In this document: piece by piece, positions 1 to 64,000 of the stretch | How the letters are laid out: each line of letters starts with the position of its first letter | How positions within the stretch are numbered: position 1 is the first letter of the stretch | NCBI GenBank assembly: GCA_002049455.2 | Contig: KV918834.1 | Coordinates: 1-64,000, forward strand | Reading direction: 5' to 3' | DNA: 64,000 nucleotides | From: Porphyra umbilicalis | Taxonomy: Eukaryota > Rhodophyta > Bangiophyceae > Bangiales > Bangiaceae | The notes under the pieces: generated by a model | The model's database searches: none | What the model saw: only the letters and a program-made list of their open reading frames with translations | What the model was told of the DNA's origin: nothing | Position numbers and translations under genes: made by a program

Positions 1-196
1 AGAGGTCACCGACACGTCTCGACGTCGGTGGCCAACGGCGCGACCTCGTCCCCCGCACCGCCACCCCACCAGACCACGCAGACAGCCACAGCCACCGCCG
101 CTCGCGCGCACGCGCGGCGCCCGCCGCCGCTTTGAGCGTCCGCCCGCCCGTTGCACCCGCCCGCGCCCGGCCGCCACACCGGCGCTCGCGCGCCTG

Positions 197-1321
197 TCAT
201 CCGCCCCCCCCCCCCCCCCAGCCCCCCCCCCCCCCCCCTCCCCCGCCTTTTTCCGCTGCTCCCGCAACACCGCATCCACGCGCTCACGGTCGGCGCCAAA
301 GGCGCGGCGGAGGCGCGCGACGCGGGCGCCCTTGGCCTCCCGCGCCTCAAAGCGGTAAAACGCAACGGGCATTTGGCGCTCGCGGGCGGCCTTTTTGGCG
401 CGCCGCGCCGCCGACCGGCGGTGGGGCGCCGACAGCCCCGCCGCAGCTGCGGCGGCCGACGCTGCCGCCGCCGCCGCGGCGGGCTCCACGCCGGGCGCGG
501 CGGCCGCCGCCGCCGCCGCCGCCGCCGCCACAGCCCCCGTTGCCGGCAGGCCCGGGACGGCGGCGGCGGCGGCCGCCGCCGACGGCACGACGCCGACGCC
601 CGCGTTGGCCGCCGCCGCCGCGGGCCCGCGGGTGACCAACTCAAAGCCGTCCGCGTCGACGCGCGGGGCGGTGGCGGCGGCGGCGGCGGCGGCGGCCGCC
701 GCAGCCGCCTGCCGCTCGGCGGCGGCGGCGAGCGCCGCCTCTGCCGACGCCCGCAGCGCCGCCTCGGAGCGGTCGGCGACGTGCGTCGCGAGCCACGCGG
801 CGGGCCCCCCCCCCCCGCCGCGACCCAGTGGGCGGCGAGCGCCGCGCCGACGGCTGACGCGTCGAGCGCGCGCGCCGGGTGGCGGAGGGCGGCGGCTACG
901 GCGGCGGCGCCGCCGGCCGCGGGGGGGAAGGTCACCCGCGCAAAGGCGCCGCGGCCGTCGCGGAGGGGGCCCACGACGATCCGCCCGCCGTCGGGGCGGT
1001 GGGCGGTGGCGACGGCGGCGGCGGCGGCGGGGCCGTCGTCGCCGTCGCCGTCGACGCCCGGGGGGTCGGGTAGCCGCACCAGGCCGGAGACGTCGAGGGC
1101 GGTAAAGTTGGGGGGTAGATTGGCGATGAAGAGGGCGGCGGGGGGGGGGTGGCACCCGCGGGGGTGCCGCCGCCGCCGCTGCCGCCCGAGACGGCCGACG
1201 AGACGTGGCGGCGGAGGTAGAGGACGTGGGTGGCGGCGGGGACGCCAGGAACGGGGGGGAGGGGGATGGAGAAGGGGACAAAGCCGTTGGAGGGGGGGGG
1301 TTCTGGGGGAGAGGACTCCAT
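197..1321 (-). CDS. RRP7: Rrp7-like ribosome biogenesis protein, reading frame split at homopolymer runs
   Basis: Rrp7 is a nucleolar factor of the small-subunit processome needed for 18S rRNA maturation. Three blocks in the right order and strand match the family. An N-terminal block begins at the ATG at 1321 and includes GFVPFSIPLPP and THVLYLRRH. A central RRM has an RNP2-like LFIANLPPNF and an RNP1-like GRGAFARVTF. A C-terminal part has WLATHVADRSEAALR, then VDADGFELVTRG, then the terminal helix with MPVAFYRFEAREAKG and RRAFGADRERVDAVLREQ. The three blocks are not in one frame: the changes fall at a G run near 1141-1150 and a C run near 806-816. An alanine-rich low-complexity insert (about 430-600) separates the last two motifs. 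The exact stop is uncertain, because another homopolymer lies at 205-240; a stop in one frame occurs at 197-199. Either the runs carry assembly indels or the locus is a pseudogene. Identification rests on motif order and spacing recalled from human RRP7A. Confidence 0.68.
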
Positions 1322-1448
1322 GGCGGCTTTGCCTGGGGAGGTGGAGGAAACCACAGAGGTGGATGGGGCGGCGGTCGACGCGACGGGAGCGACGGTAAAG
1401 AGGACGCCGACCACCGTCGTCGGTCGCCCCCACGCTTGATGAGAGAAC

Positions 1449-2119
1449 TTGATCAGACACGAAGAGTTAAAATGTCGTATCAGAGTATTCGCTTCCCTCT
1501 CAATTGCAGGACGCCGCCACCCCCGAGGGCGCCCACGGGCGCCCGGGCGACCCGACCGCGCAACGGGCCTGGGCTGCCGACGCACACGGGCGCCTCGACG
1601 GCGTCGCGCGGGAGTCCTTGACCCTTGGGGCCTCCCGCGTGACGCGGGCGTCTGGCGCGGACCGCGGGGGGGAGGGCTCGGCGGCGGGCCGGCGGGGGGA
1701 ATGGGGCGGCATGGGGCGGCCGCTGCGCTCGCCCGTGGTCGCCGACCGGCGGTCGTGCGGGCGGCGGCGCGCTCATGATGAGTGGGGCTGTCTCCTGCTG
1801 CCGCCCGCCGCACGCTATGGCCTTGGCATACGACCGCCTAGCAGAGGGGAAATGCCGTCTGCCGCTGCTGCCGTGGCCGCGCCGTAGTGCCGCCATTGGT
1901 GCGCATCGGTGCCGCCGGTGGGGGGATCAAACCTCCGCTCGGGCGGCCAACACGGACAGTGCAGGCCGTTGCACTCGTCAGTCATCGTGTCGTCTCGTTC
2001 CAGCAGGTCTGCCTCTGTAGAGAGCCACGTTGCAAGCACACATCTAATTCCTTCCCCTCCCTGTCTCACTCGTGCGCGTACACGCGCGTGTGCTCCCCAG
2101 CACCCAAGCCGTTTACACG
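1449..2119. other. GC-rich stretch without a recognised gene
   Basis: Open frames exist on both strands (for example 138 codons on the minus strand, 1480-1896), but all are rich in Arg, Pro, Ala and Gly, as expected from random open frames in very GC-rich DNA. I see no domain. The stretch may hold the upstream region of the Rrp7-like gene. Confidence 0.4.
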
Positions 2120-2478
2120 GCGCAGTGGTGACTAACCGGGGGTGGGACACAAATGCCATTATGGGCCATGTGGACCCACATTCGGTCACGGAATCGGCCT
2201 GTGCGGGGTCACACACGCAGATTTTTCCCACAAACCTTTGTGAAGCGCACTTCCTGTCCACTTGGGCGGCCAGACTCGGCGCCATGCTCTTCCTCTCGTC
2301 GAGACGCTTCTGGCGGTGTAAAGACATCCAACCCAAGAAGACAGGAAGTATCATCCACAAAGGTTTGTGGAAAAAGTCTGCGTGTGTGACCCCGCACACG
2401 CCGATTCCGTGACCGAATGTGGGTCCACATGGCCCATAATGGCATTTGTGTCCCACCCCCGGTTAGTCACCACTGCGC
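2120..2478. mobile_element. MITE-like element with about 130-140-bp terminal inverted repeats
   Basis: The left arm (about 2120-2260) starts GCGCAGTGGTGACTAAC and its reverse complement forms the right arm (about 2340-2478). The two arms are nearly identical for about 130 bp and then diverge slightly near a shared ACAAACCTTTG block. Only about 80 bp of unrelated sequence lies between them, so the element cannot encode a transposase. This is the build of a foldback-type non-autonomous DNA transposon. A target-site duplication is not clear; only a 2-bp CG can be argued. The superfamily is undetermined. Confidence 0.85.
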
Positions 2479-2532
2479 GGGGAGCGGGCACAAGCACAAG
2501 GGGACCCACGCACTGGGGGGGGGAGATGGTGG

Positions 2533-3000
2533 TTGCAGGAAACGAGCGGCGAGCGGGCGCTTCCGCCGTGCCGCCGACCCCGATGCGTAGGCCGCCACGG
2601 CGGCACCCGCCCGGCGGCGCTGACCACCCCCGTGCCCGCCGTCCGACGCTGGCCCCTGCCCGACGTGCTGCGCGGCGTGGCGCCCTACGAGTGCGCCGCG
2701 CCGCCGCCGCTGATGCCGACGCGGGCGCGTCGCGGCTCGCAGCGGATACCGTGTGCCGGGCGGGCGGTCGAGTGGCCACCGTCGCCCGGAGAGCTCCCCC
2801 CGCCTCGCCGCAGCGTGCGCGAACGGCGCGACGCGGTCTGGTGGGGCACAGTTCGCCGCATGCGCGCCCGAGCGGCAGCCAAAAGGACGGCGACGGGCAG
2901 CCGGTACCCACCGCCACGCGTGTGGCCGCGCCTCCCCCCCGCCGCCCTCCCCCCCAGCCCCTTTCGCAATGGCCGCCGCCAGCCAGGCGCGACCAGGTAA
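2533..3000 (+). CDS. Possible exon, unknown product
   Basis: A plus-strand frame of 155 codons is less repetitive than its surroundings. It includes PLPDVLRGVAPYECAAPP and RRDAVWWGTVRRMRARAA, and ends next to a good splice-donor-like CAG/GTAAAA at about 2995. No domain is recognised. The competing minus-strand frame (2467-3414) is Pro/Arg low complexity. In DNA of this composition open frames are common, so this is only a candidate. Confidence 0.18.
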   Translation: MQETSGERALPPCRRPRCVGRHGGTRPAALTTPVPAVRRWPLPDVLRGVAPYECAAPPPLMPTRARRGSQRIPCAGRAVEWPPSPGELPPPRRSVRERRDAVWWGTVRRMRARAAAKRTATGSRYPPPRVWPRLPPAALPPSPFRNGRRQPGATR

Positions 3001-3071
3001 AATACCAGCGACGCCGCCGCCGCCCCTATAGAACAGCGGCGCCGCTGGGGAGCGCCCGAGGCGAGCGGCAG

Positions 3072-3111
<40 letters not shown>

Positions 3112-3420
3112 TCTCCGCCGCGTGGAGCACCGCCCACGCCGCCCGGCAGCTCTCCCCCCCTCGCTTCCCCCCCACGGCGCAGCGGTAGGCGGTCGCGGCC
3201 AGCAGCCGCCGCTGCCCCCCGGCGGCTCGGGGGGCGGGCGCGGTGGGTGGTCGTCTGTTGTTTGCCGGCGGGCAGTGGGCGGCGGCCGCCGGCGGCCGTG
3301 AGGCCGCGGCGGCCAAGGCGGGGACGCGTCAGCGCGGGTGTGGGTGGGGCGCTGGGGGGGGGGGGGCGGCGGTGGCAGCGGCGGCGGCAGCAGGGGCGGC
3401 AGCGGCGGCCCCACGCGGCG

Positions 3421-4120
3421 TCATTGTCGGTGGCGGCAACGTCGTCGGCGGCAGCCGCCGCGGCCGCCTCCTCTGCCTCCTCTGCCGCCGCTTCGTTGTC
3501 GGCATCGTCGAGCGCCCCCCCCGGCCACAGGGACGCCTCCCCGCCGCTCCCGCGACGCGGTCACCCCCGCCAGCACGCCGTCCCACTCGTACGCCAGCGC
3601 CACCACCGCCCGCAGCTCCGCGTCCACAATGCCCAGGGTGATGACGTGCCGCTCGCCGCCCACCGCTGGGGGGCCGTCGGAGAAGGAGCCGTCGGCGCAG
3701 AGGGAGGCGCGGCGGCGCAGCGCGCCGCGCGTCGCAGTCGTAACCCGCCACCGCCACTGGGGGGGGGGGGGTGCGTCGTAGCGACCCCCCCCGCGCCTGC
3801 CACCGGCGACGCGCCCGGCAGCCGGCAGCGGTCCCCCCCCCCCCTGCCTCGAGAAAGATGGTTGTCCACGTGACGGCCACGCGGTCGTTATCGGCGGCGG
3901 CGCCGTGGTCCACCGCCGCCGTCACCCGCGTGGGCACCGACGCGAGGACGTCGCCGCGGGGGGAGAGCAGCTGCCGGCGGGCGGCCCAGGTGCCGACGTT
4001 GCGCAGGTGGCCCGTCCAGGCGAGGGCGTCCTCCTCGGTCAGTGCCGGGTCGACCAGCTGCCGCGCCACGTCGGGGGGGGGGTGCGGTAGCGGGGGCGAC
4101 CCCCCCCTCCCCCCCGCCAC
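3421..4120 (-). CDS. DUF3598 / CpcS-CpeS-like lipocalin candidate, frame split at homopolymers
   Basis: Two minus-strand blocks together resemble DUF3598 proteins, beta-barrel relatives of the CpcS/CpeS phycobilin lyases found in cyanobacteria and algae. The first block (about 3850-4090) has ALAWTGHLRNVGTWAARRQ, then LLSPRGDVLASVPTRV and VAVTWTTIF, matching the family's W-x-GTW...P-G opening strand. The second (about 3560-3730) has ADGSFSDGPP, HVITLGIVDAELRAVVALAY and VLAGVTASRE, matching the family's NGAFSQG and closing VTLIRE strand. The blocks lie in different frames, separated by G and C runs around 3763-3772 and 3833-3842. An upstream minus-strand segment (about 4262 down to 4133) could give an alanine-rich leader. 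If the call is right, the product would bind a tetrapyrrole or another hydrophobic ligand, probably in the plastid; that is inference. The alternative is an unrelated hypothetical protein. Confidence 0.42.
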
Positions 4121-4303
4121 CCACCTGGCCGGCTACCCGTCACCGCCGCCGGCGGTGGCCGCCACGAGTGACGCGGCAATGATGTCTGCCGCCGCCGCCC
4201 GCATCGGCACGCTGCGGCGAGCGCTGGTGGCCGCAGCGGCGGCGGCGGGGGCAGGCGCCCCCATGGCCACCCACCTAGCCGCGTCCACCGACGGGGCGCT
4301 GGC

Positions 4304-5273
4304 CTAGGCGGCGGCAGCGGCGGCGCGGGTGGCGGCGGCACCGCCGCCGCCAGCCACCCCCGCCGCCGCCGCTACCGCCGCCACTGCAGCGGCGGCGGCG
4401 GCGCTGGCGGTGGTGCGGCCGCTAGAGGGCCGCTGGTCGCCCCCCCCGCGCGCCGCCCCTACATCCTCTCCTCCCTTGTGGCGCTGGCCGCTGCCGCTGC
4501 AGCCGCTGCCGCTGCCGCCGTGGCCGTCGTCGACGCTGCCGCCGTCGACGCTGGCGGCGCCCCCGCCCCCCCCACCCCCCCCCCCCCCCTCCGCAGCGAC
4601 GCCCCAGCCCGCCGCGTCGGCAGTGAGCGCCACCGCCCGCGCCACCCGCGCGGCGCCCACACGCCGACTGTGGAGCGCCGCCCGGAGCGCCGCCGCCGCC
4701 GCCGGCTTACCGGCGGGCGCCAGCGCCGCGGGCGGCGGCGAGACCCCAGCGACGGCAGGGGGCGCGCCCGGGGGGACACCACCAGCCCCGTCGGCGGGGC
4801 GGCGGCGGCGGCCGGCGGCGGCCGCGACACGGCGCCGGGGGGGGAGGGGGGGGGGGGCCGCCCGCCGTGGCGCCGGGCAGAGCGCCCGTCGCGGGCGCCG
4901 GGGGAGCGTCGTGACGAGCGGCGGCGGGCGGCGCGGGCGGCGGCGGCGGCGGCAGCGTCGCCGCCGCTGCGCACAGAGCCGCCCGCTAGCTAGCGCTGGC
5001 GGGCGCGTCGGCGGGGGCGCGTGCGCCATGGACCGGCGGGGCGTGGCCCCCTGTGCGTCTGGCCGCCTGCGCGCGGGCGCGCCCGCCAGCTCCCGCCGGC
5101 CCGGCGTCTGCCCCGCGGCTGTGGGGCACACGCGCGCAAACGGGGGGGGACGGCCATTTGTGTTGCAGACGGCGCGCACTCCGCCAGCGCGCCCACCCCA
5201 ACGTGGTCGCCCCCCCAGCACCCGTCGGCACCCCCCCCCCGCCACCGTCGGCACCCCCCCCGCCACCGGTTAA
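4304..5273. other. Alanine/glycine/arginine low-complexity region, strand unclear
   Basis: Long open frames run on both strands (plus 4329-5273, minus 4304-5266). Both are dominated by Ala, Gly, Pro and Arg runs. The minus frame has one less repetitive patch (ALRAALHSRRVGAARVARAV) and the plus frame ends at TAA beside an AATAAA-like TTAATAAATC at about 5271. No domain is recognised, and neither strand can be preferred with confidence. Confidence 0.3.
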
Positions 5274-5348
5274 TAAATCCTCGACGCTGTCGCGCCAGTG
5301 CGGCGGGCGTGACGGGCGGCGGGGGGGGGGGGTGGGGGGGGGTATTCG

Positions 5349-6038
5349 TTAGTAGGTCCCTGCCAGTGTCAAAACGTGGCGCCGGGAAAAAAGGAGCGGG
5401 CGTGAGTTTAGGGAGGGAGCCGCCGCCCCCGGGGCGGGGGCGCCGCCGCGGCCGCCGCCGCGGCCGCCGGCGGGGCAAGTGAAACAGTGGGGCCCGCGGG
5501 TAGAGGCCCCGCGGCGGCCACACCCGCCCTCATCGGGGTCCCGCCAAGGGCGACAGGGCGCACATGCCTCCCGCCGCGGCGGCCACGGCCTCGGGGCCGC
5601 CGCCGCGGGGGGCCGGCCCGTCGGCGGCGGCGGCGCCGCCGCCGCCGCCGTTGGCATCATCCTCGGCAACGGGCGGCAGCGGCGCCCGGTGCGGCGGCCG
5701 GCGGCCGAGGCGGGGCGGTGCCGCCGTCGCCGCCGCCGCGGCGGCGGCGGCAGCGACAGCGCCGTCGGTGGCGCCGTCGGCTGGGGCCCCCTCATCCCAC
5801 CTCCCCCGACCCCCCCGCCCCCGCCGCCGCCGCTGGGCACCAGAGGGGACTGGCTGCCGTCGGCGACCGCCCACGACAGCGTGTCGGGGCGGGGTGGCGC
5901 GCGCCGCCGGCCACCGCCGCCGGAGCGGGAGGCGCCGCTGCTGCCCCAGCTGCTGCTGCCGCCGCCGCAGCCGCCGCCGCCGCCGGGGAGGGCGTCGCCG
6001 ACGAGAAGAGACTGGCCCGCCAGCCTCACGACGGTCAC
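5349..6038 (-). CDS. Possible low-complexity protein with two similar DTLSW segments
   Basis: A minus-strand frame of 229 codons contains RRAPPRPDTLSWAVADGS. Just upstream, and extending into the leader, is RGDTLSWVTVVRLAGQSLL. The two DTLSW segments sit about 165 bp apart and share DNA similarity (GACACGCTGTCGTGGG). The rest is Gly, Arg and Pro runs with several homopolymers. The short duplicated segment is the only non-random feature I can point to. No family is recognised. Confidence 0.25.
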   Translation of the reverse strand: MTVVRLAGQSLLVGDALPGGGGGCGGGSSSWGSSGASRSGGGGRRRAPPRPDTLSWAVADGSQSPLVPSGGGGGGGVGGGGMRGPQPTAPPTALSLPPPPRRRRRRHRPASAAGRRTGRRCRPLPRMMPTAAAAAPPPPTGRPPAAAAPRPWPPRREACAPCRPWRDPDEGGCGRRGASTRGPHCFTCPAGGRGGGRGGAPAPGAAAPSLNSRPLLFSRRHVLTLAGTY

Positions 6039-6310
6039 CCACGACAGCGTGTCGCCCCGCGGGGGAGCTCCCCACCCGCCGCTGGCCGCACGCGGCGCTT
6101 GCTTGCTCCTCTGCTACGCCGCCAGAAAGTATACGCGGCTGCTGGAACAATGCCCCAGTTGGACAGAACAGCTCAATCGAACAGGAAAATGGGTTTCCTC
6201 TGACGACATGTTGGTGCAGAGATGCCCATGCCCACGCCCCGCCCCCCCACGGTTCCCCTACACTTCTAAAACAGCGTTCAAAGGCAGTCGTGTCCTCACC
6301 TGGTGCACCC

Positions 6311-7687
6311 TCACCCAGTCGCCGCGTTCGATGAGCCATTCCCGATTGCCACCCCCTCGCTCCCGTTCTCGCCTGCCTCCTCCTTATGGGAGTACGTGAA
6401 CTGGTCAATGATGCTATTGTCCGCGCCGCAGTAGGCCACCCTGGCCGGCTCGTACGCAGCCGACTGGACGTACGTCATCAGCACGCATTCGTCGCCAGTC
6501 TCCCCCCGCCGCGCGCCCCCCCCATTGAGCGTGAACGCGTCGTCCGCGTCAATGCCCAGCGCGTAGGTGGTCCACCGCGCGCCATTGGTGAGGTTCACCA
6601 CATCCACAGCCTCAAACTCCTTGATCCCCGCGGCGGCCATCAGATTGCGCGACACCCCGACGCTCCCATGGTACCGAACGCTCTTGTCCGTAACGCGAAC
6701 CCCGTGGAGCTTGGAAGCTACCCATCGGCGCACCAGCGGTGGCGACGGCGCGACGGTGGCGTCGGCGTCGGCGGCGGCGGCGGCGGTGGTGCGCCCCCCC
6801 ACCTTCTGGCCGACCAGTGCGAACCACGCCTGCGCCTCCCCGTTGCACAGGGCCTCAATGTTGGCGCCCAGCAGCCCCGCATAGGTGTCGAGGTAGGCGT
6901 CAGAGCAGCGATCGAGGCGCGCCCGTTCCGACGAAATCCGCCCCACCATGCGGCGGTAGTTTGTGACCAGCTGGCCCGACAGGTCGCGTGTGCGAAGGGT
7001 GGTCACACCCGCAGCGGCGAGGCCCACCTCGTACGCGCTGGGGGTGAGCAGCTCGTCCACATGCAGGCGCTCCTTAAAAGCCGACAGCACGGACGCATCA
7101 GCCGCCGGCCCCGCCATGATGTCACTCATCACCACGTGACCGCCGGGCACCAGCACACGGGCGGCTTCGGCAAAGACCTTGTCTTTGGCGTTGGAGTGCA
7201 CGATTGCATCCTGCGACCACACAATGTTGAAGGAAGCTGTCCAGTCGGCGGGGAGCTTCTCAAATGAGCCGGTCACGACGGTGACGAGGTCGCTCAGGTC
7301 GCGCGCCACCACCTCCGACCTGTTGGCCGCATTCTGTTCCGCACACAAATTGAGGCACGTGACGGAGCACCCCGTCTCGGCGGCGAGCTTGTGCGCCGCC
7401 CCGCCGTTGCCCGCCCCCAAATCCAGCACCTTCACACCCGGCCCAAACGTCACGCCCGCCGACTCGCCCAGCGATCGGAGAACAGCAATGGTGTTCTCCG
7501 CGGCGTCGCGTGTCGAGTCACTTGCCTTCGTATAAACGCCATAGTGCACGTCCGAGCCGCCGTCTCCCATGACCACCGAATAGAACTGGGCCGACTCGGG
7601 AGTATCATACTGTGCCAGCACCGTAGAGGTCGTGTCGCCGGCCTCGGGAGCTTGGGCGGGGGCGTTCCCACTGTTGGTGCCTGTCAT
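6311..7687 (-). CDS. Bifunctional N-methyltransferase / aspartate 1-decarboxylase (PanD) fusion, predicted beta-alanine N-methylation
   Basis: Single uninterrupted frame; I prefer the ATG at 7687 (458 aa). Residues about 25-300 are a class I SAM methyltransferase of the glycine-sarcosine / sarcosine-dimethylglycine type: QFYSVVMGDGGSDVHYGVY near 35-52, the SAM loop VKVLDLGAGNGG at 86-96, and IVWSQDAIVH at 155-164. Residues about 319-430 are a full PanD domain: KLHGVRVTDKSVRYHGS, then NLTNGARWTTYAL, then TLNGGGA. PanD key residues are all visible: Lys326, the Gly341-Ser342 self-cleavage pair (codons at 6667-6662), Arg371, Tyr375 and Asn388. Known chemistry: PanD makes beta-alanine from L-aspartate using a pyruvoyl group formed from that Ser. 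Inference: the fused methyltransferase methylates beta-alanine, towards beta-alanine betaine. Self-cleavage would leave the methyltransferase attached to the PanD beta chain and free a C-terminal alpha chain of about 117 aa. An alternative in-frame ATG at 7900 adds 71 Ser/Pro/His-rich residues, possibly leader or 5' UTR. Confidence 0.9.
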   Translation of the reverse strand: MTGTNSGNAPAQAPEAGDTTSTVLAQYDTPESAQFYSVVMGDGGSDVHYGVYTKASDSTRDAAENTIAVLRSLGESAGVTFGPGVKVLDLGAGNGGAAHKLAAETGCSVTCLNLCAEQNAANRSEVVARDLSDLVTVVTGSFEKLPADWTASFNIVWSQDAIVHSNAKDKVFAEAARVLVPGGHVVMSDIMAGPAADASVLSAFKERLHVDELLTPSAYEVGLAAAGVTTLRTRDLSGQLVTNYRRMVGRISSERARLDRCSDAYLDTYAGLLGANIEALCNGEAQAWFALVGQKVGGRTTAAAAADADATVAPSPPLVRRWVASKLHGVRVTDKSVRYHGSVGVSRNLMAAAGIKEFEAVDVVNLTNGARWTTYALGIDADDAFTLNGGGARRGETGDECVLMTYVQSAAYEPARVAYCGADNSIIDQFTYSHKEEAGENGSEGVAIGNGSSNAATG

Positions 7688-8808
7688 GGTGACGGACGCG
7701 TGGGCGAGGAAGCGGAGGGAGGCGGAACGTGCACAGGGCGTAGCCGGAGAATGGGGTAAGCGGCAGGGAATGTGGTCCTGGAGGGGCGGGTGCTTGCTTG
7801 ATGAGATGTGGGGCGGATCGGGGATGGTGGAGACAGGCGGTCGGTGGCGATGGAGCTGCATTCGATGGCCACCACCTATTAATACAGTGCCTCCTCGCAT
7901 CTGTTCACCGACTGCCCCAAACAGTAGCCCCCATCACGATCAAGCATGGCGACGGGGAAAAGAAAAAATAGAACAGGCAAGCGGATTGCAAGATGACTCT
8001 TCCACATGTTGCTGACAAACGGTTGTTCAAGCCGTCCCAGTCATATCTAAGTACGGTATCGAATCCAATCGCCAGGTGCTTGGCCGCAGGACGACCATAC
8101 AGAAAGAGGCGATTCGTCCGGCGCACCGTCCTGAACCGCCATCCCCGCCCAGCCCCGTCCCAGTACGCATAAAGCTGCCGTTCTTGGGGATGTGTCACCC
8201 CTCCCCCATGGTCTCCTCCTTCCTTTCTACCCCCACCCAACCCTCCACTGACGTTGTGGCCTGCTGGCCCCGTCCTGGACGGCCGTCGAGGCGGTCGGCC
8301 GAGGGAGTAATGGGGGTCGTCTTACTCGCGCCGGTGTCGCACACGCTGTTTCTTCTCCCCATCGAGCCGAGCGTTGACATTCTGTTGCGGTCGTGGCCTT
8401 CTTCGGCAGTCTGGGCGGCCGCGCCGTCGCGACGGCGTCACAGTGTGCCCTCTGTGTTCAGAAACTACAGTGTTAAGATTAGAATGCGAACGAGATTCGC
8501 GAAATCCAGGGGTTGTCTTCAACTTGATGACAACAATCTGGCTGTACTACCCTCTGACAGTACGTCTTCGTCGGTGCTACTTTCTGGAATACGTCTCAGG
8601 TGAAATGTTGCCAGTGCGAACAGATGCGAGGCACTGTTAACGTACCAGAAGGACGTGCGACGCGGCCCAGTGTCAGCGCTCAACGTCCTGTCCAAGGGTC
8701 GGCTCAAAGCGAGTGCCGGCGATGGACCGGCCAACTTTTCTTCCCGCTGTCCTCCCCTGTCCTCGGCGGCGATGATCTGGGGGTGCGCTATCGTCACAAA
8801 GACTGCAT
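7688..8808. other. Upstream region of the methyltransferase-PanD gene; no other gene recognised
   Basis: GC content falls here compared with the first 6 kb. An AT-rich TATTAATA stands at about 7877-7884, some 190 bp upstream of the preferred ATG and on a suitable side for the gene's promoter; this is weak evidence. Open frames such as plus 8076-8603 and minus 7905-8240 show no recognisable domain or codon bias. Confidence 0.35.
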
Positions 8809-8925
8809 CTAGAACGGGAGGCCGAAAGAGGGTCCCGTTCGGAGGCAATCCGAACGGGAGCGACTCCCGTTCTCCCTCCCGTTCGCAAACGGAAGCAAGA
8901 ACGGGAGAAACTCCCGTTCTGGACA
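8809..8925. repeat. Cluster of short palindromes built on GAACGGGA/TCCCGTTC
   Basis: Within about 115 bp the 8-mer GAACGGGA and its complement recur many times and form back-to-back hairpins. Examples are TCCCGTTCGG-aggcaat-CCGAACGGGA, then GAACGGGAGCGACTCCCGTTC, then AGAACGGGAGAAACTCCCGTTCT. A second cluster with the same motif lies at about 9577-9652. The origin is unknown: it could be a foldback repeat or remains of a MITE family. Confidence 0.7.
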
Positions 8926-10296
8926 GTCAATATCAGGCTCTGACCTAAACGCTTGCAGTCGCGAGACTGTCTCGATGTCATTTTTGAAATCTCAGCTAAT
9001 GCAGGCCAATAGATTGGCTTGGTCGTGTAGGATAGACATCGCCATGGTTCTGCGAGGTCTACAACTGGATCTTATCACCCGGGGCTCGGAGTTTCATCTA
9101 GATCAGTACATTTACAGCTCGGTTGACATTGCAATTTCTCCGACTCGCCGTCGTCGCGACCACAGGTGCGACTCATCTTCTTCGTGCGATCCGATTGCGT
9201 CGGGCACGGACTCGGTCTCAGCAGGCACGGCAGCCCATGATCACACCAAAAGCCGTACCTTCCCTGCCGAAGGGTTCAGGGCTAATAGCATCCCGAAAAA
9301 CCGTTCAATCTGTAGTCAATACAATGGTAAGCAGCAGAGTGTGCCTCACGATGCACCCCATGTTCGTGCACGTCGTCGCCCCACGAGAAGAAACCGCTGC
9401 GCAGCAAGGACAGATGATCGAGGGTCGAAGCAGACGTCGCACCTCAGCGCTCGAAGTGTACTTGAAGATCCATCGATACTTCTGGTCCAGAACTGGTAGA
9501 TTTGACAGGCTTCCTACGCGAAAATGTAAGTTGATGCTAAGGACCCTCGTGACCGGGACCTCGGCTACCCCGAACTCGTCTAGAACGGGCGAAACTTCCG
9601 TTCGGGGCATCGCCCCCGAACTCAAGGGTGAACGGGAGCGACTCCCGTTCGGCGTGTCGATAATTCTGACGATGTTTGTATTGGCCGCGTGCGTCCCATC
9701 CCGCCACCTCCCGTGGCGAGGTCGCCCCTGCGAGTCCGTATGCCCCTCTCCAGACGTCTCGTGCCGCCATCCCGTTGGATGACGGGCGCATCTGTTAGCA
9801 GCACTCTGACAGGGAAGGTTGCCGCCCAGCCCGTGGGCCGGGAGATCCCGGGCCTCATGCCGTCGCCCCTTCACGTCGGGTAACAACTGCAATGCGATAA
9901 GTGCAATCAGATACAACTCCAACAGCAGCAGCGGGACGGTGCAGGGCTCTGACATCTTTCGGGACTGTCGTCAAGATCAGGGGTAGGGAGTGGAATCGGG
10001 GTGGATTCCACCTCAATCGCACGCGGTCCCACGCTTGATTCTAGCTCATGAGAGGGGGTGGGCCCATTCTCGGATATAATACTGCTCGATGGCCGGCTGA
10101 TTCCTACGTTACGGCATCTGAGTCATGCTTGATCGCTGTGTCGCCAGAATAGCGACTGTTAGTCACCAGAGAGCATCGTGAGCGGGGGTTCTCAGCCACT
10201 TGGGTTACGCGACGAGAGTTCTCTGCTGACTTTGACGAAGCTTACAGGGCGGCACGCCTGAGCTCCGACCATTGAGCCTTTGGCATGAGCGGTTAT
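8926..10296. other. Intergenic or unrecognised region containing a second GAACGGGA hairpin cluster
   Basis: No open frame here carries a recognisable domain (for example plus 9123-9782, minus 9305-9955). The second palindrome cluster at about 9577-9652 starts with the same TCTAGAACGGG as the first and contains GAACGGGAGCGACTCCCGTTC, which is identical between the clusters. The rest is unremarkable mid-GC sequence. Confidence 0.4.
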
Positions 10297-10346
10297 TTGA
10301 GGGCTGACCGCCATGGTCCTCGCGGGCTGACCGCCATGGTCCTCGC
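10297..10346. repeat. Short tandem duplication, about 24-bp unit
   Basis: The unit GGCTGACCGCCATGGTCCTC followed by GCG occurs twice in direct succession. It is a simple local duplication with no obvious function. Confidence 0.75.
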
Positions 10347-10467
10347 GGTGTTCGTGGAGAGGCGTATGGGCCTTGATGCTTGGGCCTCAGGCGGAAACCT
10401 CGACGCTACCTCATGGCAAGTACAACGATGGCTATCTGACAGGTGCTTTCAGCAAAAATAGGCACTG

Positions 10468-12175
10468 TTGCTGCTTAAAACAAATGTGTGTGACGTGTGT
10501 CTCGCAGCCCTTCCATCGATGCAGACTGCGGTGGCCGACACCCGCTCCTGTGACCGCTGGCGTCGCGGACCAGGAGTGATGGCTCCCAACGAGTGCCTTC
10601 CATTCCCCTGGCGTACCCCCAACGATATGTCTCACGCCCGGCTCACGTGCGAGGGCGCTCTGCTCGATGTTGCCGCCATTGACGCCGACCTTGCCGGCAA
10701 AGTGTATCGCGCCCTCCCTGTTCCTCTGCTGCCGGCTTCCCCGGCGTCGGACACTTTCTGCGGACGGCACCAAGGTCCTCTTCCTCGATACGTCTTCCCC
10801 TCGCTTGTTCTCACCCGCCACTGGTTAAGAACTCTGCTCAACGCCTCTTCCCTTGCATCAGTGTCGGCCAGCCTCCTATCCTCGAACTTTTCCGAGTGCG
10901 GCACAGCTCTTTTGACTCTGAAGTGCTCGTGCTGCGTGCTTCCCACTCCCACCGTGTCAGCCACAGCTGGTCGACACCTACTCGGATTTGGCGTGCGCGA
11001 ACCAGCGGCGGCGGTGGATTTGGTCGTCGGCATTGTGCCCGCGGTGGCGCAAGGCGAGGGGGTCTTGCATGCCGGAGCAGCAGCAGCGGCGCTAGGTATG
11101 TTAGTTGGGGTCAGGGCCCAACTGAGCGGGAACTCGCGCGGGTCGTCATGTAGCGCACGAGAAGGTGCACCTGCGGACGAGGGCCTGATCTTCTTTCCTT
11201 TCCAGTAGCCGGAGGGTGCTTGACGAGCGTGGCTGCTGGTGACGAGTGGGGCGCCAACAATCCGCGGATGTCGTGCCGACCAAGACAGAGGAAGGAGAGG
11301 CGCCAAGAATGGAATTCTTCCATCGAGCGGCGGCGTGGAGGCTCGAGCTGCACGTAGCAACAGCGTTGGATGCTGCACCAGGTCTATGGGGTTTGCTCTT
11401 CCATGGGTTTTGTGCAGAAAATACTCTTTGCGCAATGGTGGCGCAAATTGTGCGAGGCGTTGTGACCAGCGCAGGAGCAGTCGTGGCCTTCCGTTCTGAA
11501 GCCCATGATGGTCTCATGAGCGCGGACTTCCAGGACCCGAGCGCGTTGTGCGAGCGGCTGGACGTTCTTCAGCGGCTGATGCACACGCTTTTCTCTTCTT
11601 TTGGTGTAAATGATGGATGCCATGCCGGTAGCTGCCCCGCGGCGGCGTCCTCCACCGGCTTGGCGTCATCCATTTGCATCTCCCCGATTCACGACGCGCT
11701 GTACCGAGAGCTTGTGACTTGCTAACCAGTAAAGCACATGCGCCTTCTGCTGGACACATTGCGCTCTCCGTCAGTGCGATTGCGCCTGGCAGAGCCGTGC
11801 CTCTTCGACATGTTCGTCATCTCCGTACATCAAGATCCAGGGGCTGGTGACGAGCGGTCTTCCTTGTGGCGCTTCGAGAAGTTATATGCGACGACGTGGA
11901 TCCCCGCGCTTCTCCCTCGGGTGCCTGTCGTGGAGTTTCCATCAACGCACGACATTGAACTTCTCGGTCTGATGCTTGTCACGTCGTGGGCATCTTTCGT
12001 CGAGTTGGCCGTACTGTCGCAAGCCCACGGCGAGGGAAGTGGCGTAGACTCTTTCCCGGTGTCGCGTGCAAGCCCTGGTATTGAAGATCTCAACAACCCC
12101 GACGAGAGATTGTCGCAAAAGAGCCGACGGCGAACAGTGCGCTGGACACCGCTAAAGGTGCGCTCGTCCAGATAA
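10468..12175 (+). CDS. Candidate host coding region in three consecutive frames, unknown function
   Basis: Three plus-strand frames follow one another closely (10468-11208, 11246-11725, 11738-12175). The later two have varied, protein-like composition, for example LWGLLFHGFCAENTLCAMV, DPSALCERLDVLQRLMHTLF, and then LFDMFVISVHQD and LRRFEK-like charged segments. No domain is recognised. They could be exons or frames of one gene. A stylistically similar plus frame, 22809-23378, lies on the other side of the Gypsy-1 insertion, so the gene may have extended that far before the insertion. This is inference from arrangement only. Confidence 0.3.
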
Positions 12176-12226
12176 TGTACGAAACACTTGCTACGCGCTG
12201 TGCCGAGAGTGGTGCGTGGTCTTATT

Positions 12227-12472
12227 TTACTTCTGTTGGGGCCGTCCTGGAAATGACTTGTGACGTCGTGGCCGGTATGTTAGGGTCGTAGGAGTGATTC
12301 CATCTGTTAGTACAACGGGCACGCTCGATGCATCGTGCGGCACGATGAGAAAGCGATCATGGAAGCATCGAACCAGAAATGGCCCCGGTGCCACCATGCG
12401 CACTATGTACGGCAGCTTGTTTGTAGTGTAAACTGCGGCGTGGGCTGCGTCGTTCAACGCTGCGGTGGAGGC
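12227..12472 (-). CDS. Short minus-strand frame truncated by the Gypsy-1 insertion
   Basis: A minus-strand frame of about 80 codons runs from the Gypsy-1 boundary to a stop at 12227. Its composition is not low complexity: LPYIVRMVAPGPFLVRCF and DRFLIVPHDASSVPVVLTDG. It competes with the plus-strand candidate upstream, and its own 5' part would lie beyond the retrotransposon. No family is recognised. Confidence 0.25.
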   Translation of the reverse strand, partial: ASTAALNDAAHAAVYTTNKLPYIVRMVAPGPFLVRCFHDRFLIVPHDASSVPVVLTDGITPTTLTYRPRRHKSFPGRPQQK

Positions 12473-12839
12473 TGTGGCAACAAAGAAGGCGCGAACAAAT
12501 ACCCTAGAACCACACTGACAGTATAAAAGAGAAGGACCTAAAGGGTCAACCTACCGAGAGGACCTAGACGGCGCAAAGGCGCTCAAAGGCTAGGACTCGA
12601 GAGGGACGCCAAGATTTAGATGGCGAGCAAGACGGGGCGGCGCGGGGCAAGGCCGGCGCCGTAATAACAAGACGAAAACAGACGAAAAAGAGAGACGTAA
12701 GAGTAGCCCCTGGCCCGAATAGGGGGGGCTACTTAGGGAGGGACAGCCGTCCCACAGGCCGCATTCCGAAGTACGGAGAGACGGGCGCAAGTCCCGGCAG
12801 GGGCATAAGTACTGGACTTAGCCCCTGCCGAATGCAACA
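12473..12839 (-). repeat. Gypsy-1 3' LTR (367 bp)
   Basis: Starts TGTGGCAACAAAG and ends GCCGAATGCAACA on the plus strand, with a near-identical partner at 22326-22692. It contains a perfect-looking hairpin at 12796-12829 (GGCAGGGGC...GCCCCTGCC). On the plus strand, opposite to the element's own sense, it also holds a TATA-box-like TATAAAAG. Confidence 0.93.
12522..12529 (+). promoter_or_regulatory. TATA-box-like sequence in the 3' LTR pointing at the antisense ORF
   Basis: TATAAAAG on the plus strand, inside the 3' LTR, lies about 780 bp upstream of the 801-codon plus-strand ORF and is oriented towards it. It could promote antisense transcription from the LTR. Only the sequence match and orientation support this. 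Confidence 0.35.
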
Positions 12840-12884
12840 CCCCCCTCGGGCCAAGACCTGGCGGTCACCCGCCAGCAAGGACGG

Positions 12885-13300
12885 ATGCGGGGCCGCTCGG
12901 GGGTCGCCAGCGCGAGGGCGCAGGGCGGGGCCACCAGGCGACGCGGGTCGCGTGGGGGCGCGCGCGCGGGCAGCACGCGGCGGCGGGCGGCGCCAGCGCG
13001 CAGGCGCAGGGCGGGGCCACCAGGCGACGCGGGTCGCGTGGGGGCGCGCGCGCGGGCCGCGCGCGGCGGCGAGCGGCGCCAGCGCGGGCATACCGCCGTG
13101 CGGGGGCCGGCGGGGGCAGCGTTGAAGAACGCGGGGCGCCGGCGACGGGGGGCGGCACGCGCGGACGCCATCGGCGTGGGCGTGCTGCGGGTTTGCCGCT
13201 CGGGCAGACGTTGTCGCCGAAGGAGGCGGACGACGCGGTCGGCGGCGGCGGAGGCGGCACGCGCGGACGCCATCGGCGTGGGCGTGCTGCCGACTTGGTC
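12885..13300. repeat. GC-rich tandem and dispersed repeats beside the Gypsy-1 3' LTR
   Basis: A unit of about 85 bp containing GGGCGGGGCCACCAGGCGAC occurs twice in tandem (about 12910-12993 and 12994-13081). A further segment, GCGGACGCCATCGGCGTGGG, is present twice (about 13160 and 13267). A piece at about 13185-13245 also resembles 14458-14515 inside the antisense ORF. This is the stretch between the antisense ORF start and the LTR. Confidence 0.75.
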
Positions 13301-13302
13301 GG

Positions 13303-15708
13303 ATGGCGGCGACCGGGGAAGCGGCGGCGATGGCCTACATCGCGCCGTCCTTGCGGGACGCGTTGAGGGCGGGGCTGCGGCGGTACGCCGAGTGCGTATT
13401 GGCGGAGCACGACGAGGTGCCGGAGCGGGAGCGGGTGCCGGGGCCAGACCCGCGGAACCAGCCGGCGGTCGAGCGCATGCAGCCCGGCGTACGCATGGCG
13501 TACTGGCACGGCGGCATCCACGAGGTGCACTCGCAGCGGTGCGATGGCGAGTTGGCCGTCCGCTTCAGCCGCGAGGTGGCGCGCTTCGGGACGGCGTTGC
13601 CGTCGTGGTTCGTCCGGACGGCGTACGCCTTCGTGAGGGAGCACGAGAACGAGACTGTCCTCCGCGATTGGGTGCCGTGGGTGGCGCACTGCTGGGGCCG
13701 TCTGATGAGCCTCATGCCGGACGCGGTGACCCCACCGGCGGAGTACCTGACGGAGTTGTCGCTTCCGTATCTACGGACGTCGGCGGACCTCGGGTACGTG
13801 CAAGCCGCCGAGGCGCAGCACCGGGAGGCGATGGACGCGGCGGCGTACTACTACGAAGAGGCGGCGGACAAGAACGCCCGTCGTGTGGACGCGGGGGCAG
13901 CGCCACGGGCGGTCCTGCCGTACGAGTGCCCGGCCATCAGCTCCTGGCCGAAACCCGAGCGGGTTGGGCGCGATCTGACGCTCCTTTTGGCGGAGGGCGA
14001 CCGCATGGCGGTAAACCAAGCGCGGAAGGAGGTGGACGTTCGGGCGCGCAAGGGCGACGACGTCCCGTACCTGATGACGGCGGGCCACCATGCCAAGGGC
14101 TTGAACCGAGCCGGCTGGCGGCGCGTGCCGGAGGCGCTGGGCGAGTTGGAGCTGCCGCGGGGGCTGCACGTGGCGTACCCCACCGTGCTGTCGTATTATT
14201 ACGACCGCATGATGGGGGACGACCGCAGCTGCTTGTGGGACATGTACGTGGTGGAGCGCGTGCAGCTCACCGCCATCGCGCTGCTGGCGGACCTCGCCGG
14301 CGGGCGGGTCCACCGCATCTCTTCAGCCCTTCTCCACCGGCTGGAGCGTCTCCGGCTGGACGACATGGCGGAGGGGAGTGCGGACGAGCACGCCCGGCTG
14401 CAGCGGCTGCTCCAAGGCATGGCGGTGCTGCTCCCCAAATGGGGAGACGTGGTGGCGGCTGCGGGTTTGCCGCTCGGGCAGACGCCGTTGCCGGCGGAGG
14501 CGGACGACGCGGCGAACCCATACGGGTTTCGACTAGCGTTGGATGCTAGGGGCGTCAACTTCCCAAGTCGGGCCGAGCGCGCGGCGTCCCAGAGCTCCAC
14601 GGCGCGGGGGCCGCCGGGGGCGTCCGGGAACGTGGGGGCGGGGCCCACCCGGGGCGGGGACAGCGACGCGGCCCGGGAGGACGCGGCGGTGGCAGGCTCG
14701 GGATCGCCGTCATGGCGGGCCGCGTCGCCGTCGCGGTCGTCGCCGAGGGGGCGTGCCCGGGACGACGCCCAGTGGGTGCCTTCGCGGTCCCCGTCGCGGT
14801 CGTCGCCGAGGGGGCGCGCCCGGGACGACGCCCAGTGGGTGCCGCCGCGGTCCCCGTCGGCGTCGGCGTCGACAACGCGGACACGGTCGCCCGTTCGGGG
14901 GTCGTCGCGTCGGGCGACGGGGTCGCGCCGGACACCGCCGCCGGGACGCGGCACGCCTCGCCCTCGGCGCGGGCCGACGCCGGGACGGGCAACGCCGCCG
15001 CCGGCGGCGTCGCAACGGAGTGGCGCGGCGGGGGAAGCCGCGGGAGGTAGCCGGCGGTCGTGGTCACCGCCAGCGGCGTCGACGCGCCGGCGGAAGCCGC
15101 CGGCGTCCGCCGGAGCGTCAGGGCGGGCGGACGGCGGCGCGGCGGCGCCCCGACCGGGCGACGCGCGGCGCGGCCGGTCGCCGGTCGGCGCCGATGGGGC
15201 GGCCCGGTCGACGGCGGGGGCAACCGGGTCGCGGCGGAGCGGGGGGACCACGCGGGGGAAACGCCCGAGGTCGTCCGAGGGGCAGGAGGTGGAGCCCCCC
15301 TACGCGGCGCACCACAAGTGGTACCGCGTGGGGTCCATTGCGCCTGAGGGCGACGCGCTCCGGGCGCACCTTTCGGCGGCGGCCGTGAAGCGCTTGGCCG
15401 CGGCGGGCGGCGCGCCGGCTGGCGCCGTGGGGCTGGCGATCAGCCGGGTGCTGCGTAGTGGCGTGGACCGGCTGCACGCGTCCCTGCGGACGTCCAGCGA
15501 TCGCACGATGGGGGAGGCGATGGACGGCGTCGTCAAGGTCGTCAAAGAACTCCGCCGTGCGTCGCACCTGGAGGACGATATTGGTCGTATCCTGGACGAA
15601 GTGCGGGCGGCGGACCGCGTGGCCTCTGCTGACGAGCGGTTCGTCTATGACGACAGCGACGAGTCGGGGGGTGAGCGTCCCACGGGTCCTCGGCAGCGGC
15701 ACCGCTAA
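13303..15708 (+). CDS. Gypsy-1 antisense ORF, 801 codons, unknown function
   Basis: A single open frame runs opposite to gag and pol, wholly inside the LTR boundaries. The N-terminal half (about residues 1-400) looks like a globular, mostly helical protein (LRDALRAGLRRYAECVLA, YYYEEAADKNARR, then LLHRLERLRLDDMAE). The middle (about 450-640) is a Ser/Arg-rich stretch with a repeated SPSRSSPRGRARDDAQWVP. The C-terminal part (about 660-800) is globular again (YAAHHKWYRVGSI, DGVVKVVKELRRAS). No homology to gag, pol, envelope or a named family is recognised. Extra ORFs on the antisense strand between pol and the 3' LTR are known from some plant LTR retrotransposons (Grande, RIRE2, Retand); whether this one is related cannot be told by eye. 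Confidence 0.72.
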   Translation: MAATGEAAAMAYIAPSLRDALRAGLRRYAECVLAEHDEVPERERVPGPDPRNQPAVERMQPGVRMAYWHGGIHEVHSQRCDGELAVRFSREVARFGTALPSWFVRTAYAFVREHENETVLRDWVPWVAHCWGRLMSLMPDAVTPPAEYLTELSLPYLRTSADLGYVQAAEAQHREAMDAAAYYYEEAADKNARRVDAGAAPRAVLPYECPAISSWPKPERVGRDLTLLLAEGDRMAVNQARKEVDVRARKGDDVPYLMTAGHHAKGLNRAGWRRVPEALGELELPRGLHVAYPTVLSYYYDRMMGDDRSCLWDMYVVERVQLTAIALLADLAGGRVHRISSALLHRLERLRLDDMAEGSADEHARLQRLLQGMAVLLPKWGDVVAAAGLPLGQTPLPAEADDAANPYGFRLALDARGVNFPSRAERAASQSSTARGPPGASGNVGAGPTRGGDSDAAREDAAVAGSGSPSWRAASPSRSSPRGRARDDAQWVPSRSPSRSSPRGRARDDAQWVPPRSPSASASTTRTRSPVRGSSRRATGSRRTPPPGRGTPRPRRGPTPGRATPPPAASQRSGAAGEAAGGSRRSWSPPAASTRRRKPPASAGASGRADGGAAAPRPGDARRGRSPVGADGAARSTAGATGSRRSGGTTRGKRPRSSEGQEVEPPYAAHHKWYRVGSIAPEGDALRAHLSAAAVKRLAAAGGAPAGAVGLAISRVLRSGVDRLHASLRTSSDRTMGEAMDGVVKVVKELRRASHLEDDIGRILDEVRAADRVASADERFVYDDSDESGGERPTGPRQRHR

Positions 15709-16523
15709 GCGGTGGCGCACGCGTTGACCCGTGTGGTGTGGGCCTTCTCAAAGCGAAAGATCACGACGCGCCACACGGGCGGCGGGGAGGAGGCAGTGCG
15801 GCCTGCCACCGTGAACGTAGGATAGGGGGGGTTGAGTTGCACCCGAGCGGCGCAGTAGCGCGTCGCTAGCGTCCACCAGGCCTGGTGTTGCCAGCGCGTG
15901 GCGACGAGGGTGATGTCACACGGATAGGAGGTGATGCGGGCGAGGACCTGCGGTAGGAAAGAAAAGGGGGGGTTGGCCCACCCGTTTTCGACCGCCCAGT
16001 CGACCGAGAACGCCGCGGCGCAGCCGCGCGCGGCGTCCGCGGGGGACAGGGGCAGGAACCGGGGCAGATGGGTGGCCGCGGCGGTGGTAAACAGGTCGAC
16101 AGTATGGGGGCCCCAGACCGCGTCGAGTTTCTCGAAGGCGGGGCGGCCCAATGCCCAGTGGGCAGCCGGCGGGTTGTCGGGAAACGCCGCGAGGAGGGAG
16201 GATGCCCAAAGGGCAGGGACGGTCTCCTCGTGGCTTTTCGCCGGGGACGCCCAGCGCACATCGACGAGCATGGCACCCGTCTCGTCGGTGTGCTGCTGGA
16301 CCGCGACGCAGACCCACTGGGGCTGCCGCGGGGGCGGGGCGAGGACGACCGGCGTCGTCGGGAAGGCGTCGTCGGGGAGCGTAAACTTCTTCTGCTTCGC
16401 TAAGCGGATGACGAGATGTTTCGGTAAACCCGAAATGGGTTCCCACGAATCATCGCCCCGGCCATAAGTGGCCCACCGAACTTTCGCCACGATGCCGTTA
16501 TCGGTGTCGTGGCGAATAGCCAA
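15705..16523 (-). CDS. Gypsy-1 chromodomain plus Dam-like domain ORF
   Basis: Downstream of pol on the same strand. The first about 50 residues match a chromodomain (AKVRWATYGRGDDSWEPISG, then LPKHLVIRLAKQKK), the module that chromoviruses use to direct integration to modified histones. After it comes a second domain: VWGPHTVDLFTTAAATHLPR, then FSVDWAVENGWANPPFSFL, then ITLVATRWQHQAWW. That order (VDLF..., D.W...NPPF, VATRW) resembles the Dam N6-adenine-methyltransferase-like domain described in DIRS-type retroelements. Activity is not implied; this is pattern similarity from memory. The upstream end overlaps an extended frame continuous with the pol tail region. Confidence 0.62.
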   Translation of the reverse strand: MAIRHDTDNGIVAKVRWATYGRGDDSWEPISGLPKHLVIRLAKQKKFTLPDDAFPTTPVVLAPPPRQPQWVCVAVQQHTDETGAMLVDVRWASPAKSHEETVPALWASSLLAAFPDNPPAAHWALGRPAFEKLDAVWGPHTVDLFTTAAATHLPRFLPLSPADAARGCAAAFSVDWAVENGWANPPFSFLPQVLARITSYPCDITLVATRWQHQAWWTLATRYCAARVQLNPPYPTFTVAGRTASSPPPVWRVVIFRFEKAHTTRVNACATA

Positions 16524-16601
16524 CAGCCGGTCGATTTCTCAGGTCGGATCCTCATCGGAGGAATTCACGTCGGGGAGCGGGGTCTGTGTAAGCCGATGCG
16601 G

Positions 16602-19600
16602 CTAGGCATCCGGTCCCGGCACCGGGCGCGGTGCCGGTGTGACGTCGTTACTGTTGACCCGTCCTTCGCCATCGCCTTGGTCGATTACGAAGTAGGTGCC
16701 GTCCGTATCGAGAATCTCAAACGAGCCAAGGGCCTTGGGCAGCAGCTTGTGCCCCCCGCGGTGGGAGCGGAGGTAGACGAAGTCACCGACCACCAGGTCC
16801 TTGTTCTTCGGCCGTACCCGGCTGTCCCAGTCTCGCTTATAGCGAGCTTGGTACTTGTCAAGGGAAGCGCGCACCGTCGGGATGAGCTTTTTCAAGCCCT
16901 GGATGATGGCGCGTTTCACCATGAGCGGGGAGCCATCGGCGGATGCCAGCGGGGACGAGCCAGCGAGGCCCTCAACCGTGAGGTTGGGCATACGGCGGGG
17001 GATCAGGAGGTCGAACGGCGCCATACCGGTGGCCCTATGCGGGCAGGTGTTGTACGCCAGGCTTAGGGCGGGGAGGAGGCGATCCCACTGGCGAGGGTGC
17101 TCCTCACAGAAGGCCCGGATCTGGTTCAGCAGCGTACGGTTATACCGTTCCACGTGACCGTTGGTCTGCGGATGGTAGGGCGTCGTGTATTTGCACCTCG
17201 TGCCCAACATCTTCATGACGGCGCGGAAGAACGCGTTGTCCATCTGTCGACCCTGGTCCGATAGGACGCAGTCGGGGGGCCCATAGGCCGCGACCCATGC
17301 GGTCAGGAACGCCGACGCGACCGTGACGGCGGTGATACGTCGGAGCGCAACCGTACGGGTTAGCTTCGAGAAGCGGTCGGACATGACGAACACATACCGG
17401 TTGCCGTCAACCGTGTTGAGCAGCGGTCCGAGGATGTCAATGCCAACCTCGGTCAACGGTTCCTTTGGCGGGAACAGGGTCATGGGGGACGTATGTCGTC
17501 GCTCCTGCAGCCGGTTCTTCGCGCACGGCGGGCACTGCCGGACGAAGTCGTACAGGTCGACAATCATCGACTCCCAATAGAAGCAACGCTTCATGGCGGC
17601 GTACATCCGCTGCACCCCAGGGTGACCTTTGGTCGTCGGGTAGTGCTCGAGGCCCATCACGCGGGAGCGTAGGGCCTCGGGGATGTATACTTGCATAACG
17701 TCCGTCGTTGGCTGACGGCGCACGAGGCGGCCTTCCTCATCGAGGACGAACCGCGTCGGCTTGCCCGAGTCGATCACGGCGCGTAGCTGCTGGCATCGGC
17801 CGTCTGCGCCTTGTGCGCGAAGGAGCTCCTCCGCTGTGATAGGGGGAGGCGGTAACGGCGCCGAGAAGTTGTTGGCGTCCGAGCCCCTTGCGGCCTGAGC
17901 TAGAAGGAAGCATGGGATGTCGTCGTCCAGCTCCTTCTTGTCCAGACCCGTCGTGGGTACGCGGGACAGGGCATCGGGGAGGTGGTGGTTCGCTCCCTTC
18001 TTGTACTTCACCTCGAAGACGAACTCCGCTAAGCGGAGGCGCCAACGGAGCAGACGACCGGTGGCCGTAGTCAGCCGGTAGATCCAACTGAGGCATTTGT
18101 GGTCGGTACGCACCGTGAACCGCGAGCCCTCCACATAGTGTCGGAGGTGGAGCACGGCCCAGACGAGGCCCAGGCACTCCTTCTCGGTGGCCGAATAGTT
18201 GCGTTGCTCGGGCTGCAGGGCGCGGCTGTAGAACCCCACGGGTTTGAGCTGGCCGTCCTGCTGCTCTTGGAGCAGGGCGCACCCCAATTGGGTGTCGCAC
18301 GCATCGACGTCAATGGTGAAGGGCGCTCCGCGGCGGGGGAGCGCCAGGACCGGCGGATGAAGCAGCGCGTCGCGTAGGCGCGTGAACGCTGCGGCCTGTG
18401 TCTCGGTGAACGTCGGGAGCGTGTCGCCGTACGCCTTGGTTGTCAGCTGGTTTAGGGGCGCTGCGATCCGTGCGTAGTTCGCGACGAAGCGGCGGTACAC
18501 GTTACACATGCCGAGGAAGCTACGCAATTGCGTCTTTGTTCGCGGGTGACCTACCTTCGCGAGCGCCTCCAGGTTCTTGTTGTGCACCCGCATCTCCCCA
18601 GGGGATATGATGTGCCCGAGGTACTCGACGGACGTCTGGAAGAACTGGCACTTCTTGGCTTTCAACGTGACGCCGGCCCGACCCAAGCGGGTCAGGGCTT
18701 CGTCGAGCGCTTTCACGTGGTTCTCCGGGGTGTCGGAGAAGACGATGACATCGTCGAGGTAGACAAGGCACGTTTGCCAGGTCATCCCGGACAGGATGAT
18801 GTCGAGGGCACGTTGGAAGGTCGCAGGAGCGTTGGTGAGGCCGAAGGCCATCTTCAGATACTCGTACGTGCCCATGTGGCAGGTGAAAGCGGTCTTGTCG
18901 ATGTCGTCCAGGGCCATGGGTATCTGCCAATACCCGGCATTGCAGTCGAGCGTTGAGAAGACGCGGGCGTCTCCCAGCGAGTCGATGCAATCCTCCATCC
19001 GCGGGATGGGATAGGAGTCCTTCTTGGTCACCGCATTGAGACGACGGTAGTCGACGCAAAAGCGTGGCGACCCGGCTTTCTTGGGGACGACAACGACAGG
19101 GCTGGCCCATTCACTGGTACTTGGTCGGACGACCTTGGCTTCCAGCATCCGATTGACCTCGTCACGGATCATGTCACGGGCATGGTGACCCGCGCGGTAC
19201 GGTTGCTGCCGTATTGGCTTCGTCCCGGGTTGGAGCTCCACGCGGTGGACGGTGGCGTCGATGGAGCCGAGCGTCCCGTCCAGCATATACGCATGGCGGC
19301 GGATGAGTGCCTGGACATCCGGCAGTAGCCGGTCGGGTACGCCAGAGAGATCGACTTGGTCTAGCACCGCTTCTGCGGTCGCGGTGGGCGATGCCGCGTC
19401 GTCAGTGACGAGCAGGCAGTCGACATCGTCGACCGGGCTAACGGTAGCGAGGATAGTTCCCTTGCGGAGGCAGACCGGTTTGTCGCTGAGGTTAGCGACT
19501 TCAACGCTGAAGCGTTGCCCCGGGACAACGACGGCCAACCCACGCGCCGTTTGACAGCGGTGATGCTTGTGAAGGCGGTTGTACGGCGCGACTAGGACCT

Positions 19601-20192
19601 GACCAGCGAGGTCGGCGGTGACCAGCAGGGCCGTCCGGGTTTGCGGGGGCAGCACCCGTCGTTGCGCGAGGCGCACCGTCGCATCCTTTGGGGATCGGCG
19701 GCGTTCTTTCTTGCCGCGTGCCGTGCAAGATAAGATGGGCACCGAAGCATCGGTGGACCATCTGACGCGTTGACGGCGTGGGTAGAGCGCCTCGACGTGG
19801 CAGTTGATGAAAATGGTGCCGAGCAGCACAGGGACGGCGAGGCGTGGGACGACGACAAAGTCGACGTCCGTGGCGAAGCCACCGGAGCGCAGGCGTAGGG
19901 TGATCATGCCTCGGGCGGAGATAGGGGTTTTATTTGCGTCCACAATGTGGGGCAAATGAGGGCGTCGATGCAACCGCCGCTCCCAACCCTTGGGCAGGGC
20001 GTCCACCCGAATGATCGAGGGCCCGGCGCCTGTATCCAGGGTCGGTGTCATCAGCCGCATGCGAGCCTCGTCAAAGCCGAGGGCCGCGGGGATGGTATAC
20101 TGCCGGTATACCGGAGCCAAGACACGGTGTATCCGTATCTTTGGACCCTGCGGGCTGGGGGCGCCACGGGGCGGCCGAGCCGCTAGCGGCAC
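16602..20192 (-). CDS. pol: Gypsy-1 pol (protease, RT, RNase H, integrase)
   Basis: One open frame of 1196 codons. In order: an aspartic protease with LDTGAGPSIIRVDALP near the N-terminus; reverse transcriptase with RFCVDYRRLN and the YLDD box (LVYLDDVIVFS) near 18750; RNase H with FTIDVDACDTQLGCALL; an HHCC zinc finger (GHPGVQRMYAAMKR ... CPPCAKNR); the DDE core (DILGPLLNTVDGNRYVFV, then HPQTNGHVERYN); and a terminal GPY/F-like region. This order is that of Ty3/Gypsy. The frame looks intact. It begins a few bases after the gag stop. Confidence 0.94.
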   Translation of the reverse strand: MPLAARPPRGAPSPQGPKIRIHRVLAPVYRQYTIPAALGFDEARMRLMTPTLDTGAGPSIIRVDALPKGWERRLHRRPHLPHIVDANKTPISARGMITLRLRSGGFATDVDFVVVPRLAVPVLLGTIFINCHVEALYPRRQRVRWSTDASVPILSCTARGKKERRRSPKDATVRLAQRRVLPPQTRTALLVTADLAGQVLVAPYNRLHKHHRCQTARGLAVVVPGQRFSVEVANLSDKPVCLRKGTILATVSPVDDVDCLLVTDDAASPTATAEAVLDQVDLSGVPDRLLPDVQALIRRHAYMLDGTLGSIDATVHRVELQPGTKPIRQQPYRAGHHARDMIRDEVNRMLEAKVVRPSTSEWASPVVVVPKKAGSPRFCVDYRRLNAVTKKDSYPIPRMEDCIDSLGDARVFSTLDCNAGYWQIPMALDDIDKTAFTCHMGTYEYLKMAFGLTNAPATFQRALDIILSGMTWQTCLVYLDDVIVFSDTPENHVKALDEALTRLGRAGVTLKAKKCQFFQTSVEYLGHIISPGEMRVHNKNLEALAKVGHPRTKTQLRSFLGMCNVYRRFVANYARIAAPLNQLTTKAYGDTLPTFTETQAAAFTRLRDALLHPPVLALPRRGAPFTIDVDACDTQLGCALLQEQQDGQLKPVGFYSRALQPEQRNYSATEKECLGLVWAVLHLRHYVEGSRFTVRTDHKCLSWIYRLTTATGRLLRWRLRLAEFVFEVKYKKGANHHLPDALSRVPTTGLDKKELDDDIPCFLLAQAARGSDANNFSAPLPPPPITAEELLRAQGADGRCQQLRAVIDSGKPTRFVLDEEGRLVRRQPTTDVMQVYIPEALRSRVMGLEHYPTTKGHPGVQRMYAAMKRCFYWESMIVDLYDFVRQCPPCAKNRLQERRHTSPMTLFPPKEPLTEVGIDILGPLLNTVDGNRYVFVMSDRFSKLTRTVALRRITAVTVASAFLTAWVAAYGPPDCVLSDQGRQMDNAFFRAVMKMLGTRCKYTTPYHPQTNGHVERYNRTLLNQIRAFCEEHPRQWDRLLPALSLAYNTCPHRATGMAPFDLLIPRRMPNLTVEGLAGSSPLASADGSPLMVKRAIIQGLKKLIPTVRASLDKYQARYKRDWDSRVRPKNKDLVVGDFVYLRSHRGGHKLLPKALGSFEILDTDGTYFVIDQGDGEGRVNSNDVTPAPRPVPGPDA

Positions 20193-20200
20193 GCCCCGTG

Positions 20201-22156
20201 TTAGTTTCCCGGCCCGGCAGGGGCAGGTGGGTCCACCGTTGGACTCGGATCCGGTTGCGGATCCCTGGGCGAGGCGCCGACCGTCTCGTCTCCGCTGAGG
20301 GAGCCGGTGTCGTCCGGCACCAGCGGATCACCCCAGGGGTCCCCGGCGATGGCGGCCATCGCGTATTGCATACGACTCGGGCGTAAGGCAGGACGGGCCG
20401 CGCCAGGGGGTCCCGGGGCGACCGCAGGCGGCGCACCTGTCCCCATCGCCCGGTAAAGCGAAGGACATACGCGGGCGTAGTGACCGAAACCGCGGCAGCG
20501 GTGGCACTGCACCTGGCTCAGGTGGACCAGAGCCGGCCGTCCCGCCGGGCCGCCCGGTCGGGGAGACCATTGGGTTGCCGTTCTGGCCGACGGCGTCCGG
20601 GCCGCCGGTGGCGTAGGGTTGAATGCCTGGAACGGCTGCTGCGGTAGAGGCCGACCCATGGGGTTCCGGCTCTGTGGCGGCGTGGCCTCCGACGTCGTCG
20701 CTGGTGGCGCCGCCCAGAGGACCGGTTCGGCTTTTGCTCCGCTCCCGGCGCCCAGCTGCAGGACGCTCTTGGCCTTGGCGTACCGGTCGGCTTTACCGGT
20801 GGTGACCTTGACCGAGCGGAGCCCATCGCCGATCTTCTGCGAAAGCGCCACGAGTTCGTCGAAGGTGGCGCATGTGCGGTCGGCCAGCTCGGCTTGGGCA
20901 CGTACCGAGGGGTGGAGCCCTTTCAGGAACAGGTACCGTAGCTGCCCCGGGTCGTACATACCCATGAGCTGTCGGCCGAGCCTCATCAACCGCTGATAGA
21001 AAGCGCGTTCGCCTTCGTCTTGGCGCTGCTCCGCGGTGCGGAGGGCCATTTCGGCGGTGTGCAGGGCGTCTTCGGGTGCATAGCGGGTCAACAGATAGTT
21101 GATCGTGTGCGGGAAACTGGTACCGACGGCGCTGCCGTGTGGGCCATTTGTTTCCTGGACGAAGTCGTCCTTGGCCTCACCGCCAATGCGGTAGGCGAGG
21201 AGGTACGGGGCCTCGCCCAGAGTGACATCCATTTCGTCCGCGGCTGTGCGGAAGCGAGTGAGGAGCGCCAGGACGGCCAGCGGATCCGAGCCATCGAAGA
21301 GCGTGACGCCGTGGAACGGACCGTCCAGCAGGCGATGGCGCCTGCGGAGTTGGCTTGCTTGCGACCGGCCATACGTCGGATCCGCATTGCGGACGAGGTA
21401 GCGGCGAAAGTCGAGCAGCGACGAGAACGGGCCATGCTTGGACGTCAAGGGGAGCGGCCAGGGGATGACCGCCATTGGCGTCGAAGCTGTCCGACCGGTG
21501 ACCCGCGTGCGGGTGCGGCGCCGCGAGCGAACGCGGTGGCGCGCGGGGCCGGTGCTGTCACTGCTGCTGCTGCTGCTGGGGTCTCGGCGCGGCTTGTCGT
21601 CATCGGCAGACCGCGAAGAGCGGGCGTCGGGATCCGATCGTACGCCCGCGCTCCGCGAGGCCAACGGCGACGTTGAGGCAGCGGACCTGCGCGACCGGGG
21701 CCGGTCGCGCGGGGCCGGGGTGTTTGCCGGTGTTAGGTCAGTGGGCCGGGGTCCACTGGCGGTCGACATCGGCAACGTCCCAGTTGGGTCGCGCAACGTT
21801 GTCACGTCGGCGCGTAGCTCTCGGACGGACGCGGCCAACGTACGCACGAGCGTCGTTAACTCGGCGACCGCCGATTGCTCCGCGCGACGACTAGTATCGC
21901 CGGGGGAAGCGCCCGAGCCGCCCGAAGCGGGAGCCGCTGCGGTTGGATCGGGGAGACCAGAGGCATCGTGGGGAAGAGGGGGAGTCGTAGTCGCAGGGGC
22001 TGACCCGTCGGCCGTACGCCGAGCGTCAGCGCCCGTATCATGAGGGGGGGCAAAGCGCGGGGGATCGGCACCCCCGCTCGCCATCGGAGATAGGTTGGCT
22101 TCTTGTCTCGAGATAGCACAAACCCGGACACGACGGCACCACGGCCCGTCGGGCAC
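20201..22156 (-). CDS. gag: Gypsy-1 gag
   Basis: An open frame of 651 codons upstream of pol on the minus strand. It has a Ser/Arg/Asp-rich N-terminal third, a central capsid-like region (SSLLDFRRYLVRNADPTY, FKRTAADEMD-like helices, LLTRYAPEDALHTAEMAL) and a CCHC zinc knuckle, CHRCRGFGHYARVC, near the C-terminus. This is the expected layout of a Ty3/Gypsy capsid protein. The frame looks whole. Confidence 0.9.
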   Translation of the reverse strand: MPDGPWCRRVRVCAISRQEANLSPMASGGADPPRFAPPHDTGADARRTADGSAPATTTPPLPHDASGLPDPTAAAPASGGSGASPGDTSRRAEQSAVAELTTLVRTLAASVRELRADVTTLRDPTGTLPMSTASGPRPTDLTPANTPAPRDRPRSRRSAASTSPLASRSAGVRSDPDARSSRSADDDKPRRDPSSSSSSDSTGPARHRVRSRRRTRTRVTGRTASTPMAVIPWPLPLTSKHGPFSSLLDFRRYLVRNADPTYGRSQASQLRRRHRLLDGPFHGVTLFDGSDPLAVLALLTRFRTAADEMDVTLGEAPYLLAYRIGGEAKDDFVQETNGPHGSAVGTSFPHTINYLLTRYAPEDALHTAEMALRTAEQRQDEGERAFYQRLMRLGRQLMGMYDPGQLRYLFLKGLHPSVRAQAELADRTCATFDELVALSQKIGDGLRSVKVTTGKADRYAKAKSVLQLGAGSGAKAEPVLWAAPPATTSEATPPQSRNPMGRPLPQQPFQAFNPTPPAARTPSARTATQWSPRPGGPAGRPALVHLSQVQCHRCRGFGHYARVCPSLYRAMGTGAPPAVAPGPPGAARPALRPSRMQYAMAAIAGDPWGDPLVPDDTGSLSGDETVGASPRDPQPDPSPTVDPPAPAGPGN

Positions 22157-22305
22157 CGTCGAGCGACTCCCCCGGCCTGCAACAACAGCCGCCGGGTGAC
22201 CGGGACCACGAAGTGGTCACGTCACGTGAACCGTCAGGGGCGTCCGCACCGTTGTCGCCGGTGCTCGCGAGAGGAGAGGCGTCCCTCGAAAGGGACGACG
22301 CCCTC

Positions 22306-22323
22306 TCCCCTGCTGCTCCACCA
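22306..22323 (-). other. Gypsy-1 primer-binding site
   Basis: TGGTGGAGCAGCAGGGGA on the minus strand, two bases inside the 5' LTR, begins with TGG as expected for pairing with a tRNA 3' CCA end. The same 18-mer at the same 2-base spacing follows the 5' LTRs of both Gypsy-A copies. Confidence 0.75.
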
Positions 22324-22325
22324 AG

Positions 22326-22692
22326 TGTGGCAACAAAGAAGGCGCGAACAAATACCCTAGAACCACACTGACAGTACAAAAGAGAAGGACCTAAAGGGTC
22401 AACCTACCGAGAGGACCTAGACGGCGCAAAGGCGCTCAAAGGCTAGGACTCGAGAGGGACGCCAAGATTTAGATGGCGAGCAAGACGGGGCGGCGCGGGG
22501 CAAGGCCGGCGCCGTAAGAACAAGACGAAAACAGACGAAAAAGAGAGACGTAAGAGTAGCCCCTGGCCCGAATAGGGGGGGCTACTTAGGGAGGGACAGC
22601 CGTCCCACAGGCCGCATTCCGAAGTACGGAGAGACGGGCGCAAGTCTCGGCAGGGGCATAAGTACTGGACTTAGCCCCTGCCGAATGCAACA
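22326..22692 (-). repeat. Gypsy-1 5' LTR (367 bp)
   Basis: Partner of 12473-12839, nearly identical, with the same TG/CA ends. The target duplication GAGGC follows at 22693-22697. Confidence 0.93.
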
Positions 22693-22808
22693 GAGGCCAC
22701 GTGCCGAAAACGTATTTGCAGAAGAGAACGTGACAGAAAAAAGAGAAACAGAGAAAACTTGGTTCTTGATTTCGTCGGTAGATGTGTTGCATGCCCTGAC
22801 ACCAGACA

Positions 22809-23378
22809 TTGCAAGACAGTGCGAAGCCAAGAGCGCTGTGGGCTCACAGTCACGCTCCAACGCTTGCAGCGCAGCAAGCCACGACGACGGAGCGGCCATT
22901 GTTTGTGGCTTGCCGCTGGCCTGGCGCCAACGCCGCCTCCCTGCTCTTCGCTGCTCGCGGCAACGAACGTGAGCACTTTCGGCTGTTGCTGACTCACATC
23001 TTGTCGCAAGGAGACCTGAACGCAAAGGTGTTTAGCAGCAAAGTCGATGCCACTCGATGGATCTTCGTCGGGTCATGTTTACGTGCCGCTGGCATGCAGG
23101 TGCCAGTGCGAGTCGCTGTATCAGAGCGTGCTGTGCGAGTGACTATGTCACGGCGGAGCGTCGTGTTTGATATTTCGAATGTGGACAACGTTGCGACTGT
23201 CCTCCGTCTGCTCGACACTACCGAAACTATCATCGGACCCCAGTGCTTCACTTCATGCTCGACTGCTCGCGCATCCTTTTCTACGGCGCACTCGCTGCCG
23301 CGCGCTGTACCTGATGCCCCCGGTAGTGGTGAGACTCGTCGAGATCCTCACCCCTCTGTACTTCCAACGCCCTCATAA
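22809..23378 (+). CDS. Candidate host coding region right of Gypsy-1, unknown function
   Basis: A plus-strand frame of 189 codons with non-repetitive, protein-like sequence: ARGNEREHFRLLLTHILSQG, RWIFVGSCLRAAGMQVPVRV, SVVFDISNVDNVATVLRLLD. The start is uncertain because the retrotransposon boundary lies 116 bp upstream. It may be the continuation of the plus-strand frames that end left of Gypsy-1. No domain is recognised. Confidence 0.35.
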   Translation: MQDSAKPRALWAHSHAPTLAAQQATTTERPLFVACRWPGANAASLLFAARGNEREHFRLLLTHILSQGDLNAKVFSSKVDATRWIFVGSCLRAAGMQVPVRVAVSERAVRVTMSRRSVVFDISNVDNVATVLRLLDTTETIIGPQCFTSCSTARASFSTAHSLPRAVPDAPGSGETRRDPHPSVLPTPS

Positions 23379-23529
23379 TCGCCCCCTCCCATGGTCTTCC
23401 CCTCCGCCGGTCGAGCGGGGCAGGTAGGACACCCTCGGCATCATCTCCGGCAACTAGGCGTCGCCAAAGTTGCGCGCTCAAGGGGTGCGTATTTTAAGAC
23501 ATCAGCTCGTCAGCGCGCGCCGGCAATCC

Positions 23530-23925
23530 TGTAGCATATCTCTGGTCCCAATTGGCAATCGGCCACAAGTAGCCCCCTTGACGGGCCAAAGCCCACGTAC
23601 CGTGCGAATTGGCCTGTGGCATGCCCTTTGGGGGGTTACTTACGCATTGTTCATTTTTTATTGTTCGTTTGCTTGCCTGTCTTATCTGTCTGCCGGCACT
23701 CATTACGATCGCTTGTGATCGGATGGTCGATCGACCAGTGCCCTCGTTTGTATTAAATCACCATGGGTCCGGGGTTGCCGTCGTGGGCACCACCCAGCTC
23801 CCGATCGGATGCCCTTCAACAAAAGGTCTTTCTTCCTCGCCGCGGCAGCGATAGAACTCGCTTCATTGCTTGGCTACGGTCGGTCTCAATACACAGGTAT
23901 TTGATCCAACGTGAATAAAACCACA
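23530..23925 (+). repeat. Gypsy-A copy 1 5' LTR
   Basis: Starts TGTAGCATATCTC and ends AATAAAACCACA. It matches the 393-bp LTRs at 32043-32435 and 41565-41957 in reverse orientation, with visible divergence. The primer-binding 18-mer follows at 23928-23945. Confidence 0.9.
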
Positions 23926-26382
23926 TTTGGTGGAGCAGCAGGGGATACCCTCGCCTTCATCGTGCCTCGCGGCACGGTGTTTCCGAGAACTTTCTCGCTG
24001 CCTCGTGACATTGTGACGGTGTCGATACGGTCGCTTGGCGCGCGGGGCGTAAGCCATAGACTTGTGGGTGTGGCTCCGGGGGCATCATGGTTGTGATCTT
24101 CGACGTTGGCGCGCGGGGCGTTTGCCAAGTCGGAATACTTTGTTCAGGTCCCAGTATGTCTACTGGTGGTACCGGCGGCACTCGGCGAGCCAGAGACGGC
24201 AAGTTTCCAGCTGGCTACCGGCCGCCGGGCGGGGCACAAGGCAATCCTGCCGCCTCCGACGCCCCAACGGACGGTGCTCCCACTCCTCCCATCTCTGCGG
24301 ATCAAGCCGCCTCCGGGCAGATGCAGGTGGTGGAGAGCCTGAAGGCGGCCTTTGATGCACTTCAACGACGCCTAACGGCCCAAGAACAGACTAATGAGTT
24401 TCTGGCGCGAGCCAATGACAAGTTGGTCGACGACGTCGAGGCCCTGCGCAAGGTCGAATCCCACGAGGAGGAACGCCGTGTGGCTATGCCTCGCCGCCAG
24501 TCGGGCGACAAGACCAACAACGTCAGGAAGACAAGCAAGGTGACTAAAGACAAGTCCGTCTGCATGGACGATCCGGCTAACGCCGTGCCTTCCTCATCTT
24601 CCGAAGATTCTGCATCTGGGTCCAACCCGACGTCGTCGGACGACGACAACTGCAACGCGACGGACACGTCCTCTTCGGACGATGGCCACGGGCCGCCAGG
24701 CCCGCCGTCGCCCCCAAGTGGGTCCTCGCCGAGCGACAGCTCGAGCGAATCGGACGCGACCGCTCGCAAGCGCACCGCGACCTCCACCAAACGGAAGGAG
24801 CGACTTGAGAAAGCCGACAGGATCAATGTGATCCGCCCGGCTAATAGCCGCTTCAAGACACTCCTGTACTACAGGACGTACTTCCTGATCTGCCGTCAAC
24901 TGATGTATACGCGTAAGGAGGCACACCGGTCACATCGTCTCAACAAACGTTTAGACGGAGCGTTCCATGGGCAGCAGCCATTCACGGGAGCCCTGCCCTT
25001 CGGCATCTTCTTGTTCTTAACGACCTTTTGCCGCGCGTGCGACGCGGCTGGGCTGACGCATGGTCAAGCCCTTCCACTCATGGTCTTTCGACTAGCCGGC
25101 AACGCCAAGATGGCCTTTTCCGGCGCGCTTAACAGCACTCTCGGGCGTAAGTGTTATGCCATCCGTACATACGGAGATGCCGTCAACTGGCCCTTTTCGA
25201 GGCATGCGACACACGCAACCATGGCTAACGCCTACCAAGACATCATTACGATGAAGCAACGAGACAACGAGGCGCCCACGGCCTTTGGTCAGCGCGTGGA
25301 AACGCAATGCGATCTTCTGAACGGTTTGTTCGACATCCAAGACGTTAAGGACGTCTTCATAACGGGTCTTTCGGACCTTGTGTAAGCGCCTGTCCGGGTC
25401 TTGAATGACAATTTCCCGGATCGGACTCTTTCCGAGACGGCTGCTACCGCCCAGTTGTACTGGGACGGCACCAACAAGCTGCGCTTGCAGCTCAAGCTGA
25501 CCCGCCCAACGGCGACCAAAGTCGCTTACGTGACACAAGACCAGCGGACGACGACGGAACGACCGTTCACACTGGTTCGCACCCCGCCGCCCCCTCGGGC
25601 CGCCGTCCCTCAAGCCAATCGGGCGGACATCTGTTACAATTGTAAAAAGCCGGGGCACTTCGCCGCACAGTGTGCCGAGCCATATCGCCCTCGCGAGCGG
25701 CGCCAACAGCCTATCGGCGTTCATGCCATTGCAGACGGTAAAGTCGAAGAAGACGAGATCGAGCATCCGGCTGACGCCGTCGAGGACTCCAAAAACGCCT
25801 AGGCGGGGTGCCCGACTTGGGGTTGCCCGGCAGAACGCGAAAGTGTACTAAGGCAAGATTGTTGTGCCGTGCCTTACGGCACTACGAGATCGCCGCCACG
25901 CTTGGCCCATGCATGCGTGTGATGCGCAGATGCCGCCCTGTACTGGAAACGGGCGCGTTGGTGAACATAGTGCGAACTAGTGTTCTCCCTACGATCTGGA
26001 TGGCTTACGCAGAGAAGTTGACTACGCTTCCGCTCATCCGCGATGCAAACAACAACCGTCTCGTGACAAAGTATGCCATACATCTATATGTAGAAACCGG
26101 TGGTGTACGTCTATTTGACAGATTACTCGTTTCCGACAACTTGTCATTCCCGTGCATCCTTGGCACCGAGTTCATTGAACAAAATATCGAGGTGATCTTG
26201 CCATGTTTGCGTAAGATCGTCTGGCAGGAACACGTGTGCTCCACGGAGGAACTGCCTTGGCCAACGCCAATCTTGTCTTGTATTAATGACAGTGCCTGGG
26301 ACCGCGATTGGCAAGACAAACCCGCAAGGGTGCGAGCCTGTAAACAGGTACGTGTCGACGGACAACAAGAGGAGTGGATCAT

Positions 26383-26902
26383 GGCCATGTTGAAATGCAG
26401 TGGGGATAGGGGATGGGGGACCACGGTGAAGTGGTTGAGTGGCGTGAGCTTGTGTGCATGTGTGCGAACGTGCTTTGTTGGTTGTCTCTCCAAAGCGCCC
26501 CTCTTCCCATCAGGGGCACTCCTCAAGTAGTCCAAGTCGGAGCACTCAAGCCCACCACGCAGCCCAAGCAGCTCGCCCGCGCACGCGCCCGCCCACACTC
26601 TAAAGCAAAGCCCACGCAAATCAAAGCATCAGAAGCGCAAGAACAAAAAATGTGAAATCGCAAAACTTTCACTCAAAATCGCACGGGTACAAATGTCGAA
26701 TGCACCAGCGGTCACCAAACCGCGAGGAAGTCGCATGGGTAGCCTAGTGGGAAGTAGGCACCCACTCTCATTAGGCGTGACCTTCGGGTCGCGTCCGGGA
26801 GTCGGGGGTTCGAACCCTGTCAATACCTGGTTTCTTGAATTTTGCTTTTTACAGCAGCAGGGCTTACAGCGGCGGCGTTCAGCATGACGTTCCAACAGGC
26901 CA
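26383..26902 (-). mobile_element. Solo Copia LTR (510 bp) in Gypsy-A copy 1
   Basis: The LTR spans 26388-26897 (TGTTGAAATGCAG to CGTTCCAACA) and is flanked by the 5-bp duplication GGCCA (26383-26387, 26898-26902). It is the reverse complement of the LTRs of the Copia element at 46032-51383. No internal region remains, so it is the usual product of recombination between two LTRs. It carries the tRNA-like module described separately. Confidence 0.92.
26733..26827 (+). other. tRNA-like module with Pol III A and B boxes inside the Copia LTR
   Basis: TAGCCTAGTGG (26740-26750) fits the A-box consensus and GGTTCGAACCC (26807-26817) the B box. The D arm pairs (GCCT...AGGC). A CTC triplet lies where a Glu-type anticodon might be, but the acceptor and T stems do not pair well and the variable region is long, so this is not a functional tRNA gene. 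The same module is present in both LTRs of the 46032-51383 element, on the strand opposite to that element's sense. Confidence 0.6.
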
Positions 26903-27486
26903 CATGTGGTACTCCCGGTATGGTCACCATCACACCGAACTCTCGGTTATGTCGACAAAAGTCAATGGCGGTCGCCCGCGGCCTTGCCATCGTCAAACCT
27001 GACGAACCCTTCTTAGTCAAGTCATTCAACTTGGGCAAGGAGCAAGTCATTGTTCGCAAGAACTCAACCTTGGGGTTTGCAGAGCCCTACCAACTGCCGA
27101 TGTTGTCCGCCGTCTTGGATGAAAACAACCCAAAGGATGGAACTGATACGGCATCGGACGACGCGAGACGTGACCCAGTCGAGGAGCTTGACCTCAGTGA
27201 GGCTCCCGAGTATCTGCACAAGTAGATTCGAGACATGCTCAAGACGCGTTCGTCTATGTGGGATGTAACCCTTGGCGTCATCCGTGCTACGGAGCACGCC
27301 ATCGTCACTCCTCCAGACGCTCTGCCCACACGGGCTCAACCCTACCCGACCGGGCTGTTCAAACGGCTGATCATCTCAGCTAGGATCAACAAGATGTTGA
27401 AGCTCAACGTCATTACCCCTAGCCACAATGCTTGGGCGAGCCCCGTGGTAATTGTACCAAAGAAGAACGGCAAAGCCCGATTCTGT

Positions 27487-28080
27487 TGTAGCGGTTCTAA
27501 GCACCACCACGTTGGTTCTTCGTCTGGCCGAAGTGACCTCTTGATCAGCTCGGTCCGTCGAAGGAACTGCCCCGGAAATCGACCCACAGCCCAGCCTTCC
27601 CCCAACGGGAGGAGAGGATCACGGCAAAGCCCAGGGGGGAATCGTAGTCCAAAGCACAGTTGGTTTTATCAAACGGCGACGGGGACGACGTCCCCGCTGT
27701 CAATAAACCCCTCCCAAACCGAACGCCGGTGGCCAAAGTAGCCACCCCAAATGCGCCAAACAGATAAATCCCTCCAAAGCGAAAAGTTCAAACAAGTAGT
27801 AGGGGGGCTGGGAAAACCACTTGGGAAATGCCCCGCCCCCGACCGAATCCAATCTCCCCGAGATCTGGACAGGTCATTCCCTTGCTGGCCCGGATCGGGA
27901 TATTTTGGGACGGCCCCCGGGGGGTGTGCTGTCCACAGCTGAGGGGCCACGCCCCTTCCAACTGGGGACCCCCGACCGCCACACAGCCCCCTCGTCGCGT
28001 GACGTGGGGTCCCTGCCCGTCCCGCGACGACCCCTGAGGAGGGGGTTCCGGCCCGGCCCCCTGGCCGGGTGCCGGCCACA
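27487..28080 (-). repeat. Gypsy-C 3' LTR, inner boundary approximate
   Basis: The outer edge is firm: Gypsy-A coding homology stops exactly at TGTAGCGGTTC (27487). The inner edge cannot be fixed because the partner LTR is absent. GGCCACA at about 28073-28079, followed by a long C run (a purine tract on the minus strand), is the best candidate. Confidence 0.5.
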
Positions 28081-28320
28081 ACCGCCACCCCCCCCCCCCC
28101 CCGACCCTCCTCAGAGGGGTTGTCGAGGTCGGTCCCTGGACTGTATCGGCCCAACGCCACACCGGCGTGGCGTGGCGCGCGGCCCGCACCGGTGTCTCGC
28201 GGCCCCCACAACCCCCGTGACGCACATTGGCCCCACCCCTCCCCGTGGGCCCACACGCACACCCCGGTCTCACCCCCCCCCACACAGGCGACTCCACGAC
28301 TCCTCCACGCCACCCCACGA

Positions 28321-28790
28321 CGTAACCCTCCGCGCTCGTTGCGACGCGGTGTTCGCCGACTCGTTCCTCCGCCCACCCCACGACATGCCGTCCACCCCTC
28401 CCCCGTGGCGCCCGCCGCTCCTTGCTTCTGTCGGCCCCAGGGGTTCCCCCCCCCCATTTGCCACGCTCAACTCTGCGGCTCCTCCTCACCACCCCGCGAC
28501 GTAACCCATCCGCGCTGGTTGCGACGCGGTGCTCGCCGACTCGTTCCTCCTCCCACCCCACGACGTGCCGTCCACCCCTCCCCCGTGGCGCCCGCCGCTC
28601 CTTGCTTCTGTCGGCCCCAGGGGGTCCCCCCCCCCATTTGCCACGCTCAACTCTGCGGCTCCTCCTCACCACCCCGCGACGTAACCCATCCGCGCTGGTT
28701 GCGACGCGGTGCTCGCCGACTCGTTCCTCCTCCCACCCCACGACGTGCCGTCCACCCCCCCCCGTGGTGCCCGTCGCTTCTTGCTTCTTG
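28321..28790. repeat. 180-bp tandem repeat in Gypsy-C, about 2.6 copies
   Basis: The unit includes GTTGCGACGCGGTG, CTCGCCGACTCGTTCCTCC and CCACGCTCAACTCTGCGGC. It recurs with exact 180-bp spacing from 28321, 28501 and 28681, and the last copy is partial and diverged. The second and third copies are almost identical. It lies between the 3' LTR and the plus-strand extra ORF. Confidence 0.9.
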
Positions 28791-29050
28791 CTTCTGTGGG
28801 TCCTCGGGGGCCCCCCCCCCCCCCCCCGCCCCCCCCCTCCTCCTCCACCGCGCGGTTGCCCCCACCACCCTCGTCGGACCGAGGACCCGGCGGCCCCCCC
28901 CCCCCCGACAACAAGGTGTCCGCGTCTGCGTCGACCTCCGCGATGGCCGACAAGAAGACTAGATGGCGTCCTCCACCGCCGTGGGTCCCCCTACCCGTGT
29001 TGTCCGACCCGTAGACGTGGGCGCCGGCGTGGGAGCGCGAGGCGGCCCGC

Positions 29051-29737
29051 ATGGGCGTAGCGGACACGCTTGCCCGCGCGACGTTCCGGGGCATCGACTC
29101 GGTGCGCCCCGCCAACCCGTTTGCCAAGCAGACTGCCGCCAAGCCGCACGCCCTCGTACCGTCCGTCCACGACCAAGCCTTGTCGATCACCGTGGGGCGG
29201 TGTAGCCGCGAGGTGGGGTACCGTCGTTCTCACGTCGGCTTCATGGACGACGCCCCCGGGGACTCGCCGTTGGTGCCGACCTTCGCCTACATCTTGACGT
29301 CTCCCCCGTTCATCGGGGCGTCCGACAAGGAAGACACCACGACGGTCCAGTCGACGACCGCCCTCAACCACCACCGGGGCGGGCTCACAGGCCACCTCGT
29401 AGCCCGTCATCGAGCGGAGCACCTAAGTTGTGCCACCGCGACGCCCTCGCGCTTGAACCTGTCGACTCCCGCGTGGTGCAACGGGCTGGAGGTCCCATAC
29501 GGCAGCATGGCGGAAATGCCGTGGGTCCCCGCGGACACGACGGACGACCTCCACGCGGGGCGGCATAACCCGTGGGCCATCCTTTGTATCGAGTGGGCCC
29601 GCCTCGAGGCGCCGCTGAACAAGGAACGGATGAAACACGACGGGAGAGAGGGGACCACCCCACGGGGTTGTAGTAGCTCAGAGTGTAGAAGGTGTCGTTG
29701 CGTCGACGGTGCCGGTCGGCGCGTCAGCGACCAGTAA
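29051..29737 (+). CDS. Gypsy-C antisense ORF, unknown function
   Basis: A 228-codon frame opposite to gag and pol, between the chromodomain end of pol and the 3' LTR, in the same relative place as the 801-codon frame of Gypsy-1. Its composition is protein-like (VADTLARATFRGIDSVRPAN, VHDQALSITVGRCSREVGY, VPTFAYILTSPPFIGASDKE, PWAILCIEWARLEAPLNKE). I recognise no family and see no clear sequence similarity to the Gypsy-1 antisense protein by eye. The competing minus-strand frame (28991-29422) is Arg/Gly-rich and less convincing. Confidence 0.5.
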   Translation: MGVADTLARATFRGIDSVRPANPFAKQTAAKPHALVPSVHDQALSITVGRCSREVGYRRSHVGFMDDAPGDSPLVPTFAYILTSPPFIGASDKEDTTTVQSTTALNHHRGGLTGHLVARHRAEHLSCATATPSRLNLSTPAWCNGLEVPYGSMAEMPWVPADTTDDLHAGRHNPWAILCIEWARLEAPLNKERMKHDGREGTTPRGCSSSECRRCRCVDGAGRRVSDQ

Positions 29738-30051
29738 ACCCCGCGTAGGTCATTTGCATACCCCTCGCGAGAGCGCCCCTTGTACCCCGAACCGAATCCC
29801 GATCCCACCTTGCGATCCGCCTCCTGACAGATCCGCACGGGCCAGCCGGCCCGATCCGCCCCCTCAGAACACGACCACGATGCCCGATCAATTTGGCCCG
29901 ACGGCACGGCCACGGGGAGGGCCACGATCCCGCCGCGCGACAGTGATGGTCACCACCACGGCCACGTGGCTCCGACCGGGACACGTGTGGTAAACGAAAA
30001 TCCGCCACGATTCGAAACTTGAAAACCCACGTGTCCCGCATGGAAATCGAC

Positions 30052-32042
30052 TTAGGCGAGGAAGTCGACGACCGACCCGGCTTCTTCGACTCGTAGGCCC
30101 ACCCGCCGCATGTACTGGTGCACCTTACGTAGGTCGAACCGACTGACCAACTCGAGGGTGTCCTCGTCGGGGTGGTACCCCCACCAACGGGTACACAGGC
30201 GTAGCGTGCCATCGTCAGCGACTTCGTGGCCCACGAAGGCCTCCCAGACGAACTCTTTGCCCGTGTGTTGATGCCCCTCGGGGACCACGATGTCTTGGGG
30301 CACCCCGAGGTTCTGCAGGAGCGTCTGCGGATCCCCCGGCGGGCCCAGAGCCGCCGTCACATGGTCGCTGCTTACCGTCTCAGGGTACCCGCCGATGTCC
30401 AGCGAGAACGTGCCCTCCCCGCGGGACAATACCTTGTACGGTCCGGCCGCTCGGGTCCAGAGCTTATACTTGGTCCGCGCGTGGCCATCGACGAACACCC
30501 AGTCCCCTGCGTGGACGTCCTTGTTGACTGGTCGTGCGCGGGCGTCGTAGTTCCTCTTGTACCGCCGCTGTGCCAGCGTGAGGGACTTCCGCACCTTGTG
30601 GATCAGGTTCCGCAGCCGCGCTCGGATGCCCTCGCGGACGGCTCGTGGGCTGCCGTCCGTCTCCTCGGGTGCCGGGGAGCCGACAAGGCGTTCCACGGAG
30701 AGACTCCGTACCCGCTCGGGGGTGACGAATTCGAGGAACGCCACCCCGGTGCTCTGCTGCGGTCGGCTGTTGTAGGCCAACGTCAGCATCGACACCAACT
30801 CGTCCCATCGGTCTTGGTGGTCCTCGACGTACGTCCGCAACTGGCCCACGATGGTCCAGTTGTAACGTTCCACTTGGCCGTTCGTCTGCGGGTGGTACGT
30901 CGTGGAGTACCGGTTGGAGATCCCAAGGAGCGAGCAAACCCCTTGGAAGAACGTGGAGCGGAACTGGGGGCCATTGTCCGACAATACGGTCGCCGGGGGT
31001 CCGTACGCCGCCACCCAGTGGTCCAAGAAGGCTGCCGCGATGGTTTCCGCGTAGATCCGCTGAAGGGGGATGGCCCGCGTCATCTTGGAGGAGCGGTCCA
31101 CTATGACCAACAGATGTTCGTTCCCCGCCTCTGTCCGCGGAAGGGGGCCAAGCAGGTCCATACACAGATCCGTCAGCGGTTCCGTCGGGGGGAAGGTCTT
31201 GAGGTAGTTTGTCTTGCGTCGCTTGCCGACGCGGTTCCGCGCGCACTGCGTGCAGTTGGCCACGAAGGCGTAGACGTCCACCACCATTGATTCCCAATAA
31301 AACCACCGTCGCATCGACGTGTACATCTTGTTCGCCCCCGGGTGCCCGGCTTGTGGAGGGTAGTGCTCCCGCATCATCACCCCGTAGCGCATGTGGGTCG
31401 GCACGTAGACTTGCGTGGCCCCGTCCAACGGCGCCGTGCTCACCAACAGGCCGTTTGAGTCCTCGCGGGACCGCGACTTGTCGTTGTTGTCCATCGACGC
31501 GCGGACCTCCTTGCACCGTCCGTCCTCCGCCTGCCCCTCGAGGAGCTCGGCGAGCGTCAGGGGGCGTACGAGTCCCCCCTTGGTCTCCGGCGGTAACTGC
31601 CACGCGGCCGACGAGTTGGGCAACGCCAGACAAGGTACCGCGTCGGGTATCGCCCCCTCGTCCCCCGCGGGTGTTGAGATGCGTGACATCGTGTCCGCCG
31701 CGTGGTGTGACGCCCCGGGGCGCGTCTGTACCACGTAGTCGAACTCCGCCAGTCGCAACCGCCACCGCGCCAGCCTCCCGTGAGCCCCGTCCATATGTAG
31801 CATCCACTTGAGCGCCGCGTGGTCCGTGCGCACCGTGAAGCGGGTACCCTTGACGTAGGGGCGGAGAAGGAGGGACGCCCACACAACTGCGAGGCACTCC
31901 CGCTCCGTCGTACTGTAGTTCCGCTCCGCCGCGTTGAGGGAGCGGCTCCAATAGCCAACGGGCCGCGTGGATTTGTCGGGTTGTTCTTGTGTAAGCACCG
32001 CGCCGACCTGCCCCGCACTCGCGTCCGTGTCCAAAGTGTAGG
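30052..32042 (-). CDS. pol: Gypsy-C pol, 3' part (RNase H to chromodomain)
   Basis: The frame starts in RNase H (DTDASAGQVGAVLTQEQPD) and proceeds through the HHCC finger (GHPGANKMYTSMRRWFYWES, CTQCARNRVGKR), the DDE core (DLLGPLPRTEAGNEHLLVIV, then HPQTNGQVERYN) and a C-terminal chromodomain (WEAFVGHEVADD ... RWWGYHPDEDTLELVSRFDL). The upstream part of the same gene lies beyond the Gypsy-A copy 2 insertion. Unlike Gypsy-1 and Gypsy-A copy 2, I see no Dam-like domain after the chromodomain. Confidence 0.9.
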
Positions 32043-32435
32043 TGTGGTATTAATAACGTTAGTTCAATTACCAGTGTACTGAGACCGACCGTAGCCAAGC
32101 AATAAAGCGAGTTCTATCGCCGTCGCGGCGAGGAAGAAGACCTTTTGTTGAAGGGCATCCGATGGGGAGCCGGGTGGTGCCCACGACGGCGACCCCGGAC
32201 CCACGGTGGTTTCATACAAACAACGGCACTGGTCGATCGACCATCCGATCAAGCGATCGTAATGAGTGCCGGCAGACAGATAAGACAGGCAAGCGAACAA
32301 GCAATAAAAAATAAACAATGCGGAAGTAACCCCCCAAAGGGCGTGCCACAAGCCGAGTCACACACATCCGTGGATTCGGCCAGTCAAGGGGGCTACCCGT
32401 GGCTAATTGCCAATTGGTAGCAGAGATATGCTACA
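32043..32435 (-). repeat. Gypsy-A copy 2 3' LTR
   Basis: TGTGGTATTAATAACG to GATATGCTACA, 393 bp, nearly identical to 41565-41957. Confidence 0.93.
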
Positions 32436-33179
32436 TACCTCCAACGCGAGATTCGAACCGTCCCGGTGAGATCCGAGGATGGTGAAACCCGATTGGGCGA
32501 TCGCGGCCCCTTACGGGCCCGCGCCGGCGCAACCGCCCAGGCGGTGGGAGCCGTGGGGGGCGCGCCGCGCAGTCCCGATTGGGGGGAGGTGGCGGTTCGC
32601 CGTCGTCGGTCGCGACCGTCCCGCCACACACGCGTGGGCGTGGTTGGCGGGCAGCTGACGCTGCGGATCCGACCGGCGCTTGCGCGTACACACGCCCTCG
32701 CAGGGGAGTCGGCGTCGGCGTCGGCGTGGTGGCCAGACGGCCGGTTGACAGGCGACCAGCGTCGGGGTTAAGACCCGTTGGTGCGCGGGTGCGTCGTGCA
32801 ACACGCGTTGGGACAACCGTCGTCGGCGCCGAGTGGCGCCTCCTTCGTCGGGGGTTTGACTACCCCGAGGACACGGCGAAAGCCGGGACGCGGGTCCGTG
32901 GTGCCGAGCGTGGGTGTGGGGTTCACACCTCCAGGCCGGTTAGCACCGAGTCGGGCGCGCGGGGTAGCACCAGCTGGTTGTCGTCGTGACGGCACGCGCC
33001 GCCCTCGTCGGGGTATTGACTTCCCTGACGACACGGCGAAAGCCGGGGTGCGGGTCCGCGTTGTTATCGGCACGGGGCCATCCCGTGTCTTCGTGCTCGC
33101 GCACAGGTCGCTGCCTAATGGCAAGGTTGAGTAGGGGTGCGCCGCCGCAAGGTGGCACACCGCGAGGTGGTGGGCCCGG

Positions 33180-34440
33180 TGAGTGTGGGTTTGCGCTGGG
33201 TGGGGGGGGGCGGCGCGCACGGCGGCAAGCGCGGCAAGCCCGGCGGCGACGGCGGCAAGGGCGGCAAGCCCGGCGGCGACGGCGGCAAGGGCGGCAAGGG
33301 CGGCAAGGAGCAAGGAAGGCAAGGTCGGCAAGGGCGGCAAGGTCGAAACCGCGGGCGGCGCGCCCGGTGGCCAAGCGCGGCGGCGGCAAGGGTGGCACGC
33401 CCGGCTGTGCGGGCGGCGCGCCCGTTGGCCAAGCGCGGCGTCGGCACGTGTGGTTCGCCTGGCGGCGTGGGTGTCGAGGGGCGGCAACGCGGGCAAGGGC
33501 GGCAACGGCCGGCGGCGCGGGCGGTTTGCCTGGCGGCGCGGGTAATGTCTGCCTTGCGGCGCGGTCGACAACAGCCGGTGGCGCGGGTAGTTCGCCTTGC
33601 GGCGCGGGAAAGGGCGGCCACGGCCGGCGACGCGGGCGATTCGCCTTGCGTCGCGGGCGTCGAGGGCCGGCTGCGCGGGCAAGGGCGGCATCGGCCAGCG
33701 ACGCGGGCGGTTCGCCTGGCGGCACGGGCGATTCGCCTTGCGGCGCGGCCAACGGTGGCGACGGCCGGCGACGCGGGCGATTCGCCTTGCGGCGCGAGCG
33801 TCGAGGGCCGGCAGCGCGGGCAAGGGCGGCATCGGCCAGCGACGCGGGCGGTTCGCCTGGCGGCACGGGCGATTCGCCTTGCGGCGCAGGCAAGGGCGGT
33901 TGGCCTGCGACGCGGGCGGCTCGCCTGGCGGCGCGGTTGACGACAGCCGTTGGCGCTGGCGATTCGCCTTACGGCGCGGGCGGTTCGCCTTGCGGCGCAG
34001 GGCAAGGGTGGCAACGGCCGGCGACGCGGGCGATTCGCCTTGCGGCGCAGGCAAGGGCGGTTGGCCTGCGACGCGGGCGGCTCGCCTGGCGGCGCGGTTG
34101 ACGACAGCGGTTGGCGCTGGCGATTCGCCTTACGGCGCGCGCGGTTCGCCTTGCGGCGCAGGGCAAGGGTGGCAACGGCCGGCGACGCGGGCGATTCGCC
34201 TTGCGGCGCAGGCAAGGGCGGTTGGCCTGCGACGCGGGCGGCTCGCCTGGCGGCGCGGTTGACGACAGCCGTTGGCGCTGGCGATTCGCCTTACGGCGCG
34301 GGCGGTTCGTCCTGCGGCGCGGGCAAGGGTGGCAATGGCCGGCGACGCGGGCGATTCGCCTTGCGGCGCGGGCGTCGAGAGCCGGCAACGCGGGCAAGGG
34401 CGGCAACTGCCGGCGGCGCGGCGCACGTGGCTCACGCCGT
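33180..34440. repeat. GC-rich tandem array with 161-bp units in Gypsy-A copy 2
   Basis: Three near-identical units start at about 33950, 34111 and 34272, a spacing of 161 bp, and share GGCGATTCGCCTTACGGCGC and GGCCTGCGACGCGGGCGGC. Leftwards to about 33180 the same short modules (GGCGATTCGCCTTGCGGCGC, GGCAAGGGCGGC) recur in looser order. As 161 is not a multiple of three, the Arg/Gly-rich frames crossing the array are not credible proteins. The array lies between integrase and the 3' LTR. Confidence 0.88.
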
Positions 34441-34642
34441 TGCGGGTGACGGACCCGATGTCGTTTGGTCCACCGACCCGGAGCTGCATGTTCGCCTCAG
34501 CCTCGCGGCTCGTTCTGCGCGCACGTTGGCCCGACCGAGGTGGTCGATGGGATCCCGGTCATTGCTGACCAGAGTCCGTACGACATTTGCGTCCGTAACG
34601 GCGCTCGCGCGCACACTCGGCGTATCACTTCGCAGCTTCCCG

Positions 34643-36787
34643 TCAGTCATCATAGCGATGAAGGAAGTGGCATGCCAGCATGGCCCATGGTGTGGGATTC
34701 GCATCCCTTGAGTCTGCTGATAAAAGCACTTCGTACTCGAAACATGCACGTATGGCAGTAGCGTGCCAACTGGTGTTGGTCCATTGTGGTATTACCACGG
34801 TTGCTTCCTCTGTGGTTGTTACCAAGCGTCGAAGGACTGAGTCCAAGTGTTGCACCGGAGGTACCAGAAACCCGTTGGGGAGCACTGGTACAGGGGGATC
34901 GCTCCCGATCAGTGTCGCCTGCGCGGACTTCGGCCACACATATGTGTACGGACCGTAAACACGGTTCAGCCGAGGGAAATGCCGCAAGGCAAGTTGGGGA
35001 TCATACGCAAATTTGCGCGTCATGGACGGCAGAGTGGACTTGAGCCACGCCACAGGAATAACTTCCTTGATTGCAACGTCGGTACTTGACTCTGTCCAAG
35101 AGACATCGGCATGGATAACTCCGTCACCGGTAACATGGACATGTTGGATAGTGGGTATCCACGTGGAGTCCATGACGATGTTGGCCACGGTTGTGAGCCC
35201 GGCCTGTCGGCGACTTCGTCGCGTAGGCGTTTGCCACTCGTACCCCGGTACATGCTTCTTCTTCTGTCGAAGGAAACGCACCACCAGGTTGCAGGGGAGG
35301 TTCTCCAGGGGTTCCCAGGTGTCGTCTTTCGACCCATAGTCGAACCAGCGCACCTTAGCGCTATAGCTGTCACCCGTCTGGCGTAAGCCTAGGAGTTTGT
35401 CGATCACATACTCATCGGCAGTTGCCGGGGTTGACTTGCGTTGGTCTAGACCATCTAGCAAGGGGTGTGGAACCTTGTCCGTCGTCGTTGGACGAGGAGC
35501 GGGGGTGACATGGTCACTGCTGACGCGTTTCTCCTCGCCGTCAATGTCAATGACAAACGTGGAGGCGTCCGCGTCCGCGTCGACGACCACGAAGGGTCCA
35601 ATCGCTTTGCTTTGCAGCTTGTTTTGCCGATCGTGGTTGGTCGTGTATACGTAGTCGCCGATCTTGACGTCCGCATTGCGGGTTGCGACCCGATGGTCGA
35701 AGTTACGTTTGTAACGTTGTTGCGTCTCACGCAAGGCCTCGACCACGATGGGGATCTGCTTGCGCAGGCGGGCCATGAACTCGCGCTTGCGAGCTAGGGG
35801 TGACCCATCCTTGAGCGTTCCCTTATTGGTAAGCGGAGTGCCCGGGGGCAAGTTGCGAACCGTGAGGTTGGGGATCCGCCTTGGGATAACAAGCTCAAAG
35901 GGGGCGATGCCCGTCGACCGATGTGGTTGGCTATTATACGCCATGGTGATTACCGGGAGTAGCTCATCCCATCGTGATGGATCGTCGGCGACGTAGTGTC
36001 GCAGCTGCGTAGCCATGGTACGGTTGTACCGTTCAACTTGCCCATTGGTTTGGGGATGATACGCCGTGGTGCGAACCGTTTCAATGCCAAGCATTTTCAT
36101 CACAGCGATGAAGAAGTTCGACATGAACTGGGGCCCTTGGTCCGATAGGATCCGGTCCGGTGGCCCATAGGCTGACACCCACGCGTCGATGATGGCTGAC
36201 GCCACTGACATAGCCGTGATTCGCCGCAAGGCGACGCACTTGGCGAGCTTGGCGAAGCGGTCGGTGATAACCAAGATGAAGCGGTTGCCCTTCTTGGAGG
36301 CCGGGATGGGCCCAAAGATGTCGACGGATAGCTCCGTGAGAGGCTCGGTAGCCTGGAACAGGGTCAAGGGCGTGGTGTGTCGCCGCAAGGCGAGGCGGTT
36401 TTGCGCACACGTTGTGCATTTGGTGATGGTCGAATGAATATCCGTCACCATTGAAGGCCAGTAGTATGCCTTGCGCATGGTGTAATACATCCGGTTCGTA
36501 CCAGGATGGGCGGCCACCGTTTCGTGGTGCTCGAGGGTCAACACGCGTTCGCGTAGAGACTTTGGAATAACCAATTGTTTGCCGTAAGGCGCACGGCGGT
36601 ACAGAGCGTGATGCTCATCGCGGAAGAAGGCCTTGGCCGTTCCGCGCTCCACGCGAGTGGACATCTCGACGCAGAAGTCGTCTGTTTGTTGTGCTTCGAC
36701 AACATCGTCGAACTCCACCGGTTCCGGTGTGTCGGTACCAGGTCCTGTCATAAGTATCATTTTCAGCTTCGGGTACGGTATATACAA
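34643..36787 (-). CDS. pol: Gypsy-A copy 2 integrase, chromodomain and Dam-like tail
   Basis: A 714-codon frame. HHCC finger (AHPGTNRMYYTMRKAYYWPS, CTTCAQNRLALRRH), DDE core (DIFGPIPASKKGNRFILV; HPQTNGQVERYN), a GPY/F-type region (IGDYVYTTNHDRQNKLQSKA), then a chromodomain (YSAKVRWFDYGSKDDTWEPL, LPCNLVVRFLRQKKK). The last about 150 residues (RKFAYDPQLALRHFPRLNRV, FLVPPVQHLDSVLRRL, EATVVIPQWTNTSWHATAI) follow the pattern of the Dam-like tail of Gypsy-1, though more weakly. The frame opens at the edge of the 515-bp insert. Confidence 0.88.
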   Translation of the reverse strand: MYIPYPKLKMILMTGPGTDTPEPVEFDDVVEAQQTDDFCVEMSTRVERGTAKAFFRDEHHALYRRAPYGKQLVIPKSLRERVLTLEHHETVAAHPGTNRMYYTMRKAYYWPSMVTDIHSTITKCTTCAQNRLALRRHTTPLTLFQATEPLTELSVDIFGPIPASKKGNRFILVITDRFAKLAKCVALRRITAMSVASAIIDAWVSAYGPPDRILSDQGPQFMSNFFIAVMKMLGIETVRTTAYHPQTNGQVERYNRTMATQLRHYVADDPSRWDELLPVITMAYNSQPHRSTGIAPFELVIPRRIPNLTVRNLPPGTPLTNKGTLKDGSPLARKREFMARLRKQIPIVVEALRETQQRYKRNFDHRVATRNADVKIGDYVYTTNHDRQNKLQSKAIGPFVVVDADADASTFVIDIDGEEKRVSSDHVTPAPRPTTTDKVPHPLLDGLDQRKSTPATADEYVIDKLLGLRQTGDSYSAKVRWFDYGSKDDTWEPLENLPCNLVVRFLRQKKKHVPGYEWQTPTRRSRRQAGLTTVANIVMDSTWIPTIQHVHVTGDGVIHADVSWTESSTDVAIKEVIPVAWLKSTLPSMTRKFAYDPQLALRHFPRLNRVYGPYTYVWPKSAQATLIGSDPPVPVLPNGFLVPPVQHLDSVLRRLVTTTEEATVVIPQWTNTSWHATAIRACFEYEVLLSADSRDANPTPWAMLACHFLHRYDD

Positions 36788-37304
36788 ATCCTTGAATTCG
36801 AGTACGAGTGCTGGCCACGTCTATCTTCACGTGTATCAATACGAAATATACCTTGACAACACGGGTAGGAATCAATTCCGAAATTGATTGACTTGGAACA
36901 GCTGCCGACCTTTAGCAGCGCCAAGCGCCTATTTTTCCGGAGCATGTCGGATCCGTTCCGTCACGTGAGTCATCCTGTTTGCGGCGTCTTCAACAGCTCG
37001 CGTGAGAATTCTAACGGGCGCCCTTTGGCGAGCACACCACGGTTCGGAGAATCCACCCCAACTAGAACCGTTGTAATATTCAAATCAAGTCCAAAGATCA
37101 ACTGGTACTTAACGGAGGTGAAACGACATAATTGTATTCGAATGGCGCGCTCTTCTGGCTTTACTTCCGCTGTCGGTCGGAATTAATAGATACCCACGGC
37201 TACCTACTCAATTGTTCATTTAGGTGTGGGTGCCAGCCGCCTTGCTGTCTACGGGTACGGGAGTTCAGACACTTACACCTGTAAAAACACCTACTCACAA
37301 TATA
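36780..37304. mobile_element. 515-bp unclassified insert in Gypsy-A copy 2
   Basis: The RNase H frame ends at 37300 and the integrase frame resumes at about 36787. Between them, 36785-37299 is AT-richer, shows no homology to the element and is bordered by ATATA on both sides (36780-36784, 37300-37304). One end reads TGTGAGTAGG and the other GGATTTG on the minus strand. It has no terminal inverted repeat, no poly-A tail and no clear TG...CA ends, so neither a MITE, SINE nor typical solo LTR is proven. Confidence 0.6.
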
Positions 37305-38772
37305 TGTATGGTAGGGCCTGGTCGGTACCCGTGTACCTCCCCGTTCTTAAGCCGTTGGCCGTCTCGGCCAACGCCAGACAAGGTATATCATCATGGATAT
37401 CCTCTGGCGGAGCCACCGTAGAGGCGCGCGACAGGAAGTCGGGCAAGTGGTGCGATGCACCTGGTTTATAAACCATATCGAATGTGTTTTCGGAGAGGCG
37501 AAGTCGCCATCGCATCAAGCGTCCGCTTGAGTCGGTCGTGCTGTAGATCCAGCTAAGTGCTTGGTGATCCGTTTGGATGAGGAAGCTTTGTCCGTCGAGG
37601 AAGTGCCTCAACTTGAGGACAGCCCACACATCGCCGAGGCATTCTCGCTCCGTGGTGGAGTAGTCTTGCTCTGCAGCAGTGAGTCCTCGGCTCCAATACC
37701 CGACAGGGTGAAGCAGTTCGCCCGGCTCCTCTTGGAGGAGGGTACAACCAACTGGGTCGGCGCATGCGTCCACGTCAACGACGAGTTTCCGATTGGCCTT
37801 CGGCAAGGCAAGTACCGGTGGGCACAACAGTGCGTTGCGAAGGTCCTCGAAGGCGGCGATAGCCACATCCGTCGGTGGTGGTAAATCCGGTGGGATCTCG
37901 GCCCTAGTCAGGGCGTTCAGGGGCTTTGCTCGTTTGGCAAAGTCTTTGACAAACCGTCGATAGACGTTGCACATTCCCAAGAAGCTTTTCAGCTGGGTCT
38001 TTGTGGTTGGGAACTTGGCATGCTTCAGAGCATCCACATTCTTGTTGTGCACGTGCAGTTGCCCGGGGCGGACAATGTGTCCTAGGTACTCGACTTCATC
38101 GGAGAACCACGTACACTTTTCCAAGTTAAGGGTGACCCCGGCTTCACGGAGACGGTGAAGAACCGTGTCAACGTCTTTGACGTGTTGTTCCGCGTTTGCG
38201 GAGAAGATGATGACATCGTCTAAGTAGACGAGGCATATCTGCCACTTCAAACCCGAGAGGATAATATCCAACGCGCGCTGGAAGGTAGCGGGCGCGTTCG
38301 TCAAGCCGAAAGGCATGGATAACCAGTGGTATATACCACAGTGCGTCGTGAACGCCGTCTTCTCTTGGTCGTCCTTGCGTAAGGGTACTTGCCAGTACCC
38401 CGCGGTGCAGTCGAGAGACGTGAACACCTGGGCATCTCCCAAGGAGTCGAGGCAGTCCTCCATCCGAGGCAAGGGATAAGCATCCTTCTTGGTGATGTTG
38501 TTTAACCGACGATAGTCGACACAGAATCGGGCTTTGCCGTTCTTCTTTGGTACAATTACCACGGGGCTTGCCCAAGCACTGTGGCTAGGGGCAATGACGT
38601 TGAGCTTCAACATCTTGTTGATTTGATCAGCGATGATCTGCCGTTTGAACGGCCCGGTTCGGTAGGGTTGGGCCCGTATGGGCAGAGCGTCGGGAGGAGT
38701 GACGATGGCGTGCTCCGTAGCACGGATGACGCCAAGGGTTCCATCCCACATAGACGAATGCGTCTTCAGCAT
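37291..38772 (-). CDS. pol: Gypsy-A copy 2 reverse transcriptase and RNase H
   Basis: A 493-codon frame with RFCVDYRRLNNITKKDAYPL, the LVYLDDVIIFS box, and RNase H (LVVDVDACADPVGCTLLQEE; TDHQALSWIYSTTDSSGRL). It follows protease-containing frames (38807-39682; LDTGAGVNIVRTSVLP and ILGTEFIEQNIEGILPRLRK). The order is typical of Ty3/Gypsy. The frame ends at the 515-bp insert. Confidence 0.9.
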   Translation of the reverse strand: MLKTHSSMWDGTLGVIRATEHAIVTPPDALPIRAQPYRTGPFKRQIIADQINKMLKLNVIAPSHSAWASPVVIVPKKNGKARFCVDYRRLNNITKKDAYPLPRMEDCLDSLGDAQVFTSLDCTAGYWQVPLRKDDQEKTAFTTHCGIYHWLSMPFGLTNAPATFQRALDIILSGLKWQICLVYLDDVIIFSANAEQHVKDVDTVLHRLREAGVTLNLEKCTWFSDEVEYLGHIVRPGQLHVHNKNVDALKHAKFPTTKTQLKSFLGMCNVYRRFVKDFAKRAKPLNALTRAEIPPDLPPPTDVAIAAFEDLRNALLCPPVLALPKANRKLVVDVDACADPVGCTLLQEEPGELLHPVGYWSRGLTAAEQDYSTTERECLGDVWAVLKLRHFLDGQSFLIQTDHQALSWIYSTTDSSGRLMRWRLRLSENTFDMVYKPGASHHLPDFLSRASTVAPPEDIHDDIPCLALAETANGLRTGRYTGTDQALPYIYCE

Positions 38773-39687
38773 GTCTCGAATCTGCTTGTGCAGGTACTCG
38801 GGTGCCTCACTGAGGAGAGGTCCTCGAGTGGGTCACGACTCGCGTCGCCGATGAGTTATCGGTTCCACCCTTTGGGGTGTTGTCATCCAAGACGGCGGAG
38901 AGCATCGGCCCTTGGTAGGGTTCTGCAAACCCCAAGGTAGAGTTCTTGCGAACAATGTCTTGGTCCTTGCCGAAGTTGCATAACTTGACCAGGAATGGTT
39001 CGTCCGGTTTGACGATGGCGATGCCGCGGGCGACTGCCATGGACTTGTGTCGGCACAACCGAATGTTCGGTGTGATGGTAACCATACCAGGCGTGTCGCA
39101 CGTGGCCATGATCCACTCCTCCTTGTGTCCGTTGACACGCACCTGTTTGCAGGCTCGAACCCGAGCGGGTTTATCTTGCCAGTGGCGGTCCCACGCGCTG
39201 TCGTTAAGACAAGCTAAGATCGGCGTTGGCCGAGGTTGCTCTTCCGTGCATCGCACGTGCTCTTGCCAGACGATCTTGCGCAAGCGCGGCAGAATGCCCT
39301 CGATGTTTTGTTCAATGAACTCGGTGCCAAGAATGCACGGGACTGACAAGTTGTCGGCAACGAGGAATCGGTCAAATAGACGCACACCTCCGGTGTCTAC
39401 ATACAGATGTATGGCATACTTCGTCACAAGACGATTGTTGTTTGCATCTCGGATGCGCGGAAGCGTAGTCAACTCTTCGGCGTAAGCCATCTAGTTCGAA
39501 GGGAGAACACTAGTTCGCACTATGTTCACCCCAGCGCCCGTGTCTAAGACAGGGCGGCAACTTCGCATTACGCGCAGGCATGGGCCTAACGTGGCTGCGA
39601 TCTCATAGTGCCGAAGGGCACGACGTAAGAGTCTTGTCACCGTACGCTTTCGCGTTTCGCCGGGCAACCCCAAGTCGGGCACCCGGC

Positions 39688-41487
39688 CTAGACGTTTTTC
39701 GAGTCGTCCACGGCGTCGGCCGGATGCTCGACCTCGTCTTCCTCGACGTTACCGTCGACAAGGGCATGAACGCCGATAGGCGGTTGCCGACGCTCGCGAG
39801 GGCGATAAGGCTCGGCATACTGTGCGGCGAAGTGTCCCGGCTTGTTACAGTTGTAACAGATGTCAGCCCGATTGGCTTGAGGGACGGCAGCCCGAGGGGG
39901 CGGCGGGGTGTGAACCGGTGTGAACGGTCGTTCCGTCGTCGTCCGCTGGTCTTGTGTCGCGTAAGCGACTTTGGTCGCCGTTGGGCGGGTCAGCTTGAGT
40001 TGCAAACGCAACTTGTTGGTGCCGTCCCAGTACATCTGGGCGGTGGCGACCGTCTCAGACAGGGTTCGGTCGGGGAACTGGTCGTTCAGTACCCGTACGT
40101 GCGCTTGCACAAGGTCCGAAAGACCAGTGATGAAGACGTCCTTAACGTCTTGGATATCGAACAAACCGTTCAGGAGGTCGCATTGCGTTTCCACGCGGTG
40201 ACCAAAGGCCGTGGGCGCCTCGTTGTCTTGTTGCTTCATCGTAATGATGTCTTGATAGGCGTTAGCCATGGTTGCGTGTGTCGCATACTTCGAAAGAAGC
40301 CAGTTGACGGCATCTCCGTAGGTACGGATGGCGTAACGCTTACGTCCGAGGGTGCTGTTAAGCGCGCCGGAGAAGGCCATCTTGGCATTGCCGGCTAGTC
40401 GAAAGACCATAAGCGGAAGGGCTTGACCGTGCGTCAGCCCAGCCGCGTCGCACGCGCGGCGAAAGGTCGTCAAGAACGTGAAGATGCCCAAGGGCAGGGC
40501 TCCCGTGAATGGCTGTTGCCCATGGAACGCTCCGTCCCAACGTTTGTTGAGACGGTGCGACCGCTGTTCCTCTTTAGGCGTATACGTCAGTTGACGGCGG
40601 ATCAGGAAGTACGTCCTGTGGTCCAGGAGTGTCTTGAAGCGGCTATTAGCCGGGCGGATCACCTTGATCTTATCGGCTTTTTCATGTCGCTCCTTCCGTT
40701 TGGTGGGGGGCGCGGGGCGCTTGCGCGCGGCCGCGTCCGACTCGCTCGAGCTTTCGCTCGGCGAGGACCCACTTGGGGGCGACGGCGGGTGTGGGGGCCC
40801 GTGGCCATCGTCCGAAGAGGACGTGTCCGTCGCGTTGGGGTTGTCGTCGTCTGACGACGTTGGGCTTGACCCAGACGCAGAATCGTCGGAAGATGAGGAA
40901 AGCGCGGCGTTAGCCGGAGCGTCCTTGCGGACGGACTTGTCCTTAATCACCTTGCTCGTCTTCTTGACGTCCTTGGTCTTGTCGCCCGACTGGCGGCGAG
41001 ACTTAGCCACACGGCGTTCCTCCTCATGGGAGTCGACCTTGCGCAGGGCCTCGACGTCGTCGACCAACTTGTCATTGGCTCGCGCCAGAGACTCGTTAGT
41101 CTGTTCTTGGGCCGTTAGGCGTCGCTGAAGTGCTTCAACGGCCGCCTTCAGGCTCTCCACCACCTGCATCTGCCCAGAGGCGGCTTGATCCGCAGGGATG
41201 GGAGGAGTTGGAGCACCGTCCGTGGGGGCGTCGGAGGCGGCAGGAGTGCCTTGTCCCCCGCCCGGCGGCCGGTAGCCAGATGGCAACTTGCCGTCTCTGG
41301 CTCGCCGAGTGCCGCCGGTGCCACCAGTAGACATACTGGGACCTGAACAAAGTGTTCCGACTTGGCTTACGCCCTGCGCGCCAACGTCGGAGATCTCAAC
41401 CGTGATGCCCCCGGCACCACACCCACAAGTCGATGGTTTACGCCCCGCGCGCCAAGCGACCGTATCGACACCGTCACAATGCCACAA
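39688..41487 (-). CDS. gag: Gypsy-A copy 2 gag
   Basis: A 599-codon frame beginning just inside the 5' LTR. It has a Gly/Thr-rich start, a coiled-coil-prone stretch (SLKAAVEALQRRLTAQEQTN), a long Ser/Asp/Pro-rich linker, a capsid-like region (GALPLGIFTFLTTFRRACDA; AYQDIITMKQQDNEAPTAFG; LNGLFDIQDVKDVFITGLSD) and a zinc-knuckle region (ICYNCNKPGHFAAQ). It is highly similar to the gag-like frames of Gypsy-A copy 1. Confidence 0.9.
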   Translation of the reverse strand: MWHCDGVDTVAWRAGRKPSTCGCGAGGITVEISDVGAQGVSQVGTLCSGPSMSTGGTGGTRRARDGKLPSGYRPPGGGQGTPAASDAPTDGAPTPPIPADQAASGQMQVVESLKAAVEALQRRLTAQEQTNESLARANDKLVDDVEALRKVDSHEEERRVAKSRRQSGDKTKDVKKTSKVIKDKSVRKDAPANAALSSSSDDSASGSSPTSSDDDNPNATDTSSSDDGHGPPHPPSPPSGSSPSESSSESDAAARKRPAPPTKRKERHEKADKIKVIRPANSRFKTLLDHRTYFLIRRQLTYTPKEEQRSHRLNKRWDGAFHGQQPFTGALPLGIFTFLTTFRRACDAAGLTHGQALPLMVFRLAGNAKMAFSGALNSTLGRKRYAIRTYGDAVNWLLSKYATHATMANAYQDIITMKQQDNEAPTAFGHRVETQCDLLNGLFDIQDVKDVFITGLSDLVQAHVRVLNDQFPDRTLSETVATAQMYWDGTNKLRLQLKLTRPTATKVAYATQDQRTTTERPFTPVHTPPPPRAAVPQANRADICYNCNKPGHFAAQYAEPYRPRERRQPPIGVHALVDGNVEEDEVEHPADAVDDSKNV

Positions 41488-41564
41488 TGCAGCGAGAAAG
41501 TTCTCGGGGACACCGTGCCGCGAGGCACGATGAAGGCGAGGGTATCCCCTGCTGCTCCACCAAA

Positions 41565-41957
41565 TGTGGTATTAATAACGTTAGTTCAATTACCAGTGTA
41601 TTGAGACCGACGGTAGCCAAGCAATAAAGCGAGTTCTATCGCCGTCGCGGCGAGGAAGAAGACCTTTTGTTGAAGGGCATCCGATGGGGAGCCGGGTGGT
41701 GCCCACGACGGCGACCCCGGACCCACGGTGGTTTCATACAAACAACGGCACTGGTCGATCGACCATCCGATCAAGCGATCGTAATGAGTGCCGGCAGACA
41801 GATAAGACAGGCAAGCGAACAAGCAATAAAAAATAAACAATGCGGAAGTAACCCCCCAAAGGGCGTGCCACAAGCCGAGTCACACACATCCGTGGATTCG
41901 GCCAGTCAAGGGGGCTACCCGTGGCTAATTGCCAATTGGTAGCAGAGATATGCTACA
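41565..41957 (-). repeat. Gypsy-A copy 2 5' LTR
   Basis: Partner of 32043-32435. The primer-binding 18-mer lies at 41545-41562 with a two-base spacer. Confidence 0.93.
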
Positions 41958-41962
41958 GTAGG

Positions 41963-43297
41963 TCCCTTGTCGCCTCGGCAGGGCGAGGATGGGGGCCTCC
42001 GTGAGTCGCCTCTTGAGCTCCTCGAATGCCCCCAGGGCCTCGTCGGATAGCGTCCCCCACCGGTCGGGCCTCTTGGAACTTGTCATGGCGGCCAATGGCC
42101 GCGCCACTTGGGCGTAGTCCTTGACGAACCTCCGATACACGTTGCACATCCCGAGGAAGCTACGTAGGTCCTTCTTGCACCGCGGGGGAGACGCCTCCTG
42201 GAGTCCGCGGATGTTCTTGTCTTGTACCTTCAGCTCCCCCCGGCCCACGATATGGCCCAAATACTCCACCTCCTCTTGGAACAAGTGGCACTTCTTGGCC
42301 TTCAGGGAGACACCCGCGCCGCGCAGCGCCGTGAAGACCTCCCGGAGGTGTGCCACGTGTTCCCCCGCCGACTGCGAGAAGACGATGATGTCGTCGAGGT
42401 ACACGAGGCAGCTCTTCCACTTGAGTCCCCCGAGGATCATGTCGATGGCCCGCTGGAAGGTCGCCGGGGCATTGGACAGCCCGAAGGGAAGGCGGATGTA
42501 GCGGTAGGCCCCCTCGTGGCAAACGAAGGTCGTCTTGTCCCGGTCCTCGTCCGCCACGGGGATCTGCCAATACCCCGAGTTGCAGTCGAGCGTCGAAAAC
42601 ACCTTGGCGTCCCCGAGGAAGTCAATACAATCGTCCATTCGTGGCAACGGGTACACATCCCGCACCGTGACCTCGTTAAGTCGGCGGAAATCCACACAGA
42701 ACCTCACTGTTCCGTCGGGTTTCGGAACCAGAACCACAGGGAAGGCCCACTCGGCGCTTGAGGGCTCGATAACCCCGAGGTCCCGCTGGCGTTGCACCTC
42801 CTCGGCGATGATGTCCCTCGAAGCGTGGCTTGCCCCATAGGGTTGGGCCCGCCGTGGCCGTGCCCCGGGGGTCACCTCGATCCGGTGCGGGGTAACGTCG
42901 ACCTTGCCGAGTTGTCCCGCCCATAGCGCCTTGTATTCCTCGAGGAGGTCGTCCACGTCACCACGAAGCGTGTCGGGGACGCCCGCCCAGTGGACCTCCG
43001 GCTTGGGATACGTCTTGTCCGGCGGGTGAGGTGGAGGTTGTCCCTCGTCGATCCTCTCTTCGGCTTGCCGCCCCGTCTTGAACTCGTCGTCGGGCTTGTC
43101 ACGGGGGTCCGCCCCCATCGTTAGGACCGCCCCCGGTTCCTCCTCGTCCTCGACGACGTGCAGCGGTCCATTGTAGGTCGTCTTGGTTCCGATGACATAC
43201 CGCTTCGTTAGGTGCACCGGCACGTCCCCGATGTTCGTCAGGTAGAGGGACCGCGGGGTGTTGGGGGAGAACTCCGCGACCGCGTTGTGCAACAGTA
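41963..43297 (-). CDS. pol: Gypsy-C pol, reverse transcriptase part
   Basis: RT motifs RFCVDFRRLNEVTVRDVYPL and the LVYLDDIIVFS box, preceded by a region with TPHRIEVTPGARPRRAQPYG. The frame ends at Gypsy-A copy 2, where the text PILALPRRQGTY is the start of the RNase H connection that continues at 32042. The upstream end abuts the solo Copia LTR. This shows that the two gypsy segments on either side of Gypsy-A copy 2 are one element. Confidence 0.88.
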
Positions 43298-43720
43298 TGT
43301 TGAAACGCAGTGGGGATAGGGGTTTGGGGACCACGGTGAAGTGGTTGAGTGGCTTGAGCTTGTGTGTGCGTGTGCGAACGTGCTTTGTTGGTTGTCCTAA
43401 GGTTCGCCCGCCTCTCCCAACCGAGAGCACCTCTCAAATAGTCCCCACCGGCCCAAGTGCTCCCCCCTCTCGCGCCCACACCGACGTCCACGCCCTCGCA
43501 CCAAATCAAATCACTCGACAAATCAAAAGCCACCAGAGCAAAGCGAAGATCAAATCCAAAACATGCCAAAAGTAACGCCCCAAGATGACCCAACACAAAT
43601 GTGTGCAACTTGACCACGTCTTGCAAATGTACCATGTGGGGTACCATAAGGGTCACCGACCATCATCCATCCGCGAACCGCCAGTGGAGTCGGCGACGAG
43701 CATCACAGTCCAACACAGTA
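43293..43720 (-). mobile_element. Solo Copia LTR (418 bp) in Gypsy-C
   Basis: The LTR spans 43298-43715 (TGTTGAAACGCAG to CAGTCCAACA) and is flanked by the duplication CAGTA (43293-43297, 43716-43720). It is the same subfamily as the LTR at 60884-61302 (shared TACCATGTGGGGTACCATAA and flanks) and lacks the tRNA-like module of the 544-bp LTR subfamily. Confidence 0.92.
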
Positions 43721-44889
43721 CCTTCCGTCGGCTCATTTTGACGGGGCGTTCCCGTACCAGGTGGACCCCCTTGACGTTGCAGCACACTTGGACCGCCTGG
43801 ATGCACCGCGGGCCCACGGTTACCCCTTGCCGAAGTCGGATAGCCCCAGCTTGGGCCTTCGGCTTATTTCCTCGGCGAGGGGGCGCGGGTCGCGTGTTCC
43901 CCGTCCAACACCGCGTCGCCACCGTGGACGTGCCCTCGTCCCACTTGATCGTCTGCGTCTTGGAAGATATGGTTTCCACGTTGTTGCGCTGGAAGACCCA
44001 CCCGAGGATGAGCGGTACCGACAATGCCTTGACCACGAGGAACTCATACTCCATAGCGGCACCCCCGACGTAGATCGTCAGGGACACCTCCGCGTTCACC
44101 TTGAGCAGCTGCCCCGAGGCGTCACTCACTTGGTTCCGGGGCGGCGCCCGCGATGCATACTCGGTCCATCCTTCGGGCAACATTTCCGCGCGGATCACAC
44201 TTGGCCCGGCGCCAGTGTCGATCACCGCCCTCGTAGGGACGGGGGTCTGCCACGGCGCCAACTGGTACGACGCGCTAATCTCAAAATTCTCTTTCCGTAG
44301 TAGCAACAGCGTCCCCTTGAACCGCGGGCGGTATCGCCCGCGACGGCAGGGGCAGCGGGCCGGGACAGGCCACGTCGCGGTTACCCCCGGGGAGGCAAAC
44401 TTGACGTGGCGGGGGGCAACCGGGGAGTTGGGGTGGACAGGGGGGATGGAGGGGGATGGCGATGCCACCCCCCTAGGCGTTTCCCGCCCCGCGGCTCCCC
44501 TTGGCCGGGGTTGCCACGGGCGGGGCGTCCCCCCCTTCCGTCCTCGTTGGCTCCACACCGCCCAACAGGTCGTCCCACACCAGGGCCACGACGGAGGTGC
44601 GATCCGAGGGGGCGCCCGCCCCCGCGTTCCTCTGTCGAAGGAAGGTGCTCCGCGCGGCCTTCACGAGGTCCCGCTGTTTGTCCGTCAGAATCTTGCAATC
44701 AGGGACTCGGTGGCCACGCGTCCAACACATGTAGCACAACGGGGGACCCGTCGGGGCCTCCCGCCGAACATAGGGCGCTCCCCCAGCCATGTGGAACCCC
44801 GGGGTTCCCGACGGCAGCACCGCGACCTTATCGTACGTCGCCGTGTCATCCTCCTCCCACGAGGAGTGGAGTTGGTTGACCGAGAGGCC

Positions 44890-46008
44890 TCAGGGCCCCG
44901 TCGACGTCTGTGCCTTCCGCGATGATCCCCCGGATGACCCCCGGTTGGCCAACGCCATGATGTCCTTGGCGGCCCGATACTTCCCCGCCACGTACGTCGA
45001 TAACTGCTGGTAGCTTCGTTGCGCCGAGTTGTACACGAAGGCGTCCGTCCGTAGATACTCCGGTAGCCCTTGAATCAGCTGCTGTTTCATCGTCCCCTCG
45101 GAGTGGATGTTGCTGCAAAGCTCAGCGAGGCTCCGTAGACGTGCCGCGAAGGCATCCACCCCCTCGTTGTCTACGAGCGCAGCCCGGCTAAACTTGTCCT
45201 GCGCCAGCCCCAAAGCGTGCGGCTCCGCGTAGGTCGACAACAGCCAATTGACCGCCGCGGGAAAGGATCCAAGCGAGCCCCGTTCGCACGCGATATCCGA
45301 CCCCGGTAGGTTCCGAGTGAACCGCGTCTCAGCGTCGCCCGCGAGGAAGTTGGGAACTAGGTACAAACCCATCCCCTCGGACACGTCTTTGTCATCGCAG
45401 GCCTTGACGAACTTTCGGAGCCACGAGAAGACCTTGATGGGTTCCTTCCCGTTGAACATCGGGGTCCCCCCGAAGGAGAACTTCATATTCTTGGCCGTCC
45501 GTCCCATCTTGCGGGCCTGCGACGCCCCGTAGATCGAAGGACGGTTCCGTAGGCGGTACGATCGGTAGTCCAGGACGCCCGCGAAGCGATCGTACGGGCA
45601 CTCGAGGACCGCCAACTTGCCGGACCCCACCTTGCGCCCCACGTGGTCGTCGTCGTTGTCGGTTGTCGCCGGCGACGGCGAGGAAGATGAAGATGACGAT
45701 GACGACGAGGGACTACGATGACGCCGTGACTTCCCTTTGCTGCGGCTCTTCCGCGTGTCCACTGGAGAATCTCGACGGGGGGCATCTTGAGCAGAGCCCG
45801 CGGGGCTCGCCGCGATGACCCGAGAAACGTCGGCCAATAACGACTCGCGGAACGTCGACAGCGCCGTGTTCAGATCGGCCATCGCTAAAGGCGTCGCCGG
45901 ATCACGATCTTGATCCACCAATCCCGTCCGTTCGTCGAGACGTCGAGGGAGGAAGGCACCGGCCCCCTGCGGGACCCGACGAACCGTTTCGCCCACGAGG
46001 TCCGCCAA
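44890..46008 (-). CDS. gag: Gypsy-C gag
   Basis: A 372-codon frame with a capsid-like region (GTPMFNGKEPIKVFSWLRKF, LYLVPNFLAGDAETRFTRNL, AAVNWLLSTYAEPHALGLAQ). The CCHC knuckle follows downstream in another frame of the same region (44381-44820). The N-terminus is close to the Copia junction at 46032. Confidence 0.85.
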   Translation of the reverse strand: MADLVGETVRRVPQGAGAFLPRRLDERTGLVDQDRDPATPLAMADLNTALSTFRESLLADVSRVIAASPAGSAQDAPRRDSPVDTRKSRSKGKSRRHRSPSSSSSSSSSSPSPATTDNDDDHVGRKVGSGKLAVLECPYDRFAGVLDYRSYRLRNRPSIYGASQARKMGRTAKNMKFSFGGTPMFNGKEPIKVFSWLRKFVKACDDKDVSEGMGLYLVPNFLAGDAETRFTRNLPGSDIACERGSLGSFPAAVNWLLSTYAEPHALGLAQDKFSRAALVDNEGVDAFAARLRSLAELCSNIHSEGTMKQQLIQGLPEYLRTDAFVYNSAQRSYQQLSTYVAGKYRAAKDIMALANRGSSGGSSRKAQTSTGP

Positions 46009-46739
46009 AGGCCGAGGCGGAGTGAAGGGAATGTTGAAACGTCATGCTCAACGCCGCTGTAAGTCCTCCTGCTGTAAAAAGCTAAATTCAAGAAACCAGG
46101 TATTGACAGGGTTCGAACCCCCGACTCCCGGACGCGACCCGAAGGTCACGCCTAATGAGAGTGGGTGCCTACTTCCCACTAGGCTACCCATGCGACTTCC
46201 TCGCGGTTTGGCGACCGCTGGTGCATTCGACAATTGTACCCGTGCGATTTGGAGTGAAAGTTTTGCGATTTCACATTTTTTGTTCTTGCGCTTCTGATGC
46301 TTTGATTTGCGTGGGCTTTGCTTTGATCCCTGATGCTTTGATTTGGTGAGCGTTTTGATTTAGAGTGTGGGCGGGCGCGTGCGCGGGCGAGGTGCTTGGG
46401 CTGCGTGGTGGGCTTGCGTGCTCCGACTTGGACTACTTGAGGAGTGCCCCTGATGGGAAGAGGGGCGCTTTGGAGAGACAACCAACAAAGCTCGTTCGCA
46501 CACATACACACAAGCTCAAGCCACTCAACCACTTCACCGTGGTCCCCCATCCCCTATCCCCACTGCGTTTTAACAGGTTATGGGCCCAGAGCCGGGGCTG
46601 TGACAAGGGCAAGGTGTGCCAGACGGCGTCGCGGCGGTCGCGACAAGTGCGAAGAAGACGAGTGCAAGGTGGTTCAAGGACGTGACGGTCAAGGCGCAAG
46701 GTTCGGCAAGATCGGGAAGCGCTACGACAAGCAGGCATC

Positions 46740-47640
46740 ATGGACGGAGGCGCTGCCGGCATGGGCGGCATCAAGATTGACAAGTTGACGGAGACGAACT
46801 TCCACGAGTGGCGCCAGCGGATCAAGATGATCCTGGCGCTGCGCGATCTGGACGACATGCTTGACGAAGACGGCAAGCCAACGGACGCGGAGACCCGCGA
46901 GTTGGCGTTGTGGAAGTGTCGAGACACGAAGGCGAGCGCCATCATCGGGCTCACCCTTGGGTCTGAGCAGCTCGAGCACGTGTCGGGCTGCAAGACGACG
47001 GCGGAAATGTGGTCGACCCTGCAAGGCGTCTTCCAGCGCAAGAGTTTGATGCACAAGATGAGGGCGCGACGCGAGTTCTACACCGTCGAAATGACCGTCG
47101 GCGAGGGCATGTTGGGCTACATCAATCGCGTGCGCAACCTCGGCGAGAACCTCAACGCCATGGGCGGCGAGGTGACGGAGATGGATGTCGCCATGAGCGT
47201 TCTCAACGGGCTGAAGTCAAAGTATGAGAACCTGCTGGTGGCTCTTGACGCCAGGGGCGAGGACGAGCTAAGCCTCGACTTTGACAAAAGCCGCTTGCTT
47301 CAAGAGGAGCGGCGTCAGGCGGACAAGTCACCGGCGATCAAGCGCATTGGTGACATGGCACTCGTCGGCGCCAACTATCGAGGTCAAGGCCGCCGTGGTG
47401 ACCTTTCCAAGATCGAGTGCTACTACTGCCACAAGTTTGGGCACATCGCTCATGATTGCCCAGAGCTCAAGGCGAAGGAGCAGAGACAGGACAAGGTGGC
47501 CGCGATTGCGGCTGATGAAGGTAGCGACAGCGACGACGCCATCTGTCTCGTTGGCAACGCGGATGACAACGATGACATTTCCAAGTCGTGGCTTGTCGAC
47601 TCTGCGGCGTCTGCACACTTGTGCGTGAGTGCTTCGATGA
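46740..47640 (+). CDS. gag: Copia-B gag and protease start
   Basis: Typical plant-type Copia gag: KIDKLTETNFHEWRQRIKMI, then TAEMWSTLQGVFQRKSLMHK, EGMLGYINRVRNLGENLNAM, and a CCHC knuckle CYYCHKFGHIAHDC. After the knuckle an acidic stretch leads to the protease DSAAS motif (SWLVDSAASAHLC). Confidence 0.9.
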
Positions 47641-48620
47641 CTACAAGACGACCACAGGACGGAGCGTCACAATGGGTGACAAGGGGTCCGTGGCCACGGC
47701 GGGCGTCGGAACCGTCGTGCTCAATGTCATCGTTCACGGCAAGACGCGCAAGATCAAGTTGGCGAAGGTACTCCATGTTCCTACTATGGGCTTCAACCTC
47801 ATGTCGGTCGGCATGATGGAGACCCGCGGTGCGGAAGTCTCGTTCAAGCGCGGTATGTCCATCATCAAGATGAACGAAAAGATTGCTGCGTGCGGCACGC
47901 GTAAGAACGGGCTCTACCACCTGGATATGGCCCCTATGTCGGATGTTGCTGCGGTGGCCTCTCTGGAGCTATGGCATGAGCGTCTTGGCCACGTGAACGT
48001 GGCCGGCGTCAAGAGGATGATCAAGAACAAGGACGTAGACGGACTCAAGTGTTCTTCGATGGTGGTCAAGGACATCTGCGAGCCGTGCGTGTACGGCAAG
48101 GCGGCAATGACGCCTATGCCTAGCGCAAGAGGCGTTCGTGTGACCAGGCGGCTCCAGCTCGTGCACTCGGACCTCGGTGGACCTATGTCAGAACCCTCTC
48201 GTGGCGGAGCGCTCTACTTCGGCACGTTCACCGACGACTTCTCCCGCTGGACGGACGTTGTCTTCTTGCACAAGAAGAGCGATCTTCTCGCGGAGTACAA
48301 GAAGTGGCTGACCAAGGCACAGCTGCACACCGGCAACAAGATCAAGGTGCTCCGGTCCGACAACGGCGGCGAGTACGTGTCGTCTGCATTCAAGGCACTT
48401 CACGATGAGAACGGCACGACGCACCAGACGACGGTGCCCGACACGCCGCAGCAGAACGGGGTTGCTGAGCGACTCAACCGAGTTCTCGTGGAGATGGCTC
48501 GCACCATGATGCGACACAAGGACGTCGACCAGGACCTTTAAGCGGATGCCATCAGGACGGCGGTCTACATCAAGAACCGCGTCACCAGCTGGGCGCTTCC
48601 CGTAGGCAAGACGCCTCATG
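47640..48620 (+). CDS. pol: Copia-B protease/integrase region
   Basis: HHCC finger (HERLGHVNVAGVKRM ... CEPCVYGKAAM) and DDE core (LVHSDLGGPMSEPSRGGALY; LRSDNGGEYVSS; PDTPQQNGVAERLNRVL), with Copia-type spacing. Integrase before reverse transcriptase is the Copia order. Confidence 0.9.
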
Positions 48621-48655
48621 AGCTATGGACCGGGAACAAGCACGACGTCAGCCAC

Positions 48656-50671
48656 ATGCGGGTGTTTGGGTCAACTTGCTGGGTGGTACTGCACAAGAGC
48701 CACGTCGATGGCAAGGTCGGAGACAAGGCGGCAAAGGGCATTTTCGTGGGCTATCCCGACGGCAGCAAGGCGTACAAGGTCATCCTCGACGACGGCAAGG
48801 TCGTCAAGGCGCGAAGCGTCGTTTTCTCCGAGAACAACTCAAGCAAGGTTGCAGATGTTCCTGGAGACTCACCCGTGGACGAAGTCGTGGAAGGCGAGAC
48901 GTGCTTGGATGCCGGCAGCGACGACCAAAACGTCGACGCTGAAGACGACCAAGAGGTCGACGCTGAAGATGACCAGCAAGATGATGGCTCGGAAAAATCA
49001 GCAGACGACAATCAAGATTCTGCCGGATCTCAAGACACGCTGCGTCGGAGCGGCAGATCGCGGAGGCCGCCGGTTGAGTACTGGCGTCCAGTGAGCCTCG
49101 TTGCTCACGAGGCTCCCATGACTTATGGGCAAGCAGTTCAAGGACAAGATTCGACCAAGTGGTGGGCCGCAATGGACCAGGAGATGGAATCTATCCGCAA
49201 GAACAAGACATGGCGTTTGACGGATCGCCCGGTCGGCCGTCGCGTGCTCAAGGGTAAGTGGGTTTACAAGGTCAAGGACGAGCTGGACAAGGTCGGGATC
49301 AACACGACGCGGCACAAGGCGCGCCTGTGCTTTATGGGCAATCGGCAGATCAAGGGGCTTGACTTCAACGAGACGTTTGCGACGGTGGCCAAGTTCACTA
49401 CCATCCGATGCATCCTGGCGATGACGGCGGCGAACGGGTGGGAGCTGCATCAGATGGACGTCAAGACGGCCTTCTTGAACGGCGACCTTGACGAGGAGGT
49501 CTACATGGAGCAGCCGGAGGGATACGTCGATCCCACGTATCCGGACAAGGTGTGCCGTCTTCTCCAAGCGCTGTATGGGCTTGAGCAAGCCCCCAAGATG
49601 TGGTACGCCAAGCTCGACGCCTTCCTCAAGTCGCAAGGGTTTGACAACATCGACCCGGATGCCTGCCTCTACCTCCAGATGGATGACGGTGAGATCATCA
49701 TCGTCCTGGTGTACGTCGACGATCTTCTTCTTGTCGGGTCAAGCATGGAGGCGATTAAAAAAATCAAGAAGGCGCTTCGCAAGCGCTTCGAGATGACGGA
49801 CCTGGGCGAGGCCAAGGTCATCCTCGGGCTAGAGATCAGTCGTGACAAGACGTTGGGCACCCTCAAGCTGTCGCAGGGCAGGTACGCGGGACAAGTGCTC
49901 GAGAAGTTCGGTATGGCGGAGTGCAACCCGATCGCGTCTCCGTTGGAGGTCGGGCTGCAGCTGGCTAAGTCGGAGAAGAGCGACGAGTCTCTTCCTTATC
50001 GCGAGGCCGTCGGCAGCCTGATGTACCTGATGGTCGGGACGCGTCCTGATCTCGCCTTTGCGGTCGGCAAGCTAAGCCGTTTCGTGTCGGGCTACGGGAA
50101 GGAGCACTGGGCGGCTGTGAAGCGCGTCCTCCGATATGTCAAGGGGTCTGTCGACAAGGGCCTGGTCTACAACAAGTCCGCGTCGGGCATCCTCCAAGGT
50201 TTCAGCGATGCCGACTGGGCAGGTGACTACGAGACGCGGCGGTCTACGACGGGCTTCATGTTCATCTTTGGCGGGGCGGCCGTCAGCTGGGCTTCGAAGT
50301 TGCAGAAGACGGTGGCGCTATCTACCATGGAGGCGGAGTACATGGCTCTATGCGAGGCCAGCAAGGAAGCTGTTTGGCTCGACAAGCTCATCCAACGCGT
50401 CACCATGCTCGTGACGCAGTCGGACAACTTGGTTGGGCCGGTTACCATCAAGGTCGACAACAGCGGCTGCATCGACTTCGCCAAGAATCCCGTCGAGCAC
50501 AAGCGCGCCAAGCACATCGACATTCGCTACCACTTTGTGCGGGATGCGATCACGACGGACAAGGTCATCCTCGAGCACTGCCCATCGGACGAGATGGCGG
50601 CAGACCCGATGACGAAGGAGCTCGCCAAGGTCAAGCACGAAAAGCATGTCAAGACGATGGGGATATGTTGA
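48656..50671 (+). CDS. pol: Copia-B reverse transcriptase and RNase H
   Basis: A 671-codon frame. An acidic linker is followed by RT (KGKWVYKVKDELDKVG, MDVKTAFLNGDLDEEVYMEQ, VLVYVDDLLLVGS) and RNase H (GFSDADWAGDYETRRSTTGF, STMEAEYMALCEASKEAVWL, AKHIDIRYHFVRDAI). The end is close to the 3' LTR, preceded by a purine-rich AAGCAAGGGGG. Confidence 0.93.
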   Translation: MRVFGSTCWVVLHKSHVDGKVGDKAAKGIFVGYPDGSKAYKVILDDGKVVKARSVVFSENNSSKVADVPGDSPVDEVVEGETCLDAGSDDQNVDAEDDQEVDAEDDQQDDGSEKSADDNQDSAGSQDTLRRSGRSRRPPVEYWRPVSLVAHEAPMTYGQAVQGQDSTKWWAAMDQEMESIRKNKTWRLTDRPVGRRVLKGKWVYKVKDELDKVGINTTRHKARLCFMGNRQIKGLDFNETFATVAKFTTIRCILAMTAANGWELHQMDVKTAFLNGDLDEEVYMEQPEGYVDPTYPDKVCRLLQALYGLEQAPKMWYAKLDAFLKSQGFDNIDPDACLYLQMDDGEIIIVLVYVDDLLLVGSSMEAIKKIKKALRKRFEMTDLGEAKVILGLEISRDKTLGTLKLSQGRYAGQVLEKFGMAECNPIASPLEVGLQLAKSEKSDESLPYREAVGSLMYLMVGTRPDLAFAVGKLSRFVSGYGKEHWAAVKRVLRYVKGSVDKGLVYNKSASGILQGFSDADWAGDYETRRSTTGFMFIFGGAAVSWASKLQKTVALSTMEAEYMALCEASKEAVWLDKLIQRVTMLVTQSDNLVGPVTIKVDNSGCIDFAKNPVEHKRAKHIDIRYHFVRDAITTDKVILEHCPSDEMAADPMTKELAKVKHEKHVKTMGIC

Positions 50672-51383
50672 CTTCAAGTACGCACCGTGGGTACATCCCG
50701 ATGTCAGAACATTGGCCCTCCAAGGCGGCCATGACGAACGGCATCGGATTTGGGATGTCAAGATTCTAGGCGGACTTACTTCTCGACAAGTACTTCAAGG
50801 GCGGTCAGCTGTCAGGCGGCGTCAAGCAAGGGGGCGTGTTGGAACGTCATGCTCAACGCCGCCGCTGTAAGCCCCGCTGCTGTAAAAAGCAAAATTCAAG
50901 AAACCAGGTATTGACAGGGTTCAAACCGCCGACTCCCGGACGCGACCCGAAGGTCACGCCTAATGAGAGTGGGTGCCTACTTCCCACTAGGCTACCCATG
51001 CGACTTCCTCGCGGTTTGGCGACCGCTGGTGCATTCGACAATTGTACCCGTGCGATTTGGAGTGAAAGTTTTGCGATTTCACATTTTTTGTTCTTGCGCT
51101 TCTGATGCTTTGATTTGCGTGGGCTTTCCTTTGATCCCTGATGCTTTGATTTGGTGAGCGTTTTGATTTAGAGTGTGGGCGGGCGCGTGCGCGGGCGAGC
51201 TGCTTGGGCTGCGTGGTGGGCTTGAGTGCTCCGACTTGGACTACTTGAGGAGCGCCCCTGATGGGAAGAGGGGCGCTTTGGAGAGACAACCAACAAAGCA
51301 CGTTCGCACACATGCACACAAGCTCAAGCCACTCAACCACTTCACCGTGGTCCCCCATCCCCTATCCCCACTGCGTTTCAACA

Positions 51384-52163
51384 TACGACCACCTTCCCGA
51401 CCACCATCAGACCGACGGCGACCGCCACGCCAGCGCTCATCGTTGCGACCAATCTCGTCTTGATGCCGTCGGTCGCTGCCGCGTGGGTCCTGGTGTTGAA
51501 CACGTTGCCTACCGTCAGCACCAACACGACCGGCGTCTGCGCCTTCACTTTGGCCGCCACGTTGACCGTCACACAGAGGTCGTGCTCCCACCACTCCATC
51601 GTGTTGTGTAACCCGAGCATCGTCGCCACCCCGCGTACCGCCACTTGTGCCACCATCTGGTCCTCGACGAGCACCGCCAGAACCACGACTAGGGCCGCAA
51701 TGTCCGTCACCTTGTACACCTCGCCCACCGCCTGCACCACGATGCCCCTCGCCAACACCTCCACCTTGGCCGACACGACCACCGTCCCGACCGTCTTGAG
51801 CCCGACGGCGATCGCCGCGCACGCGCTCATCATTACCGCGACTCTCTCTGTCAGCCACAAGGCCACCACCACAAGATTCTCCACAGTCAACAGCGGCCTC
51901 ATGCTGTCGACGAGGTGATCCAGCAGGACTTCCACGACCTTCATCACTGCCGTCACCCCCAGAGCGGCTACCATCGTCGCTGCCTGGTGGGCGGCTGCTT
52001 GCGGCGCCGGCGCCACTGCTGCCACCATATCTGCCGCAGCGGCTGCTTCTCCTACCTCCTTCTGTTGCGTGCCGATCTCCTGGACCTCCGTCGTCATCGT
52101 CGTTGTTGTCTCGGCGGTCGCCCATGCGATGATCTCTGCAAGAGCTTCCACCATTGTTGGCAC
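51384..52163 (-). CDS. Val/Ala-rich helical ORF truncated by the Copia-B LTR, unknown function
   Basis: A minus-strand frame of about 260 codons with very regular hydrophobic spacing (VMKVVEVLLDHLVDSM, ALWLTERVAVMMSACAAIAV, DIAALVVVLAVLVEDQMVAQ) and a single WW. It looks like a long amphipathic or membrane-associated helical protein. The frame runs into the LTR at 51383, so its true C-terminus is probably elsewhere. Its start lies directly after the 618-codon ORF on the same strand; the two could be one gene in two frames. A third frame over the same DNA is Asp/Gly/Arg-rich and less credible. Confidence 0.35.
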
Positions 52164-52190
52164 TGCTGCTTTTACGGGTAGCCCGTCTGC

Positions 52191-54047
52191 TCATAATCGC
52201 CTCGGCTTGCTGTTCTTCGTCGAGTTCGGCATGCGTGGGGTGGTGGGCCACGAGAAGGTGTCGCAGGAGGTGGCGAAAATCGGCGGGGTAGGCGCCTTCC
52301 GCCAATCCGAGGAGTCCGCGTCCAGGAGCGCCCCTCGCGCCGCGTCATCGGGCGCCCCAACAAGAGCAGCCACGTAGGCGAGGAGGTTGTCAGCAGTCTC
52401 GTCAGCGAAGCTCCGCCTCGGTGCCACGACACGCATCGGAAGCACGGTCCTCAAGTTGTTCTCGGTGTGACCGAGCTCGTTCGCGTTTATTGAGTACGTT
52501 TGGACGACCGTTCTGGCCAGCATCTTGAATAGGCCGTTCAGCACGCGGTCGTTCCACCCGCCATCTCCCTTTCCCACACCAGATGTATCGATGACGATGA
52601 CGGTTCCCTCAGACGATGCTGGGACCGCCGGGGAGTCTATCTCTCCCCTCATGTACTTGACCAACAGCGGTAACAATTTGTCCAGGTCCCGAACGACCAC
52701 GCCCCACCACACACGACCAGTGCGCACGGGCATCACCGACAAGCCTCCGCTCAGAATCATGCCGTCCTTGATCGCCTTGCCCCCTAGGCGAACGCCCCAC
52801 GACGTTCCAGCAGCAGCGCCAACAAAGGCGTCCGCTGTCATTGACGAGAGCACTCGGAAGCCGCCGCGAGATCGGGCGGTGACTGACCGTGAGAGGAACC
52901 AAAAGAAAACACCGTCCACGATCCTCTGTGTAAACGCGCCCCTGGCCCGAATCCACTGTGAATCACCGCGGGAGAGCTCCACCCGGCGCTCCGCATTGCG
53001 CGGAAAGAGCCAAGGCAGCTCACCGCTTCCCACGTCGGTCTTGTGCGTGCCAGCGTTGGTGTGTCCGTCTGCAGCACCGTCCGGAACCGCGATCGGTGGC
53101 CGAGGGTTACCGCGTTGCCGCTTTGAAGGCGGGGGCAAACGACGGCCCGGAGACGGTGACCGCAACGCGTCTTGCTTACGGGGGCGGGAATGGTGGGGTG
53201 GCAGCCGCACTGGTTGCTCAGAAGGCGAGTCCACCAGTACAGACGAGGGACGCGGCGCCCTGCGGCACGCTCCGTCGCAGGCGTGCGACGAGAGGCCTTC
53301 GAGTAGAAATCGGGCTGCCTGCGCGACGGAGCCGCCTCCTTGTAGAATGCTTACAGCTCCGGCCATGGTCGAATCAAGGCCCGCCACGCTTCCACATCCC
53401 GATGAACAGCCCCGCATAATATCAAGGCGCCTAGCGTCGGGAAGAAAGCTCGGGCCAGCGAATTCGAGCGCAGCTAGCGCCATTGTGAGCTGTCCAGTTG
53501 ACAGCCCGCCGACGCAGCCAATGAGAGTGCCGCGAGCCCCTTGGATGACGGGCACGAATGGAGTTTGCACCGCCAGTGCAGCAGGGCCTGACCCAATAGC
53601 GTGCTGAGTATGCGCCGCCGCCGGTTCGGACAACAGTGGTCGATGCTGCCCAACGGGCCGCGCGCGATCCGCGTGCCCGCCAGACGCCGCGGTCTGCCCG
53701 CGAGACGCCGCGACTGCAGCAGGGAGACTTGGAAGATCTTTCGGGCTCGACCGGCCGCCGTCCGAACCACGCCGCTTAGGCTCGAACAGGCGAGGCCCAG
53801 CGTCACCCCGCCGAGCCGCTGGCAGGGCTCCGTCTGGCCGTGGGCCTTGCAAAGCATCGGCCGCTGCAGCCGCGGCTTGGGCGATCCGCAGCGCTTCAGC
53901 CGCCAGGCAAGCCGCGTTTGCTTGGGCCCGGCTGAAGCGGCGCTGCTGACCGCGCGCATAGTTGACACCACGCCCCGAAACCTCATCAGATCCGCTCATT
54001 GCGACGTCGTCGCCGTCAGGACTCGGCGAACTACCGCGCTTTGACAT
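52191..54047 (-). CDS. 618-codon host-like ORF, unknown function
   Basis: An open frame beginning MSKRGSSPSPDGDDVAMSGS. Residues about 1-130 are Ala/Arg/Pro-rich. From about 160 the sequence is globular (GTLIGCVGGLSTGQLTMALA; GCGSVAGLDSTMAGAVSILQ). A basic Pro-rich linker follows at about 270-340, then a C-terminal domain (SRGDSQWIRARGAFTQRIVD, GVRLGGKAIKDGMILSGGLS, GTVIVIDTSGVGKGDGGWND, TYSINANELGHTENNLRTVL). No family is recognised. It is not gag or pol of any type I know. There is no visible promoter element. Confidence 0.5.
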   Translation of the reverse strand: MSKRGSSPSPDGDDVAMSGSDEVSGRGVNYARGQQRRFSRAQANAACLAAEALRIAQAAAAAADALQGPRPDGALPAARRGDAGPRLFEPKRRGSDGGRSSPKDLPSLPAAVAASRGQTAASGGHADRARPVGQHRPLLSEPAAAHTQHAIGSGPAALAVQTPFVPVIQGARGTLIGCVGGLSTGQLTMALAALEFAGPSFLPDARRLDIMRGCSSGCGSVAGLDSTMAGAVSILQGGGSVAQAARFLLEGLSSHACDGACRRAPRPSSVLVDSPSEQPVRLPPHHSRPRKQDALRSPSPGRRLPPPSKRQRGNPRPPIAVPDGAADGHTNAGTHKTDVGSGELPWLFPRNAERRVELSRGDSQWIRARGAFTQRIVDGVFFWFLSRSVTARSRGGFRVLSSMTADAFVGAAAGTSWGVRLGGKAIKDGMILSGGLSVMPVRTGRVWWGVVVRDLDKLLPLLVKYMRGEIDSPAVPASSEGTVIVIDTSGVGKGDGGWNDRVLNGLFKMLARTVVQTYSINANELGHTENNLRTVLPMRVVAPRRSFADETADNLLAYVAALVGAPDDAARGALLDADSSDWRKAPTPPIFATSCDTFSWPTTPRMPNSTKNSKPRRL

Positions 54048-54159
54048 ACCGGGAGTGGCCGGACTCTCTCCGGACGCGGCTTTATCTCGCGTAGGAAAAT
54101 GATATTACAGCGCTGTGGTCCTAATGTTTCAACGGCGGTCGAGCAGACAGTGCGAAAGC

Positions 54160-55010
54160 GAGGCCCTGACCAGCAGAGGGGCGGGCCGCGATCCAGCCGG
54201 CCTCCCCGAAGGTGGCCGACTCAGGTTTGCACCGGGGCCGCCTGGCCACAGAGGCGGCCCAAACAGTGTCCTAGATCCACCAATTAAAAGACGCGGCCCT
54301 CTCGCACAACCGGCGGGCGCCCTCACAAAAGGGGCGCCCACGCCGACGGCGTGGATACGCAGCCCTGCCCATCAGAGGGGTCGGCCGCGATCCAGTCGGC
54401 CTCCCCGCAGGTGGCCGACTCAGGTTTGCACCGGGGCCGCCTGTCCAGAGGCGGCCCAAACAGTGTCCTGGGGCCGCCTTACCAAAGAGGCGGCCCTCTT
54501 GCACCCCCGGCGGGCGCCCTCACAAAAGGGGCGCCCACGCCGACGGCGTGGATATGCGGCCCTGCCCAGCAGACGGGCCGGCCGCGATCCAGCCGGCCTT
54601 CCCGAAGGTGGCCGACTCAGATTTGCACCGGGGCCGCCTGTCCAGAGGCGGCCCAAACCGTGTCCTGGGGCCGCCTTACCAAAGAGGCGGCCCTCTCGCA
54701 CAACCGGCGGGCGCCCTCGCAAAAGGGGCGCCCACGCCGACGGCGTGAATACGCGGCCCTGCCCAGCAGAGGGGCGGGCCGCGATCCAGCCGGCCTCCCC
54801 GAAGGTGGCCGACTCAGGTTTGCACCGGGGCCGCCTGTCCAGATGCGGCTCAAACAGTGTCCTGGGGCCGCCTAACCAAAGAGGCGGCCCTCTTGCACCG
54901 CCGGCGGGCGCCCTCACAAAAGGGGCGCCCACGCCGACGGCGTGGATGCGCGGCCCTGCCCGGCAGAGGGGCGGGCCGCGATCCAGCCGGCCTCCCCGAA
55001 GGTGGCTGAC
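54160..55010. repeat. Hairpin-rich tandem array, unit about 197 bp, about 4.3 copies
   Basis: GGCCGACTCAGGTTTGCACC recurs at about 54214, 54411, 54610 and 54807 (once as ATTTGC), and a terminal variant begins at about 55003. Each unit packs several inverted repeats: GGGCGCCCTCACAAAAGGGGCGCCC split across the unit, GGCCGCC...GGCGGCC, CACGCCGACGGCGTG, and GCGGCCCTGCCC...GGGCGGGCCGC. The Gly/Arg/Pro-rich open frames crossing it in both directions are artefacts. Confidence 0.92.
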
Positions 55011-56172
55011 TTATGAGATAGGTCCGTACCGCACTGGGGGTCAGTGAATATCACGCGTTGGAAAGCGGGGGAGCTGTCACAAGTGTCAGCCTCTCTATGT
55101 GAACGTGGTGGGGGGGGGGCAAGCGGATGTGGATCGGGGTGCGTCAAACGGAAAAGAATGACAGACCAGCGCGTGGGAGGCTGGGGGGTGGAGAAAGGAT
55201 TGGTGAAGACGAAGAGGGGCATTCGACGTCGACGACACGAGGGCATGCATCGGGCGCCGCGCGCGCACAGCTCGATGAGCGCCTCGTCCAAACCTAGCCC
55301 CTGCTGCCCGCACGCACACAGAACTGGCGCGGCCCTGCACACCCGTGTGCCACTGGCGCCCCCTCCCTTTAACGCTCCCCAGCGGCGACCCCTCAAGTGT
55401 GTGGCGCCGCGAGGTTCGGCCGAGGCGTGGAGGGCGGCGGCCACCAAATCGCGCTCACTCGTCCGCCACCATCAAGCAACCGGATATCGCGATATCTCCG
55501 AATGGAATTACTAATCAGCAACTTGCCATTCTTGTAAGGAACTACCTCAGGTACTTCGAGTACACATACCGCCCAGGCGCGAGAAGTGGAGGTCAGTGTC
55601 TGGTATCCTCTGGTGCTGCCGTCAGCAGTCTGACCGTATTTCTAGGCGCGGCATCAATCTGCAGGACTGTGCCGCACTCTGCATGCACCATTTGTCTCTA
55701 ATGATCGTACTTTTTTCAGGGCGACAGTATGTGGCTGGGCTTTTGAGCTTGCGGTGGTCTCACATGAGATCCGTCGTCTCCCGGATACGTATGAGGTGCG
55801 TGCGGGCGGAGATTGCCCGGCACACAAGCTGATAGAGCGCGGCGTTCGGCGCAGCGCACCGCGCAGCGCATGTTGTAGGGACTGACGTATGGACTGACGT
55901 ATGCGCGAGACGTGGACATGTTGTTACGCTCGGCTCTGAAGAACGATCGGCCTGGGTCAGTCTGTCACCTGCGCCTGATTTCGACTGATGACAGATCGCA
56001 CTCATCCCCTTGGGTGCGGGCGCCGCGATGGCTGAAAGTGACGCTGAAGACCACAACGGCGCCCCGCACCGGGTCCGAACTCGCCTGCCGTCGACGCCGC
56101 CCATTTTCTGAGTGTGTGGAACGCTCACGGGGTACGTGCTACCGTGGTGTTTAATACAAGCGTGGTGCTCGT
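55011..56172. other. No recognised gene
   Basis: Mixed-GC sequence with short open frames on both strands (for example minus 54914-55447, plus 55044-55514), none with a domain. A short direct repeat GGACTGACGTAT occurs twice near 55880-55903. TTTAATAC at about 56150 might belong to the promoter of the following ORF. Confidence 0.4.
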
Positions 56173-57150
56173 GTGTACTCTGCTCTGGTGCCGCTTTATT
56201 CTACCTCTTGTAGTTCTACGCCCACACACGACCTAACCTCAATGCTCGACGATGGCCGCTTGTGCGCATCTCCGCACGTCCGCCTCGCCCCGTGTACGCT
56301 TGTTTTTACCAATGGATATCACCTCCTGCAGGATGAAGTGAGCAGCCTGTTTACCAGGTATGGCCAAGCCATGCTCAAGAAGATACGCAATGGGTCCGTG
56401 AACCCTGGTACGAATGGCAGCGCAGCGGACTCGCCTGAACATGACTGCCTGTCATGGCTCGCGCCCACTGGGCAGCTGGAAGGCCCCAATCGAGACTGCA
56501 CTCGCCCCCTCCGTGCTGTTGTGAACAAGGCGGTTGAGAATTGTGTCGGAAAGATTGATTACGGTGCGAGTGGATGGTCCCATAAACGGCGTGAAGTGAG
56601 AGCTGCGATGAGGAAAGGCCTACGTACTCGATGCAATCGACGACGCGCCTCAGCAAGACTGTTGGCCTATCGTATCCTGGGGGTTTACTTGGACGCTGAT
56701 GTCAAAAAGGCTACATTGGAACGTGTTGTTCTGTCCGGCAGTGTGAATGACACTGCTCAAGCAGCGGTGCCGGCGGCCCTCGGTAGCGCAAGCAGCATTG
56801 GGTACCGCCTGAAACTGCAGGACGGTGACCAGGAAATGGAGCGACCTCTGGACTTGAATGGAGCAGCCGCGTCCATCGTAGGAGAGCTCCTGTTGTTGGA
56901 CCCGAGCGAGGTGTGGACCTCCGTTCGTGAAGGCGCCGCGGCTTGCTTGAAGAAGTATGTGGATGACGCGGAGTATCCCAAGTTCTTACGCCCGGAGAGC
57001 GCTGAGGCACGCAAGAGCGTCGTCCGCTGCATGCGCGACGAGCTCAAAGACCTGAAGGTCGGTGACATCAATCTATCTGATGAGGAATCAGACCAATGGT
57101 TGGTCACGATGCCACACGCTACGTGGGGCCCACAGTATAAGGTTCCATGA
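56173..57150 (+). CDS. 325-codon host ORF, unknown function
   Basis: An open plus-strand frame with ordinary amino-acid composition, unlike the GC-driven frames around it: LVFTNGYHLLQDEVSSLFTR, RAVVNKAVENCVGKIDYGAS, RRASARLLAYRILGVYLDAD, AASIVGELLLLDPSEVW, and an acidic C-terminus (VGDINLSDEESDQWLVTMPH). No domain is recognised. The spacing of small charged helices suggests a soluble protein. Whether the frame starts at 56173 or at a later Met is unclear. Confidence 0.5.
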   Translation: MYSALVPLYSTSCSSTPTHDLTSMLDDGRLCASPHVRLAPCTLVFTNGYHLLQDEVSSLFTRYGQAMLKKIRNGSVNPGTNGSAADSPEHDCLSWLAPTGQLEGPNRDCTRPLRAVVNKAVENCVGKIDYGASGWSHKRREVRAAMRKGLRTRCNRRRASARLLAYRILGVYLDADVKKATLERVVLSGSVNDTAQAAVPAALGSASSIGYRLKLQDGDQEMERPLDLNGAAASIVGELLLLDPSEVWTSVREGAAACLKKYVDDAEYPKFLRPESAEARKSVVRCMRDELKDLKVGDINLSDEESDQWLVTMPHATWGPQYKVP

Positions 57151-57296
57151 GGGTGTTCTTGCCACGTGAACGGAGATACAACCGTCCCGCTCGTCCGCTT
57201 TGACGAGAGTACTGAGAGAACTGTCTGGAGAGCCCTGTACCACATGACCATCGGTGGGCAAGTTGAGCACGCACCCGATGCTGTTCTCTATTTTTA

Positions 57297-58016
57297 TCAA
57301 TAGTATTCTTTATTGTTTCTCTGTGTCATATAAATTTTGTTTCTGCTGGCAATCCCGACAAAAGTGGCATCAGGTGATCGTGCCATACATTGTATGTGAG
57401 GGTCCTGTAGCTTTGCGTGAAGAACTCTCTGGGAGGTTTGCTGCTCGTAAATCTGAGCGTCTTTCTCTGGGACCGTGCTCTGAAAAATAGCGAGGAACGT
57501 CTCCGTAAAAGACCGGGAGATAGTGTCGCGCAATAGACAGAGGCACTTTTTCATGAGCTTCTTACCTGTGCAGCTGCAACAGAAGCGCACAAGATTGTGT
57601 ATGGGCCTGACCTGCACAAAAGGCGGCGTGCTCTTCGCATAACTATCCTCCGGACGCACATACTGAAAAATCGCGAGGAACATCTCCGTAAAAGACCGGG
57701 AGACAGTGTTGCGCAATAGGCAGAGGAGCGTTTGCGTGAGCATCTTGCATGTGCAGCTGTAGCGGAAGAACACAAGATTGTGTATGGGCTTGACCTGCAC
57801 AAAATTCGACGTCCTCTTCGGAAAACTATCCTCCGGATGCGCATGCGAGCTTCTTTTGGCATCGTGCCCCGTGCAGCTCCCAAAGAAGGATTGAGTCAGG
57901 ACGCTGGTATCTTTTGCTACAATCTTCCTAGAGAATTTTCCTGGAGCAACGCTGCCGTAGTCTTGTACACGAGTTGACGCCAGTCCGTGCACCTTTTCAA
58001 AGGTGCAGTCCTGCAA
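57297..58016 (-). CDS. ORF with two tandem 61-residue repeats, unknown function
   Basis: A 239-codon minus-strand frame with two consecutive repeats, each containing FVQVKPIHNLV or FVQVRPIHNLV, a Cys pair region and VSRSFTEMFLAIFQ or ISRSFTETFLAIFQ. The repeat unit is 183 bp, exactly 61 codons, so the frame stays open through both. The plus strand of the same duplication also encodes a partly conserved peptide (EEHKIVYGLDLHKIRR), so the coding strand is not certain. No family is recognised. Confidence 0.35.
   Translation of the reverse strand: MQDCTFEKVHGLASTRVQDYGSVAPGKFSRKIVAKDTSVLTQSFFGSCTGHDAKRSSHAHPEDSFPKRTSNFVQVKPIHNLVFFRYSCTCKMLTQTLLCLLRNTVSRSFTEMFLAIFQYVRPEDSYAKSTPPFVQVRPIHNLVRFCCSCTGKKLMKKCLCLLRDTISRSFTETFLAIFQSTVPEKDAQIYEQQTSQRVLHAKLQDPHIQCMARSPDATFVGIASRNKIYMTQRNNKEYY
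57481..57845. repeat. 183-bp tandem duplication, two copies
   Basis: Copies start at about 57481 and 57662 with TGAAAAAT-GCGAGGAAC, and share CTCCGTAAAAGACCGGGAGA and CACAAGATTGTGTATGGGC. They differ at many positions, so the duplication is not recent. Confidence 0.88.
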
Positions 58017-58019
58017 ATA

Positions 58020-58370
58020 AACTGGTGGATGTGTCAGGACTCTATCTCACCAACTATTGTGGGGACCGTTCCGGAACAGTTCCCAGGATATTCCTGGAAG
58101 AAGGATCAGGATGATCCAAGAGTCTGGCCAGGATAATTTCAGGTCCTGTCTCCGGAACTTTCTTTCCGGGGCGAGAAAGAAAAACATCAAAGATATGACA
58201 AAACCTTTCTCCAAGATTTTCCTGCGAACAGTCCCCCATCCAGTTCAAAAGATGCTTCCTTATTTATATTGGAATATTTTTCACGAGAAAGAATCCGGAA
58301 CTTCATACCAACACACGGTGTGTGGATTATATCCTAATGCAACCAAAAGTGCCTGATTCCAAAGCCCCTG
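58020..58370. other. AT-rich stretch, no recognised gene
   Basis: Much lower GC than its surroundings, with small palindromes such as CCAGGATATTCCTGG at about 58083 and a repeated CCGGAAC element (about 58070, 58152, 58291). It ends exactly where Copia-D homology begins. It could be another decayed repeat. Confidence 0.4.
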
Positions 58371-59309
58371 CTCGTGAGCAACCAGGCTCACCGGGCGCCA
58401 GTACTCGACAGGTGGTCGCCGCGCTCTGCCGCTTCGACGCAGCGTGTCTTGAGAGCCGCCACTACCCTGATTGCCGTCCGCGGACTTGTCAGATCCATCG
58501 TCTTGCTTGTCGTCCTTGTCGTCATAGTCAGCATCTACGTCTTCGCCGTCGCTTGCAGAGCGCGAACCCGTCTCGACTTCGACAACTTCGTCTCCGGGAA
58601 GTTCCTCCGCAACTTCTGCAACCTCGGTTTTGTTCGTCTCGGCGAACACGACGCTTCGTGCCTTGACGACCTTGCCGTCGTCGAGGATGACCTTGTACGC
58701 CTTGCTGCCGTCGGGATAGCCTGAGAAGACGCCCTTCTCCGCCTTGTCGCCAAATTTGCCGTCGATGTGACTCTTGTGCAGCACGACCCAGCATGTCGAT
58801 CCAAACACGCGCATGTGGCTTACGTTCGGCTTATTCCCGGTCCACAGCTCAAAAGGCGTCTTGCCGACGGGAAGCGCCCAGCTCGTGACGCGGTTCTTGA
58901 TGTAGACCGCCGTCCTGATGGCATCCGCCCAAAGCTCCTGATCGACGTCCTTGTGTCGCATCATGGTGCGAGCCATCTCCACGAGAACTCGATTGAGCCG
59001 CTCAGCAACTCCGTTCTGCTGCGGCGTGTCGGGCACCGTGGTCTGGTGCGTCGTGCCGTTCTCATCGTGAAGGGCCTTGAATGCGTTCCACACATACTCG
59101 CCGCCATTGTCGGAGCGCAGGATCTTGATCTTGGTTCCCGTGTGCAGCTGGGCCTTAATCAGCCACTTCTTATACTCAGAGAGCAGATCGCTCTTCTTCT
59201 GCAGGAAGACCACGTCTGTCCAGCGGGAGAAGTCGTCGGTAAAGGTGCCAAAGTAGAGCGCACCGCCACGCAACGGCTCCGACATTGGCCCGCCCAGGTC
59301 CGAGTGCAC
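58371..59309 (-). CDS. pol: Copia-D integrase remnant
   Basis: The DDE core is recognisable (HSDLGGPMSEPLRGGALYFG; LRSDNGGEYVWN; PDTPQQNGVAERLNRVLVEM), followed by the acidic linker. Homology ends near 58371 after a WRPVSLVAHE motif shared with Copia-B. Confidence 0.85.
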
Positions 59310-59330
59310 GAGCTGCAGGCGCTTGGTAAT

Positions 59331-60722
59331 TCAACCTCCTCCTGCACTAGGCGTAGGCGTCATAGCCGCCTTCCCATACACGCACGGCTCGCAGACGTCC
59401 TTGACCGCCATGGAAGAGCACTTGAGTCCATCGATATCCTTGTTCTTGATCATCCGCTTAACGCCAGCCACGTTGACGTGCCCAAGGCGCTCATGCCAGA
59501 GCTGAAGAGAGGCCACAGCAGCGGCCATGTCCAGGTGGTAGAGCCCACTCTTCCGCGTGCCGCACGCAGCGACCTTGTCGTTCATCTTGATGATCGTCTT
59601 ACCGCCCTTGAATGACACTTGCGCACCACGCTCCTCCATCATGCCGACCGACATGAGGTTGAAGCCCATAGTAGGAACATGGAGTACCTTCTCCAACTTG
59701 ATCTTGCGCGTCTTGCCGTGAACGATGACATTGAGCACGACGGTTCCGACGCCCGCCGTGGCCACGGACCCCTTGTCACCCATCGTGACGCTCCGTCCCG
59801 TCGTCGTATGGTAGTCGTCGAAGCACCCGCGCATCCAGCACATGTGTGCAGACGCCGCACAGTCGACAAGCCACGACGTGGAGATGTCATCGGTGTCAGC
59901 CGCACTGCCCACCAGACAGATGGCGTCGTCGCTGTCGCTACCATCGTCAGCCGCAATCGCTGCCACCTTGTCCTGTCTCTGCTTCTTGGCCTTGAGCTCT
60001 GGGCAATCGTGCGAGATGTGCCCAAACGTATGGCAGTAGTACCACTCGATCTGGGAGAGGTCACCACGGCGGCCTTGACCTCGATAGTTGGCGCCGACGA
60101 GTGCCATGTCGCCAATGCGCTTCGTCGCCGGTGACTTGTCTGCCTGCCGCCGCTCCTCCTGAAGCAAGCGGCTCTTGACAAAGTCAAGGCTCAGCTCGTC
60201 CTCGCCCTTGGCGTCGAGAGCCACCAGCAGGTTTTCGTACTTGGATGTCAGCCCGTTGAGGACGCTCATGGCAACGTCCATCTCCGTCACCTCGCCGCCC
60301 ATGGCGTTGAGGTTCTCGCCGAGGTTGCGCACGCGATTGATGTAGCCCAACATGCCCTCGCCGACGGTCATTTCGACGGTGTAGAACTCGCGTCGCGCCC
60401 TCATCTTGTGCATCAAACTCTTGCGCTGGAAGACACCTTGCAGCGTCGACCACATTTCCGCCGTCGTCTTGCAGCCCGACACGTGCTCGAGCTGCTCAGA
60501 CCCAAGGGTGAGCCCGATGATGGCGCTCGCCTTCGTGTCTAGACGCTTCCACACCGCCAACTCGCGGGTTTCCGCGTCCGTTGGCTTGCCGTCTTCGTCA
60601 AACATATGGTCCAGGTCGCGCAGCGCGAGGACCAACTTGATGCGCTGACGCCACTCGTGGAAGTTCGTCTCCGTCAACTTGTCGATCATGATGCCGCCCA
60701 TGCCGGCAGCGCCTCCGTCCAT
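59331..60722 (-). CDS. gag: Copia-D gag and protease region
   Basis: A 463-codon frame. It has KLTETNFHEWRQRIKLVLAL, CKTTAEMWSTLQGVFQ, a knuckle region (YYCHTFGHISHDCPEL), the protease-like STSWLVDCAASAHMC and part of the integrase finger (HERLGHVNVAGVKRM). It is close to Copia-B throughout. Confidence 0.88.
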   Translation of the reverse strand: MDGGAAGMGGIMIDKLTETNFHEWRQRIKLVLALRDLDHMFDEDGKPTDAETRELAVWKRLDTKASAIIGLTLGSEQLEHVSGCKTTAEMWSTLQGVFQRKSLMHKMRARREFYTVEMTVGEGMLGYINRVRNLGENLNAMGGEVTEMDVAMSVLNGLTSKYENLLVALDAKGEDELSLDFVKSRLLQEERRQADKSPATKRIGDMALVGANYRGQGRRGDLSQIEWYYCHTFGHISHDCPELKAKKQRQDKVAAIAADDGSDSDDAICLVGSAADTDDISTSWLVDCAASAHMCWMRGCFDDYHTTTGRSVTMGDKGSVATAGVGTVVLNVIVHGKTRKIKLEKVLHVPTMGFNLMSVGMMEERGAQVSFKGGKTIIKMNDKVAACGTRKSGLYHLDMAAAVASLQLWHERLGHVNVAGVKRMIKNKDIDGLKCSSMAVKDVCEPCVYGKAAMTPTPSAGGG

Positions 60723-60883
60723 GATGTCTTCTTGTCGTAGCGCCCGACCTTGCCGAGCCGTGTGCCTTGACCGTCACGTCATTGAACCACCTTGACCTCC
60801 TCTTCTTCGCACTTGCCGCGACCGCCGCGACACCAGCTGGCACACCTTGCTCTTGTCACAGCCCCGGCTCTGGGCCCATAACC

Positions 60884-61302
60884 TGATGAAACGCAGTGGG
60901 GATAGGGGTGGGGGGACCACGGTGAAGTGGTTGAGTGGCTTGAGCTTGTGTGTGTGTGTGCGAACGTGCTTTGTTGGCTTGTCCTAAGGTTCGCCCACCT
61001 CTCTCAACCGAGAGCACCTCTCAAATAGGCCCCACAGGCCCAAGTGCTCCCTCCTCTCGCGCCCACACCGACGCCCACGCCCTCGCACCAAATCGAATCA
61101 CTCACCAAATCAAAAGCCACTAGAGCAAAGCGAAGATCAAATCCAAAACATGCCAAAAGTAACGCCCCAAGATGACCCAACACAAATGTGTGCAACTTGA
61201 CCACGTCTTGCAAATGTACCATGTGGGGTACCATAAGGGTCACCGACCATCATCCATCCGCGAACCGCCAGTGGAGCCGGCGACGAGCATCACAGTCCAA
61301 CA
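60884..61302 (-). repeat. Copia-D 5' LTR (419 bp)
   Basis: TGATGAAACGCAGTGGGG to CAGTCCAACA on the plus strand, nearly the same as the solo LTR 43298-43715. Confidence 0.9.
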
Positions 61303-61469
61303 TGCCGGCAGACGGAGAAGACAGGCAAGAAAACAAGGGATATAAAATGAACAATGCGGCAGTAACCCCCCAAAGGGCATGCCACAGGCCAATTCGCACG
61401 GTAGGTGGGCTTTGGCCAATCAAGGGGGCTACCGGTGGCAATTTGCCGATCTCGGGCGAATATGCTACA
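61303..61469 (-). repeat. Gypsy-A-type LTR fragment
   Basis: TGCCGGCAGAC to GAATATGCTACA matches the outer 167 bp of Gypsy-A LTRs (compare 32269-32435), with the TGTAGC end at 61469. The rest of the LTR is absent, cut at the Copia-D edge. It shows a third Gypsy-A insertion in the window, now reduced to this piece. Confidence 0.85.
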
Positions 61470-61747
61470 CACAGTTTCAGTAGACACCTGCAGGTAGGCC
61501 TCGCAGAGAGGGACGCGGTCGTTATTCGTCCACCCCAAACTCGATCACATGTTCTTAGGAAGATCGTAGGCTACTGCAGGTCGGGCTACGGCGGGAACAA
61601 AGGGAGCACGCGTGGAGTCTGTCGCGCCACTGGAACGAGTAAGTCGACCGGAGAGGGGGGGGCTTGAGGACCCTGCACCGCGTATAGAGGAAGGCTCCCG
61701 AGGTCCTGTGGCGTCTGCTGTGGCAACTGCTGCGCCAGCTCGGGCAA

Positions 61748-62695
61748 CTAGGTCGAAGGCGCGGAGGTGTTCCGCGACGACGTGTGCGTCAGCATCCCCT
61801 CGTACCCTTGCGGCGATGGATGAAGCGCGCCGAGGTCGCCCCGCCAGGATAACTGCGCGCCGGACGCTAGATAAACGATCGTAGGGCGTGCAGAGTATGA
61901 CAACGGCGAAACGTCCTTGTACCACCCCGGATGCGACGTGAAGCACGGAGGACCAGGAGGGGGCCCCGGTGAACGACTAGGCGGGCTCCAAGGGCGGTTA
62001 TTTTGGGCACCCCCAGGCGGGGACGGGCACCGTCCGGGAGGGCCAAAAGGGCTCGGTGGCCGGCACGGCGAGGTGCACGGGCGGCGGTAGTCACCACCCC
62101 AAGGCGGGCACGGGTGGCGCCATGTCGGGCCAGGAGGGCCCGGCGGACGGCCCGGCGGACTAAACGGACGAAAGAAGTTGCCGCCCCTCGGCGAGTCAGG
62201 GCGACCTCTCGGAGCGCCAGGCGGGGGGCCCAGCGACCGCCTCCGCGGCGGGCGTGGCGGGCCGGACGGGTATCCGGGTGCACGTCGAGGAGGGCTCACA
62301 GGCGGCCGGCCGCGTCCACCGCCAGGAGGGAGAGGTCGGCGCACCGGGTCAGGGGGGGCACGATGCCCATTGTCATGGTCCCAAGCTCTGCGGGGCCGAA
62401 ATGCGCGCCGTTCTTGGTCGGGGTCCCCAGGCTCGCCACATCCACGGTCACGACCATAGACAGACCGCGGCCGCTGAATTCCATGCGTCCACCCTTTATC
62501 GTTGCCATCGTTAAAGCCGGGGGGGGGGGGGGTCCCCCCTGCCTCGCGTGCGGCATGGGAGGCGGAGGGGGGAGAGGGGGGGGGGATGCACGTTGAGATG
62601 GTCACAGGGGCCCTCCCAGGTACAGGGAGGGCAGAGCGGGAGGAGGGGGGCGTTACGGTTGCGTTGGGCGTGTCGCCTCCGAGAGTCGGTGGCAC
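61748..62695 (-). CDS. Proline/arginine/glycine-rich ORF, 315 codons, unknown
   Basis: Open minus-strand frame with irregular Pro-rich repeats (RPPGPPGPTWRHPCPPWGG; RPPSPFGPPGRCPSPPGG; SRSPGPPPGPPCFTSHPG). The C-terminal 60 residues are less biased (YKDVSPLSYSARPTIVYLA, LSWRGDLGALHPSPQGY). It could be an extracellular-matrix-like or RNA-binding low-complexity protein, or a chance frame. The periodic tryptophans and cysteines make coding a little more likely than not. Confidence 0.35.
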   Translation of the reverse strand: MPPTLGGDTPNATVTPPSSRSALPVPGRAPVTISTCIPPPSPPSASHAAREAGGTPPPPGFNDGNDKGWTHGIQRPRSVYGRDRGCGEPGDPDQERRAFRPRRAWDHDNGHRAPPDPVRRPLPPGGGRGRPPVSPPRRAPGYPSGPPRPPRRRSLGPPPGAPRGRPDSPRGGNFFRPFSPPGRPPGPPGPTWRHPCPPWGGDYRRPCTSPCRPPSPFGPPGRCPSPPGGAQNNRPWSPPSRSPGPPPGPPCFTSHPGWYKDVSPLSYSARPTIVYLASGAQLSWRGDLGALHPSPQGYEGMLTHTSSRNTSAPST

Positions 62696-62699
62696 TCTT

Positions 62700-63270
62700 C
62701 CCGCGCGTCATAGTCCGAGGGCTGGGAGGTTGCAACAGTCAGGGGACACGGATTGCGCTGGATAAAAAGGTGCGAGAGCGGAGGCGCCCCACGGGAGGGG
62801 AGACCCGGGGTGGTGGCAGGGCGCCACACCAGCGCTGGCACAAGAGGGAGGCCTCCAAGGTCGCCCGAGGACACCACGCACGCACTGCGTCGGGCGCCCA
62901 CGCACGCCCGAGAACACTGCGACCGGTCCCTCAAATCACTGTATGTGGGTGCGGAATACAACCCGCGTGCCGCCCAGGTCGGCGTATGCTCCGCGGCAAG
63001 GCGTCGAAAAGCGGATCAGCGCGCGGGCTGCGCCAGGACCCCATATTCGTCGCTGAGAGTGGAGGACGAGAGCCTGCGTGTCCCCTGGGCCTGACCGCGC
63101 TGGGCAGCGCATTGCACCCCGTTGCTGAGTCCACCACGAGCCCGGTTCTGGCTCAAATTACTCGTAAACGCTCCTTGAAAACGGGCTCCTGCTCCCGCGC
63201 TGGCAGTGTTTTGTCGTATCCCGTCCAAAAAACTCGTTGTGGCGTGCTGGCGACAAGATTAAGGTGTGAG
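62700..63270. other. No recognised gene
   Basis: Plus frame 62548-63279 and several minus frames are open but of mixed, unconvincing composition. No repeat or RNA gene is visible. Confidence 0.35.
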
Positions 63271-63673
63271 TATTGCTGATCCCCGAATTTTGTCCTGGTG
63301 GACAGAGACTGACTTGCGGACCGACTCTCTCCACCAATCAGATGCGCCCCTGGGACTGACTTGGTGCTCCTGATTGCTTACATGTGCCCATGCAGCCTGG
63401 AAATCAACATCAGCTCCTCTTCTTTTCTGCACTTCTGGCGAGGAGACAGTAGAAAATCTCAAGATCTCGCGTGGGCAGCTTGCTCCGTGCCAAGAAAAGC
63501 GGATCAAGCGGCAACAAACAGTGAGTTCTGCTGGATCCAAGGTCCCAGTACCGAATGCGGGCTTTCTATTGGCTTCGATGCCTTCTTACTGTCGTTTTAA
63601 ACCAATAGAGTGCTCTTATTGAGAGTCAGTCTCTGTCTCTGTCCCCCAGGACAAAATTCGGGGATCAGCAATA
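63271..63673. mobile_element. MITE-like element with terminal inverted repeats and TA target duplication
   Basis: TATTGCTGATCCCCGAAT at the left is matched by ATTCGGGGATCAGCAATA at the right. The inverted repeats run about 40 bp (through TTTTGTCCTGG and the CAGAGACTGAC block), with a few differences. Taking the outer TA as the duplicated target leaves TTGCTGATCCCCG termini, the pattern of Tc1/mariner-related non-autonomous elements. The 320-bp interior has no transposase. Confidence 0.8.
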
Positions 63674-63702
63674 AGATCTCTATGATGTCCGGTCAAGTTC
63701 TT

Positions 63703-63999
63703 TCAAGTGCGATTTGATACACTAACTGGTGCGGTGCTCAGTACCGGATCTGTGCCGAGTAGGGCAAGAAATACGTACAAGGACACCATCGTGCGGCCCA
63801 CGAGCAGAGGAAGGTTGTCCCCAACTCGGGGCGGTGGGTGGGAAGAGAAGACAGTTTTCGCAGCCTGACGCTTCTTTCCCGGCGTTACCCGCTCTGGCCG
63901 CTGCCGCAGCCGACACCCTCTCGCAGCCACCTGCCCCTGCGGGAGCAAGCAACCACCCTTCTGTCGTACCATTAGGAGAAATGGGACGTGGCCTCGCAA
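63703..63999 (-). CDS. Possible ORF at the window edge, unknown
   Basis: A 98-codon minus-strand frame that reaches the window end, with a hydrophobic segment near its C-terminus (TMVSLYVFLALLGTDPVL) preceded by basic sequence. An alternative frame covers the same DNA. Too little is visible to call a product. Confidence 0.2.
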   Translation of the reverse strand: MRGHVPFLLMVRQKGGCLLPQGQVAARGCRLRQRPERVTPGKKRQAAKTVFSSHPPPRVGDNLPLLVGRTMVSLYVFLALLGTDPVLSTAPVSVSNRT

Positions 64000-64000
64000 G

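Follow-up and report, generated by a model that had tools for sequence, protein, structure and literature searches.

A red-algal fusion of an SDMT-like methyltransferase and aspartate decarboxylase as a candidate single-protein route from aspartate to N-methylated beta-alanine

The window analysed here is a 64,000-nucleotide stretch of Porphyra umbilicalis contig KV918834.1. At 6311..7687 on the minus strand it contains a single uninterrupted frame, from ATG to TGA, which encodes a 458-aa protein (P0001). The reading of the reverse complement has no inner stop, and the same frame on the forward strand of 6311-7687 is interrupted by stops. The protein has a methyltransferase (MT) similar to sarcosine/dimethylglycine methyltransferase (SDMT), followed by a linker and by PanD, the pyruvoyl aspartate decarboxylase. 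The features are:

6311..7687, minus strand: complete coding sequence, 458 aa, single open frame, with the TGA stop at 6311-6313 (translation and relatives)
6797..7630, minus strand: SDMT-like SAM-dependent methyltransferase domain, residues 20-297
7400..7429, minus strand: SAM-binding motif I VLDLGAGNGG, residues 87-96, with its Asp and four of its glycines fixed in red-type MTs
7205..7219, minus strand: WSQDA motif, residues 157-161, common to SDMT-type proteins (alignment)
6947..6961, minus strand: NYRRM, residues 243-247 (alignment of 13 red-type and 17 SDMT-type rows)
6734..6796, minus strand: linker rich in Ala, Thr and Asp (residues 298-318), parts of which have very low predicted confidence (pLDDT and variable length in relatives)
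6392..6733, minus strand: PanD (aspartate 1-decarboxylase) domain, residues 319-432 (PF02261, 93.5 bits; PDB PanD chains)
6710..6712, minus strand: Lys326, counterpart of E. coli PanD Lys9 (alignment)
6662..6667, minus strand: Gly341-Ser342, predicted self-cleavage site giving a pyruvoyl group (alignment)

The profile matches to the protein (PF02261, E=1e-26; Methyltransf_11, E=5.2e-15) are both far beyond chance, and the one-frame fusion proposed by the sequence-only reading is borne out. Relatives with 46-64% identity have the same domain order, so GC-rich DNA does not explain the open frame. An in-frame ATG upstream at 7900 would give 529 aa. It is probably not the true start, since N-terminally complete relatives begin close to the Met of the 458-aa frame. 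The linker varies in length among the fusion relatives, and its predicted structure has a pLDDT below 50 at residues 299-305 and 307-312.

The assembly comprises 83.8 Mb in 665 contigs. It has 12 phycobilisome linker matches, 4 on contig C665 (possibly the plastid) and 8 elsewhere. The contig of the fusion is 275 kb long. About 9 kb from the gene, a long open frame at 16605-20327 on the minus strand encodes the reverse transcriptase, RNase H and integrase domains of an LTR retroelement (Pfam); the other 7 of the 8 long frames scanned have no Pfam match. Given its length and the nearby retroelement frame, the contig is not a bacterial contaminant.

The PanD half scores 93.5 bits with PF02261 against a gathering score of 25 and so belongs to the family. 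All eight of the E. coli PanD positions compared (Lys9, Tyr22, Gly24, Ser25, Arg54, Thr57, Tyr58 and Asn72) are kept. The pairs Lys326/Lys9, Gly341-Ser342/Gly24-Ser25, Arg371/Arg54, Tyr375/Tyr58 and Asn388/Asn72 agree with the complete active-site set that had been read from the sequence, and the position of E. coli Trp47 is Val. Cleavage between Gly341 and Ser342 would yield chains of 35.5 kDa (1-341) and 12.1 kDa (342-458). Several crystallised E. coli PanD chains carry about 17 extra N-terminal residues (PDB); therefore, an N-terminal partner on PanD is not implausible. The lists from the fold searches contain no PanD chains because matches to the MT domain filled them.

The PanD half is the only PF02261 match in the 83.8 Mb genome. 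A profile search with PF00282, a family of PLP-type decarboxylases that we take to include the animal-type aspartate and cysteine-sulfinate decarboxylases, gave no match; these genome searches covered six frames exon by exon, so absence is not absolute. Among the control genomes, each profile matched 8 of 14. PanB and PanC are present. Since the sole PanD match lies in the fusion and PF00282 is without a match, the beta-alanine for vitamin B5 is probably supplied by the fusion protein. The suggested link to vitamin B5 is thus upheld at the gene level. One dihydropyrimidinase-like gene (134.6 bits against a cut-off of 393) could mark another source of beta-alanine; the same model also matches all 14 control genomes. 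Seven of nine whole bacterial genomes have one PanD match at E<=1e-10, and G002 and G007 have two each. In the single-PanD genomes G001, G003 and G004 the PanD is of the fusion's own group; therefore, this type of PanD can probably serve vitamin B5 synthesis.

The PanD half falls in a bacterial-type group whose members come from proteobacteria, acidobacteria and cyanobacteria. In a quick tree the fusion PanD lies within a supported set (SH-aLRT 99; 81 of 104 rows) shared with Hyphomicrobium, some cyanobacteria and a MAG of Thermoanaerobaculia, and the internal order is without resolution (117 columns). RWxTY is invariant in the 36 PanDs aligned. In L010-L013 and a set of unfused PanDs, RWxTY replaces the RFSTY of E. 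coli, and these proteins separate from the ordinary PanD of cyanobacteria. The unfused P0022, P0024 and P0052 (the last truncated) fall among the fusion PanD halves in the tree. A single clade of fusion PanD halves is compatible with the data (p-AU 0.295; 8 fusion rows, with P0014 left out), so that either repeated fusion or a lost MT half may explain the tree. P0022 has a short N-terminal tail, MTNSVNG, which resembles the fusion starts, and Cys at the Asn72 place; it is possibly a fusion minus its MT half.

The nearest relatives of the MT half by sequence and fold are SDMT-type proteins. Thirteen red-type MTs were compared with 17 of these, which were picked by similarity and are SDMT-type by sequence alone. 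The two sets have a common core that includes Tyr27, Tyr36, His48, the GxGxGG motif, Asn113, Asn119, WSQDA, His164, Arg177, Asp189, Tyr244 and Arg246, in agreement with the SDMT relationship first proposed. In motif I, Asp89 and glycines 91, 93, 95 and 96 are invariant in 13 of 13 red-type MTs and are destroyed in P0020 and P0021. Position 243 is Asn in all 13 red-type MTs and His in all 17 SDMT-type proteins, and position 245 is a fixed Arg in the former and Ser, Asp, Thr or Gly in the latter. Cys115 is Ser in 16 of the 17 SDMT-type proteins, and Arg232, Arg234 and Arg250 are, like Arg245, further fixed differences. Since several of these lie near the shared Tyr244 and Arg246 in sequence, an acceptor that differs from that of SDMT is plausible.

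The MT half therefore belongs to the wider SDMT-like family by its fold, SAM motif and core residues, and lacks the fixed residues of the His243 type. It scores 140 bits with NF041675 (sarcosine/dimethylglycine methyltransferase, NCBIfam), below the cut-off of 550, and the PanD half scores 69 bits with TIGR00223 (the panD equivalog, NCBIfam), below the cut-off of 106. Both halves thus lie outside the curated equivalog limits.

A bacterial two-MT protein was used as bait against the genome. Its SDMT-like half gave the only match, and its first half, which from its motif is taken to be a glycine/sarcosine methyltransferase (GSMT), matched nothing at E<=0.001. Without a GSMT-like match, no maker of sarcosine is seen for a glycine-betaine SDMT. 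At what is presumably, judged by motif, the position of the carboxylate-binding Arg of GSMT, P0001 has Met191, and Met is found in all 17 SDMT-type rows. In MpGSMT the carboxylate-binding residue is Arg167 (PMC5146677).

The fusion belongs to a family of 11 two-domain clusters (P0001-P0008, P0014, P0020 and P0021), 10 of them besides P0001. The two-domain order recurs in another alga, the one named relative being Pyropia vietnamensis MMPV_002797. Both halves are intact in six clusters (P0001, P0002, P0003, P0004, P0006 and P0007); P0014 is incomplete and is counted neither as intact nor as dead. No viral relatives of P0004 were found. The PanD active-site set is complete in 9 of the 11 clusters and fails in P0005 and P0008. 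In these two the MT is intact, while in PanD the lysine is replaced by Ala, the pyruvoyl Ser by Asn and Asn72 by Pro. P0020 and P0021 have the opposite pattern, with an intact PanD set and a destroyed SAM-binding motif.

The identities of the two halves run in opposite directions in the half-dead clusters. P0006 and P0020 are 44% identical in the MT and 77% in PanD, and P0001 and P0021 are 33% and 54% identical, respectively. P0001 and P0008 have 60% identity in the MT and 38% in PanD, and P0005 and P0008 have 91% and 74%. For comparison, the values for intact pairs are 68% and 72% (P0001/P0002) and 51% and 46% (P0004/P0007).

In the MT tree the 17 red-type MTs form one clade (94/89), with an internal order mostly without resolution and with P0021 and P0018 on long branches. 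P0005 and P0008 group with the MT-only P0009, P0010, P0012 and P0013 (100/100) and lie inside that group (89/80). The PanD remnant that P0005 and P0008 retain makes it most likely that this group once had a PanD half and lost it. The two MT-only genes of the P. umbilicalis genome, L003 and L004, are a sister pair (96/99), and no PanD remnants were found in their flanks.

It had been suggested that beta-alanine is channelled within a PanD-type tetramer. Channelling as a necessity is weakened, since in some relatives only one of the two halves is live and MT-only relatives occur in the same clade; much of the linker is also of low predicted confidence. The fusion probably provides co-expression and proximity rather than a compulsory channel.

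Neighbouring panD and MT genes also occur in bacteria. In a Patescibacteria MAG (L016) the panD gene is followed 4 bp on by an SDMT-like MT gene, and in a Parabeggiatoa MAG an MT of the same type (45% identical) lies about 5 kb from PanD in one gene run. These are the two of nine whole bacterial genomes examined in which MT and PanD are paired. The Parabeggiatoa run (L043:632-8397, NBMI01000055.1) is on one strand and contains PanD and an SDMT-like MT to which a second MT domain is joined. Judged by eye from motifs, it presumably also encodes three radical-SAM proteins, two of them lysine-aminomutase-like and one of B12 type, and has an indolepyruvate-oxidoreductase-like gene. The run looks like a small-molecule gene cluster.

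An MT was within the examined flanks at 1 of 13 PanD loci. Among 286 genomes of the phylum of G006, G006 alone had both MT and PanD at E<=1e-12. Among 369 genomes of the class of G008, the MT type of the pair occurs at E<=1e-35 in three including G008, and the two new ones have no PanD in the flanks examined. Wide bacterial occurrence of the pair was therefore rejected, since sampling of the 286 and 369 genomes gave no further cases. In the MT tree, where it was drawn as the outgroup, a 100/99 branch separates the bacterial MT type near PanD from every other row, so the pair is an analogy to the fusion and not its ancestor. The 4-bp pair lends weak independent support to the reading of the fusion. 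A cyanobacterial ancestor was also considered, since the sequence-only reading had proposed looking in cyanobacteria. Among the matches listed for 291 genomes, with the best 5 candidates scored in the larger ones, there was no fused protein and no adjacent MT and PanD.

In the proposed mechanism, the PanD half would cleave itself at Gly341/Ser342 to become a pyruvoyl enzyme and would decarboxylate aspartate to beta-alanine, probably as the only decarboxylase route of the alga. Pyruvoyl catalysis requires the free amine of aspartate; therefore, decarboxylation should precede methylation. The tethered SDMT-like half would then move methyls from SAM onto the amine of beta-alanine to give N-methylated beta-alanine, possibly beta-alanine betaine, and the remaining beta-alanine would pass to PanC for vitamin B5. 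We infer both activities, the acceptor and the number of methylations. Beta-alanine betaine has the same formula as leucine. In Pyropia haitanensis the betaine is reported to rise on drying, as an LC-MS annotation for which the available text of the report mentions no authentic standard (PMC12113544). Free beta-alanine occurs in red algae (PMC8123152).

Methylation of beta-alanine toward beta-alanine betaine is the reading that we infer to be best, because of the pairing of the activities, the MT's own fixed residues, the lack of a GSMT-like match and the P. haitanensis report. The chance that P0001 is a bifunctional enzyme taking aspartate to beta-alanine and on to N-methylated beta-alanine, possibly the betaine, seems about even. 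Points that count against it are that the MT could be a sarcosine/dimethylglycine enzyme, that the halves are separable, that the bacterial PanD-neighbour MTs are not of the red-algal type and stand at only 1 of the 13 PanD loci, that the P. haitanensis compound is an LC-MS annotation and that the dihydropyrimidinase-like gene could supply beta-alanine. A broader proposal is held only tentatively: one two-domain protein, containing the genome's only aspartate decarboxylase, may run both vitamin B5 precursor and beta-alanine betaine synthesis in red algae, and duplicated copies may each have lost one catalytic half, leaving pseudo-domains that are maybe scaffolds or regulators.

The halves may instead have unrelated jobs in one chain, with PanD serving vitamin B5, the MT acting as the sarcosine/dimethylglycine methyltransferase of glycine-betaine synthesis and the fusion only coupling expression. 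No named family is closer than SDMT, each half has died without the other in some relatives and the same genome has MT-only paralogues; however, nothing in the genome matched the GSMT-like half, and the fixed differences at Asn243, Arg245, Cys115 and other positions separate the MT from SDMT-type proteins, so this explanation is rather unlikely. These same differences would agree with an MT that acts on another small amine, such as GABA, a longer amino acid or a mycosporine-type compound, with the tether to PanD being historical. Methyltransferases of the same fold (MitM, AtmM and PMT) take many acceptors, but an accidental tether is hard to reconcile with the persistence of two intact halves in six of the 11 clusters, at identities as low as 46%, and this appears quite improbable.

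N-methyltaurines occur in red algae, and the PanD-type half could act on cysteate or cysteine sulfinate, with the MT half producing these compounds. This would suit a genome without a match to PF00282, the family of cysteine-sulfinate decarboxylase. Red algae are also reported as rich in taurine (PMC8123152). However, every PanD position compared is kept, the single PanD of G001, G003 and G004 is of the fusion's group and probably able to serve vitamin B5, and the alga would be left with no visible aspartate decarboxylase; a taurine branch is therefore very unlikely. That the fusion reflects a chimeric assembly, contamination by bacterial DNA or two distinct transcripts is hardly credible, since only the bacterial relatives of the PanD half could favour it, against the 275-kb contig with its retroelement frame, a GC3 of 0.81 and the recurrence of the fusion in independent clusters, including one of Pyropia vietnamensis.

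If the beta-alanine betaine reading is true, it would name a gene for algal beta-alanine betaine synthesis; the literature searched held no algal gene for this. It would also account for beta-alanine in a red alga in which no PLP-type decarboxylase was detected, and would tie vitamin B5 supply to the desiccation and salt tolerance of nori-type seaweeds. In the reciprocal decay, loss of function has naturally re-split a fused enzyme, and copies in which only one half is live offer natural controls for in vitro work. This decay is new here; the literature searched describes neither it nor the MT-linker-PanD order or its role as sole PanD.

Compared with known PanD (PF02261, TIGR00223), the fusion has the same sequence family and the active-site lysine, Tyr, Gly-Ser cleavage site, Arg, Thr, Tyr and Asn. 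It differs in its place behind a methyltransferase, in Val at E. coli Trp47, in its RWTTY and NGGGAR motifs and in falling under the TIGR00223 cut-off. The MT half is like SDMT (NF041675; Galdieria 2o57) in fold, SAM motif, WSQDA, Tyr27, Tyr36, His48, Tyr244 and Arg246, but differs in its score (140 bits against 550) and in the fixed Asn243, Arg245, Cys115, Arg232, Arg234 and Arg250. It resembles GSMT as a general SAM-dependent N-methyltransferase, but there is no GSMT-like match in the genome and Met191 stands at the presumed place of the Arg. The plant enzyme LlBANMT of Limonium latifolium stands alone, belongs to a different methyltransferase family and is not known to carry a fused PanD. 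The likeness is in the proposed reaction, from beta-alanine to beta-alanine betaine, as given for LlBANMT in PMC9699165. Both parts of the fusion are of known families; it is the domain architecture that is new, rather than the kind of enzyme.
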